Source of the DNA: a virus
DNA length: 39,623 nucleotides
IMG/VR virus record: IMGVR_UViG_3300017987_000182
Coordinates: 1 to 39,623 of that record
Direction: 5' to 3' (one strand)
Positions 1 to 39,623 of the stretch are shown here, piece after piece. Each line of letters starts with the position of its first letter. Position 1 is the stretch's first letter. The notes beneath the pieces were generated by a model. It had not been told where the DNA came from. It did not search any database and saw only the letters and a list, made by a program, of their open reading frames with translations. The translations under genes and the position numbers were made by a program.

Positions 1-141
1 CAGGAGCACAAAAAGCTGGCCGCCTGGCAAAAACAATCCAGGGCCCTGGCCTGGGTTCCCTGGGTGATCGTGGTGGCCGAATCCCTGGTGATCGGGGCGG
101 TGGGAATTTGGGCCGCCACGGAGGGATACAAGGACAACTAA
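1..141 (+). CDS. 3' end of a small membrane protein gene (truncated by the window edge)
   Basis: An open frame runs from the first base to a TAA at 139-141 and encodes the last 46 residues of a protein. The visible part starts with a polar, Lys/Gln-rich stretch, then has one clear hydrophobic segment (about residues 17-40, rich in Val, Ile, Ala, Trp and Gly) and ends in a short charged tail, EGYKDN. This looks like a single C-terminal transmembrane helix. The start lies outside the window. Codon use, including GTG ATC pairs that make GATC, matches the rest of the phage, so it probably belongs to the same genome. A holin or other small phage membrane protein is possible, but nothing specific supports that. 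Confidence 0.55.
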   Translation, partial: QEHKKLAAWQKQSRALAWVPWVIVVAESLVIGAVGIWAATEGYKDN

Positions 142-163
142 AAGGGCCAAGGCCCCCCACCGC

Positions 164-296
164 GTCCCCAAAGTCCCTAAAACCGTCCCCAAAAACACAG
201 CCACCTCGAGCGGGGCCGCGCCGGAAACGCGCGCCACCACTGGGCCGGGGCGTTTAGGGCCTCATGTCCACAAAGTCCCTAAAGCCGTCCCCAAAA
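164..296. repeat. Pair of 31-bp direct repeats in the left non-coding region
   Basis: Two copies of a 31-bp unit lie at 164-194 and 266-296, 102 bp apart, with two mismatches. Each unit is built from GTCC-type blocks: GTCC(C/A)C AAA GTCCC TAAA(A/G)CC GTCCCC AAAA. The second copy is also part of an inverted repeat, TTTAGGG at 253-259 against CCCTAAA at 277-283. The region does not code. Such repeats can be iterons of a replication origin or operators for a phage regulator. The sequence does not decide between these. Confidence 0.75.
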
Positions 297-306
297 CGTC
301 TAATGT

Positions 307-323
307 GGGCAAGGCCCTTTTTT
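307..323 (+). terminator. Weak candidate intrinsic terminator
   Basis: A short hairpin GGGC-AAG-GCCC is followed directly by six T residues (318-323). It lies downstream of the truncated membrane-protein gene and just upstream of the candidate early promoter, a sensible place for a terminator. The stem is only 4 bp, so the call is tentative. Confidence 0.35.
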
Positions 324-324
324 G

Positions 325-354
325 TTGCAATCCCCCCACATAGTGAGGTAGACT
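325..354 (+). promoter_or_regulatory. Candidate early promoter P1
   Basis: A -35-like TTGCAA (325-330) and a -10-like TAGACT (349-354) are separated by 18 bp, about 30 bp upstream of the first early gene. The word TAGTGA lies just before the -10 box and gives TAGTGAGGTAG, almost the same arrangement as at the promoter at 2887-2916 (TAGTGATCTAG). The match to sigma-70 consensus is moderate (4/6 in each box). Confidence 0.45.
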
Positions 355-385
355 AAAAGGAAAAACGTCTACAAAGGAGGAGGAA

Positions 386-589
386 ATGAAAGCAAAAAGG
401 ATCAAGGCCACGGACGTGAAAAACGGGGACACGATCCGGTTCCGCGTGGCCTGTCGGTGGGGCTGGGAGCGGGGGCCGCGCAAGGTGAAGGAAACCACCG
501 ATCGGGCGGTGGCGGTTCGGTGCGCGGGGTGCTCCCGGTTCTGGGTTCGGTTGAATGAGATCACTCACATAAACGGGGTGGAAATCTAA
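386..589 (+). CDS. Small basic hypothetical protein, first gene of the early operon
   Basis: This gene encodes 67 residues from an ATG preceded by a strong ribosome binding site (AGGAGGAGG about 5 nt upstream). The protein is short and basic. It starts with a Lys/Arg-rich segment (MKAKRIKATDVKNGD), has a beta-rich-looking middle and a CAGCSRFW motif that could be half of a zinc site. It is the first gene after candidate promoter P1 and is followed 15 nt later by the topoisomerase-like gene, so the two are probably co-transcribed. I do not recognise a family. The position suggests an early nucleic-acid-binding or takeover protein, but that is inference. Confidence 0.7.
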   Translation: MKAKRIKATDVKNGDTIRFRVACRWGWERGPRKVKETTDRAVAVRCAGCSRFWVRLNEITHINGVEI

Positions 590-604
590 AAAGGAGAAAT
601 GACA

Positions 605-1492
605 ATGAAGGAAAAATTCCAAGAAAAAAATTTCAGGGCGTCCAGCATGGAGCAGATCGAGCTGGTGAACTCGATCCTGGAGGAGTACGAAAACCTGGGC
701 TTTGATCTCACCCTCCGCCAGTTGTTTTATCAGCTTGTCAGCCGGGACCACATACCGAACACCCAGAAGGCTTACACCACCCTGGGGAAACTGGTTTCCA
801 ATGGCCGCCTGGCCGGCCTCATTGATTGGAACATGATCGTGGACCGGGGGCGCTCCACCACGTACGCGGCCCACTGGGATGATCCCCGGGAGATCGTCCG
901 GGTCTGTGCCTCCCAGTTCCGGATCGAAAAGTGGAACGACCAGGAAAACCACGTGGAGGTGGTGATCGAAAAACAGGCGCTAGAGGGCGTCTTGGAACCC
1001 GTGTGCGCGGAGCTGGACGTCCGGCTCACCGCCAACAAAGGGTACTCGTCCCAATCCTTCATGTACCGCATGGGGGCCCGCCTGGAGGACAAACTCTGCG
1101 CGGACAAGCGTGTCCACATTTTGTACCTGGGGGACCACGATCCCAGCGGCCTGGACATGGATCGGGACGTGGAGGAAAGGCTCACCATGTTTGCCTCCGC
1201 TGGTTATGGCCATATCAGGGTCCAGCGTGTGGCGCTCACCTGGGAGCAGGTGGAGGAGCTGAACCCACCGGAAAACCCCGCCAAGCTCACGGACAGCCGG
1301 GCCGCGGAGTACATCAAACAGTTTGGGCACAGCTCCTGGGAGCTGGACGCAATCGAGCCCCGCGCGCTGGCCGGCCTGGTCCAGGACGCGGTCCTGGAGC
1401 TGCGGGACGAGGACACCTGGGCCAAGTCCGTGGAGCTGGAAAAAACCATGCGCGGCGCCCTCCAGGGCGTGGCGGAAACCCTCACCTGGTAA
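605..1492 (+). CDS. Topoisomerase VI subunit A / Spo11-like protein (Mini-A-like)
   Basis: This gene encodes 295 residues. The second of two in-frame ATGs (599 and 605) is chosen because AAGGAG at 591-596 is 8 nt from it and only 2 nt from the first. Two features point to the type IIB topoisomerase A fold. Near the N-terminus the segment LTLRQLFYQLVSR (about residues 36-48) resembles the winged-helix region that carries the DNA-cleaving tyrosine; Y42 is the candidate. A TOPRIM-like domain follows, with the conserved Glu in VVIEK (E122) and the acidic motif GDHDPSG (D177, D179). No GHKL-ATPase B subunit is visible in the window. A-like proteins without a B partner are known from mobile elements as Mini-A. 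It may cleave or nick phage DNA for replication or recombination, but activity cannot be read from sequence. Confidence 0.7.
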   Translation: MKEKFQEKNFRASSMEQIELVNSILEEYENLGFDLTLRQLFYQLVSRDHIPNTQKAYTTLGKLVSNGRLAGLIDWNMIVDRGRSTTYAAHWDDPREIVRVCASQFRIEKWNDQENHVEVVIEKQALEGVLEPVCAELDVRLTANKGYSSQSFMYRMGARLEDKLCADKRVHILYLGDHDPSGLDMDRDVEERLTMFASAGYGHIRVQRVALTWEQVEELNPPENPAKLTDSRAAEYIKQFGHSSWELDAIEPRALAGLVQDAVLELRDEDTWAKSVELEKTMRGALQGVAETLTW

Positions 1493-1506
1493 AGGAGGAT
1501 CGGAAC

Positions 1507-2415
1507 ATGAAAACGACAAAAGAACACCTAAAAGAAAAGGGCCGGGCCCCGGCGCTGGAGCGTGAATTGAAAACGCTACTGGAGCACGTGATCGACATGC
1601 GCGCCAGGTACTGGGAGCTGTACGGCATGTGGGCCAAGGCCGCGCGGTACTGTCCCGATCTGGCCGTGGAGGAGGACCGGGCGGAGGCGGAGGCCTACCT
1701 GGATCCGGACCAGGCGGTGGAGCTGTTCGATCTCTGGGATCTGCTTTTCAAGTTCCAGCGGATCGTGGTGGAGTGTCCGCTCCCAGGAACCAGCCTTTTT
1801 CACGATCGCGGATCGGACGTTCCCGACATTATCAAAACCACACCACAGCCCACCCCGTACATGGGGGATGCTCTCCCGGTCCTTCCAGTCCCCACGGACA
1901 GCGTGGGCCAGATCAAGCGCCTTAACCACCTCCACACCCTGGCCATGGAAAACAGCGGCGCCGCTGGGTTCCTGGTGGGTGAGGTGGACGATCTCCTGGC
2001 CATGGAGGAACACCTCACCCGGGCCCAGTATCTGGAGTACTTGCACCTGCTCCGGGTGTGCAACACCGAGGATCTTTTGGGGAGCTTGTCCGCCCTGGAA
2101 AAACTCATGGAGCGCCGGCCCGATCTGGCCGCCTCCCTGGTGGCGCGCATGAAGGCCGCCAGCCATGAGGGGGACAGGGGCCACGGGCTCACCTGCTCCA
2201 CGTGCTCATTTCTTAACCGGCCCCAGGCGGAGCAGGTGGGAAAAATGGTTTACGAGGGCCCGCTGGAGTGCAGGCGCCACGGACCGTGCGCCACAAACTC
2301 CCCGCTTATGTGGCCCCAGGTAGAGCCCGATCACTGGTGTGGCGAGCACAGCCACTGGGGCGCCGCGGAGGCCATGAAGTCCAGCCACACGGCCAGCTGT
2401 GAAGGGAGGCGCTAA
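1507..2415 (+). CDS. Hypothetical protein with a C-terminal Cys/His cluster
   Basis: This gene encodes 302 residues from an ATG preceded by AAAGGAGG. The frame stays open upstream, but that part overlaps the topoisomerase-like gene and is not coding. The N-terminal three quarters are mostly helical and charged, with several Glu/Leu-rich stretches. The last 70 residues hold a dense Cys/His set: CSTCSF, then ECRRHGPC, then HWCGEHSHWG, a probable zinc-binding domain. I do not recognise the family. It sits between the topoisomerase-like gene (14 nt gap) and another Cys-rich gene (1 nt gap), so it is almost certainly in the same early operon. A DNA- or protein-binding accessory role is likely but unproven. 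Confidence 0.65.
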   Translation: MKTTKEHLKEKGRAPALERELKTLLEHVIDMRARYWELYGMWAKAARYCPDLAVEEDRAEAEAYLDPDQAVELFDLWDLLFKFQRIVVECPLPGTSLFHDRGSDVPDIIKTTPQPTPYMGDALPVLPVPTDSVGQIKRLNHLHTLAMENSGAAGFLVGEVDDLLAMEEHLTRAQYLEYLHLLRVCNTEDLLGSLSALEKLMERRPDLAASLVARMKAASHEGDRGHGLTCSTCSFLNRPQAEQVGKMVYEGPLECRRHGPCATNSPLMWPQVEPDHWCGEHSHWGAAEAMKSSHTASCEGRR

Positions 2416-2416
2416 C

Positions 2417-2830
2417 ATGGACAGCCGGGAATATGCCAAGGAGCGGGACAAGTGGTGGGCCTCCCTGGACGTGGACGCCATGATCGCCACTGTGGAGCTG
2501 GAGGACCAGGAGGGGGAGGAGCTGGAGATCAAAGTGCCGTTTAAATTTGAGGTTTGCCCCACATGCCACGGGCGGGGGCGCCATGTGGACCCGGCGATCG
2601 ACTCCCACGGGATCACCCCGGAGGAGTTCACGGACGATCCGGAGTTCGCCCAGGCGTACAGGGCGGGGCGTTATGATGTCCCCTGCTTCGATTGCGGCGG
2701 CGATCGGGTGGTTCCGGAGGTTGACGCGGACCGGTGCGATCCGTACGTCCGGGAAATGATCCACAATATCCAGCGCGAAAAAGCCCAGGCCGCCATGGAC
2801 GCCCTGGCGGAGCGCCGCATGGGATACTAA
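2417..2830 (+). CDS. DnaJ-type zinc-finger-like small protein
   Basis: This gene encodes 137 residues from the ATG at 2417, with GGGAGG 8 nt upstream. An in-frame GTG at 2399 is possible but overlaps the preceding gene. Two CxxCxGxx-type motifs, CPTCHGRG and CFDCGGDR, are about 50 residues apart and resemble the knuckles of the DnaJ central zinc domain; no J-domain is present. The N-terminus is acidic and the C-terminus (after YVREMIHNIQREK) looks helical. It is the last gene before the strong terminator at 2848-2888. Phages often encode small proteins of this kind; their roles are mostly unknown, and no function is claimed here. Confidence 0.65.
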   Translation: MDSREYAKERDKWWASLDVDAMIATVELEDQEGEELEIKVPFKFEVCPTCHGRGRHVDPAIDSHGITPEEFTDDPEFAQAYRAGRYDVPCFDCGGDRVVPEVDADRCDPYVREMIHNIQREKAQAAMDALAERRMGY

Positions 2831-2847
2831 GCGCCGCCCCCTCCTCC

Positions 2848-2888
2848 AGCCCCCACGGGCCTGTCCTGGGCCCTGGGGGCTTTTTTTT
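2848..2888 (+). terminator. Strong intrinsic terminator ending the first early operon
   Basis: The arm AGCCCCCA (2848-2855) pairs perfectly with TGGGGGCT (2874-2881), and the stem extends through GGGCC/GGCCC with a one-base bulge. Eight T residues follow (2881-2888). It begins 17 nt after the stop of the preceding gene. The last T residues are also the first bases of the next promoter's TTGACA box. Confidence 0.9.
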
Positions 2889-2916
2889 GACAAGTCCGCA
2901 CCTAGTGATCTAGTGT
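2887..2916 (+). promoter_or_regulatory. Early promoter P2 directly after the terminator
   Basis: A perfect -35 box TTGACA (2887-2892) is followed after 18 bp by TAGTGT (2911-2916). The direct repeat CTAGTG occurs twice here (2902-2907 and 2910-2915) and overlaps the -10 region. The resulting TAGTGATCTAG has the same position relative to the -10 as TAGTGAGGTAG in promoter P1. This suggests a shared operator or activator site. The ATG of the first gene is about 20 nt further on and has its own GGGAG ribosome binding site. Confidence 0.65.
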
Positions 2917-2936
2917 GAACCCTGGGAGTTCAAAAA

Positions 2937-3164
2937 ATGCGAATCTTTGCGGCGTGCCCCGGCTGTGATTGTACAGTCAAGATCAAGGCCCACGAAACCC
3001 AGATCGGTGACTACCTGGCCCACGCGGCCTGCGACCGTTGCCGGTGGCACCTGGCCCACGGGGTGGCCCGGGGGCCCGATTACGAGATCGCCGTGCGGAC
3101 TGCAAAACTTCACATTGAGGAGATCAGGAGGGCGACCAGTGGAAGGAAAAACGATCGTGACTAA
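2937..3164 (+). CDS. Small Cys-rich zinc-ribbon-like protein
   Basis: This gene encodes 75 residues. GGGAG lies about 8 nt before the ATG. The N-terminus contains CPGCDC and, about 20 residues later, CDRC, the spacing of a zinc ribbon. The rest is a basic helix ending in SGRKNDRD. It is the first gene after promoter P2, and its last 26 nt overlap the next gene. No specific family is recognised. Zinc-ribbon miniproteins recur in this early region and probably bind nucleic acid or host proteins, which is an inference from composition only. Confidence 0.65.
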   Translation: MRIFAACPGCDCTVKIKAHETQIGDYLAHAACDRCRWHLAHGVARGPDYEIAVRTAKLHIEEIRRATSGRKNDRD

Positions 3165-3309
3165 GTGGTACAGGTTGACGGTGATCAAGTGCAAAAACGC
3201 ACGGGAGGAGCTGGCCGGCTGGCGCTCGATCCTGGACAAACCCGGGGCCGTGATCCAGTTGCCGGATCCGTCCACGATCCTGGTATATGAGGCCAAGCCA
3301 TGTCACTGA
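3139..3309 (+). CDS. Small hypothetical protein starting at GTG
   Basis: This gene encodes 56 residues. It begins with GTG at 3139, chosen because AGGAGG lies about 7 nt upstream; the only other near start, GTG at 3157, is too far from it. It overlaps the 3' end of the preceding gene by 26 nt and the start of the HTH gene by 10 nt, which points to translational coupling. The product is basic, with a short beta-like segment (WYRLTVIKCKN) and IQLPDPSTILVYEAKPCH at the end. Nothing identifies a function. The strong ribosome binding site and tight packing are the evidence that it is a real gene. Confidence 0.55.
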   Translation: MEGKTIVTKWYRLTVIKCKNAREELAGWRSILDKPGAVIQLPDPSTILVYEAKPCH

Positions 3310-3701
3310 CTGTGGAACAATTCCGCGCGCTCCAGGAACTCCTGGGGCTTTCAAATAATGAGATCGCCAAGGAGCTGGGGTGTTGTGTGGGCGCCGTGGA
3401 AAAGTGGAGATCCGGCGCGCGCCTGGTGTCCAGGAGGACGGCCCGGGCCCTTGAGCTTTTGCTGGAAACGAAGGGGATCAACATGCGCCAAAAATTGGAG
3501 GAGTTAAGGCTCCAGCGGAGTGACAAGCGCAAGCGCAAGGAGAACGCACAAGTCAAAAAACTGATCCTGGAGGGCGATCTGGAAACCGCCCTTTTTGAGG
3601 ATCACGGATACCTGCGCCGGAAGGCGGAACAAATAGGGTGGAGCGTGGGCCGTTTGAAACAGACGATCGAACGTGTCCAGCGCACAAACCCGGGGATCTA
3701 A
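3300..3701 (+). CDS. HTH (XRE-like) DNA-binding regulator with a basic C-terminus
   Basis: This gene encodes 133 residues. Residues 5-58 form a typical phage-type helix-turn-helix: EQFRALQELLGLSNNEIAKE, then LGCCVGAVEKWRSGARLVSRR. This is the pattern of XRE/Cro-like domains, in which the second helix precedes a VxxWxxG turn. The C-terminal part is strongly basic (QRSDKRKRKENAQVKK) and ends in a second possible helical domain. It is the last gene of the P2 operon and is followed by the hairpin and terminator at 3707-3816. It could control its own operon through the TAGTGA sites at P1 and P2. That link is inference; a Cro-like or replication-regulator role is equally possible. Confidence 0.7.
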   Translation: MSLTVEQFRALQELLGLSNNEIAKELGCCVGAVEKWRSGARLVSRRTARALELLLETKGINMRQKLEELRLQRSDKRKRKENAQVKKLILEGDLETALFEDHGYLRRKAEQIGWSVGRLKQTIERVQRTNPGI

Positions 3702-3706
3702 AAGGT

Positions 3707-3756
3707 GTGCGCCAGCCCCCGCGCTTTGGGGGGGGTTAGTTTGGGAGCTGGCGCAC
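3707..3756 (+). other. Long inverted repeat, candidate structured RNA element
   Basis: GTGCGCCAGC (3707-3716) and GCTGGCGCAC (3747-3756) form a perfect 10-bp stem. Inside it, CCCCC (3716-3720) can pair with part of the G run at 3728-3735. It lies just after the HTH gene's stop and before a terminator, so it is transcribed with the P2 operon. It could protect the mRNA 3' end, act as an attenuator or be a small RNA. No known riboswitch consensus is recognised. Confidence 0.6.
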
Positions 3757-3772
3757 GAAGGAAAAGAGAAAC

Positions 3773-3816
3773 TGACAAGCGATCCCCATGTAACCGGGGG
3801 CGCGCTTTTTTGTCAA
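3773..3816 (+). terminator. Intrinsic terminator between the HTH gene and the replication operon
   Basis: The arm TGACAAGCG-AT-CCCC pairs with GGGG-CG-CGCTT...TTGTCA around the loop ATGTAACC, and a run of six T residues (3806-3811) follows the GC-rich stem. The outer TGACAA/TTGTCA pairing makes the element nearly symmetric. It should end transcripts from P2. No convincing separate promoter for 3831 onward is visible, so read-through or antitermination may feed the replication genes. Confidence 0.7.
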
Positions 3817-3830
3817 ATAGGGAGGACACT

Positions 3831-4232
3831 ATGGACGATCGGATCCGCTGGCCCGCGTTTCCGCCTGATCGACCGGCCCCGCGTTATTGCCCCACGTGCG
3901 AAACCCTCCTGGAGGCTCACGAAGTGCCACGGTGTGGCGTGGTCCACTTTTGCCATGATTGCGGGGAAACGTTCCACTTTTTGAAACACCGGGAGGGCGT
4001 GGATCCCCACGTCAAGCGGTTTAACCTTTTCGTGTATGCCTTCACCAGGAGGGCCGCGCGCGCCCTGGGCGTGGAGGCTGGACTCCTGGCCCTTGATCCT
4101 GTTTTGCCTTCCGAGGCGGAGCGGGTTGTCCGCCTTTTCGATCGGAACACGGACCAGGGCCGGGAACTTTTTTGGAAAAACTGGGGGGCTGGTATTGTGG
4201 CCACCCTCCGAAAAAAGGAGCAGGAAAAATGA
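3831..4232 (+). CDS. Zinc-ribbon protein, first gene of the replication operon
   Basis: This gene encodes 133 residues from the ATG at 3831, with GGGAGG 5-6 nt upstream. The frame is open further upstream, but that part lies in the hairpin/terminator spacer and is not taken as coding. The N-terminal third holds CPTCETLLEAH and then HFCHDCGETFHF, a plausible zinc ribbon of the CxxC...CxxC type. The remainder is helical and basic (FVYAFTRRAARALG). Its stop overlaps the start of the Sak4-like gene (ATGA). It is not recognised further. Location at the head of a recombination and replication operon suggests a DNA-transaction accessory role, as inference. Confidence 0.65.
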   Translation: MDDRIRWPAFPPDRPAPRYCPTCETLLEAHEVPRCGVVHFCHDCGETFHFLKHREGVDPHVKRFNLFVYAFTRRAARALGVEAGLLALDPVLPSEAERVVRLFDRNTDQGRELFWKNWGAGIVATLRKKEQEK

Positions 4233-5044
4233 CAAGCGAAAAACAGCAAAAGAACCCACCGCCCCAGGACAAACAACCGGACAAAAAGCCCCGGTTTTTG
4301 CCCCAGGAAAAGACAAAACCGAACGGCACGATCAGCGATCTAAGTGTCCTTATTTACGGCCCTTCAAAAATCGGAAAATCCACCTGGTGTAGCCATGCGG
4401 AAAACGCGATCTTTATGGCCACGGAGCCCGGCCTAAATCACCTGGAAGTTTTCCAGGTTCCGGTCACAACCTGGGATCGCTTTATCGAAGTTTGCACGGA
4501 GATCGCCAAGGGGGATCACACTTTTAGAACGCTGATCGTGGACACGGTGGACAACCTTTACAAGGCCTGCGAGCACCACATGTGCGGAAAACTGGGGATC
4601 AAACACCCGGGCGATCTCGACTATGGGAAAGGGTACTCCCTGATCAATAATGAGTTCCACCGGATCCTAAACCGTGTGGCCCTGCTCCCCTATGGCCTGA
4701 TCCTGGTGTCTCACTCCCAGGAGCGGACCGTGAAAACAAAACGCGGCGAGCGGACCCGCATTGTGCCCACGGTTCCGGAGGGGTGCCGGAAGCTCCTTGT
4801 GGGCCTGGTGGATTTGATCCTGTTTTGCGATCTGGAGGAAAGCACGGCGGAGGACGGCCAGGTGTCCACGGTTAGGGTGATCAAGACGAAACCCCACCAG
4901 GACTATGACGCGGGGGACCGGACAGGCAAGCTGCCCGAAGTCCTCCCCCTGGAGTTTGGAGCCTTCGCCGGCGCGCTCCAGGAAAAACCAGCAAAACACC
5001 CGGCACAGGAGGAAAATGATCAAGGCGGTTTCTGGGACGAATGA
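4229..5044 (+). CDS. RecA-fold ATPase, Sak4-like single-strand annealing/recombination protein
   Basis: This gene encodes 271 residues; the ATG at 4229 overlaps the previous stop and has AAGGAGCAGG upstream. After a 35-residue Lys/Pro-rich leader, a P-loop ATPase domain begins: Walker A GPSKIGKST (residues 44-52) and Walker B-like TLIVDTVDNL (101-110), followed by LILVSHSQERTVKTKRG. This order and the short P-loop core match phage AAA_24/Sak4 proteins, RecA-like recombinases that promote single-strand annealing and usually sit with replication genes. The C-terminus is acidic and ends in GGFWDE, like the acidic tips of partners of single-strand-binding proteins. No separate SSB gene is seen in the window. 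The gene overlaps the primase-helicase start by 4 nt. Confidence 0.75.
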   Translation: MTSEKQQKNPPPQDKQPDKKPRFLPQEKTKPNGTISDLSVLIYGPSKIGKSTWCSHAENAIFMATEPGLNHLEVFQVPVTTWDRFIEVCTEIAKGDHTFRTLIVDTVDNLYKACEHHMCGKLGIKHPGDLDYGKGYSLINNEFHRILNRVALLPYGLILVSHSQERTVKTKRGERTRIVPTVPEGCRKLLVGLVDLILFCDLEESTAEDGQVSTVRVIKTKPHQDYDAGDRTGKLPEVLPLEFGAFAGALQEKPAKHPAQEENDQGGFWDE

Positions 5045-7644
5045 AAACCGATTTAAAAACCCTGAAGCCCCGGGTGGGCGAATACCTCCAGCGCCAGGGC
5101 GTGGAGGTGGACACGTCAAAACGTCCGCCCCTCCTCCGTTGCCCCAGTCCGGACCACGCGGACGAACACCCCAGCGCGCGCCTGTACACTGATAACGTTT
5201 ATTGCCCCGTGTGCGCGGAGTCCTGGGACGTCCTGGATCTGGCGGGCCTGCTCCACGGCCACACGGAATTCGTGGACAAGCTTCGGGACGTTCAGGACAC
5301 CCTGGGGATCGAGCCTCCACCCGCTCCGAAAAAGCGAAAACGAAAAAAACAGGCGTCCCCCTCCCCCGTGCGGATCTCCAAGGCGGAGGCCCGGGAGGTG
5401 TACAGCAAAAACGCGCTGGATCGCATTGGTAAAAAGGCTGGGTGGGGCCAGGCTGTCAAGGTGTGGCCGTACCTGGACAAGGACGGCCAGGTGGTGATCG
5501 CGGACGTCCGTTTCCAGTCCGAGGACCGAAAAGACGTGATCAGCTTTTTCTACACCGGGGACCACCTCCAGGCGAAGGGATGCCCCCGGATCCTGTTCAA
5601 CGAGGACAAGCTGGCCGCCTCCCCGGAGGCGCCTGTCCTGATCGTGGAGGGGTGCAAATCGGCCAAGGCGGCGGAGGCCCTGGGGGACTTCGTGCCCACC
5701 ACCTGGCCCGGGGGCGCGAAAAAGACAAAGGGCGTAAACTGGGAGATCCTAAAAGGGCGGCGGGTGTACATATACCCAGACGACGATCGCCACACTTACA
5801 AGGACGGCAAGATCAAACCCTGGGACAAACAGGACGGGATGGCCGCGGCCCTGGCGATAAAAAAGGAACTCCCGGACGCAAAGATCGTCCAGCCCCTGGA
5901 GCAGGCCAGGGAGTTGAAAGCTTCCGGGGCGGACATAATAGAGGCCATGGAGATCATGAGCCCGATCGCCCTGGCGGAGTACATAACAAACAGCGATCCC
6001 GTGGAGCCCCCGGACAGCAAAAAGAAGGCCGCCAAGGAGGTGGCCCAGGCAAACAATTTTCCATTCAGGATCCTGGGGACCACGGACGACAACCGATCTT
6101 TTTTCCTGGGCCGGAACGATCGCCTGATCTCCACCCCACTGACCGGGATTGGAAAGGGCCACCTTTTGGCGCTGGCCCCGAAGGCCTGGTGGGTGGACGT
6201 GTTCGGGTACAAAAACCGGATCAGCTGGGACGAACCCACGGACACGATCATTGAGGCCGCGGGGGCGGTGGACTTCGATCCGGACGTGATCCGGGGCCGT
6301 GGCGCCTGGAGGGAACCGGACGGATCGATCTGTTACCATGACGGTTTCAAAACATACGGGGATCCCTCACCGCGGCGGCTGTATTTGCGGAAAACCAGAA
6401 AACCGATCGGACTTGTGGATCCGCACGTGGACGGGGCCACCACGAAGGCGATCGCCAAGGTGGTGGAGCGTATGAGCTTTGAAACCCTGGCGGACACGAT
6501 CCGCCTTCTGGCGTGGGCCACCCTGGCGCCCTTCGCCGGCGCGCTCCCCTGGCGTCCGGCGATCTTGATAACCGGCCCCAGTGAGTCCGGAAAAAGTACC
6601 ATGGTAGACCACCTGATCAAACCGATCGCGCTCCCTGTGGTTTTTTCAGGCGGTGAAACCACGGAGCCCGGGATCCGCCAGAAAATCAAGGAGGACAGCG
6701 CCGCGATCGTGGTGGAGGAGCTGGAGGGGGACACGATCAAAAAGGCGGCCAAAAGGGAGGACATTTTCAGCTTAATGAGACAAAGCACCAGCGATCAGGC
6801 CCCGATCGTTGCGAAGGGTTCACAGGACCAGGCCGGCCTGTCCTTTGTCATGCGTTCTATGTTTGCGTTCGTGGCGATCAGCCCGGAGGTGTCCGCGGTT
6901 GCCGATGATAACAGGATCTTTCGTGTGAACCTCACCACGCCGAAAAACCCGTGGGCCCCGATCCGGTCCGGGATCCGGGAGCTGATCACCCCTAAAAATT
7001 GCGCGGGGATCCGGGCGCTCACCTGGGCGCGCCTGCGGGACATTATCAAGGGGGCCGATCACCTGATCCCCACGATCCAGGAAATCACCGGGAAGTCCTC
7101 CAGGTACGCCCTGGCGGACGGCCTGCTCCTGGCCACCTGGTTTAAGGTGTGGGATCAACAATATGAGGACATGAAACTGGAGCAGATCCGATCCATTGTG
7201 GATCTGATCTATTCCATGCAACCGATCGAAACCCAGCGGGACCAAACAGACGAAATGCTGGATCGCCTTTTGTCTGAACGTGTCCAGGTTCAGCAACCGA
7301 AGATCGAACAGGTGAGCCTCCGGGAAGTCCTCCAGGCCAGTTTCCGGGGCCGGTACGGTGACGGGGATCTAACCCCGCTGGACCAGGACCACCTCAAGGC
7401 GGTGGGCTCCCGTCACGGGCTGGCCGTCACGCCCGAGGGCCACCTGGCGGTGGCCACAAATCACCACGAAATAATGAGGATCACAGGACGGGGCCGGGGA
7501 TACCAGCGCCAGCTACACCGGCACGCGGGGCTAGTCGAAAAGAACCGGCCCACCCGCATGGCCGGCAAGTTGCGCCGCTGTTTGGTTTTAAAGGACGTCC
7601 TTGATCTGGAGCTGGCGGACCGCGCGGAGGGGGACGGGTTTTGA
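5041..7644 (+). CDS. Primase-helicase fusion (zinc-TOPRIM primase with P-loop helicase)
   Basis: This gene encodes 867 residues. The domain order is that of a replicative primase-helicase. An N-terminal zinc site has C34, H39, C55 and C58 (CPSPDH ... CPVC). A TOPRIM domain has its Glu in LIVEGCKSAKA (E203) and the acidic motif IYPDDDR (247-249). The C-terminal ATPase has Walker A ITGPSESGKST (P-loop 512-520) and a Walker B-like AAIVVEELEGD (555-564). It should make RNA primers and unwind DNA at the phage fork. A polymerase gene is not visible, so the host polymerase may be recruited. It overlaps the recombinase upstream and the SF2 helicase downstream, giving a coupled operon. The fold of the helicase half (SF3/D5-like or RecA-like) cannot be settled by eye. 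Confidence 0.8.
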   Translation: MKTDLKTLKPRVGEYLQRQGVEVDTSKRPPLLRCPSPDHADEHPSARLYTDNVYCPVCAESWDVLDLAGLLHGHTEFVDKLRDVQDTLGIEPPPAPKKRKRKKQASPSPVRISKAEAREVYSKNALDRIGKKAGWGQAVKVWPYLDKDGQVVIADVRFQSEDRKDVISFFYTGDHLQAKGCPRILFNEDKLAASPEAPVLIVEGCKSAKAAEALGDFVPTTWPGGAKKTKGVNWEILKGRRVYIYPDDDRHTYKDGKIKPWDKQDGMAAALAIKKELPDAKIVQPLEQARELKASGADIIEAMEIMSPIALAEYITNSDPVEPPDSKKKAAKEVAQANNFPFRILGTTDDNRSFFLGRNDRLISTPLTGIGKGHLLALAPKAWWVDVFGYKNRISWDEPTDTIIEAAGAVDFDPDVIRGRGAWREPDGSICYHDGFKTYGDPSPRRLYLRKTRKPIGLVDPHVDGATTKAIAKVVERMSFETLADTIRLLAWATLAPFAGALPWRPAILITGPSESGKSTMVDHLIKPIALPVVFSGGETTEPGIRQKIKEDSAAIVVEELEGDTIKKAAKREDIFSLMRQSTSDQAPIVAKGSQDQAGLSFVMRSMFAFVAISPEVSAVADDNRIFRVNLTTPKNPWAPIRSGIRELITPKNCAGIRALTWARLRDIIKGADHLIPTIQEITGKSSRYALADGLLLATWFKVWDQQYEDMKLEQIRSIVDLIYSMQPIETQRDQTDEMLDRLLSERVQVQQPKIEQVSLREVLQASFRGRYGDGDLTPLDQDHLKAVGSRHGLAVTPEGHLAVATNHHEIMRITGRGRGYQRQLHRHAGLVEKNRPTRMAGKLRRCLVLKDVLDLELADRAEGDGF

Positions 7645-9167
7645 GTCTGTGGGAGGACCAGGCGGCCCAGTTTCACGCGGTCCGGGAAGCCTTCCGGACG
7701 TCCCCGGCTGTGTGTATGCAAGCGCCCACCGGGAGCGGTAAAACCCACATTTTCACAGCCATGACACACAGCGCCAGGGACAAAGGGCGGCGGGTGTGGA
7801 TCCTGGTCCCCCGGGTGGAGTTGCTGGACCAGGCCGCGGAGCGCCTGGAGGCGGACGGGGTGGAGCATGGGATCATGGCCCCCGGGCGCCATGAGGATCC
7901 GGAGCAGGCCGTCCACGTGGTATCAAAGGACACCCTGATCCGGCGCTATGACAAGATCCAGGCGCCCCCCGATTTCATGATCGTGGACGAGTGCCACCTG
8001 GCCCTAGATCGCTACATGGAGATCGCGGCCAGGTTCCCGGAGGCCAAGCTCCTGGGGGTTACGGCCACCCCGGAGCGCCTGGACGGGCGGGGCCTGGCGG
8101 AGCTGTACCGCGTCCTGGTCCTGGGGCCCACCGTGGGGGAGCTGGTGGAGCAGGGGAGGCTGTCCGGCCTGCGGTACTTTTGCCCCCCGGTCCCTGGGCT
8201 CAAAAAATTACACGTCCGCGGGACGGAATTTGTCCCCGCGGAGCTGGAGGCCTACTTCCAAAAACGCAAGGTTTACGGACGCGCGATCGAGCACTACGAA
8301 AAGCACGCCCCGGGGAAGGCCGCCCTGGTTTACTGTCGAAGTGTGAAGGCGGCCCAGGAAACCGCGGAGCGTTTCAACTCCGCGGGGTGGCGGTTCGCCA
8401 GCGTGGACGGCAAAATGCCAGCCGGAAAACGGAGGGAATTGATCGCCGGGATCCGCACAGGAGCTCTCCACGGCCTTACCAGTTGCGAGCTTATCACGTA
8501 CGGGCTGGACGTTCCCCGGGTGGAGTGTGTGATCATGCTCCGCCCCACCCTGTCCCGCGCGCTGTTTTTTCAAATGATAGGCCGCGGCCTCCGCCCGTTC
8601 CCTGGGAAAACGGAGTGCGTGATCCTGGACCACGTGGGGAACCTCCAGGAGCATGGCCACCCCCTGGACGCGGTGGCCTGGGATTTCCACGGGAGGGACA
8701 AGCGAAAAAGGCGCAAGGAGCCCGATCGGGGCGTGATCGCCCGCCTTTGTCCGGCGCTTGACTACCTCTATTGCCCCCGGCCCACCTGTACAGGCTGTGA
8801 GCATGCGCGGGGAGGCCGTGGACGGGGGGATCTGGAACAGGTGGAGGCACAACTCATGGAGGTGGGAAAGCCCGTCAAAATGGCGGACAGGCCGCCCCAG
8901 GAGCGCCGCCACTTTTCCCGGGAGCTGGACAAGTCCCTGGAGGAGTTCAGGGCCACCAGGACGAACGGGAGGATCCCCACTGGGCCGCTGTCCCGCCTGC
9001 TCCAGCTCGCGCGCCTGGTGAAGCTCCAGCCCATGTGGGTGTACCACCGGCTGGCCGCCCAGGAACCGGACAGGGCGCTCCTGGAGGCGATCGCCGGCGT
9101 GAAGGGTTACCACCCGTGGTGGATTGATCGAAAATTGGAACAGCTGGAGGAAAGGGGGCGGAAATGA
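7641..9167 (+). CDS. SF2 DEAD/DEAH-type helicase (DECH box)
   Basis: This gene encodes 508 residues from a TTG that overlaps the previous stop (TTGA), with GGAGGGGG about 8 nt upstream. The helicase motifs are clear: motif I APTGSGKT (28-35), motif II VDECH (115-119), motif III-like GVTATPERLDG (139-149), and motif VI QMIGRGLRP (311-319). A Cys-rich insert, CPRPTCTGCEH, follows the helicase core. The family resembles phage UvsW-like and type III-restriction-like helicases used for branch migration, origin melting or recombination-dependent replication. The C-terminal 100 residues have no motif that I know. With the primase-helicase and Sak4-like protein it makes a self-contained replication and recombination set. 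Confidence 0.85.
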   Translation: MSLWEDQAAQFHAVREAFRTSPAVCMQAPTGSGKTHIFTAMTHSARDKGRRVWILVPRVELLDQAAERLEADGVEHGIMAPGRHEDPEQAVHVVSKDTLIRRYDKIQAPPDFMIVDECHLALDRYMEIAARFPEAKLLGVTATPERLDGRGLAELYRVLVLGPTVGELVEQGRLSGLRYFCPPVPGLKKLHVRGTEFVPAELEAYFQKRKVYGRAIEHYEKHAPGKAALVYCRSVKAAQETAERFNSAGWRFASVDGKMPAGKRRELIAGIRTGALHGLTSCELITYGLDVPRVECVIMLRPTLSRALFFQMIGRGLRPFPGKTECVILDHVGNLQEHGHPLDAVAWDFHGRDKRKRRKEPDRGVIARLCPALDYLYCPRPTCTGCEHARGGRGRGDLEQVEAQLMEVGKPVKMADRPPQERRHFSRELDKSLEEFRATRTNGRIPTGPLSRLLQLARLVKLQPMWVYHRLAAQEPDRALLEAIAGVKGYHPWWIDRKLEQLEERGRK

Positions 9168-9457
9168 AATTCCCAGTTTTTTCAACTCCGAAAATGGAAA
9201 CACACGCGGAGCTAGAAACCCACCTGGTGGGCTCCCAGTACCTGTACCCACGCGCGGCCTGGATTTTGAAACAGTGGGGCCCGGTGGACGGACTGGAGGG
9301 GACGGACAACACCTGGTGGGTGGCTTATTTTCAGGGCGGTGACTTCACCCTTTTAGTGGAAAAGAAAACGGACACGATCCTGGCCCTCCGGCCAGGCAAA
9401 CACCCGGGCCACTGGGGCCCGGCGAAAAGGAAACGGAGGCAAGCATGGAAACACTAA
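9164..9457 (+). CDS. Small hypothetical protein between helicase and endolysin
   Basis: This gene encodes 97 residues; the ATG overlaps the helicase stop (ATGA) and GGGGGCGG lies upstream. It is rich in aromatic residues in the middle (WILKQWGP, TWWVAYFQGGDF) and ends in a basic, Lys/Arg-rich tail. Beta-structure seems likely around FTLLVEKKTDTILAL. It overlaps the endolysin start by 13 nt, so translation of the two is probably coupled. No family is recognised. Its place could suggest either a last replication accessory gene or a lysis accessory gene. It has no transmembrane segment, so it is not a holin. Confidence 0.6.
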   Translation: MKFPVFSTPKMETHAELETHLVGSQYLYPRAAWILKQWGPVDGLEGTDNTWWVAYFQGGDFTLLVEKKTDTILALRPGKHPGHWGPAKRKRRQAWKH

Positions 9458-10284
9458 GGCTAGAATTCCCAATGATGCACGGGCCAGCCGTCAAGCGCCT
9501 ACAGGAGCTGCTGGACGTCCTGGGCCATGACTGGGGCCCCAATGACGGGATCTTCGGGGAGGACACCCAGAAGGCGGTCAGGGGCGCCCAGGCGGCGCTT
9601 GGGGTGAAGGTGGACGGGGTGTGTGGCCCGGCCACCTGGGCCGCTGTCCTGGGGCGCCTGGACGCGGACCACCAGATCCAGCCCCCGGGGACAATCACGG
9701 ATATCCGAGGACAGCACAAGCGCCCCAAACTGTTTGGGAGGAAAAGGACGTGGAACCGGATCCAGGGCGTCACCCTCCACCAGACCGGGTGCAACATGCC
9801 CCAGGATCCCGAAAAGTGGCGCCGGCTGAACGCCCACGTGGGCGTAACCCAGGAGGGGCGGATCGCCCTGGTGAATGATCCCACGGACATGATCTGGCAC
9901 GCCCAGGGCCTATCCCAGAAAACGATCGGAATTGAGATCGAGGGGAATTTTGAAGGGATCGCCGGATACACGAAAACCCTGTGGGAGGGCGGCGGCCCCG
10001 CGGCTGAATTGACGGGGGAACAGCTGGAGGCCCTGGAGGTGGTGTTCCAGTGGCTGGATCAGGAGTTCACGGAAAACGGGGCCACCTGGTCCAGGGTCCA
10101 GGCTCACCGGCAAAGCTCACGAACCAGGGCCGGCGATCCGGGTTCGGAAATATGGCAAAAGATCGGGATCCCCTGGATCAATACGCTGTACGCCACGGAC
10201 GGGGGCCCCTCCTGGTGTACGGGATCAGGGAGGCCGATCCCGGAGGACTGGGATCCGCGGTACACGGCCAAGTATTGGGGGTGA
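9445..10284 (+). CDS. Endolysin: peptidoglycan-binding domain plus N-acetylmuramoyl-L-alanine amidase
   Basis: This gene encodes 279 residues; GGAGG lies 6 nt before the ATG. Residues 8-70 form a PG_binding_1 repeat (AVKRLQELLDVLGHDWG, then DGIFGEDTQKAV and DGVCGPATWAAV). Residues 103-245 look like an Amidase_2 domain: GVTLHQTG with candidate zinc ligand H112, WHAQG, IGIEIEG, and the C-terminal AHRQSSRTRAGDPG with H221 and D231 as candidate ligands. The enzyme would cut the amide bond between MurNAc and the stem peptide to lyse the cell. No signal peptide is visible, so release would need a holin, which is not identified in the window. It is unusual that it sits at the end of the replication operon, away from the minus-strand lysis-like genes. 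Confidence 0.85.
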   Translation: METLRLEFPMMHGPAVKRLQELLDVLGHDWGPNDGIFGEDTQKAVRGAQAALGVKVDGVCGPATWAAVLGRLDADHQIQPPGTITDIRGQHKRPKLFGRKRTWNRIQGVTLHQTGCNMPQDPEKWRRLNAHVGVTQEGRIALVNDPTDMIWHAQGLSQKTIGIEIEGNFEGIAGYTKTLWEGGGPAAELTGEQLEALEVVFQWLDQEFTENGATWSRVQAHRQSSRTRAGDPGSEIWQKIGIPWINTLYATDGGPSWCTGSGRPIPEDWDPRYTAKYWG

Positions 10285-10287
10285 TAC

Positions 10288-10599
10288 ATGCCACAAAGAA
10301 AAGCAAAAAAGCGGACCCGGTGCGCGGAGTGCAAAAGGAAACGCGGGGAGCTGGTCCGGTTTCGTGGGCGGTGGATCTGTGCCCACTGTTTGAACCCGGA
10401 CTGGACGCCTTCGATCCTGGCGCCCCTGCTTTCCAGCTCCGCGGGTGATCTCCTGGAGCATGGACAATTCCAGTACGGGGAAAGTCAGCGCATTTATGAG
10501 GCGGTGAGGAAAAACGGTGTCAAATCAAAATTCGCCCTCCGCCTCCACCTGGGCGAAATGCCAAAAGACGAACGCGGAAAATTTACCGCTAACCAGTGA
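10288..10599 (+). CDS. Small zinc-ribbon protein, last gene of the plus-strand operon
   Basis: This gene encodes 103 residues and begins 3 nt after the endolysin stop. A very basic N-terminus (PQRKAKKRTR) leads into CAECKRKRG and then RWICAHCLNP, a CxxC...CxxC zinc ribbon of about 22 residues. The C-terminal half is helical (QRIYEAVRKNGVKSKFALRLHLG). It probably binds nucleic acid. Its 3' end overlaps the 3' end of the convergent nuclease gene by 11 nt, and I see no intrinsic terminator there, so transcripts from the two strands may overlap. Confidence 0.65.
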   Translation: MPQRKAKKRTRCAECKRKRGELVRFRGRWICAHCLNPDWTPSILAPLLSSSAGDLLEHGQFQYGESQRIYEAVRKNGVKSKFALRLHLGEMPKDERGKFTANQ

Positions 10600-10936
10600 T
10601 CACCCTGTAGATCGCCCCCATGCGCTCCATGAGTCCACGGAGGCGGCGTTGCTCCTTGCGTAGCTTGTCCCGTGCGTCCCGCTTGTGTTCCTCCGCCAGG
10701 AACACGGCCACGCGCTGGCCTACCATGTCCTGGGTGATCTCCACCGTCCGCCAGCCCACACAGTCCGGCCAGCCGGTGGGCCCCGCCTGGAGGGGGCGGG
10801 GGTTCAAAATGATCATGACGTTTCCGGACCGCTCGATCTTGTCACCTTGCCAGCCCAGGCCGGCATTGATCCGGAACAGGCGCTCCGAGGGGGGAAGCTC
10901 CAGGAGGCGCGCTTTTATTCTGTCGGTTTCAGTCAC
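10589..10936 (-). CDS. VRR-NUC-type nuclease-like protein
   Basis: This gene encodes 115 residues. The layout follows small phage VRR-NUC proteins: an N-terminal LFRINAGLGWQGDKI, a PTGWPDCVGW segment where family members usually have GxPDLI, then VEITQDMVGQRVAVFLAEEHK and a helical tail. In typical members the last block reads like EVK; here it is EEHK, so the E-x-K catalytic pair is only partly conserved. If active, it would be a Holliday-junction or flap-type endonuclease of the PD-(D/E)xK fold. It is the last gene of the minus-strand late operon, overlaps the membrane protein gene upstream by 8 nt, and converges with the plus-strand zinc-ribbon gene. A degraded or non-catalytic version is an alternative. 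Confidence 0.6.
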   Translation of the reverse strand: MTETDRIKARLLELPPSERLFRINAGLGWQGDKIERSGNVMIILNPRPLQAGPTGWPDCVGWRTVEITQDMVGQRVAVFLAEEHKRDARDKLRKEQRRLRGLMERMGAIYRVITG

Positions 10937-11357
10937 AGGAAACGGACGCGCAAGGATCCGCCCCGCGTTTCAATCTTTTGACGTTCCGATCCACCAGGCG
11001 ATCATATGCTTGTTCACGGGCCGCCCTGCTCCGGATCCCGGAAGTCACCCTCCGGGCCTCCGCGCGGGATATGTCCTTAATCTGGACCGCCTGGATCTTG
11101 TCCACGGTGTTTTTGACTTTCCCGATCTGTGAGGTGTTCGCCTGGACTTTTTGCTCCAGCTTTTTGGCGCTCTGGTGGCCATGCTCCTTTAGGGCCTCCT
11201 GGGATTGTCTGATCCGCTGGTCCACCTCCGCGCGTGTATAGAAATCCATGGCCCACCACGTCCCGCCACCGCCCAGGAGGGCGGACAAAATAACGATCAA
11301 TATCTTCCATGGTATTTTTGCCGAAATTGTGATCCCCGGTGGTGTGCTTTTTGTCAT
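10929..11357 (-). CDS. Membrane-anchored coiled-coil protein, possible spanin-like lysis protein
   Basis: This gene encodes 142 residues; the ATG at 11357 has GGGAGG upstream and overlaps the stop of the transglycosylase gene. Residues 14-36 form one hydrophobic helix (IPWKILIVILSALLGGGGTW), preceded by a short cytoplasmic tail. The rest is a long charged, Gln/Lys-rich coiled coil with a C-terminal CASVSCD. One N-terminal membrane helix followed by a periplasmic coiled coil is the shape of inner-membrane spanins (Rz), and its place next to a transglycosylase agrees with that. No lipoprotein partner (Rz1) is seen in an overlapping frame. It could also be a general phage membrane protein. Confidence 0.55.
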   Translation of the reverse strand: MTKSTPPGITISAKIPWKILIVILSALLGGGGTWWAMDFYTRAEVDQRIRQSQEALKEHGHQSAKKLEQKVQANTSQIGKVKNTVDKIQAVQIKDISRAEARRVTSGIRSRAAREQAYDRLVDRNVKRLKRGADPCASVSCD

Positions 11358-11872
11358 TTTGAAAACCTCCCTTTTGCCCACAGAAAATGTCTGAACCGCC
11401 CCCGCGCACGCTTTAAGGGTGGCCGGCAAGGCCCCCCCATGTAATGACTGATCGCGCCCTCCACGCTCCCACATTTTTTGAGAGATCGGGCCAGGTGGGC
11501 CGCCCCCCGGTCCAGCTGCTCCGCCTCACTGGCCAGGGTGTGTAGCCTCATGACTTGCATTAAACCAAACTCCCCCTTTTTTCCCGGATTGGAAGGCCAG
11601 AAACTAGATTCAAACCGGGCCGTGGTGGCCACCAGGAACGGATCCAGCCCGTGGGCCCGCGCGGCCTTCACAATTTCAGGCGCCAGGAGGATCGCGGCTT
11701 GCCGTTTAGAGGGCCGCACGTTCCGCTTGAACCAGGAAATGTACGCGCCCACCTGGTCCACTGCGGTGTCCTGTTCCGGGGAACCTGCGGGCCGCTGGGG
11801 CCCCTGGGCGCGGGCGTGGCCCTGGAGGGTGAAGAAAAGGAACAGAACCGGGAAAAAAAAGCGCACTAACAT
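11354..11872 (-). CDS. Secreted lytic transglycosylase (SLT-like)
   Basis: This gene encodes 172 residues. The N-terminus is a signal peptide: a hydrophobic FFFPVLFLFFTLQG core and a likely cut after HARA (about residue 22). The mature part has the hallmarks of the SLT fold: the catalytic Glu in TTARFESSFWP (E88) and the GEFGLMQV motif (101-107). A later HYMGG may match the family's third motif. The enzyme would cleave the MurNAc-GlcNAc bond of peptidoglycan from the periplasmic side. It overlaps the tail-fibre gene by 7 nt and the membrane coiled-coil gene by 4 nt. It could serve lysis or be carried by the virion for entry; the signal peptide favours lysis. Confidence 0.8.
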   Translation of the reverse strand: MLVRFFFPVLFLFFTLQGHARAQGPQRPAGSPEQDTAVDQVGAYISWFKRNVRPSKRQAAILLAPEIVKAARAHGLDPFLVATTARFESSFWPSNPGKKGEFGLMQVMRLHTLASEAEQLDRGAAHLARSLKKCGSVEGAISHYMGGPCRPPLKRARGRFRHFLWAKGRFSK

Positions 11873-13362
11873 TTAGTCATAGACCGGGGAACGCGGCCAA
11901 TTTTTCCGGATTGTGTTTGCCCCGCGCGCTTGTCCTGTATGAACCAAAAATCCCGGCCATCATACAGTGATCCGCCTATCCGGTTCCTGTGGGTTCCTAT
12001 CCCATAAGGATCCGTCCAGGCCATGTGTTTGAAGGCGGCGTCCGGTATGTTGCCCACAATGGAGGCCCCGCCACAATCGGAGCTAAAAGCAAAGATTTGT
12101 TCAGAACCAAAACCCTCATTCCAGCCATGCATCCACAGGTTGAAACCATCGTGGGCCATGTTCACGGGGATAAAATCCACTAACCGGTTATAGCTGGCCA
12201 GGTTCATTTCCCAAACCGCGGCGGAGTCGTCCGTCCTGGTGGATTGCCACACCCTGGCTGTGTTTGTGGAAATGTAAGTTGTGGCCGTGAAAATGTAGTG
12301 TCCATCGTAGGCCAGCCCCATGGGGCGATCTCCTGTGGACGTCCTGGGCCAGCCCCCGCCACCCAGACCGGTGGTGGGGCTTGATATGTCCACGGAGGCC
12401 GTGAACCCGTCATTTGTAACCCAGTCCACCCCACAAAAATAAATGTATTGATCGTCCGTTACGATCCCGGCCCCGCATCCGTATTTGTTCGCCCCCGTGG
12501 GAGCGTCCCCGGCCCCGCTGGCGGTGATCACACCCCCGGCCCTGGTAATGATTGACACCGCGGCGGAGGACGCCGCAACAATATTGGTCCAGCTGTTCAG
12601 GGTGGCCACGTGATCGTCGTCCGCGATAATGATCCGATCGTGGAGCGATTGCGGGGACTCTGGATCGGGACTTAAACCGGTTCCAGGTAAAGTCCTACCA
12701 CCGACCGGCCACCCCACCAGCCCCTCCGTGGACCAGTCCGCGATCTTGTATTTTTGGACCACGTGAGTTTCGGGGCTGGCGTCCACGTCCACGAACATGA
12801 CGAAAACAAAAGATCCGTCACTGCAAAAGGAGGTGGGCTTCCAGTCCTGTGTTCCGCTGGTGTCCAGGCCCGCCAAGAGGGCGGCGCCGCTGGAGCTGAT
12901 CAGGGTGGGGGGGTTGACTGATAGATCGTACTTGTGGATCTCCGTTGTGGCGGCGTCCAATACTAAAAGGATCTTTTTGTCACCGTCAAAACCTAGTTCC
13001 AGCGCGATCAGTTCCGTGGATCCGCCCACCTCGATCAGGTTTCCCGGGCTCCAGGTGTGCGCCCACCCATTGTCCTGAAATCTCCTGGACGCGATCATTT
13101 CGTTTGTGAGGGCTGGGGGGAGAGTCTGGGAGGAGTAAAGGCGATCAAGGGCCCGGAGGCGCTGGGAGTCGTCCGCGGCTTCATCGTTTCCGCTGGGCTC
13201 CAGGTGTGCGGCTTTCATTAGGGCTTGATTGAAACCCCACAGATCGTCCACCACCTTTTTTAGGATCGGCGTTCCGTCCGTGGCGGTGGGCCCGGTTGTG
13301 TTTTTGGCCTCCACGTCCGGAAAAGTTCCCAGGGTGTTTGCGATCAGTTCGTAAAGAATCAT
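11866..13362 (-). CDS. Tail fibre / receptor-binding protein with a possible beta-propeller domain
   Basis: This gene encodes 498 residues. Residues 1-75 resemble the attachment end of tail fibres: a helical LWGFNQALMKAAHLEPSG followed by a Ser/Asp-rich linker. The remainder is rich in Gly, Asp, Thr and aromatic residues, with several blocks of the kind ITDDQYIYFCG, LAYDGHYIFTAT, MAHDGFNLWMHG and SLYDGRDFWFIQ. Repeated DGxxxxF/W blocks of this sort look like blades of a beta-propeller. It is the last structural gene of the late operon, right after the frameshifted tail protein. It probably contacts the host surface. Receptor and exact fold cannot be read from sequence. Confidence 0.65.
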   Translation of the reverse strand: MILYELIANTLGTFPDVEAKNTTGPTATDGTPILKKVVDDLWGFNQALMKAAHLEPSGNDEAADDSQRLRALDRLYSSQTLPPALTNEMIASRRFQDNGWAHTWSPGNLIEVGGSTELIALELGFDGDKKILLVLDAATTEIHKYDLSVNPPTLISSSGAALLAGLDTSGTQDWKPTSFCSDGSFVFVMFVDVDASPETHVVQKYKIADWSTEGLVGWPVGGRTLPGTGLSPDPESPQSLHDRIIIADDDHVATLNSWTNIVAASSAAVSIITRAGGVITASGAGDAPTGANKYGCGAGIVTDDQYIYFCGVDWVTNDGFTASVDISSPTTGLGGGGWPRTSTGDRPMGLAYDGHYIFTATTYISTNTARVWQSTRTDDSAAVWEMNLASYNRLVDFIPVNMAHDGFNLWMHGWNEGFGSEQIFAFSSDCGGASIVGNIPDAAFKHMAWTDPYGIGTHRNRIGGSLYDGRDFWFIQDKRAGQTQSGKIGRVPRSMTKC

Positions 13363-13377
13363 TTTTCCGATCTCCTT

Positions 13378-14382
13378 TTAAACAAAGTCCACCAGCAAAC
13401 AGCACCAGGACCGGGTGGGCTTGTATTGCAGAATTATCCGGCGCAACCTGTCCCGCAATTCCGCGGGAACCGTTCCGCGCGTGTACTCCAGGTGCCTGAT
13501 ATCCACCTCATCAAAATTGGCGTGTCCGTCCTCCACAAATTTTGAATAAAGGCGGATCACGTTCGGGCCGCCTGGTGGGGTTTCCACGTTGAAAACCTGG
13601 CGCCCGGTTTTGTCTACTCCAAACCACAGGGCCTCCCACTGGCCGGTTGCTGAATTGAGAATATAGACAGCCGGGATCGTTCCGTTCCCGTCCGCCCACA
13701 CGTACCCACGGACCGGGCGCTGTTCTGTTATTGGAGGCGCGATCGCTTGCTGGGCGTATGATCCGGATTCGCGCAAGGATCTTAGCGAACCCCACACGGT
13801 CACAAGTTCAAACAGATCGAAATATCGGCCAGTATTTACCCCCGCCGCCTGGAGCGTAAATTCAGCTGTCCGCAGGCCCGTTCCCGGCTGTATTCCGATC
13901 CGCGTGTTCGTGTTTGAAAAAAGAAAATTATCGATCACGGTGGCCGGGGTGTCCTCCAGATCATCGATGAAGAGGTGGATCTGATTTCCTCCCAGGCCTC
14001 CCCGCTTTTGCCAGATCACCTGGTGGGCTAGTCCGTCATTAATTTGGGCCGCGGATTGTAGCTTGATCCCACGTTCCGGCCTTTCATAGGTGAGCTTTCC
14101 ACCCTCGATCCCAAACCAATAATTATCCGGATCGCCCGCTTGCCACTGACTGTGGAAAACCCCGTCCGTGTCCGTGGTTTTGACAAGCATAAACACCTGG
14201 TAAACGCTTTGAGTTTCCGCGGCGTCCAGGGCCTTTTCGCCGGTGTCCAAATAGTCCCCGGCGCTCCCGTCCAGATAGATCGAGCGCCCCCAGTCCTGGA
14301 TCGCGTAGTGTCCACCGTACAGCGTCCCGTCCGCCGCCCTCACAGGATCGGCGGGTCCGTCCGTTATATCGTACAGCCCCAC
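13378..14382 (-). CDS. Second half of the large tail protein, probably expressed by -1 frameshift
   Basis: This frame is open for 334 codons from a GTG at 14382, but it has no convincing ribosome binding site of its own and overlaps the end of the 924-aa gene by 19 nt. Its first residues (GLYDITDGPADPVRAADGTL) continue, without a gap, the homology between the end of the 924-aa protein and that protein's own residues 150-225. A lectin-like sandwich domain follows (HQVIWQKRGG, IHLFIDDLED), then RPVRGYVWADG and FGVDKTGRQVF. The last 30 residues (ELRDRLRRIILQYKP, then SWCCLLVDFV) look like the usual end of a YmfQ/gpI-type tail protein. It is therefore best read as the C-terminal part of one fused 1253-aa protein. 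Confidence 0.7.
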   Translation of the reverse strand: MGLYDITDGPADPVRAADGTLYGGHYAIQDWGRSIYLDGSAGDYLDTGEKALDAAETQSVYQVFMLVKTTDTDGVFHSQWQAGDPDNYWFGIEGGKLTYERPERGIKLQSAAQINDGLAHQVIWQKRGGLGGNQIHLFIDDLEDTPATVIDNFLFSNTNTRIGIQPGTGLRTAEFTLQAAGVNTGRYFDLFELVTVWGSLRSLRESGSYAQQAIAPPITEQRPVRGYVWADGNGTIPAVYILNSATGQWEALWFGVDKTGRQVFNVETPPGGPNVIRLYSKFVEDGHANFDEVDIRHLEYTRGTVPAELRDRLRRIILQYKPTRSWCCLLVDFV

Positions 14383-17138
14383 CAGGACAAAAAAGCGTTA
14401 TCACTGATCAGGCTGGTGAGGGCCCGGAGGACTAGGGCGCCGTCCGCGGTGGCCGTGAATGAAAAATCGAAAGGTTGCCACGTAAAGGCGCTGGTTCCCG
14501 TCCACCTCACAGTTGTGGATCCGATCGGTCCTGTTTCGACTTGTGGAACACCGCCTCCGCCACTCCCTCCGCGGCCAAGGCCGATCACCCTGTACGTTTT
14601 CCCGTTTTCGATCACGTTCTGATAGGCCCCCGGGTTGTTTGTCGGGTTTGGGGCGATCCGCAGGTGTTGAGATGTTCCCGTGTACGGGGCGTTTAAAAAC
14701 TTGGCCAGGCTGGCGCCGTTCAACGGTAGCCAGTGATCCGCGGAGGGGGAGGACATGGGGCCGTCTGGAAGTAGGTTTTTCCAGGCCGCGCTTGGGATCT
14801 CTGTTTCGTTCCCCTGGAGGGTAAAGGGCCACCACTGGGTCCGGGTTTCCGCGAGCGGTTGTGGAAACACCGGGATCTGTGGATCGGTGTTGCTCACCGC
14901 CTCCACTTTCAGGGACTGATCGCCGGCCTGTTTGATCGCGGTGTCTTTTGCCGTGGCGCTGTTCGGGCCGGCTGGCCAGTTTGTCACCCCGGGATCCTCC
15001 ATGTCACCGTCCAGGATATTGGCCTCCACTGCGGGGGCCCGGTCCTCACAAACAAAAAAGAAGTATCCCCACAGATCCGGATCGTCCGGGATCACGTACT
15101 CCTTGGGCGTGCGCTCCATGGTTCTGAAAAAACCACAAACCGCCTTTTGATTTCCGCAAAAAGCGATCGCCCCGTTGCACTGCATTTCGTACGCGGGGCG
15201 CTGATCAAAAATGTCCGGGTTCACCACCAGCTCTTCGCACAAGAGGATCGCCGGGTCCACCTTTGGATCGTTTCTGAAAACCTTTAAATTGAAACCGGAG
15301 GTTTGGAGGGCGTTTTCCAGGTTGTCATCCGATCCGGTGAGGTTTCGGGCGTACCTTAACAGCTTTAAATAATTACGCCGGATCGTTTCACTGATCCCCT
15401 CATTGGGAACAATGCCGTGATCCTTTTCCAAGTCCTCCAGCTGCTCCGTGGCCGCTGGATCCCGGAGGGTGGCCAGGTTTTTTAGAAAAAGGTAAACCGC
15501 GTCCGCCCCGTCCCCCATGCCGTCCAGGAGCTTGTAAAAGTCCCGTTTTATGTCCGGTTTCCAGGCCTCCCCTGGTGGGAGGAGTCCGATCAGGACGTCC
15601 CGCATTTTTACGATCGCATTTGAAGGGGGCCCGGGGGTGTCATCCTCCACGGTAAAATCGTCAAAATTACAAAAACCGTCCTCCGAAAATTTTACGCCCA
15701 GGACCAGTTCGTCCACCCCGTCCGGGAGTACCAGATCGATCTCCTGTTCCGGCTGGCCGTCCACCCCAAACCATACGATCTCATTGTCGGCCCACCCTGG
15801 AGCGTGGGCCGCCACCACAGGAACCGAACCGGGCCAGCCGTTGGACCATGCCCACCCGCGGACCCGCTGGGGCGTTGTGGTGGAGGGCGAGATCAGCTGA
15901 TAGGCGTTTCCGTTATTCAGGGCAACGCTTCTAAGCGCATCATAGGTGCCTTCCCAAAATATTTGATCCCAGTTGGCGCAAGCTCCGCCAGATATAGACA
16001 GATCGCACGGTAAGGAAACACCGCCACCCAGCGCCGGATCAATTCCGATCTGGGTATCCACGGAGGGGAAAACAACAGCGTCAATAGGCCCCGGCGAGTT
16101 GTCCAGCTGGCCGTCAATCCAGATTTCGATCTTTGCGTCCGGTTTTCTTTGCCACGCCACAAGGTGTGGGCGCCCGTCATCGACTCGCGTTGTCCCTTTC
16201 ACCACCAGGCCGATCCCCGGTTTTCTGTACACCGCCACGCCGTTTTCAAGGCCAAAAGTAAAACGGGTGACGTCCCCAGAATCCCACTGGGAATTTAGGA
16301 TCCCGTCACTGGATCGCGTCCTTAAATAGTTGATCCAAAGGTAAACGATCTGGGCGTCACCCGGGAGAAAAAAGGACTCCCCCAGGTTGACATAATCGTT
16401 TTGGTCCTGGATCTGTATGGACCGCCCCAGGTCGCTGTAAATTTTTGTTTGCGATCCGTACACCGTGCCGTCCGCCCACAGGACAGGGGAGGAGGGCCCC
16501 GCGGTGATATCGTAGATCCCGATCCGGTTTGCTTCGGTGGAGGTTGTCCCAGTGTGGCGAACAATTAAGCGTGTTTCCCCTACAGCCGGTGAAAATGTAA
16601 AATCAAAATTACCGTCACCGGTTGCCCTCACTGTGCTGGATCCAGCGTTTCCTGTTTCTATGCTTGGGTTATTAAATGCGCCCCCCAGAACTCTGTACGT
16701 TTTTCCCACTTCGAAAATGTCCGCCGCTGTCATGGCGGCGGCGCCTGCGGTTCCGTTGTAAGCCACGTCCAGGCGTCTGGGTGCAAAGGCGTCTAGGGGT
16801 TCGATCGGCTTGCTCAATATGGCACTATTTAATGCTGTCCAATCGCCCGCGGATCCCTTTTGACAGCCCGGATCTGGAAGTAGATTTTTCCAGGCGTAGT
16901 TTGGCATGACGCTACCGGAGTTGTACAGGTAAGACATTGATCGGATCAGGGCGTCCGGCTGTCCAAAGTCAACATACTGGGGATCGGTGAACCCGTTCAG
17001 ATCCACCTTGAGGGATTGCGCCCCCGTTTTTTTCACGGTGGGATCCTTTGTCAGGACCGTGATCCCTCCTCCTGGGTATTCACTCCAGGCGGCGGTTCCC
17101 GCCTGCTCCATGTTTCCGTCTATTAGTCGATTAGACAT
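14364..17138 (-). CDS. Tail protein with YmfQ/Mu gp48-like domain between duplicated lectin-like modules
   Basis: This gene encodes 924 residues in the zero frame. Residues 1-505 form a carbohydrate-binding-like module (AWKNLLPDPG, GKTYRVLGG, then a LamG/concanavalin-like part with HLVAWQRKPD and IEIWIDGQLD, then FGVDGQPEQ). Residues 509-700 resemble Mu gp48/P2 gpI/YmfQ (MRDVLIGLLPPGEAWKPDI, QLEDLEKDHG), the baseplate protein that links fibres. Residues 705-924 start a second copy of the first module (ILDGDMEDPG, AWKNLLPDGP, GKTYRVIGLG). That copy stops abruptly at residue 924 but continues in the -1 frame. The gene overlaps the baseplate J-like gene by 8 nt, as expected for Mu gp47-gp48 order. 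Fusion of lectin modules to this baseplate protein is unusual. Confidence 0.8.
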   Translation of the reverse strand: MSNRLIDGNMEQAGTAAWSEYPGGGITVLTKDPTVKKTGAQSLKVDLNGFTDPQYVDFGQPDALIRSMSYLYNSGSVMPNYAWKNLLPDPGCQKGSAGDWTALNSAILSKPIEPLDAFAPRRLDVAYNGTAGAAAMTAADIFEVGKTYRVLGGAFNNPSIETGNAGSSTVRATGDGNFDFTFSPAVGETRLIVRHTGTTSTEANRIGIYDITAGPSSPVLWADGTVYGSQTKIYSDLGRSIQIQDQNDYVNLGESFFLPGDAQIVYLWINYLRTRSSDGILNSQWDSGDVTRFTFGLENGVAVYRKPGIGLVVKGTTRVDDGRPHLVAWQRKPDAKIEIWIDGQLDNSPGPIDAVVFPSVDTQIGIDPALGGGVSLPCDLSISGGACANWDQIFWEGTYDALRSVALNNGNAYQLISPSTTTPQRVRGWAWSNGWPGSVPVVAAHAPGWADNEIVWFGVDGQPEQEIDLVLPDGVDELVLGVKFSEDGFCNFDDFTVEDDTPGPPSNAIVKMRDVLIGLLPPGEAWKPDIKRDFYKLLDGMGDGADAVYLFLKNLATLRDPAATEQLEDLEKDHGIVPNEGISETIRRNYLKLLRYARNLTGSDDNLENALQTSGFNLKVFRNDPKVDPAILLCEELVVNPDIFDQRPAYEMQCNGAIAFCGNQKAVCGFFRTMERTPKEYVIPDDPDLWGYFFFVCEDRAPAVEANILDGDMEDPGVTNWPAGPNSATAKDTAIKQAGDQSLKVEAVSNTDPQIPVFPQPLAETRTQWWPFTLQGNETEIPSAAWKNLLPDGPMSSPSADHWLPLNGASLAKFLNAPYTGTSQHLRIAPNPTNNPGAYQNVIENGKTYRVIGLGRGGSGGGGVPQVETGPIGSTTVRWTGTSAFTWQPFDFSFTATADGALVLRALTSLISDNAFLSWWGCTI
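14388..14394 (-). other. Candidate -1 ribosomal frameshift site TTTTTTG in the tail protein
   Basis: On the minus strand the zero-frame codons GCT TTT TTG contain the heptamer T TTT TTG, which fits the X XXY YYZ slippery pattern. A -1 slip reads on as GTC CTG GTG GGG CTG and joins residue 917 of the upstream protein to the downstream frame, giving 1253 residues. The internal repeat aligns across this point only if the shift occurs. A single missing T in the homopolymer (mutation or sequencing error) would give the same picture. Confidence 0.65.
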
Positions 17139-18300
17139 AGATCACGCTTATGAGTTTTGACAGCTCACCCAGGCCCAGGGTGTAACTGGCCAGGAACGTG
17201 TCCACCTCCAGCCCGAACCCGATCCCGCCAGCGGCGGCGCCCAGGGGCGTGAGCTGGTCCTGGACCACGGACGAAAGTGTCAGATCCGTGATCGTGTCCG
17301 TCCTGTCAATTTCAGGATCCAGGCCCTCCATGTACGGAACGATCGATCGGAAGTATTCCTCCAGGGCGGCCTCCACCGCGTCCTTTGTTTTTGTTTCGAT
17401 TGCCGGATCCACGATCAGATCCCTGATCTCCACGTAGAACCCTGTGCGGTAAATGCTCTCGACGTGGAGCTGTTCGTCCGTGGTCCCCAGGGCCGGGCGT
17501 GCGATCCCAGTGTCCGGATCGAAAAGGATATTTTCCCGGACTTCCTGGAGGAGGGCCGGGGGTGCGATCCCGTCCGGATCAATGTCCGCGTCCGCCTCCA
17601 CGTACACGGTGACATCGCCAGGGATCGACAGCTCCCCCACCGGCGCCCCGGAATATGGGAACACGCGGAAAACGCCGGCCACCGCCTCACCCCACACCCG
17701 GAAGTCGCGCCCGTTGCTCCCACCGCCCTGGGCGTGTAGTTCGTTCAAAATGCGGCGCCTGTAGGCCTCCACGTCCTCCCGTTCCGCCCCCACGTTCAGG
17801 ACGTCCGTGATCTCCGCCACACGTCCGGCGCCGGCGATCTCCTTGCCGATCGTCATGGTTTCGCCCACGTTCAGGTTCCCCGCCACGCCGGCAAACTCCG
17901 CGGCCACATTGATCACGGCCACCCCACCGGACGGGATCGCCTCCGCCTCCGAAAAGTACCGCGCCCCGTTGCTGTCCCCTATGAATTCTGTTTGGGCCGA
18001 TATCGGGACCGTGCTTTCCAGCTCGATCTCCAGGCGCGCCGCCTCGGCTGGTTTCCTGGGGGTGTCTAATTCAACACCGAAGGGATTTTCCAGCGTGTCC
18101 TCATTGGCGGTTACGGCAAAATTTTGCCGGGCCCGTTCCGCCGCATAGCGGTTCAGCTCCGTGTAATCCATGGAGGTGACAGCGGCCAGGACGCGGAGGA
18201 AGGCCACCTCATTTAGGGGGCTTTCCTGATTTAATCTGTTTTCCAAATAGGCCAGGTTTCGATCAAAAACTTCTTTAGTGGTGGGGACTACATAGGCCAT
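17131..18300 (-). CDS. Baseplate J-like protein (Mu gp47 family)
   Basis: This gene encodes 389 residues. The protein has the normal length and layout of baseplate J/gp47 proteins: an N-terminal helical part (FDRNLAYLENRLN), a central beta-rich segment with GVAVINVAAEFAGVAGNLN, and the typical REDVEAYRRRILNELHAQGG followed by GSNGRDFRVWGEAVAGV. It forms the wedge of the contractile-tail baseplate. It lies between the Mu gp46-like and gp48-like genes in the standard order and overlaps the latter by 8 nt. Confidence in the family is high. Confidence 0.9.
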   Translation of the reverse strand: MAYVVPTTKEVFDRNLAYLENRLNQESPLNEVAFLRVLAAVTSMDYTELNRYAAERARQNFAVTANEDTLENPFGVELDTPRKPAEAARLEIELESTVPISAQTEFIGDSNGARYFSEAEAIPSGGVAVINVAAEFAGVAGNLNVGETMTIGKEIAGAGRVAEITDVLNVGAEREDVEAYRRRILNELHAQGGGSNGRDFRVWGEAVAGVFRVFPYSGAPVGELSIPGDVTVYVEADADIDPDGIAPPALLQEVRENILFDPDTGIARPALGTTDEQLHVESIYRTGFYVEIRDLIVDPAIETKTKDAVEAALEEYFRSIVPYMEGLDPEIDRTDTITDLTLSSVVQDQLTPLGAAAGGIGFGLEVDTFLASYTLGLGELSKLISVIYV

Positions 18301-18303
18301 TTT

Positions 18304-18774
18304 TTACACCTTTTCAAAAACCGGATCATTGATCTGGTTCACCCAGTTTTCGCCATGTTTCTGGAGGGTGAGCACCTGGAGATCGCGCCCTGGCGGTTCA
18401 ATGGCGATCACCACCTGGAGGATCCGCCCTGTGGGATTGGAAACCGTGGTGGTGATCTTGCTCGCCAGCCTAGACTCGGGTTTCAGCATCCAGGCCAGGG
18501 CCTTGTCCGCGGCGTCCCTGATATCGTTAAATGCGGAAATTGTGAGGGGCTGGGAGGCGGCGCGCTCAAAATCAGATCCCACGCGCTGGGCCTCCGTGTC
18601 AAAAAGTAGGTTCCCCGGCCACGGTTTCCCGTCCTCCTCATATCTGGTGAACAGTGACAGGATCACGGCATTGTACAGGCCCGGATCCATGAGGGGCTGG
18701 CCACCTCGAAAAATTAGGTGGGTTTTGTTCTCATCTATAAAAACCGCGGGATCGCCTGTGAACCTTGAAACCAT
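18304..18774 (-). CDS. Baseplate wedge protein (Mu gp46 / gpW-gp25-like)
   Basis: This gene encodes 156 residues. The N-terminal LIFRGGQPLMDPGLYNAVILSLFT and the later LQVVIAIEPPGRDLQVLTLQ match the Mu gp46-type wedge protein, which sits between the spike and the J-like protein. Its start codon overlaps the stop of the spike gene (TAATG), and the J-like gene begins 3 nt after its stop. The product should sit in the baseplate wedge. Identification rests on length, gene order and a loose sequence pattern. Confidence 0.75.
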   Translation of the reverse strand: MVSRFTGDPAVFIDENKTHLIFRGGQPLMDPGLYNAVILSLFTRYEEDGKPWPGNLLFDTEAQRVGSDFERAASQPLTISAFNDIRDAADKALAWMLKPESRLASKITTTVSNPTGRILQVVIAIEPPGRDLQVLTLQKHGENWVNQINDPVFEKV

Positions 18775-19289
18775 TATGGCACCTTTATTTCGTCGATCTT
18801 GGCCCCGTCGATCGAAGCTGTGGAGGCCGGAAGGGTGGGCGCCGTGTCCGTGGGAGTTCCTGGGCCGGGGCTGTATTCGTGTGTGTGGGCGTTGAAGTCG
18901 TCCACCAGTTTGTCGAAACCGCTTTTTAATTCGTTGAACCTGGCGGCGAAGTCGTCCGCCCCGTTCAACTCGATCACGCCGTCCTTTTTGAAGTACGCAA
19001 AAGCCTTGATCGCTCCGCCCGCGGAGCTGTACACCTTGCGCTCGCCCTCCTCCACCTCCGGATCGATCTCATCATCCACCGCGATTGTGATCCGGTATGA
19101 CTTCGTGACGGCCAGGACCACCACCCGGGAGCCTATCGGGGGCGCGCTGTCCTCCCCCGGTCCGCTGGTCCCGTGCTCCACGGTCTGGACGTCATCCGGG
19201 GCGAATTCTACCTGGAGCAGGCGCACGGGGTGATCGCCGTCCTTATTCTGGGCGATCTCCTGTCCTGTTACTTCTCCCACGTAGATCAT
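18774..19289 (-). CDS. Baseplate spike protein (Mu gp45 family)
   Basis: This gene encodes 171 residues from the ATG at 19289, with GGAG 8 nt upstream; longer in-frame starts would lie inside the gp44-like gene. The N-terminus (MIYVGEVTGQ, then HPVRLLQVEFAPDDVQTVEH) and the VVVLAVTKSYRITIAVDD segment are typical of Mu gp45-like OB-fold spike hubs. Near the C-terminus the sequence NAHTHEY contains an H-x-H pair, the metal-binding motif found at the tip of P2/Mu-type spikes. It would pierce the outer membrane when the tail contracts. Order and length fit the Mu baseplate cluster. Confidence 0.8.
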   Translation of the reverse strand: MIYVGEVTGQEIAQNKDGDHPVRLLQVEFAPDDVQTVEHGTSGPGEDSAPPIGSRVVVLAVTKSYRITIAVDDEIDPEVEEGERKVYSSAGGAIKAFAYFKKDGVIELNGADDFAARFNELKSGFDKLVDDFNAHTHEYSPGPGTPTDTAPTLPASTASIDGAKIDEIKVP

Positions 19290-19293
19290 TTTT

Positions 19294-20547
19294 TCAGCTC
19301 CATGGGTCCACCAGGGCCTCCCCGGTGTACACCTGCGGGGGGACCAGGGACAGCTTGGCCGGCGTTCCGGCGTCACTGAACGTGTACTCCACACCCTTGA
19401 TCAAAAAATCGAAACCGTCCGCCAGGAACATGGACTTGGACACCACAGAAACGATCGTGTTTTTCCGCCACCTGTTCCCGTTCGGATCGTACCAGCTGTG
19501 AACCGGAAAATCGAAGGCCATGGAGTCCGCGATCGCCTTGGAGCGTTTCCAGTCCGCCGCGGCCTGGATCTCCCCCAGGCTGGTTTCGTCCGCGGTGAAA
19601 GTGTGGAGCCTGGCGCGTCCCACGTTTTCGTCATTGGCGATCGCCGTTTTGGTTTTCTTTTTGGGTGACTGTCCGATCGCCCTGTACGTGCTCCAGCGGG
19701 CCCTCCCGTCCCACCTCATGGCCATGGACGTGTAAGGGGGGCGCCCCTCCTCAATGGTCCCCACAGGGGCCCCAGTGGCCGCCTGTGTGATCATAAGCTC
19801 ACCCGCTGGGCTGGCGGTGAGCAGGGCGCCCCGCTGGGTGGCCAAGTCGGCCAGGTGGTCAAAAATTGTCGCATCCGGATCCGCGTTTATCCGATCGAAC
19901 TGCGGATCGCTGTCCAGCTCAAAAACCACCTTGACACCGTGGGGGGCGCACAAGTCCCGCGCGCGCTGTTCAAGGGTGATCTTTTTCGCCTCATATGGGG
20001 GCTTGATCGAGCTGTCGATCACGTCCGCGGTGGGGCTCCAGCCCTCCAGGGTGGAGGTGAGGCCCTGATCACTAAGTGAGTTTTCCGGGGTGTAGATCAC
20101 GCCGTCCGCGGCCAGCTCGCCGCCCAGGTACACCTTGGCCGGCGTGTATCCGTACGGGCGCAAAACCTCCCGGAGGCGGTTGTCCTCCGCGTCAAAAAAC
20201 AGAACGGCGGAAAACCCGATCGCGGCCATGTCCAGATTGTCCGTGACGGTCCCGGAAATCGCCGGGAACTCCTGGGAGTTGATCACCAGGGTGAAGTCGT
20301 CCGGATCCTTGCCGGGGATACTATCCCCCAGGATCTCCCGTTTTAGGGCCTCCTTGTCCTGGTCCTGTGGTATGTTCAGAACCTCACCAGGGAAAACCTG
20401 ATCGGGTGTGCTCCCCCGGAGGTTGCTTTGGTTCGCCTTCCAGATAATGGTAAACTTTCCACCGTCCCCATATGCGGCCTTGGCGATCCCGATCAGGGTG
20501 TCACCCTTCTGGACCGTGTACGGTTTGCCGGGGGTGGGCCTACTCAT
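19294..20547 (-). CDS. Baseplate hub protein with LysM domain (Mu gp44 / gpD-like)
   Basis: This gene encodes 417 residues from the ATG at 20547, 9 nt after GGGAGG; the in-frame TTG at 20556 is too close to that site. Residues 9-60 form a LysM domain (YTVQKGDTLIGIAKAAYGDG, then VFPGEVLNIPQ). The remainder follows the tail-hub fold of Mu gp44/P2 gpD: DFTLVINSQEF at the first barrel, ITLEQRARDLCAPHGVKVVF in the middle and FLIKGVEYTFSDAGTPAKLSL near the end. Fusion of LysM to the hub replaces the separate small LysM protein of some phages. It overlaps the gp43-like gene by 8 nt. Confidence 0.85.
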   Translation of the reverse strand: MSRPTPGKPYTVQKGDTLIGIAKAAYGDGGKFTIIWKANQSNLRGSTPDQVFPGEVLNIPQDQDKEALKREILGDSIPGKDPDDFTLVINSQEFPAISGTVTDNLDMAAIGFSAVLFFDAEDNRLREVLRPYGYTPAKVYLGGELAADGVIYTPENSLSDQGLTSTLEGWSPTADVIDSSIKPPYEAKKITLEQRARDLCAPHGVKVVFELDSDPQFDRINADPDATIFDHLADLATQRGALLTASPAGELMITQAATGAPVGTIEEGRPPYTSMAMRWDGRARWSTYRAIGQSPKKKTKTAIANDENVGRARLHTFTADETSLGEIQAAADWKRSKAIADSMAFDFPVHSWYDPNGNRWRKNTIVSVVSKSMFLADGFDFLIKGVEYTFSDAGTPAKLSLVPPQVYTGEALVDPWS

Positions 20548-21847
20548 AAATGACAACCTCCCGCCCGGACTGGAGCATGAGCAATTCCTCCGCCTTGAGC
20601 CCGTTTGTTTTCACAAAAAGATCAAAATTAGAGTCAAGATCCCCGGTGCTGTATTCCTTGAACGCGATCCAGATCGGGGGCCTTGCCCTATCCAGGCGGA
20701 AACGCCGCTCCACACGGAGATCAAAGGCGGTCAGAAGTATGTAGCGGATCGCGTTCCCGGTGAGGTTTGCGGCGTCCGCGAAGGCCTGGGACTGTGAAAA
20801 ATATTGATCATCAATGTCCTTGTCCGCGAACCGCTCCTGGGCGGTTTCCAGCTCCGCCACCACGCGATCGAAAAAGTCCGCCAGGCCGGTGGCAACCTCC
20901 ACCCCCTGGGCGCGCGTTTCCAGCGTTCCAGTGGTGACGATCTGGGCCATGGCCCCCAGGGTGGCGGTGAGTGACAACTCCGAGGTGGCCAGGAGGTTTA
21001 GATCCGTGTCCTTGTCCCCGGTGGTGAGGCTGTCAAAAACCTGATCGGCCAGCGTGCCGTAATAGTTCAGCCGGCTGATCACGTCATTGGACGCCAGGAC
21101 CGGGTACTGGGTGAGCTGTTGAACCTGGGCCGCCAGGAGGAGGGGCTGACCGATCGCGGTATCAAGGGTGTCCTGGATCCCGGTTTGGATCGCCCACATT
21201 GTGTTATCGATTGCGTCCACCGTGGAGAACAGCGGCCCCAGAACTTTGTCCACTAGCTTGGCGTTAATTTCCGTGGCCTTTTTGATCGTGTTTCTTAGGG
21301 TTTCAGTTCCAGCCCGGAGGGTGTTTGCGTATTGTTGCGCCGCGGAAATATTCAGATCGTTTACGCCGCTGTCAATAATGCCGGCCAGCTCCCGGCCCGT
21401 TTTTAGTGTGACGTCATCGATCGGTTCGATCCAGCTGGTGTTGATCTCCGTTATGTTCCCGGAGTCCACCGGATCGTCCATCTCCGTGACGGTGAGGAGT
21501 TGCAACTCCAAAAACCCGTGGACAGGGTGGAACACGCCCCAGCGCCCGGTCTCCCGGCACGCGGCGTAAAATCGGTTCGCCTCCAGATCGTTGTCCTTGC
21601 CGGAAAAATAGATCGTGAAGTCATACCGGGAGCTGTCCACCTCCATGTCCTGGGTGGGGTTTCCGCGCACTTTGGGGAACGTGAAGATCCCCACCTTTTT
21701 GTCCATGGAGCGGGGGCCCTTCACCCAGCCGGCTGAAAAATTATTGCCGTCCGGGGAGGTGAGGCGGATCGAGTTCGCCACCCTTTCCCGCCAGTTGTCC
21801 GGGCCCACGCCCAGGAGTTCAGCCACGCGATCTAGTGGTGTGCTCAT
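20540..21847 (-). CDS. DNA circularisation-family tail protein (Mu gp43 / gpN-like)
   Basis: This gene encodes 435 residues. The N-terminal domain WRERVANSIRLTSPDGNNFSA, followed by the KKVGIFTFP segment and the YDFTIYFSG strand, is the DNA_circ_N pattern of Mu gpN. GRWGVFHPVHGF also fits that family. The rest is mostly helical. Despite the family name, the protein is a baseplate/tail component in Mu-type tails. It sits between the tape measure and the hub gene, as in Mu, and its start overlaps the tape-measure stop (ATGA). Confidence 0.85.
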   Translation of the reverse strand: MSTPLDRVAELLGVGPDNWRERVANSIRLTSPDGNNFSAGWVKGPRSMDKKVGIFTFPKVRGNPTQDMEVDSSRYDFTIYFSGKDNDLEANRFYAACRETGRWGVFHPVHGFLELQLLTVTEMDDPVDSGNITEINTSWIEPIDDVTLKTGRELAGIIDSGVNDLNISAAQQYANTLRAGTETLRNTIKKATEINAKLVDKVLGPLFSTVDAIDNTMWAIQTGIQDTLDTAIGQPLLLAAQVQQLTQYPVLASNDVISRLNYYGTLADQVFDSLTTGDKDTDLNLLATSELSLTATLGAMAQIVTTGTLETRAQGVEVATGLADFFDRVVAELETAQERFADKDIDDQYFSQSQAFADAANLTGNAIRYILLTAFDLRVERRFRLDRARPPIWIAFKEYSTGDLDSNFDLFVKTNGLKAEELLMLQSGREVVIYE

Positions 21848-23769
21848 CTATTTTGCCCCGCTAGTTCCAGCCGGATCGGCGGCGGCGCGTTCCGTGTTTG
21901 CTGGTTCACACCCAGCTCCAGATCCGTTTGGTTTTGTACCGTGATCACCCCGCGCATGTAATCGTACGCGCGCGCCTGCTCCCGTGCTTCGTTCGGGGCC
22001 TGGCGTGGAGGTGGAGGAGCTGGCGCGCGTTGCTCCGGAACCTTGGCCGGCCCAGTGTCCTGGAAAATGTTTTTCCAGGCGTCCACCAGCCCGGAGATCC
22101 CGCCCTTCCGGAACGCATCGATCAAACCCGTGATCCCTCCAAAAAGGGCCTTGAACTTTTCAACCATAAAAGCGATCCCTTTTTCCACCCAGCCCACCAG
22201 CCACCAGAATGTATCCTTTGCGCCTTGCCACCCTTCATTTAATAGCACTAGGATATAATCCCAATTTTTCCAGATCGTGTACCCAGCGGCCACCAGGGCG
22301 CCCGCAGCAACCGCGATCGCCGCCACGGTGATCCCTATGGGGTTTGCCAAAAGGGCGGCGTTCCACAGCCACTGGGCCACGCTGGCGGCCTTTGCGGCCT
22401 TGGCCGCGGCCATGGCGTACTTCACGAACTGAACCGCGGTGACTCCCATCATGATCAGCTTGTACGCCCCCCAGGCCGTCACCGCTCCCCAGATAAAAGG
22501 CGTCAAAACCTCGATCGCCTTTTTCGTGTCCTTGATCAGTTTTATGACACTTTTGATCCCGTCCGTGATCTGGGTGACGTCAAAATTTTTCACCGCGGCG
22601 GTGGCCTGGTCCAGGGCCCCGGGGAATTTGTCCTGGAAAGTCTCAAAGGTTTTTAGGCCCACCTCGATCAGGTTGTTTTTGAGCTTGTCCAGGCGGGCCC
22701 CCAGGGATTTGTTCATTTCGTCCGCCATGTCCTTGGCCCGGCCCTGGGATTGCTCCAAACCTTTGCGGAAATCTTTTAAGCGGTTTTTGCCCTCATTCAG
22801 GAGGACGGAAACGCCGGCGATCGCGCGTTTTCCAAAAATCAATTTTAAGGTGGCCGCCTTCTGTGCGTCCCCCATGTTTGCGGTGGCTTTTTCAACGTCC
22901 CCCAGGATATCGAAAAAGTCCCGCATTTTTCCGTTTTTCTCTGTTTCGATCCGCAGTTCCTTTAGGCGCTTTTGGGCCGCGGGAACCGGCGCCTGGAGGT
23001 TGAGCATAGCTGTCCGTAGCTGAGTTCCGGACATTGTGGCCTTAATGCCTGCGGAGGCCATCACCCCTGCGGCGGTGGTGAACGTGGCCAAGGACTGGGA
23101 GGCGTTCGTGAAAACTGGGCCCGCCATTTTTGCCGACTCAAAAAGCTGGGTCAAATCCATGTTGAAAGTGGTTATTCCAGCGGCAAACGTGTCATTTATT
23201 TTAGTCAGGTTTTCAGTCAGCTGGGTGGTGTCCTTTGTCATCATGTTAAAGGCCCCCAGCGCATCGCTGGCGATGTCGCTTGCCCCAGCGAGATCGGTTG
23301 ACGCCACGGCGGCTAAGTCCGTGATCCCCGGGAGGGTGGCCATAGCCTGTTGGGCGTTGAATCCCGCCATGGCCAAAAACTCTAGGCCGCCCGCGGCGTC
23401 CGCGGCGCTAAAGCGTGTGGTTTTGGCAATATCCCGGGCCGTGGTCCCCAGCTGCTCAAATTCCTTTGTTCCCCTCCTGATTTTTCCCGGGAATTTTGCG
23501 GCGCCCTTTGTCACAGCGTCATCGAAGTTTAGGAACTCCGTGGTGACTTCACGGATCCCCTGGGCCATTAACGCGGTCCCGCGCTGGACAGCTCCAGCGG
23601 TGAGGATCCCGCCCACAATGGATTTAAAACCCGTGGCGCCCTTACTGGCCTTCTTAAATGCGCGGCTTGATTTGTTGCCGAAAATGTCCGCACTTTTTCC
23701 CATGCGCTTGAAGGCGCCGGACACGTTATCCTTGGCCACAAAATCGGTTTTGACTGGATAGGTGGGCAT
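21844..23769 (-). CDS. Tail tape measure protein
   Basis: This gene encodes 641 residues. Residues about 60-350 carry the TP901-type core (LNFDDAVTKGAAKFPGKI, AGGLEFLAMAGFNAQQAM, SQSLATFTTAAGVMASAG). A hydrophobic section with two or three membrane-like helices lies at about residues 420-510 (AAIAVAAGALVAAGYTIW). The C-terminus is Pro/Arg/Gln-rich. Such proteins set tail length and help pass DNA through the membrane. At 1.5 angstroms per residue it predicts a tail near 95 nm, short to average for a myovirus. It starts 1 nt after the stop of the frameshifted chaperone, the expected order. Confidence 0.9.
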   Translation of the reverse strand: MPTYPVKTDFVAKDNVSGAFKRMGKSADIFGNKSSRAFKKASKGATGFKSIVGGILTAGAVQRGTALMAQGIREVTTEFLNFDDAVTKGAAKFPGKIRRGTKEFEQLGTTARDIAKTTRFSAADAAGGLEFLAMAGFNAQQAMATLPGITDLAAVASTDLAGASDIASDALGAFNMMTKDTTQLTENLTKINDTFAAGITTFNMDLTQLFESAKMAGPVFTNASQSLATFTTAAGVMASAGIKATMSGTQLRTAMLNLQAPVPAAQKRLKELRIETEKNGKMRDFFDILGDVEKATANMGDAQKAATLKLIFGKRAIAGVSVLLNEGKNRLKDFRKGLEQSQGRAKDMADEMNKSLGARLDKLKNNLIEVGLKTFETFQDKFPGALDQATAAVKNFDVTQITDGIKSVIKLIKDTKKAIEVLTPFIWGAVTAWGAYKLIMMGVTAVQFVKYAMAAAKAAKAASVAQWLWNAALLANPIGITVAAIAVAAGALVAAGYTIWKNWDYILVLLNEGWQGAKDTFWWLVGWVEKGIAFMVEKFKALFGGITGLIDAFRKGGISGLVDAWKNIFQDTGPAKVPEQRAPAPPPPRQAPNEAREQARAYDYMRGVITVQNQTDLELGVNQQTRNAPPPIRLELAGQNR

Positions 23770-23770
23770 G

Positions 23771-24345
23771 CTATTTTTTACCTTTGATCGCCCGTTTTCG
23801 GGCCCCTTCGAGGATCTTGTGGCAATCGTTCCAGTATTTGAGATCGTGAAATCCCATGCGCTTGATCTCCGAAGGTTGCACCCCCTCAGAAAAGACGTTC
23901 AGCACCCACTGATCGATCCGAGGGGTTACACTTGTAAAAAAATTGTACCCAGGGTTTCCGCTATTCCTAGATCGACACCTTTCAATTTTAGGATATTGGA
24001 CAGCCCCACCTCGGACAGGTTGCCCAGGAACATGTACAACCGCGTGCGATCGTCGTCGTCCTCCTTGGCGCCCACCTTCGATCTGGCGTCCACCTCCCGG
24101 TAGTCCAGGGCGGTGATCGGCTCATCTTTCCCGATCGGCTTTTTCAAGGTTTGGACAACCTTGATCACTTCGTCCCCGGTGATCTCCACGCGGTGATTCA
24201 TGACACCGCGGGTTAGCTTGTTTCTGGCCGCGCGGATCGCGGTCCGCTGATCTCCGTCCTCATAATCATCCGGATCGATCTCGTAATAATCAAACAGCTT
24301 GGCCACCTGCTCCGCGGCCATTTCCTTGGAAAGTTTTTTTCCCAT
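23771..24345 (-). CDS. Tail assembly chaperone, -1 frameshift product
   Basis: Slipping by -1 at TTTTTTA (23941-23935) lets translation pass the zero-frame stop and run to a TAG at 23771-23773, giving 191 residues. The added 54 residues begin TSVTPRIDQWVLNVFSEG and end KRAIKGKK. They have no start codon of their own near the junction and finish 1 nt before the tape-measure ATG. A helical extension of this size matches the second chaperone of lambda (G-T), P2 (E-E') and Mu tails, where both forms are needed in a fixed ratio. Gene order, slippery site and length agree, so this is a confident call. Confidence 0.85.
23926..24345 (-). CDS. Tail assembly chaperone, zero-frame product (Mu gp41 / gpE-like)
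   Basis: This gene encodes 139 residues from the ATG at 24345 (AGGTGG upstream). The protein is acidic and helical (KEMAAEQVAKLFDYYEIDPDDYEDG), typical of the shorter of the two tail chaperones that bind the tape measure. It lies between the tube protein and the tape measure as in Mu and P2. Its last codons, ATT TTT TTA CAA GTG TAA, contain the slippery heptamer T TTT TTA, which produces the longer form. Confidence 0.8.
   Translation of the reverse strand: MGKKLSKEMAAEQVAKLFDYYEIDPDDYEDGDQRTAIRAARNKLTRGVMNHRVEITGDEVIKVVQTLKKPIGKDEPITALDYREVDARSKVGAKEDDDDRTRLYMFLGNLSEVGLSNILKLKGVDLGIAETLGTIFLQV
23935..23941 (-). other. Programmed -1 frameshift site TTTTTTA
   Basis: The heptamer T TTT TTA is in the correct phase relative to the chaperone gene (codons TTT TTA), with the zero-frame stop two codons downstream. 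The same heptamer is used by some well-known -1 frameshift sites. The open -1 frame fills the gap between chaperone and tape measure exactly. Confidence 0.85.
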
Positions 24346-24363
24346 GACTCACCCACCTGTTTT

Positions 24364-24744
24364 TTAGCCTTGCGCCAGATCCCAATCCAGGTACGGGAGG
24401 ATCTGAACGTTCGTGCGGTTTTCCTCTGTTTCGTTGTTTTCTACCTCTAGCGATCCTGTGCACCTGTACTTATCGCCCGCGGCGTTTTCGTACAGGAATT
24501 TGAGATCGTCCAGGCCCTCCGCAAAGTTTTTGAGCGTTGCGCGCTCCGCGGAGTTAGTGGCCAGGGGGAGGCCTTCCCGGGAGGGGACGCGCTTAACCAT
24601 TTTCCGCATGGCGCGCCCCGTGGTGGGGAGGTGGCTGTTTTCCCAGGCCGTGACGATCTCCGTCATGTTCACGTCCGCCATGACGCGGAACGGCTGGCCG
24701 TTGATCGTGAGTTTTCGCAGGCTCCCTGCTATGTCTTTTGGCAT
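24364..24744 (-). CDS. Tail tube protein
   Basis: This gene encodes 126 residues with GAGGTG upstream of the ATG. It follows the sheath gene in the normal sheath-tube order and is of the right length for a contractile-tail tube (Mu gpM/gp40-type). The pattern KLTINGQPFRVMADVNMTEI at the N-terminus and YRCTGSLEVENNETEENRTN near the end fits the beta-barrel tube fold. Many copies stack to form the inner tube that passes through the sheath. Assignment relies on position and size more than on a strong motif. Confidence 0.75.
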   Translation of the reverse strand: MPKDIAGSLRKLTINGQPFRVMADVNMTEIVTAWENSHLPTTGRAMRKMVKRVPSREGLPLATNSAERATLKNFAEGLDDLKFLYENAAGDKYRCTGSLEVENNETEENRTNVQILPYLDWDLAQG

Positions 24745-24756
24745 TGTTTCACCTCT

Positions 24757-26340
24757 TTACAGTTGCGTGGAGATCGCCACGTCAAACTCGATCAGGTTGT
24801 CCAGGATCTGGAGTTCCCCGGAATACTGAACCGGGAAAAACGTGTTAAACCCCAGGGCGTCCGGACGTAGCGCCACGCGCCACGGTTCGGACAGGAGTTT
24901 TTCTTTTGTCCAGGCCGCGGAAAAGATCCACCCGCGCCCCTCATATGCGTCCGCCAGGGCCAGGAGATCATCCAGGACCGCGTCCCGGTCCTTCACCTTT
25001 TCCCTGTCGATCGAGTTCGTCACCTTCGTGACGTCCGCCACCACGCTGTTCCCTTTCCACTCCTCCCGGTTAAAATTGGCCTTGTGGTTGAAAAGGATAT
25101 TTTGTGTCACGGACATGTTCCGCTGGCTGGCCCACCCGTTTGAATTGGAGGGCACGGAGTCCGGGCGGTAGAAGCTCTGGACGTTTTGGACGGTTAAAAA
25201 ACCGTTTTCCACAAACAGCGGGGAGATCCCGCTTTTCACCGCCAGATCGCGCGCGTTATAATCATCCGTCCAGCGTTCGCCGGCCCACGATCCCTCGTCC
25301 GCCAGGCCAGGGATGATATCCGGAACCACCCGGCCCGTGTAGTTTTCCGCGGCCCGGTTGTTGTTGATCGACTCCATGATCCCCATGACGGTGGCGGAAA
25401 TATCACACATCATAGCGGGGGAGTTTGGGGCGGCCAGAATTCCGTTTGTCCGGTCCAGTTTATAGGCGTCCGTCAAGGCCACGATATCCCCCAGGACGGC
25501 TTCCCTGGGCGCGCAAGACAAACACCGGAACGGGCGCGCCACAATTTTGTCAAAGTCGCCCTCCAGGAGGTTTCCCAGCCCGTTGTACGCGCTCACCTCC
25601 GCCAGGCCGGTGTCAAAGGCGTGGGCCGTCCAGTCAAGGACAACCGCGGTCCAGTTGCGCTCGTTCTGGTTATCGTTGATCCCCAGACCCTTGAGATTGT
25701 CCTCCAGGCTAACAGCACCAGCGCCCCCGGTCATTTCCGTTACGGAAACCACCACGCCAGCGGGGATTTCCTCCTGAAATCCCCACGCGGCTGTTAGGGT
25801 TATGTCATCGCCACCGGCGGATCCCGCCTTGGCTGTGAGGTTTGCCTGTGAGGTGGTCACGCCGTCTACCGCCGCGGTCACGGGGAGATCCCGATCATTG
25901 TTCACCGCATCGACAAACTTTTGGGCGATCGTGTCCCCGTCATCGTCCAGGGTGATCGACACCGGGACGCGCTCCGCGGCCACATAAAGCGGCATGGTTC
26001 CCGCCTCCTCCGGAACGGACCCGGCAAAGTCCACGTTTCCTTCCGATTGCGCCGCGGCCACGTCCTCCGGGGTGGGGCTGATCCACATTTCGATCCCGTT
26101 CGATCCGCGTTCAAATTTTTTGGCCAGCCGGTGGAGGGGGAAACCAAAACCCGTAAGGGCGCCCACCTGCTCCGCGCTTGTGACCAGTTGGGGGGTTCCC
26201 GGGACCACCGTTGTGATCGAAGGATCGAACAGGCCTATGATCGCGGCTTTTCTGGGTACGTTTTGCGCGCTGGGCGCAAACTGTTTGTTTTCCGCCCCTG
26301 TACCCACGGCGGCGGCTTTCGAATTTGCATCTAAAGGCAT
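24757..26340 (-). CDS. Contractile tail sheath protein (Mu gpL-like)
   Basis: This gene encodes 527 residues with AAGGAGACAAGG upstream. The start region VPRKAAIIGLFDPSITTVVP, the later FERGSNGIEMWISP, and the C-terminal half (GFLTVQNVQSFYRPDSVPSN, EGRGWIFSAAWTKEKL) follow Mu-type sheath proteins. The sheath contracts on injection. Together with the Mu-type baseplate genes it shows that this is a myovirus-type particle. Its stop is 12 nt before the tube start, so the pair is co-translated. Confidence 0.85.
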   Translation of the reverse strand: MPLDANSKAAAVGTGAENKQFAPSAQNVPRKAAIIGLFDPSITTVVPGTPQLVTSAEQVGALTGFGFPLHRLAKKFERGSNGIEMWISPTPEDVAAAQSEGNVDFAGSVPEEAGTMPLYVAAERVPVSITLDDDGDTIAQKFVDAVNNDRDLPVTAAVDGVTTSQANLTAKAGSAGGDDITLTAAWGFQEEIPAGVVVSVTEMTGGAGAVSLEDNLKGLGINDNQNERNWTAVVLDWTAHAFDTGLAEVSAYNGLGNLLEGDFDKIVARPFRCLSCAPREAVLGDIVALTDAYKLDRTNGILAAPNSPAMMCDISATVMGIMESINNNRAAENYTGRVVPDIIPGLADEGSWAGERWTDDYNARDLAVKSGISPLFVENGFLTVQNVQSFYRPDSVPSNSNGWASQRNMSVTQNILFNHKANFNREEWKGNSVVADVTKVTNSIDREKVKDRDAVLDDLLALADAYEGRGWIFSAAWTKEKLLSEPWRVALRPDALGFNTFFPVQYSGELQILDNLIEFDVAISTQL

Positions 26341-26355
26341 TTTTCCTTGTCTCCT

Positions 26356-26997
26356 TTATTTGTTGATCGTGCCTGTTTTTTGCACGGTGTCCTTTTCCTC
26401 ACCAGCTTGATCCCAGTGTTCAAATTCCGTGTCCACGCCTTCCGTCATTTCCACACCCGGATCGCCGTCCAGCTGCTCATCAATTCCACAAGTCACAGCC
26501 ATGGTCCCGGTGAGGACTACCAGATCGCCACGCGGGATCGGCTGGTCCTTTTGAATGTTCGGAACCCACCGATCAGCCACGACAGAATCGTGGCCCAGAT
26601 CAATGTTCCGGGCGTCCATTATGATATTGAAAACCACGTCCGCCAGTTCGTCCAGGGACTCATTGGCCAGGCCGCTGGCCTCCTTGAATGACTCCAGCGC
26701 CGCCTTGAGTTCCGGGCCGCTGGCCCCAGGATCAAGAATCGGGGTGAGATTGCCCTCCGCCGCCTTGCTCACCGCCAGCTCCAGGTTGAACGTGAGATCG
26801 TGCATAACCGGGCCCGTGGTGCTCCCCTTTCCTTTGGGAAACTCCCCGCGGAAAAAATACACCTGAACCGATCGATCGCTGTCCACTATGGCGCCGGCGT
26901 CCTGGCCTTGTTGCTGGTATCCAATAACACGAAACCGGCCCGCCGCGGCGGTGGCCAGGGTTTCCTTGAGGGCGTCCCGTATTTTACGGAAATTCAT
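26356..26997 (-). CDS. Head-tail connector/tail completion protein (Mu gp37-like position)
   Basis: This gene encodes 213 residues from the ATG at 26997, which overlaps the preceding stop (TGATG); the frame is open upstream only inside the previous gene. It has a mixed alpha/beta pattern: FRKIRDALKETLATAAAG, FNLELAVSKAAEG, ANESLDELADVVFNIIMDA. The C-terminus is acidic. In Mu, gp37 (DUF1834) lies at this point just upstream of the sheath, and the length is similar. It is probably a terminator or connector protein that caps the tail for head joining. Family assignment is by position. Confidence 0.55.
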   Translation of the reverse strand: MNFRKIRDALKETLATAAAGRFRVIGYQQQGQDAGAIVDSDRSVQVYFFRGEFPKGKGSTTGPVMHDLTFNLELAVSKAAEGNLTPILDPGASGPELKAALESFKEASGLANESLDELADVVFNIIMDARNIDLGHDSVVADRWVPNIQKDQPIPRGDLVVLTGTMAVTCGIDEQLDGDPGVEMTEGVDTEFEHWDQAGEEKDTVQKTGTINK

Positions 26998-27395
26998 CAA
27001 GGTGGAGCCTCCGACATTTTGACACCGTACAAACGAACGAAGCCGATCGAGCTCCCGTCCTCCCTGGGGCGTTCCGCCAGGTACCAAACCTGATCGGCGT
27101 CCCGCCTGGGCTCCTCCGGAACGGAGAACGCCCACCGTTCACCTGGGAGCGGTACGCGGTCCAGGCTGGACTTCCGGAGGGTGATCACCGGTTTGTGGAC
27201 AATCACCTCCGCCCCGCTGTCCGGGTTGTCCTGGAGCGTGTCATATATCACCTGGGCCTGGAGGAGCTGTTCCGGGTCGTTCTTGGAGTGTGTTTGCCGT
27301 TCCCCGTCCGGGGACAGCAAAACCACAGGGAGCCCAAAACGCCCTTCCAGGGTGGTGGACAAATCGGCCTCGATCTTTTCCCGCAGGTTGATCAT
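26997..27395 (-). CDS. Head-tail joining protein (tail completion-like)
   Basis: This gene encodes 132 residues. The N-terminus MINLREKIEADLSTTLEG is helical. The following LPVVLLSPDGERQTH segment and VIYDTLQDNPDSGAEVIVHK are beta-rich, as in many head-completion and connector proteins. It lies between the small Lys-rich proteins after the capsid and the gp37-like gene. It overlaps both neighbours by 1-3 nt. The product probably joins head and tail, but the exact role is not recognisable from sequence. Confidence 0.55.
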   Translation of the reverse strand: MINLREKIEADLSTTLEGRFGLPVVLLSPDGERQTHSKNDPEQLLQAQVIYDTLQDNPDSGAEVIVHKPVITLRKSSLDRVPLPGERWAFSVPEEPRRDADQVWYLAERPREDGSSIGFVRLYGVKMSEAPP

Positions 27396-27568
27396 TTACT
27401 GGGCTTTTTGTCCTCCGGGATCGAGCCCACAAAACGCTGCCGGCCACGGTAGATCACCTTTTCAGGTTTCTTTTTCCGGATCTGGATCAGCGGCTTTTTG
27501 GGCTCCTCCTTGGCCTTGTCCTTTGGTTTGGACGCGGCCTTGTCCTTTGGTTTGTTTTCGTCCGGCAT
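27392..27568 (-). CDS. Small Lys/Pro-rich protein
   Basis: This gene encodes 58 residues from the ATG at 27568. Half of the residues are Lys, Pro, Glu or Asp. It contains the repeat ASKPKDKA, which at DNA level is a 19-bp perfect repeat with 24-bp period. The C-terminus carries IYRGRQRFVGSIPEDKKPSK. Its stop overlaps the start of the next gene (ATGA). It is too short and biased to assign. Compact, charged proteins at this place may be head-completion accessories. Confidence 0.6.
   Translation of the reverse strand: MPDENKPKDKAASKPKDKAKEEPKKPLIQIRKKKPEKVIYRGRQRFVGSIPEDKKPSK
27512..27554. repeat. 19-bp tandem repeat inside the Lys/Pro-rich gene
   Basis: The same 19 bases occur at 27512-27530 and 27536-27554, a period of 24 bp. 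They encode the repeated KPKDKA peptide. The period is a multiple of three, so copy-number change would keep the frame. Confidence 0.8.
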
Positions 27569-27577
27569 GTTTTAGCC

Positions 27578-27742
27578 TCACTTTTTCTTTTTGCTGGCCG
27601 CTTTTTTCTCCTCGATCTTGCCGGCCTTTTTCAGGCGTGCGATCCGCTCCGGGTCCACACCCTCCGGGATCGGATCACCTGGTTCTACGTCCTGAACTTT
27701 TCCCGGCATGCCGAGAACTCCTGGGCCTTTCCATATCAACAT
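27578..27742 (-). CDS. Small protein downstream of the capsid gene
   Basis: This gene encodes 54 residues from the ATG at 27742, with AGGAGG 8 nt upstream. The N-terminal part (MLIWKGPGVLGMPGKVQ) is hydrophobic and Gly-rich. The middle is EPGDPIPEGVDPERIARLKK, and the tail is Lys-rich. Small proteins with a Gly/Pro start and a basic end commonly follow the capsid gene in Mu-like and lambda-like genomes. I do not know its role. The strong ribosome binding site and the exact fit between flanking genes support it as real. Confidence 0.65.
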   Translation of the reverse strand: MLIWKGPGVLGMPGKVQDVEPGDPIPEGVDPERIARLKKAGKIEEKKAASKKKK

Positions 27743-27753
27743 TTTTTTTCCTC

Positions 27754-28977
27754 CTATGGCGTCACGTCTGTGAGGGTACAGATCGCATCGGTTTGGACCG
27801 GCACGAACACCGGCGAGATCTGGGTGCGAATCGTTGCGCTTTTCCAGTTGTCCGGCATGTACGCGTCGAAGTAAAACGCCGCGGGTGGAACCGTGGTTCC
27901 CAGGCCCGCGATATTGTCCGGGAGCTGGGGATCAGTTGGCGAAAAACCGAAAAGCTGGCGCATCTGCTCCTGGCGCTGGGGAATGTCCGGGAGGACTTCC
28001 GGGGGCCCGAAGATCCGATCGTACCGTGCCTGGGAGTCCGCCACAATGACAGACCCGTCCGGCATGTACTTTTCGGAGGATCCGGTGTCGTCGTCGTACG
28101 TGTAGTTGCTGGTGAACATATACAGTTCGTAACCGTTCGGAGTCTGGAGGAACCCGCGGGCCTTCCAGCCACCCTCCACGAAACGCGCGAAGCGATCCGG
28201 GAGCGTGAAACGATTGTCCCCCACGTTGATCAGGTTCCAGCGGCGGTTGTCGCTTTTCTCCTTCACGTCCGCGTCCTTCAAGAACGCCACGATCGCGCTG
28301 GAGCTGAACCCGATAAAATCCGGGTTTGCCATGCCTTTGACGTCCACCCGTTCGCAGGCGTAATCGATATTGCCGAAAATGTCCGCGGCGGGGTCCGTCC
28401 ACACGGTGGGTACGCTGTAGATATTTCCCGCGGAGCGCCGCCAGTCGAAAATCTGATCGGCGGCCACGCCGGAACCCAAAAGGGTGGGCATTTTGCCGGT
28501 CAGGACCGATTGTGCGGCCAGATATTCCATGGTTCTGGTGAACCGGCGCGCGTGCTCATCGTGGTGATCCATGGCCAGGGAGCGCATCCGGTCCAACCTG
28601 GTTTGGGTTTGCTGCGGGGTTTCACCCGCCTGGCGGAGGAGGAGCTGGGACGCTTGGATATCGCCCTCCTCCTCACCCAGTGGCATGACACGGGCCGTGG
28701 TGGTGTACCGCTGGGCCCGGGTGTTTTTCTGCTTGTCCCCGACCGATCGCCCGTCCATCCCGCGCGGAACCAGGGCGCCCAGGCGGCGGTTCCCCCTGAT
28801 AATGTCGTAATCGAACACGGCGGCGTCCGGGTTGAACCTTGTGCGGCCCCCGGCCTCCGGGCGCCCGAAAAACGCCATGAAACCGGTTTTAACGGAAACA
28901 ATGTTCCGATCCTGGAAATCGTCCATCATGAAACGGCTGTAGGTTCCCAGGGGCTGTGGTGTTGCTGAAAAAAACAT
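27754..28977 (-). CDS. Major capsid protein (lambda gpE / phage capsid protein E family)
   Basis: This gene encodes 407 residues; AGGAGGG lies upstream of the ATG. Features of the E family are VKTGFMAFFGRPEAG early in the protein, the arginine-rich PRGMDGRSVGDKQKNTRAQ loop, EEGDIQASQLLLRQAG, and a C-terminal beta domain with YMPDNWKSATIRTQISPVFV. It follows the decoration protein and the protease/scaffold gene, as in lambda. The C-terminal NANPD-like metal motifs of other folds are absent. It would form the icosahedral shell with the HK97 fold. This lambda-type head gene next to a Mu-type tail is a clear module boundary. Confidence 0.85.
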   Translation of the reverse strand: MFFSATPQPLGTYSRFMMDDFQDRNIVSVKTGFMAFFGRPEAGGRTRFNPDAAVFDYDIIRGNRRLGALVPRGMDGRSVGDKQKNTRAQRYTTTARVMPLGEEEGDIQASQLLLRQAGETPQQTQTRLDRMRSLAMDHHDEHARRFTRTMEYLAAQSVLTGKMPTLLGSGVAADQIFDWRRSAGNIYSVPTVWTDPAADIFGNIDYACERVDVKGMANPDFIGFSSSAIVAFLKDADVKEKSDNRRWNLINVGDNRFTLPDRFARFVEGGWKARGFLQTPNGYELYMFTSNYTYDDDTGSSEKYMPDGSVIVADSQARYDRIFGPPEVLPDIPQRQEQMRQLFGFSPTDPQLPDNIAGLGTTVPPAAFYFDAYMPDNWKSATIRTQISPVFVPVQTDAICTLTDVTP

Positions 28978-28988
28978 TTTTTTCCCTC

Positions 28989-29432
28989 CTAGTTTTCGAA
29001 TTCGTCAATGTCGATCGTGGACTCCACCACCAGCCCCACCTCGCGGAGTTTGTCCTCCACGGTGAGATTGATCCCCGCTGGGGAATTGATCACGGTGTCC
29101 AGGGTTTTACTGTTCTCGATCACCAGTTGCTGAACGTCCACGATCACGCCGATTATGGTGATCGGAACTCCCGTGACGTCCCCGGCCTGGATATCGGCCT
29201 CCGCGATATCCTTTTTCAGGATCCCGCGGGGAAACTGGGTTCCGTCCGCGGCGGTTTCGTCCGTGAAGGGAACCCACTTTTTTGTGGAGGGATCCCGGGC
29301 CATGACGGTCTTGGCCAGCATGTCCCCGGAGCGCCCGGCGTCCTGTGCGATCGTTTCGTTGTCCTTGTACTTTTCGGATCCGTCCAGAAAAAAGGCAACG
29401 TTTGTTACGTCTTGTCTTGATTCGACTCCCAT
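28989..29432 (-). CDS. Head decoration/stabilising protein (lambda gpD-like position)
   Basis: This gene encodes 147 residues. The position between the scaffold/protease gene and the major capsid gene, and the length, match the gpD-type decoration protein. The central part has several short beta segments (VPITIIGVIVDVQQLVIEN, FPRGILKKDIAEADI) and the C-terminus is acidic (STIDIDEFEN). Gly and charged residues are frequent, as in decoration proteins that trimerise on the shell. The sequence itself has no sharp motif, so the call depends on position. Confidence 0.7.
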   Translation of the reverse strand: MGVESRQDVTNVAFFLDGSEKYKDNETIAQDAGRSGDMLAKTVMARDPSTKKWVPFTDETAADGTQFPRGILKKDIAEADIQAGDVTGVPITIIGVIVDVQQLVIENSKTLDTVINSPAGINLTVEDKLREVGLVVESTIDIDEFEN

Positions 29433-29441
29433 TGGTTCCTC

Positions 29442-29861
29442 CTATCCCCGGAGCGCACGAAAACGCGCGCGCTGGGCCTGGTAGTCATTTTCGTTGTGGA
29501 TCTCACCGTCCGCCCTGGGCTCCTCACCCGCCTGTTGGCCGGGGGTTTCACCGGCCTGGGTGGACTCCTCCGCGGCCTGGGCCGTGTTGTCCGTTTCCTT
29601 CTGGGAATCGATCACGGTTACGGCACCCAGGAGGGCGGCTTTTTCCGCGTTCCCCTGGAGCACGTCACAGGCCAATTTCTGGACCGGCTCCGGGTAGGCA
29701 CTCCCCACCAGGTAAGGAACACACGCGGCCACGTTTTCCTCCAGCGTCTGGAGCTTGGCCTCCGGACCGGCCACCGCGTCCGCGATCGCCTTGTCCACCA
29801 GCTCCTGGTGCTGTGTTTTCAGGGCCGGATTTTCGGCCATGAGTTTGATCAAGTCGTCCAT
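29442..29861 (-). CDS. Nested scaffold protein, in-frame internal start
   Basis: Inside the protease gene, an in-frame ATG at 29861 has AAGGAG about 9 nt upstream, better than the start of the full gene. It would give a 139-residue protein (MDDLIKLMAENPALK onward) made of helices, acidic stretches and a basic C-terminus, the expected shape of a scaffold. The same nested design is known in lambda, where Nu3 starts within gene C. Translation from it would make the many copies of scaffold needed per prohead. Confidence 0.75.
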   Translation of the reverse strand: MDDLIKLMAENPALKTQHQELVDKAIADAVAGPEAKLQTLEENVAACVPYLVGSAYPEPVQKLACDVLQGNAEKAALLGAVTVIDSQKETDNTAQAAEESTQAGETPGQQAGEEPRADGEIHNENDYQAQRARFRALRG

Positions 29862-30809
29862 TTTTCTGATCTCCTTTTCTGTTTTTATCCCCTGATCAGG
29901 GTGTGACAGGGTGGCCCCCTGCTTTTTTTCGTCCTTTTTGAGTTCGCCCCCGTCCGTGGTGTCCTCCTCCTGGGCCGTGGCGGCCTGCTCCTGGTCCTGG
30001 AGGGTAGGAGCGGGACTGTCCGCCCGTACTGAATCGATCAGGCCCACGGACACCGCTGTGGGCGCGCTGGCGTCCGGATCCGCGGCCAGGAGGACCGCGC
30101 CCCGCCCAAAGTCCTGGGCCACTTTTTTGTCGGTGACGCCACGCCCCTGGGCGATCCGTTTGATGAAAATGCGCTCCAGGGCGTCCGCCCGCTCCTGGAC
30201 CACTTTTAAACCGTCCTTTGTGGAAAGATCGGGCCGTTTGTTCGGGGCGTTTTTGCTCACCACCTCCACAAACTTGATCCCGATCCTTTCCTCGAATTTG
30301 CTGGTGTCGATATAAGTAATGACCACCCCGATCGATCCGGTCAGGGCCGTGGGTGAGTCGGCCACAATACGATCGGACGGGCTCCCGATCCAATAACCCG
30401 CGGAGGCCATTAAACCGAGGTTTTCAGAAATAACAGTTTTCTCCTGGGCGAGGTTATAAACCGCGGTCCAAACCTGGTCCACGCCTTTCACCTCACCGCC
30501 CGGAGTATCAAGGAGCAGCCTTACTGTTTCGATATTCCGATCAGCCCGGATCGCTTCAATGGAACGAATGATCCCAGCGTAGCTGGTCCCCTCATAACCA
30601 AAAAAGCGATCGATCGGGGATGGTCCAGATTGAGACAGGAGGCCCTTGATCGTGATCGTGGCCTCCTTGCCGGACGCGGCCAGGATCTCCGGCTGCTCCG
30701 CCGCGTGGAAAATCTCATTGGCCGCCTGTACGTCCGCGGGGGACGCATTGATCACCCGTTCAATGTATCCCTTTACAAATTCCGTTTCACATGCCCAGAT
30801 TTGAAACAT
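29442..30809 (-). CDS. Prohead protease (S49/SppA-like) fused to scaffold
   Basis: This gene encodes 455 residues. Residues about 45-260 form an S49 peptidase: RLLLDTPGGEVKGVDQVW, the nucleophile region NLGLMASAGYWIGSP (S136), and SPTALTGSIGVVITYI. A Lys in KNAPNKR is a candidate general base. After an acidic, Gln/Glu-rich linker (about 270-310) comes a helical scaffold-like domain starting at M317. The enzyme cleaves scaffold and other head proteins after assembly. The layout is the lambda C/Nu3 arrangement, with the decoration protein next. Confidence 0.85.
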   Translation of the reverse strand: MFQIWACETEFVKGYIERVINASPADVQAANEIFHAAEQPEILAASGKEATITIKGLLSQSGPSPIDRFFGYEGTSYAGIIRSIEAIRADRNIETVRLLLDTPGGEVKGVDQVWTAVYNLAQEKTVISENLGLMASAGYWIGSPSDRIVADSPTALTGSIGVVITYIDTSKFEERIGIKFVEVVSKNAPNKRPDLSTKDGLKVVQERADALERIFIKRIAQGRGVTDKKVAQDFGRGAVLLAADPDASAPTAVSVGLIDSVRADSPAPTLQDQEQAATAQEEDTTDGGELKKDEKKQGATLSHPDQGIKTEKEIRKMDDLIKLMAENPALKTQHQELVDKAIADAVAGPEAKLQTLEENVAACVPYLVGSAYPEPVQKLACDVLQGNAEKAALLGAVTVIDSQKETDNTAQAAEESTQAGETPGQQAGEEPRADGEIHNENDYQAQRARFRALRG

Positions 30810-30817
30810 TTGATCCC

Positions 30818-31357
30818 CTATCTTGGATCCACCACGGCCTCCACCTCCGCCACCGTGGCGGCGGCGCGCGCCTGGTCTTTTAATTCCGTCCCGCTGTCCA
30901 CATGGCCCCGGAGGGTGGTTACTCCCTCCAGATAGAAGGCCAAAAAGGTGGCCGCGTCCGGGATTGCGTACACGTCCTGATCATCGATCGTGTTTGCTTT
31001 CACCGGATACGTGATCGCCGCCTCACTCCTCACCTGGTTTAGGCCGGACATTTTCAGCTGCGCGGCGTCACTCAATGAAAAGGTTTTCCCGCTGTACGTG
31101 AAACCCTCCCCGATCAGCTGGCGCGTTCTGTAGTCTATCGAATCGCATTTGACGGTGCGCGCCTGTTCTAGCGTGAAATTATTTGGATCCAGGTTGTCCA
31201 GGTTGTCCGCGGTTTCCACGCTTTTGATCAGGAGTATCCTGTCCGGATCGATCGCGTGGGCCGGGTCCGTGAAGGCCTGGGTGGGAGTGTCAACTCCCCA
31301 CCCAAAATCCCAGGCGTCCGCGTCCGTGTCCCAAACTCTAAAATAATTGACGATCAT
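30818..31357 (-). CDS. DUF4376-like phage protein
   Basis: This gene encodes 179 residues. The pattern CDSIDYRTRQLIGEGFTYSG, then KTFSLSDAAQLKMSGLNQV, then YPVKANTIDDQDVYAIPDAA and the final helix ARAAATVAEVEAVVDPR is similar to DUF4376, a domain found mainly beside or within phage tail-fibre proteins. It is the gene just before the protease in the accessory cassette. Its start overlaps the stop of the 55-aa gene. The role is likely structural or fibre-related. Confidence 0.6.
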   Translation of the reverse strand: MIVNYFRVWDTDADAWDFGWGVDTPTQAFTDPAHAIDPDRILLIKSVETADNLDNLDPNNFTLEQARTVKCDSIDYRTRQLIGEGFTYSGKTFSLSDAAQLKMSGLNQVRSEAAITYPVKANTIDDQDVYAIPDAATFLAFYLEGVTTLRGHVDSGTELKDQARAAATVAEVEAVVDPR

Positions 31358-31525
31358 TTATCGCCCTACTTTTTCCTGGAGCCTGGCCACCAGCTCCTGG
31401 AGGTTTTCGATCGCCTCCGCATTGTCCACCACGGCCACCCGGAGATCCGGGACACTTTGCGCGGCCTGGGCGGCCTGCTTCGCCTCTTTTGCTTTGTTTG
31501 GGATCTGTGGGTTTATGTTCGCCAT
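31358..31525 (-). CDS. Small helical protein
   Basis: This gene encodes 55 residues from the ATG at 31525 and ends where the DUF4376-like gene starts. It is nearly all helix-forming: KAKEAKQAAQAAQ, then VVDNAEAIENLQELVARLQEKVGR, which has a heptad pattern and may form a coiled coil. It fills the space between two clear genes with 0-2 nt spacing, so it is probably real. It could oligomerise or support a fibre, as inference. Confidence 0.6.
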   Translation of the reverse strand: MANINPQIPNKAKEAKQAAQAAQSVPDLRVAVVDNAEAIENLQELVARLQEKVGR

Positions 31526-31527
31526 GT

Positions 31528-32094
31528 TCAAACCTCGATCAATGTGTCACCACCGGCCACCACATACCACTCGGATACGTCCTGCTGGACCAGGTAGTGG
31601 CCAGCCGGGAGATCGGCATATTCGCCGCTGGTTTTTTCAAAGGCCATGATTTCGAAAACGTCCCCGGGCTCATCGTACACCAGGGAGATCAAAACGTGCT
31701 TAGTCAGGGACGGATCCGCGGTCACTGTGGTTTCGTCCGTGATCTGGAGTTCCGCGATCGCGGTTGTTATCACCAGGCCCTCCGCGGTGCTTTCCACGTC
31801 CAGATCGTGGGCATAATCAGCCGGGAGGATCCGTTCCTTTAAAATCGCCTCCGTGTGTTTCTGGGTGATCAGCGCCTGGGTGTGGGCGGCCACCAGGCCG
31901 TCCAGGATCGTGACGTCCCCGCCGCTGGGGGGTGTCTCAAAAATACAGGCGCACTCGTTGTCCTCCGTGCTCACGTTCACGCCCTCCAGGACGGCCACGA
32001 TCGCGGAGTTTTTGATCTGTCCCTCCAGGACGTCCGATCCCACAACCTGATCCGGAAAATCGCCCGTTATTGAATAGTTGATCGCCTCACTCAT
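31528..32094 (-). CDS. Hypothetical protein of the portal-protease cassette
   Basis: This gene encodes 188 residues from the ATG at 32094, which overlaps the previous stop (TAATG); GGAGGG lies about 10 nt upstream. An in-frame TTG at 32109 is less likely. The N-terminus (SITGDFPDQVVGSDVLEGQIKN split by short strands) and the C-terminal YLVQQDVSEWYVVAGGDTLIEV look beta-rich. A helical segment, LDGLVAAHTQALITQKHTEA, lies in the middle. No known family is recognised. Co-location with a fibre-like gene suggests a virion component. Confidence 0.55.
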   Translation of the reverse strand: MSEAINYSITGDFPDQVVGSDVLEGQIKNSAIVAVLEGVNVSTEDNECACIFETPPSGGDVTILDGLVAAHTQALITQKHTEAILKERILPADYAHDLDVESTAEGLVITTAIAELQITDETTVTADPSLTKHVLISLVYDEPGDVFEIMAFEKTSGEYADLPAGHYLVQQDVSEWYVVAGGDTLIEV

Positions 32095-33572
32095 TAGGAA
32101 ACCCTCCAAACTTCGATCCAGGCGTCTTTTATGCTTTGGGTATTACCGCCCGCGCCGTCCTTCCATTGAACTATAAAAGTTTTCGCCGCCCCTGTGAACG
32201 TCACCTCATGGACCGCCCCGCGGGTGGGGTAATTATCCGTGGCCACTTTGGGCCTGTAGGGTATTTCAGCCCCCACCACCGCCGCGTCCGTGGAGTTATA
32301 GAGCCTTACCTGGCCCACCTTGTCCGTGTTTGTGACCATGGCCCCCCAGGCGATCCGATAAGTTCCAGTCAGGGCCGGGGTGGTTAGGGTGACTTTGTCC
32401 TGGTACGCGGCCAGGGTGGTTTGGGACTCCGCCAGGGACTCCTGGCGCTGGTAATCTTTTCCGAAAACCGCCGCCGCTATGTGGGCGTCAATCGCCGGGT
32501 GGGTGTTCGTTCCAATGTCCGCCAGCTCCGTGTGGCTTGTCACCTGGGCCGGGTTTAGATCGACAGTAAAAACAGATTCGATCGCCGCCGCGGTGGCCTG
32601 GGATTCCTGAAAAATCAGGCGCCCGATCAGCTTGCCGTGTACCTGGAGGCGGAGCGGAACTGTGGACGGGGGCGGCGCATTTTCCGCCGCGGCCTGGGTG
32701 TTGTAATTCCCCTGGCCGTACAGCGCCACCAGGGAGTTGTCCAGCTCCAGATACACCCACACGATCCCGAAGTTGTTGACCCCCAAATTTTGGAGGGTTC
32801 CCGATCCGTCATCGTACTGGGTGTTGTCCCACTGGGTTTGTGCGGCCACCTTCGTGAAACCGCTGGGCGTGGCCCGGTAATAGTAATCGAAAGTGTCCGC
32901 CCCGCTGGTGTCCTTGGCGGCCTGGTAAAACTCGTTTAGACCGTCGTAAAATTCACCAGCGGACACGGTGAGATTCCTTGTGCCCGTTTCACCCAGGATC
33001 AGGCCGCCCAGGCGGTCCGCCCGCCTGATCGGTTCTGTTTCATAAAATCGTTCATACGCCAGGGTGATCGCGTCCGCGGCGCGCTGTGGGTTGTTCACTA
33101 TGTGAAGTGTTCCGCCTTCGTTCACAACGGATCCCAGCCTAAAGGTGGTGGTCCAGTTCCATGAGTCCGCGGCCTGGATCAGCACCTGGGGGGATCCGGC
33201 GTTGTAATCGATCCCCACATGGCGCACGGTGTCCGCGGGGATCGCCTGGCCGGCCAGGGCGGACCACTCAAAAGATTTCAGATCGCCCGTGTGGCTGGCG
33301 GTGTCACGAATGAACCCCGCGCCGGCTGCGATATCGATCGAGCCTCCGCCCGCATCCGTTATGTATCCGGAGCCCGTGGCCCCAGCTCCTCCACCCAGGC
33401 GGATCGCGTCCTGGACGTCATCGATCGCCGGCGTCCCCAGTTTTTCAATGTTCACCTGGGAGGCGTCACCGATCTGGCCTACGTGGGAGGCCTCACCGTG
33501 GGGCCCCACCGGGCCCGCCGCGGCCCCGCCACCGTCACCTATTAGATCAGTTTTTCCCTGGTTCACACTCAT
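32094..33572 (-). CDS. Fibre-like virion protein located in the head module
   Basis: This gene encodes 492 residues. The N-terminus is Gly-rich with a short collagen-like piece (GPVGPHGEASHVGQIGDAS), then LGTPAIDDVQDAIRLGGGAG. Large Gly/Thr/Asn-rich beta regions follow, with a motif-poor C-terminal domain (LTTPALTGTYRIAWG, FIVQWKDGAGGNTQS) that looks like a carbohydrate-binding or trimer-forming sandwich. The composition is that of a tail or head fibre. Its position between the portal and protease genes is unusual for a tail fibre, so a head-associated fibre is a real possibility. Confidence 0.55.
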   Translation of the reverse strand: MSVNQGKTDLIGDGGGAAAGPVGPHGEASHVGQIGDASQVNIEKLGTPAIDDVQDAIRLGGGAGATGSGYITDAGGGSIDIAAGAGFIRDTASHTGDLKSFEWSALAGQAIPADTVRHVGIDYNAGSPQVLIQAADSWNWTTTFRLGSVVNEGGTLHIVNNPQRAADAITLAYERFYETEPIRRADRLGGLILGETGTRNLTVSAGEFYDGLNEFYQAAKDTSGADTFDYYYRATPSGFTKVAAQTQWDNTQYDDGSGTLQNLGVNNFGIVWVYLELDNSLVALYGQGNYNTQAAAENAPPPSTVPLRLQVHGKLIGRLIFQESQATAAAIESVFTVDLNPAQVTSHTELADIGTNTHPAIDAHIAAAVFGKDYQRQESLAESQTTLAAYQDKVTLTTPALTGTYRIAWGAMVTNTDKVGQVRLYNSTDAAVVGAEIPYRPKVATDNYPTRGAVHEVTFTGAAKTFIVQWKDGAGGNTQSIKDAWIEVWRVS

Positions 33573-33844
33573 GGGATCACCACCATGACTTTCCCCTCCT
33601 CACCTATACACCGAACGTACACATCTATGGCAAAGGAGGAGCTGATCACCGCTGTGGTGGTGTCATCAAATAGCGGGGCCTGATCAGTCAGGGGGCTGGC
33701 GGGTGGGCCGGGGTTTCCGGTGTCCCGCGTGGTGTAAATGTACTTGGCCCCCTTCTTTTCAAAAAGCTGGCCGCTTTGGACGTTCTGGGCCACCAAAACC
33801 CAGGTGTCCGCTGGTGTGATATCGACAATTAAAGGATCCGCCAT
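33569..33844 (-). CDS. Small hypothetical protein after the portal gene
   Basis: This gene encodes 91 residues; its start overlaps the portal stop and its stop overlaps the fibre-like gene start, which indicates translational coupling. The sequence alternates polar and hydrophobic residues (PADTWVLVAQNVQSGQLFEK, AIDVYVRCIGEEGKVMVVIP) and looks all-beta. A decoration, plug or fibre-base protein is possible. No family is recognised. Confidence 0.55.
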   Translation of the reverse strand: MADPLIVDITPADTWVLVAQNVQSGQLFEKKGAKYIYTTRDTGNPGPPASPLTDQAPLFDDTTTAVISSSFAIDVYVRCIGEEGKVMVVIP

Positions 33845-35505
33845 TATTTTTGCTCCCAGTAGGGGATCGGCAAGGTTTGGTACTCCCTGGCCAGCTCCTC
33901 ATGGTTTGCGGCCACGTCCCCGCGATCCAGGTTTTTGGATTCCTTGCGCCCGGTGCTCACACCGATCGCCATGTTTTCACGCGCGGCGCGCGCCTGTTTC
34001 CAGGGATCGATATTTGGAACCGGCGATCCCATATAGGTGGCGTTAAGCCAGGCCGCCTGGAGGCGGGGATCCGCCCACCCCGGGGCCTTGATCCTCCCCG
34101 CCGCGATCTCCCCGGCCAGCCACGCCCTGTAAACTGGTGTCAAACAATCGGTTTCTTTTTCGTGGCGGAGTATTTCCGCCACCCTCCACAGCATAACCAG
34201 GGCGGCCCGGCTGGCGCTGTAGTTGGCGTTGAATTTTTGGAGGAGGACTTCCAGCGGCATGGAGTTTGCGGCGCACAGGTGGGAGGTGTAAGCCTCCACA
34301 AATCGATCATAGGCCTGGGCCGGGCTGGTGTTCTCCAGTGACTTTAGATCCTCACCCTCCTGGAGGTTGAAAACACCCACGGATCCAGGTTGCCGGAACG
34401 TGGCCTCCGGGAGTTCCACATATTTGACGTATTCAGACAGGGGGAGCACACTTTCAGGCGTTACGCCCTCCGCCTCCCCCTCCACCAGATCGTCCTCCGG
34501 CCCGGCGCCATAACGCCGCGCCATGTCCCCCATGGGATTGGACGCCGGATTGTCCGGGCTGGGTTTTGTGTACAGCGCGATCGTGGACTGATTGATCGCT
34601 TTGTGGATCTGGGACAGGGTGAAATCGGACAGGGCCTGGCAATCCTGAACAATGGACGCCAGCCGGGAGATCCCGCGGCCCTGGCCTGGGTAGATTGATT
34701 GGAACACATGCGCCATCATTTGACGCCCGGACTTTGGGCCCCAGGCCGGCACGGTCCGGGGGACGTACCGCTTTTGCCCCGGCACGTACACCCACACCTT
34801 GTACCCCACCGCACGGCCCGCGGCGTCCCGCTCGATCCCGTCCACCTGGCCGGCGTTGAACCCGGTGGTGGACACCACGCCGCCGCCGCGGATCTGGTTC
34901 GGGTCCAGCAACTGGAGCTGCAGGGGGTTCTGGAGATCGCGGCGCATGGAATAGAAAAACCGGAGGAACCCCTCACCGTCACGCTGGGCGCACACCTCGA
35001 TCGTTCTTTGCATTTGGTACCAGTTCTGGGTTTCGTCCCGGCTGGCCCGCTTGTCCATACACCAGGCGTGAAACCTTGGCCCCACGTCCATGGCCCAGGA
35101 GCTGGCGGCGGCTTGCGTAATTCCCAGAACACTGGCGATCGGGTTCGGTTGACAGATTAGGCCCGTATCAATCACCACGTCCGCCCACCGCTCAACCATG
35201 GCGTGGGCCACTACACTGTCGTGGTAAATGTTCCGGCAATTTTGCCGGATCGCGCTGGTGTACAGGGCCGGGCTGTATCCGGTGGCGCTGATCCCGTTCG
35301 GATACTTAGAACCGTCTGAACCCACGCCAAAAGAAAAGGGGACGGTTGTGTCAACTGAACGCGCGCGGCCCTGGGAGCCTGGAGGGTCTGGGGGCGCCAT
35401 GGGGATCCGCACGGTGTCCCCCCTGCGGACGATCCGCAAAAATTCTGTTCCCGCCTCCACGGTTCCCGGCCTGTCCGGGTTTAGTTTTTCCGCTGGTGTG
35501 CTCAT
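33844..35505 (-). CDS. Portal protein (lambda gpB family)
   Basis: This gene encodes 553 residues. It follows the lambda portal pattern: an N-terminal clip with HAMVERWADVVIDTGLI, then RDEIQN-like GDETQNWYQMQRTIEV, RDGEGFLRFFYSMRRDL, LLDPNQIRGGG, and the C-terminal block PLEVLLQKFNANYSASRAAL with later AWLNATYMGSPVPNIDPWK. It forms the dodecameric gate at the capsid vertex, binds the terminase and passes DNA. The start overlaps the stop of the gpW-like gene (ATGA). It is downstream of the terminase and methyltransferase as in lambda-type packaging modules. Confidence 0.9.
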   Translation of the reverse strand: MSTPAEKLNPDRPGTVEAGTEFLRIVRRGDTVRIPMAPPDPPGSQGRARSVDTTVPFSFGVGSDGSKYPNGISATGYSPALYTSAIRQNCRNIYHDSVVAHAMVERWADVVIDTGLICQPNPIASVLGITQAAASSWAMDVGPRFHAWCMDKRASRDETQNWYQMQRTIEVCAQRDGEGFLRFFYSMRRDLQNPLQLQLLDPNQIRGGGVVSTTGFNAGQVDGIERDAAGRAVGYKVWVYVPGQKRYVPRTVPAWGPKSGRQMMAHVFQSIYPGQGRGISRLASIVQDCQALSDFTLSQIHKAINQSTIALYTKPSPDNPASNPMGDMARRYGAGPEDDLVEGEAEGVTPESVLPLSEYVKYVELPEATFRQPGSVGVFNLQEGEDLKSLENTSPAQAYDRFVEAYTSHLCAANSMPLEVLLQKFNANYSASRAALVMLWRVAEILRHEKETDCLTPVYRAWLAGEIAAGRIKAPGWADPRLQAAWLNATYMGSPVPNIDPWKQARAARENMAIGVSTGRKESKNLDRGDVAANHEELAREYQTLPIPYWEQK

Positions 35506-35780
35506 CCGTACCGCCTAAGCTTCATGGATACCAGGCCCCCGCAATTCAGGCGCCGGTACAGCTGATCGATCTCACCCTGTAGGCTGTCGATCTGTTCCTT
35601 CAACTCCGATAGCTTGCGATTTTTGAGGCTTTGCGCGCCTTCGTTGCTGTCGAATTTGTACTGCTCCGAGGCGTCCGCCAGGGCCTCCGTGTACGTGGTG
35701 TTGACGATCTCCAGCTGTGCTTCTTTTTGTTCAATCCGGGCCAGGATCCTGGCCCGCTGGGCAGGTGTTAAACAAGCCAT
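35502..35780 (-). CDS. gpW-like head-tail joining protein
   Basis: This gene encodes 92 residues. It is helical, Glu/Gln-rich and coiled-coil-like (ARILARIEQKEAQLEI, ELKEQIDSLQGEIDQLYRRL) and lies between the terminase side and the portal, where lambda has gene W. It may be the head-completion protein, though gpW proteins are usually shorter. No Shine-Dalgarno sequence precedes the ATG. A strong promoter lies just upstream, and its predicted start of transcription is only a few bases before the ATG. Confidence 0.6.
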   Translation of the reverse strand: MACLTPAQRARILARIEQKEAQLEIVNTTYTEALADASEQYKFDSNEGAQSLKNRKLSELKEQIDSLQGEIDQLYRRLNCGGLVSMKLRRYG

Positions 35781-35789
35781 ATTAGGGGA

Positions 35790-35818
35790 ACTGTATTAAT
35801 CCACCGGCGTTTTGTCAA
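35790..35818 (-). promoter_or_regulatory. Promoter for the portal operon, near-leaderless
   Basis: On the minus strand TTGACA (35818-35813) is followed after 17 bp by TACAGT (35795-35790). The predicted transcription start is about 35783, 3 nt before the ATG at 35780. This lies in the only gap (96 bp) between the methyltransferase and the gpW-like gene. A leaderless or nearly leaderless mRNA would explain the absence of a ribosome binding site. Confidence 0.6.
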
Positions 35819-35876
35819 CAATTCCGCGCATTTACCGCACCAGGTGAGGCGATCAAGTGTGACAAAAGGGCCAAGA

Positions 35877-36878
35877 CTAAAAGAGGGCCAGCTGGGCGGT
35901 GTCCTTGGCGATCCGGGAGCAGGCGGCCCGGTAAAAATCCGGATCTATTTCGATCCCTGTGGTTTGCATGCCGGCCAGGTGGCACTCCACCACCTCCACA
36001 CCCGAACCCATGAAGGGGACCAGGGCGCGCCCGTCCTTTTTTGCGGTGGTGGTGACGATCGCCCGGGTGAGGGTGGGCGGTTTTTGTGTGGGGTGGTCCT
36101 CCCGGCTGGTTTCGTGGGCCTCCTGGGAATACTTTAAAACGTCCGTCAATTTTAGCGCATTATTGAACGGGCGGCGCTTGCTTTCGTACCCTTCGATCAG
36201 GCCGGTGTATTGCCCCATGAACCGATCGTGTTCCTGTTTCAAGTCCGCCCACTGGCGGTACCCGGGCCAGGCACAGATCCCGAAGTGCTCCACCAGCTGG
36301 AGGTAAACCTCCTCCATGGGGAGATCCCACTGGGTGGATCCCCAGTAAAAAGCATGTTCCGCGCGGCGGTGGCCCAGGCGCTGGTTTATTCCCTTGATTG
36401 ACAGGCCGATCCACTCCTGGAGCCCCCGGAAATATTCCCGCAGTTCCTTAAAGTTTTCCTTGTCCAGTTTGATCTCCTGTAGGCCTGTCCTGTTCACCTC
36501 CCTGGAGTAAAACAGGATCCGCTCAGTCACCGGCATGAAGGATCGGAACTCCTCCGAACCGATCCGCGTGCGGCACTCCGTTTTCTCCCACACTAAAACA
36601 TTTTCCAGGTTCAGATACTGATCGAGGACCACCTGGGAATAGGCGATCTTTTTGGCGTGCCCGTACCAGAACAGGGAGCCCGTTTTTTTCAGGACGCGGG
36701 TGATCTCCCTGGCCCACCTGTCCACGTCCTGGAGGTACGCCGCGAAGTCCGGCCACTGGAAATCAAAGTCCCCCTTTGTTTCAAAGTAGGGCGGATCCGC
36801 AATCACCAGATCGAAGTGTTCCGCGGGGAGGGTGGGGAGGACTTCCAGGCAATCGCCGCAAATCAGATCCGGTGTCAA
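35877..36878 (-). CDS. DNA methyltransferase, N6-adenine/N4-cytosine type, beta-class order
   Basis: This gene encodes 333 residues from a TTG that overlaps the terminase stop (TTGA). The catalytic motif IV DPPY is near the N-terminus (ADPPYFETKG, 27-36). The AdoMet-binding FxGxG motif is near the C-terminus (VPFMGSGVEVVE), with the variable target-recognition part between. That is the beta-class order (IV, TRD, I), and DPPY usually means N6-adenine. The target sequence cannot be read from the protein. No cognate endonuclease is adjacent, so it is probably an orphan enzyme that protects phage DNA or marks it for packaging or expression. Confidence 0.85.
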   Translation of the reverse strand: MTPDLICGDCLEVLPTLPAEHFDLVIADPPYFETKGDFDFQWPDFAAYLQDVDRWAREITRVLKKTGSLFWYGHAKKIAYSQVVLDQYLNLENVLVWEKTECRTRIGSEEFRSFMPVTERILFYSREVNRTGLQEIKLDKENFKELREYFRGLQEWIGLSIKGINQRLGHRRAEHAFYWGSTQWDLPMEEVYLQLVEHFGICAWPGYRQWADLKQEHDRFMGQYTGLIEGYESKRRPFNNALKLTDVLKYSQEAHETSREDHPTQKPPTLTRAIVTTTAKKDGRALVPFMGSGVEVVECHLAGMQTTGIEIDPDFYRAACSRIAKDTAQLALF

Positions 36879-38857
36879 TTTTGAACCTTTTTTCTGGCCG
36901 TGGCCTTGATCATGTAATCCAAAACCGTGCGCCTGGTGATTGTTTGGAGCTGGTCCAGGGTGGCGCCCCGCTCTTTTAGTTTTTGCCTAAATTCGAAAAC
37001 TTCACCCTCCAGGAAAACATCCGCGGCGCACAAATTCATGGCCCGGAGATCTAGTGCCTCATTTCGCCGGCCCTGGGGACAGTGGAAGGATCCGTCCTTC
37101 CGTTTTTCCTCCGCGCGGAGCATCTCAAAATAGTGATCGGGGGTGTCCCGTGGAAAATCGCAAAACCCGGGGCGCTGTGGATCCCGGTCCTGGCGCTTGA
37201 TCCGCAAATTGTTGTAAAGGTGGGTTTTGTAATAGTTCGTGCTGATTTCGTACAGCGTGATCTCGGGGCTGATCCTGGCCGCGCGGAACCTCCGGAAATT
37301 GGAGGCGGTGACGGGATCGCCTTTTTCCGCCTTCCGGGTTTTCAGGGCCTGAAAACCTTTGGACGGGAAACACCCACGCCACCCGCTCCCACAGAAACGG
37401 TAAACCACGTCCGTTTTGAAACCGGAGTCCACCAGGATCAAAAACGGCATAAATTCGCGCCCGTCCGATCGCGCGTACTTGATCCGCGTTTCCTGGCCCC
37501 ACTCCCGGAGGGATTCCCACGCGCCGCCAAAAGGATCATCGATCGCCCCCTCGATCGTGCGGTAATCGATCAGCCACGTCCGGTACCCGATCCCATGGCC
37601 GCACACCTCCAGCTCCAGGCGCGCGGGATCCCCGTCCCGCTTTGTACCCTCCTGGACGTCCACGGCCATGGTCAAATACAGGACGCCGTCCGGGACGTCC
37701 CGCATTTTGTACGCGCCCCGCAAATCGATCAACGTGTTCAAGTCCGGGCGCGTCCCCTGCTCGATGTACGGCTGGCCCTCATAAAGGTTTTTAAAACTCC
37801 GCATGCCTTCCGGTTTTTGCTGGGCCTTCGTGTACTCCTCGAAAAGTTCAAACCAGGACAGCATGCCCACCGGGCTGTAAAGGCTTGACAGCTGGTAGGA
37901 ACGAAACACGGCGGACTGGCTCACCGCGGTGGGCCTCCACTCCCCGGCGATCAGCATGTCGGTTTTTTGGTGATTGAAGATCGCGTCATGGCAAAATTCG
38001 CACAGATAGTAAACGCGCTCCAGGCGCCCGGCCTTCCGATCCGCCTTGATCCCGTGGTTCGCGTGCTCCGCCTCCCAGGTGAGGATCTGGGCTTTCCCGC
38101 AAAGTGGACACGGGACAAAGTACTGGCGCTGGTCCCCCAGTTCGTACAGCGTGAAGATCGCGGAGTCCCCGACCACGGTTGGCGTGGAAATATCCAAAAC
38201 CTTGCGCCGGTTTCCCCAGGCGTTTGTCCGGACATAGGACACGCTTAAAAAATCACCCTCCCCGGTCCGGAGCATGAGCGGGGCCCCGTCGATCTCATCC
38301 CGGATCAAAACCCGTTTCGAATCGGCCCGGAGGGAGGCCGCGGACTGGGCGCTGGCCATGTCCAGGCACCCGCCCGAAAACTCCTTAACAAAAATTTTGT
38401 CACCGGACCGCCTGGAAAGTCTGTTTTCTGTTTGCGCGAAAATTTTTGAACGGATCCCGCAGCTGTCGATCAGGGGCTCCAGGCGCTTGATCGCCCACTT
38501 TTCCAGCTGGTCCGCGGTGTTTGAAATGAACAGGATCTCCGCGGGGCTTTCATCCATCCAGTAAGCCAGGACGTTCTCCGCCGCGGCGGTGAGCCCCAGC
38601 TGGCCCGCCTTCATTACAACCGTGTGCTGTATGTGGCTGTGCGGCGCCATGTTGTCCATGATCTCCACCGTGTACGGTGTCCGCCTGTTTTCATAGAACC
38701 CGGGGAAAGGCGTGGAGGGTGGCATGACGCGCCGATCCTCCACCCAGTCAGAGATCAGCCGGCTGGGGGGCTCCACTGGTTTTTTTTCATTTTCAGCACG
38801 AAGGAACGCCAGATCGCTGGCGCGATAAATAACCGCCCGGAACGCTTTTTCCGTCAC
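36875..38857 (-). CDS. Terminase large subunit (lambda gpA family)
   Basis: This gene encodes 660 residues from a GTG overlapping the small-subunit stop (GTGA), with GGAGGTG upstream. The ATPase has a deviant Walker A, KAGQLGLT (83-90), with the Lys at the start as in lambda gpA, and Walker B VLIRDEID (183-190). A Cys-rich insert (CPLCG ... CEFCH) is usual in this family. The C-terminal nuclease part includes LTMAVDVQEG and later FLILVDSGFKTDVVY. It cuts concatemers, probably at cos sites, and pumps DNA into the prohead. It lies first in the late operon after the small subunit. Confidence 0.9.
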   Translation of the reverse strand: MTEKAFRAVIYRASDLAFLRAENEKKPVEPPSRLISDWVEDRRVMPPSTPFPGFYENRRTPYTVEIMDNMAPHSHIQHTVVMKAGQLGLTAAAENVLAYWMDESPAEILFISNTADQLEKWAIKRLEPLIDSCGIRSKIFAQTENRLSRRSGDKIFVKEFSGGCLDMASAQSAASLRADSKRVLIRDEIDGAPLMLRTGEGDFLSVSYVRTNAWGNRRKVLDISTPTVVGDSAIFTLYELGDQRQYFVPCPLCGKAQILTWEAEHANHGIKADRKAGRLERVYYLCEFCHDAIFNHQKTDMLIAGEWRPTAVSQSAVFRSYQLSSLYSPVGMLSWFELFEEYTKAQQKPEGMRSFKNLYEGQPYIEQGTRPDLNTLIDLRGAYKMRDVPDGVLYLTMAVDVQEGTKRDGDPARLELEVCGHGIGYRTWLIDYRTIEGAIDDPFGGAWESLREWGQETRIKYARSDGREFMPFLILVDSGFKTDVVYRFCGSGWRGCFPSKGFQALKTRKAEKGDPVTASNFRRFRAARISPEITLYEISTNYYKTHLYNNLRIKRQDRDPQRPGFCDFPRDTPDHYFEMLRAEEKRKDGSFHCPQGRRNEALDLRAMNLCAADVFLEGEVFEFRQKLKERGATLDQLQTITRRTVLDYMIKATARKKVQN

Positions 38858-39522
38858 TCGATCACCTCCGCCCCTATTTCCTCAAATAGATCATTTATCA
38901 GCCGTTTAATGTGGGCCAGGCTCCGGTATACTTCGCGCTCGATCCGCTCCCCGATCTCCATGATCACCTTCTGATCATCTATCCCGGCCAGGCCGGCGAT
39001 ATCGGCGGGGAGCTTGTCCGCCAGTGTCTTGAGTTCGTTTGTGTCGATCAGGTACATTTTCGAGAACAGACGCCGGACCAGATCCCGATCGATCAGCTCC
39101 TGGCGCTCCTTGTCCGTTTTAATCCGGAGGGCGTGGATCTGCTCGATCGTTTTCAGCTTGTCCGTGGTGGCCCTGGACAGGGCGCCCACGTTCGCCGGTA
39201 GCTCCCCGCTTTCCCAGTCAATGTCCTGTTCCGGGGTGTAGCCTTCGCCGCGATCCCCGTCCTCCTCCCCCTGGGTGGTCTTGGCCTTTTTCCTGTTCTT
39301 TTTCGCGCCCGGTTTCGGCCCGCGCTTTTTCTTCTTAGGGAAACCCCGCTTTATTTTGGCGGAGTTCCTGGCGGCGTTCTCCTGAAAATGTAGATTTGTT
39401 GGGTGTCCCGGATCCACGCCGCGCTCCGCCCGAATGACGCGGCCTTCCTTGATCGCCTTGCTGATCGCCTGGGGGCTCACACCCACCAGGGCCGCGTACT
39501 TGTTCTGTGATAAATACCTCAT
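38854..39522 (-). CDS. Terminase small subunit (Nu1-like)
   Basis: This gene encodes 222 residues. The N-terminus is a helix-turn-helix of the Nu1 kind (MRYLSQNKYAALVGVSPQAI, then KEGRVIRAERGVDPGHPTNL). A highly basic linker (KKKKRGPKPGAKKNRKKAKT) follows, then an acidic region and C-terminal helices (HALRIKTDKERQELIDRDLV) that should bind the large subunit. It recognises the packaging site, which in lambda-type phages lies just upstream. The ATG at 39522 has no Shine-Dalgarno sequence. An overlapping frame from 39583 is not preferred. Confidence 0.8.
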   Translation of the reverse strand: MRYLSQNKYAALVGVSPQAISKAIKEGRVIRAERGVDPGHPTNLHFQENAARNSAKIKRGFPKKKKRGPKPGAKKNRKKAKTTQGEEDGDRGEGYTPEQDIDWESGELPANVGALSRATTDKLKTIEQIHALRIKTDKERQELIDRDLVRRLFSKMYLIDTNELKTLADKLPADIAGLAGIDDQKVIMEIGERIEREVYRSLAHIKRLINDLFEEIGAEVIE

Positions 39523-39623
39523 TTTTCAAAACAAACCGGGGGAGGTTTAGGGGTGTCAACTCCAAAATATCAATTTCAGACATGAAAAATTAAGTCCCAG
39601 AAAGGGCCGCTGCGACATATAGG
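39523..39623 (-). promoter_or_regulatory. Leader region of the terminase operon; candidate promoter and possible cos site
   Basis: On the minus strand TTGACA (39559-39554) lies 32 nt before the terminase ATG, and a poor -10 candidate GTTTGT (39536-39531) follows after 17 bp. This is the same distance to the ATG as at the portal-operon promoter. In lambda-type phages the cos site lies just upstream of the small-subunit gene, so the last 60 bases may belong to it. No palindromic cohesive end can be defined here. Confidence 0.35.

Follow-up and report, generated by a model that had tools for sequence, protein, structure and literature searches.

A gene in the baseplate region of a phage known from a metagenome breaks at a six-T run, with its two parts in different reading frames. 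This raises the question of whether ribosomes change frame there by design or whether the run is simply one base away from its functional length. We addressed this in the window, which is the whole IMG/VR record (39,623 bases), a metagenomic viral contig. Our analysis suggests that the split gene looks like an ordinary case, a one-base sequence error or mutation and not a deliberate ribosomal frameshift.

Location of the frame change

The window carries genes for terminase, portal, S49 protease, capsid, tape measure and baseplate proteins (GP46-like and J proteins included), followed by the gp48 locus, and this predicted order fits a tailed phage whose baseplate is Mu-like. The reading frames at the locus, which bear out those given by the sequence-only reading, are as follows.

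17138-14364, minus strand: zero-frame ORF of 924 aa given by the ORF check, with its stop at 14366
14364-17138, minus strand: layout of this ORF, with module copy 1 at residues 1-506 and the gp48/YmfQ core at 507-705
End of the same ORF, minus strand: start of module copy 2 (~210 residues), with 8 unrelated residues ahead of the stop
14397 to 13378, minus strand: open stretch of the -1 frame, completing module copy 2 and ending in the 32 C-terminal residues of gp48
14382-13378, minus strand: 334-aa ORF in the -1 frame, with a GTG start at 14382
14388-14394, minus strand: six-T run TTTTTT (14394-14389) followed by G, giving an in-phase T TTT TTG, where the frame changes

The zero frame reaches its stop at 14366, and the -1 frame opens only at 14397, just past stops at 14403 and 14400, which confines the frame change to the 32 shared bases at 14397-14366. 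The heptamer at 14394-14388 is the sole slippery sequence within this overlap. Furthermore, a codon-usage model trained on the phage's other genes and blind to the repeat put an abrupt switch at 14399-14388. The sequence-only reading had named this in-phase heptamer as the switch point, and the codon-usage result matches it. It had also stated that the downstream frame has no ribosome binding site of its own, which holds for the 334-aa ORF: no such site or start signal was found for it, whereas the following gene carries AAAAGGAGA. We rejected separate expression of the 334-aa ORF, since it lacks a start signal and starts within a module.

When the two frames are joined they give 1,253 residues, in which a module of ~500 aa occurs twice, at residues 1-506 and at fused residues 705-1215 (34% identity over 517 aa, E 2e-74). 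Taken by itself, the stretch of copy 2 read solely from the -1 frame still aligns with copy 1 at E 1e-45, far beyond chance. As judged from this homology, which crosses the break, both frames together clearly make up one protein, as the sequence-only reading had held. Its claim of a module duplication was right as to the two copies, but the repeated unit is larger than the residues 150-225 that it had given, with the alignment extending over 517 aa. Where copy 1 corresponds to the junction, its frame runs on unbroken.

Two further features of the window concern RNA structure and slippage. A hairpin lies around the T run (14365-14416, minus strand) and is moderately unusual, with a z of -2.4 for the 114-nt fold. 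It encloses the run and does not follow it, and could make polymerase slippage or sequencing problems more likely there. Elsewhere, the tail-assembly chaperone gene (23771-24345, minus strand) has a T_TTT_TTA at 23941-23935 and a -1 extension to 23771, a layout that is, in its predicted form, the standard G/GT-type frameshift arrangement.

The gp48 core and its relatives

The following features bear on the identity of the protein.

17131-18300, minus strand: baseplate J protein, the upstream neighbour, used for finding relatives
15619-17138, minus strand: module copy 1, unbroken, with weak laminin G similarity
15025-15618, minus strand: Mu gp48/YmfQ baseplate wedge core (phrog_203, phrog_4920, PF10076), reaching the conserved Y-IP-DP--W-YF motif
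13378-13475, minus strand: gp48 C-terminal segment, fused residues 1222-1253, present in the -1 frame only

The 924-aa ORF matched phrog_203 at E 8e-6 and PF10076 at E 0.003, the latter under the curated cut-off. We found that a gp48 profile built from 35 relatives matches the fused protein at 515-620, 638-701 and 1222-1253, indicating that the second module sits within the gp48 core, before the C-terminal segment. By itself the match at 1222-1253 is weak, with E 0.0007 for the 334-aa ORF in a search space of three sequences, but it ends exactly at both C-termini. These last 32 residues bear out the earlier suggestion that the downstream frame ends like a YmfQ/gpI domain. The protein thus shares with the Mu gp48/YmfQ family the core domain, as found by profile match, the conserved C-terminal segment and a place directly after baseplate J, which overlaps the gene start by 8 bases. 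Unlike that family, it has two lectin-like modules of ~500 aa and a frame break in the record, and its Pfam match falls below the cut-off.

Relatives were found via baseplate J and the gp48 core, and comprise annotated phages, one MAG contig and 50 viral contigs. They are distant, with baseplate J proteins ~30% identical, and lack the two lectin-like modules of the window, and the T-run site has no counterpart in them. In all ~40 with a complete gene, gp48 is a single uninterrupted ORF. It almost always ends in a segment like RRDEFEALCLKICPAQQWLGILVEYV, after which three contigs (L030, L033 and L047) have an extension. In one of these, gp48 (L030:9176-11437) is extended at its C-terminus by apparently two laminin G-like lectin regions. 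In another contig the gp48/YmfQ core (L039:8589-10283) has an insert of ~300 aa made of propeller-like WSPELxLFVAVAxSGTGNRVMTSPDG repeats. Like the gene in the window, these two have large repeat or lectin-like regions inserted or appended; unlike it, their frame is continuous, and their modules are unrelated to those described here. These two genes show that additions to gp48 are tolerated in one continuous frame.

The modules themselves matched little else. Searches with the 924-aa ORF, the 334-aa ORF and the two-copy alignment found no relatives in the viral and genome collections scanned, and plasmid and DNA-level phage searches likewise gave none. There was no lectin-module match in 22 related records, and a PDB profile search with the module returned nothing. 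Copy 2 has carbohydrate-binding similarity, and a structure model of copy 1 reached a pLDDT of 34, too poor for use.

Explanations for the split

The explanation that fits these results best is that a single gene at the locus would encode a baseplate wedge protein of the Mu gp48/YmfQ type, ~1,250 aa long. Of its two related lectin-like modules, one would lie ahead of the gp48 core and the other in a core loop just before the C-terminal segment. The gene would be split in the record because the T run at 14394-14389 is off by one base from its functional length, most likely through a metagenomic assembly or sequencing error and less likely through a real recent mutation or a within-population variant. 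The functional product would be the full-length protein from a continuous frame, with the 924-aa product an artefact or a broken protein. Judged from homology and frame, a single gp48 gene with two lectin-like modules and a one-base change in T-run length is very probable.

A sibling contig from the same population, L002, provides an example of such a change. It corresponds to window positions 33157-39620 (6,465 bases) with zero substitutions and one homopolymer difference, an A7 near its position 3585 that is A6 in the window (36037-36042). The extra A breaks an N6/N4 methyltransferase gene in L002, where the methyltransferase profile of 221 positions is covered at 2-182, compared with 2-219 in the window. 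In this comparison the error lies in L002 and the window copy is intact. Assemblies of this phage thus do differ at times by a single base in a homopolymer. Seven other near-identical IMG/VR contig pairs (48 kb) had zero indels, indicating that such errors are not common in general, and no other broken genes were apparent in the window. A search for the DNA pattern across the junction, with variable run length, gave no second contig that spans the T run, so that error and real mutation are not separable and the probability of programmed frameshifting is lowered only.

Programmed -1 frameshifting at T_TTT_TTG would lead most ribosomes to the 924-aa protein and a fraction to a 1253-aa product with the second lectin module complete and the gp48 C-terminus present. 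In its favour, the heptamer is in phase, has the right direction for -1 slippage and lies precisely where homology and codon usage change frame. The same phage has the standard site in its chaperone gene, and frameshifted adhesin-like (Ig-like) extensions are known in phage structural proteins (PMC5009743). However, an in-phase slippery heptamer occurs in 22 of the 61 homopolymer runs of six or more within this phage's genes, and a second T_TTT_TTG lies at 19408 inside an intact gene, which makes the heptamer a weak argument. Module copy 1 is without such a site. No Shine-Dalgarno-like element was found ahead of the heptamer, with a pairing of only -2.3 kcal/mol. The downstream fold was no better than shuffles (z -1.1), and the chaperone site, as a positive control, gave a z of -0.6, so the test is without power. 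RNA folding was dropped as a frameshift test, the chaperone site failing it likewise.

The products themselves also speak against a programmed shift. The 924-aa form would stop inside a module and lose half of it, together with the gp48 C-terminus that every relative keeps. In known phage frameshifts, such as lambda G and the T7/T3 capsid, the unshifted product is a complete protein, which this one would not be. The lambda G/GT shift of tail chaperones, present in this phage at 23941-23935, likewise uses a -1 T_TTT_TTN heptamer, but there the short form is a whole protein and the shift itself is conserved from phage to phage, whereas the short gp48 product is cut inside a domain. The Ig-like extensions of capsid and tail proteins likewise form an adhesin-like region that is reached only through a frame change. 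Known frameshifted phage extensions follow a complete protein (reviewed in PMC5009743), whereas the part missing from gp48 includes the core protein's own end. Furthermore, the frame change is not conserved: an intact single frame in relatives, which the sequence-only reading had named beforehand as evidence against programming, was found for the gp48 core in all ~40, though these are distant and lack the modules. Its proposal that frameshifting usefully balances short against long lectin-bearing proteins is unsupported, given the single ORF of the relatives and the truncation of the short form. Programmed frameshifting at this site is therefore unlikely. It is similarly doubtful that the full-length adhesin-bearing wedge would be made only via a -1 frameshift in the second module, with virions carrying a mix of short and long forms.

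Phase variation would have replication slippage in the T run toggle the full-length adhesin-bearing baseplate protein within the population. A homopolymer does sit at the break, the hairpin that encloses it is matched in stability by 3 of 200 shuffles (z -2.4), and in another gene two contigs of this phage differ in homopolymer length. Yet a tract of six or seven bases is short for phase variation, the off state would cost a conserved baseplate segment and not the adhesin alone, and there is no evidence of two states at the T run, which makes this explanation very improbable. Transcriptional slippage, in which a base added in some transcripts would restore the frame, has the six-T run at the break in its favour, but six bases are short for productive polymerase slippage and intact genes of the window contain many runs of the same length, so that it is scarcely credible.

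Implications for phage baseplates

If the frameshift were true, it would be a new way of setting adhesin number on a phage baseplate. With a one-base change as the preferred explanation, the locus offers a caution, in that a one-base change in a homopolymer of a metagenomic viral contig reproduces the programmed-frameshift signature exactly. That the gp48 wedge protein carries lectin-like insertions is a real point, of modest interest.
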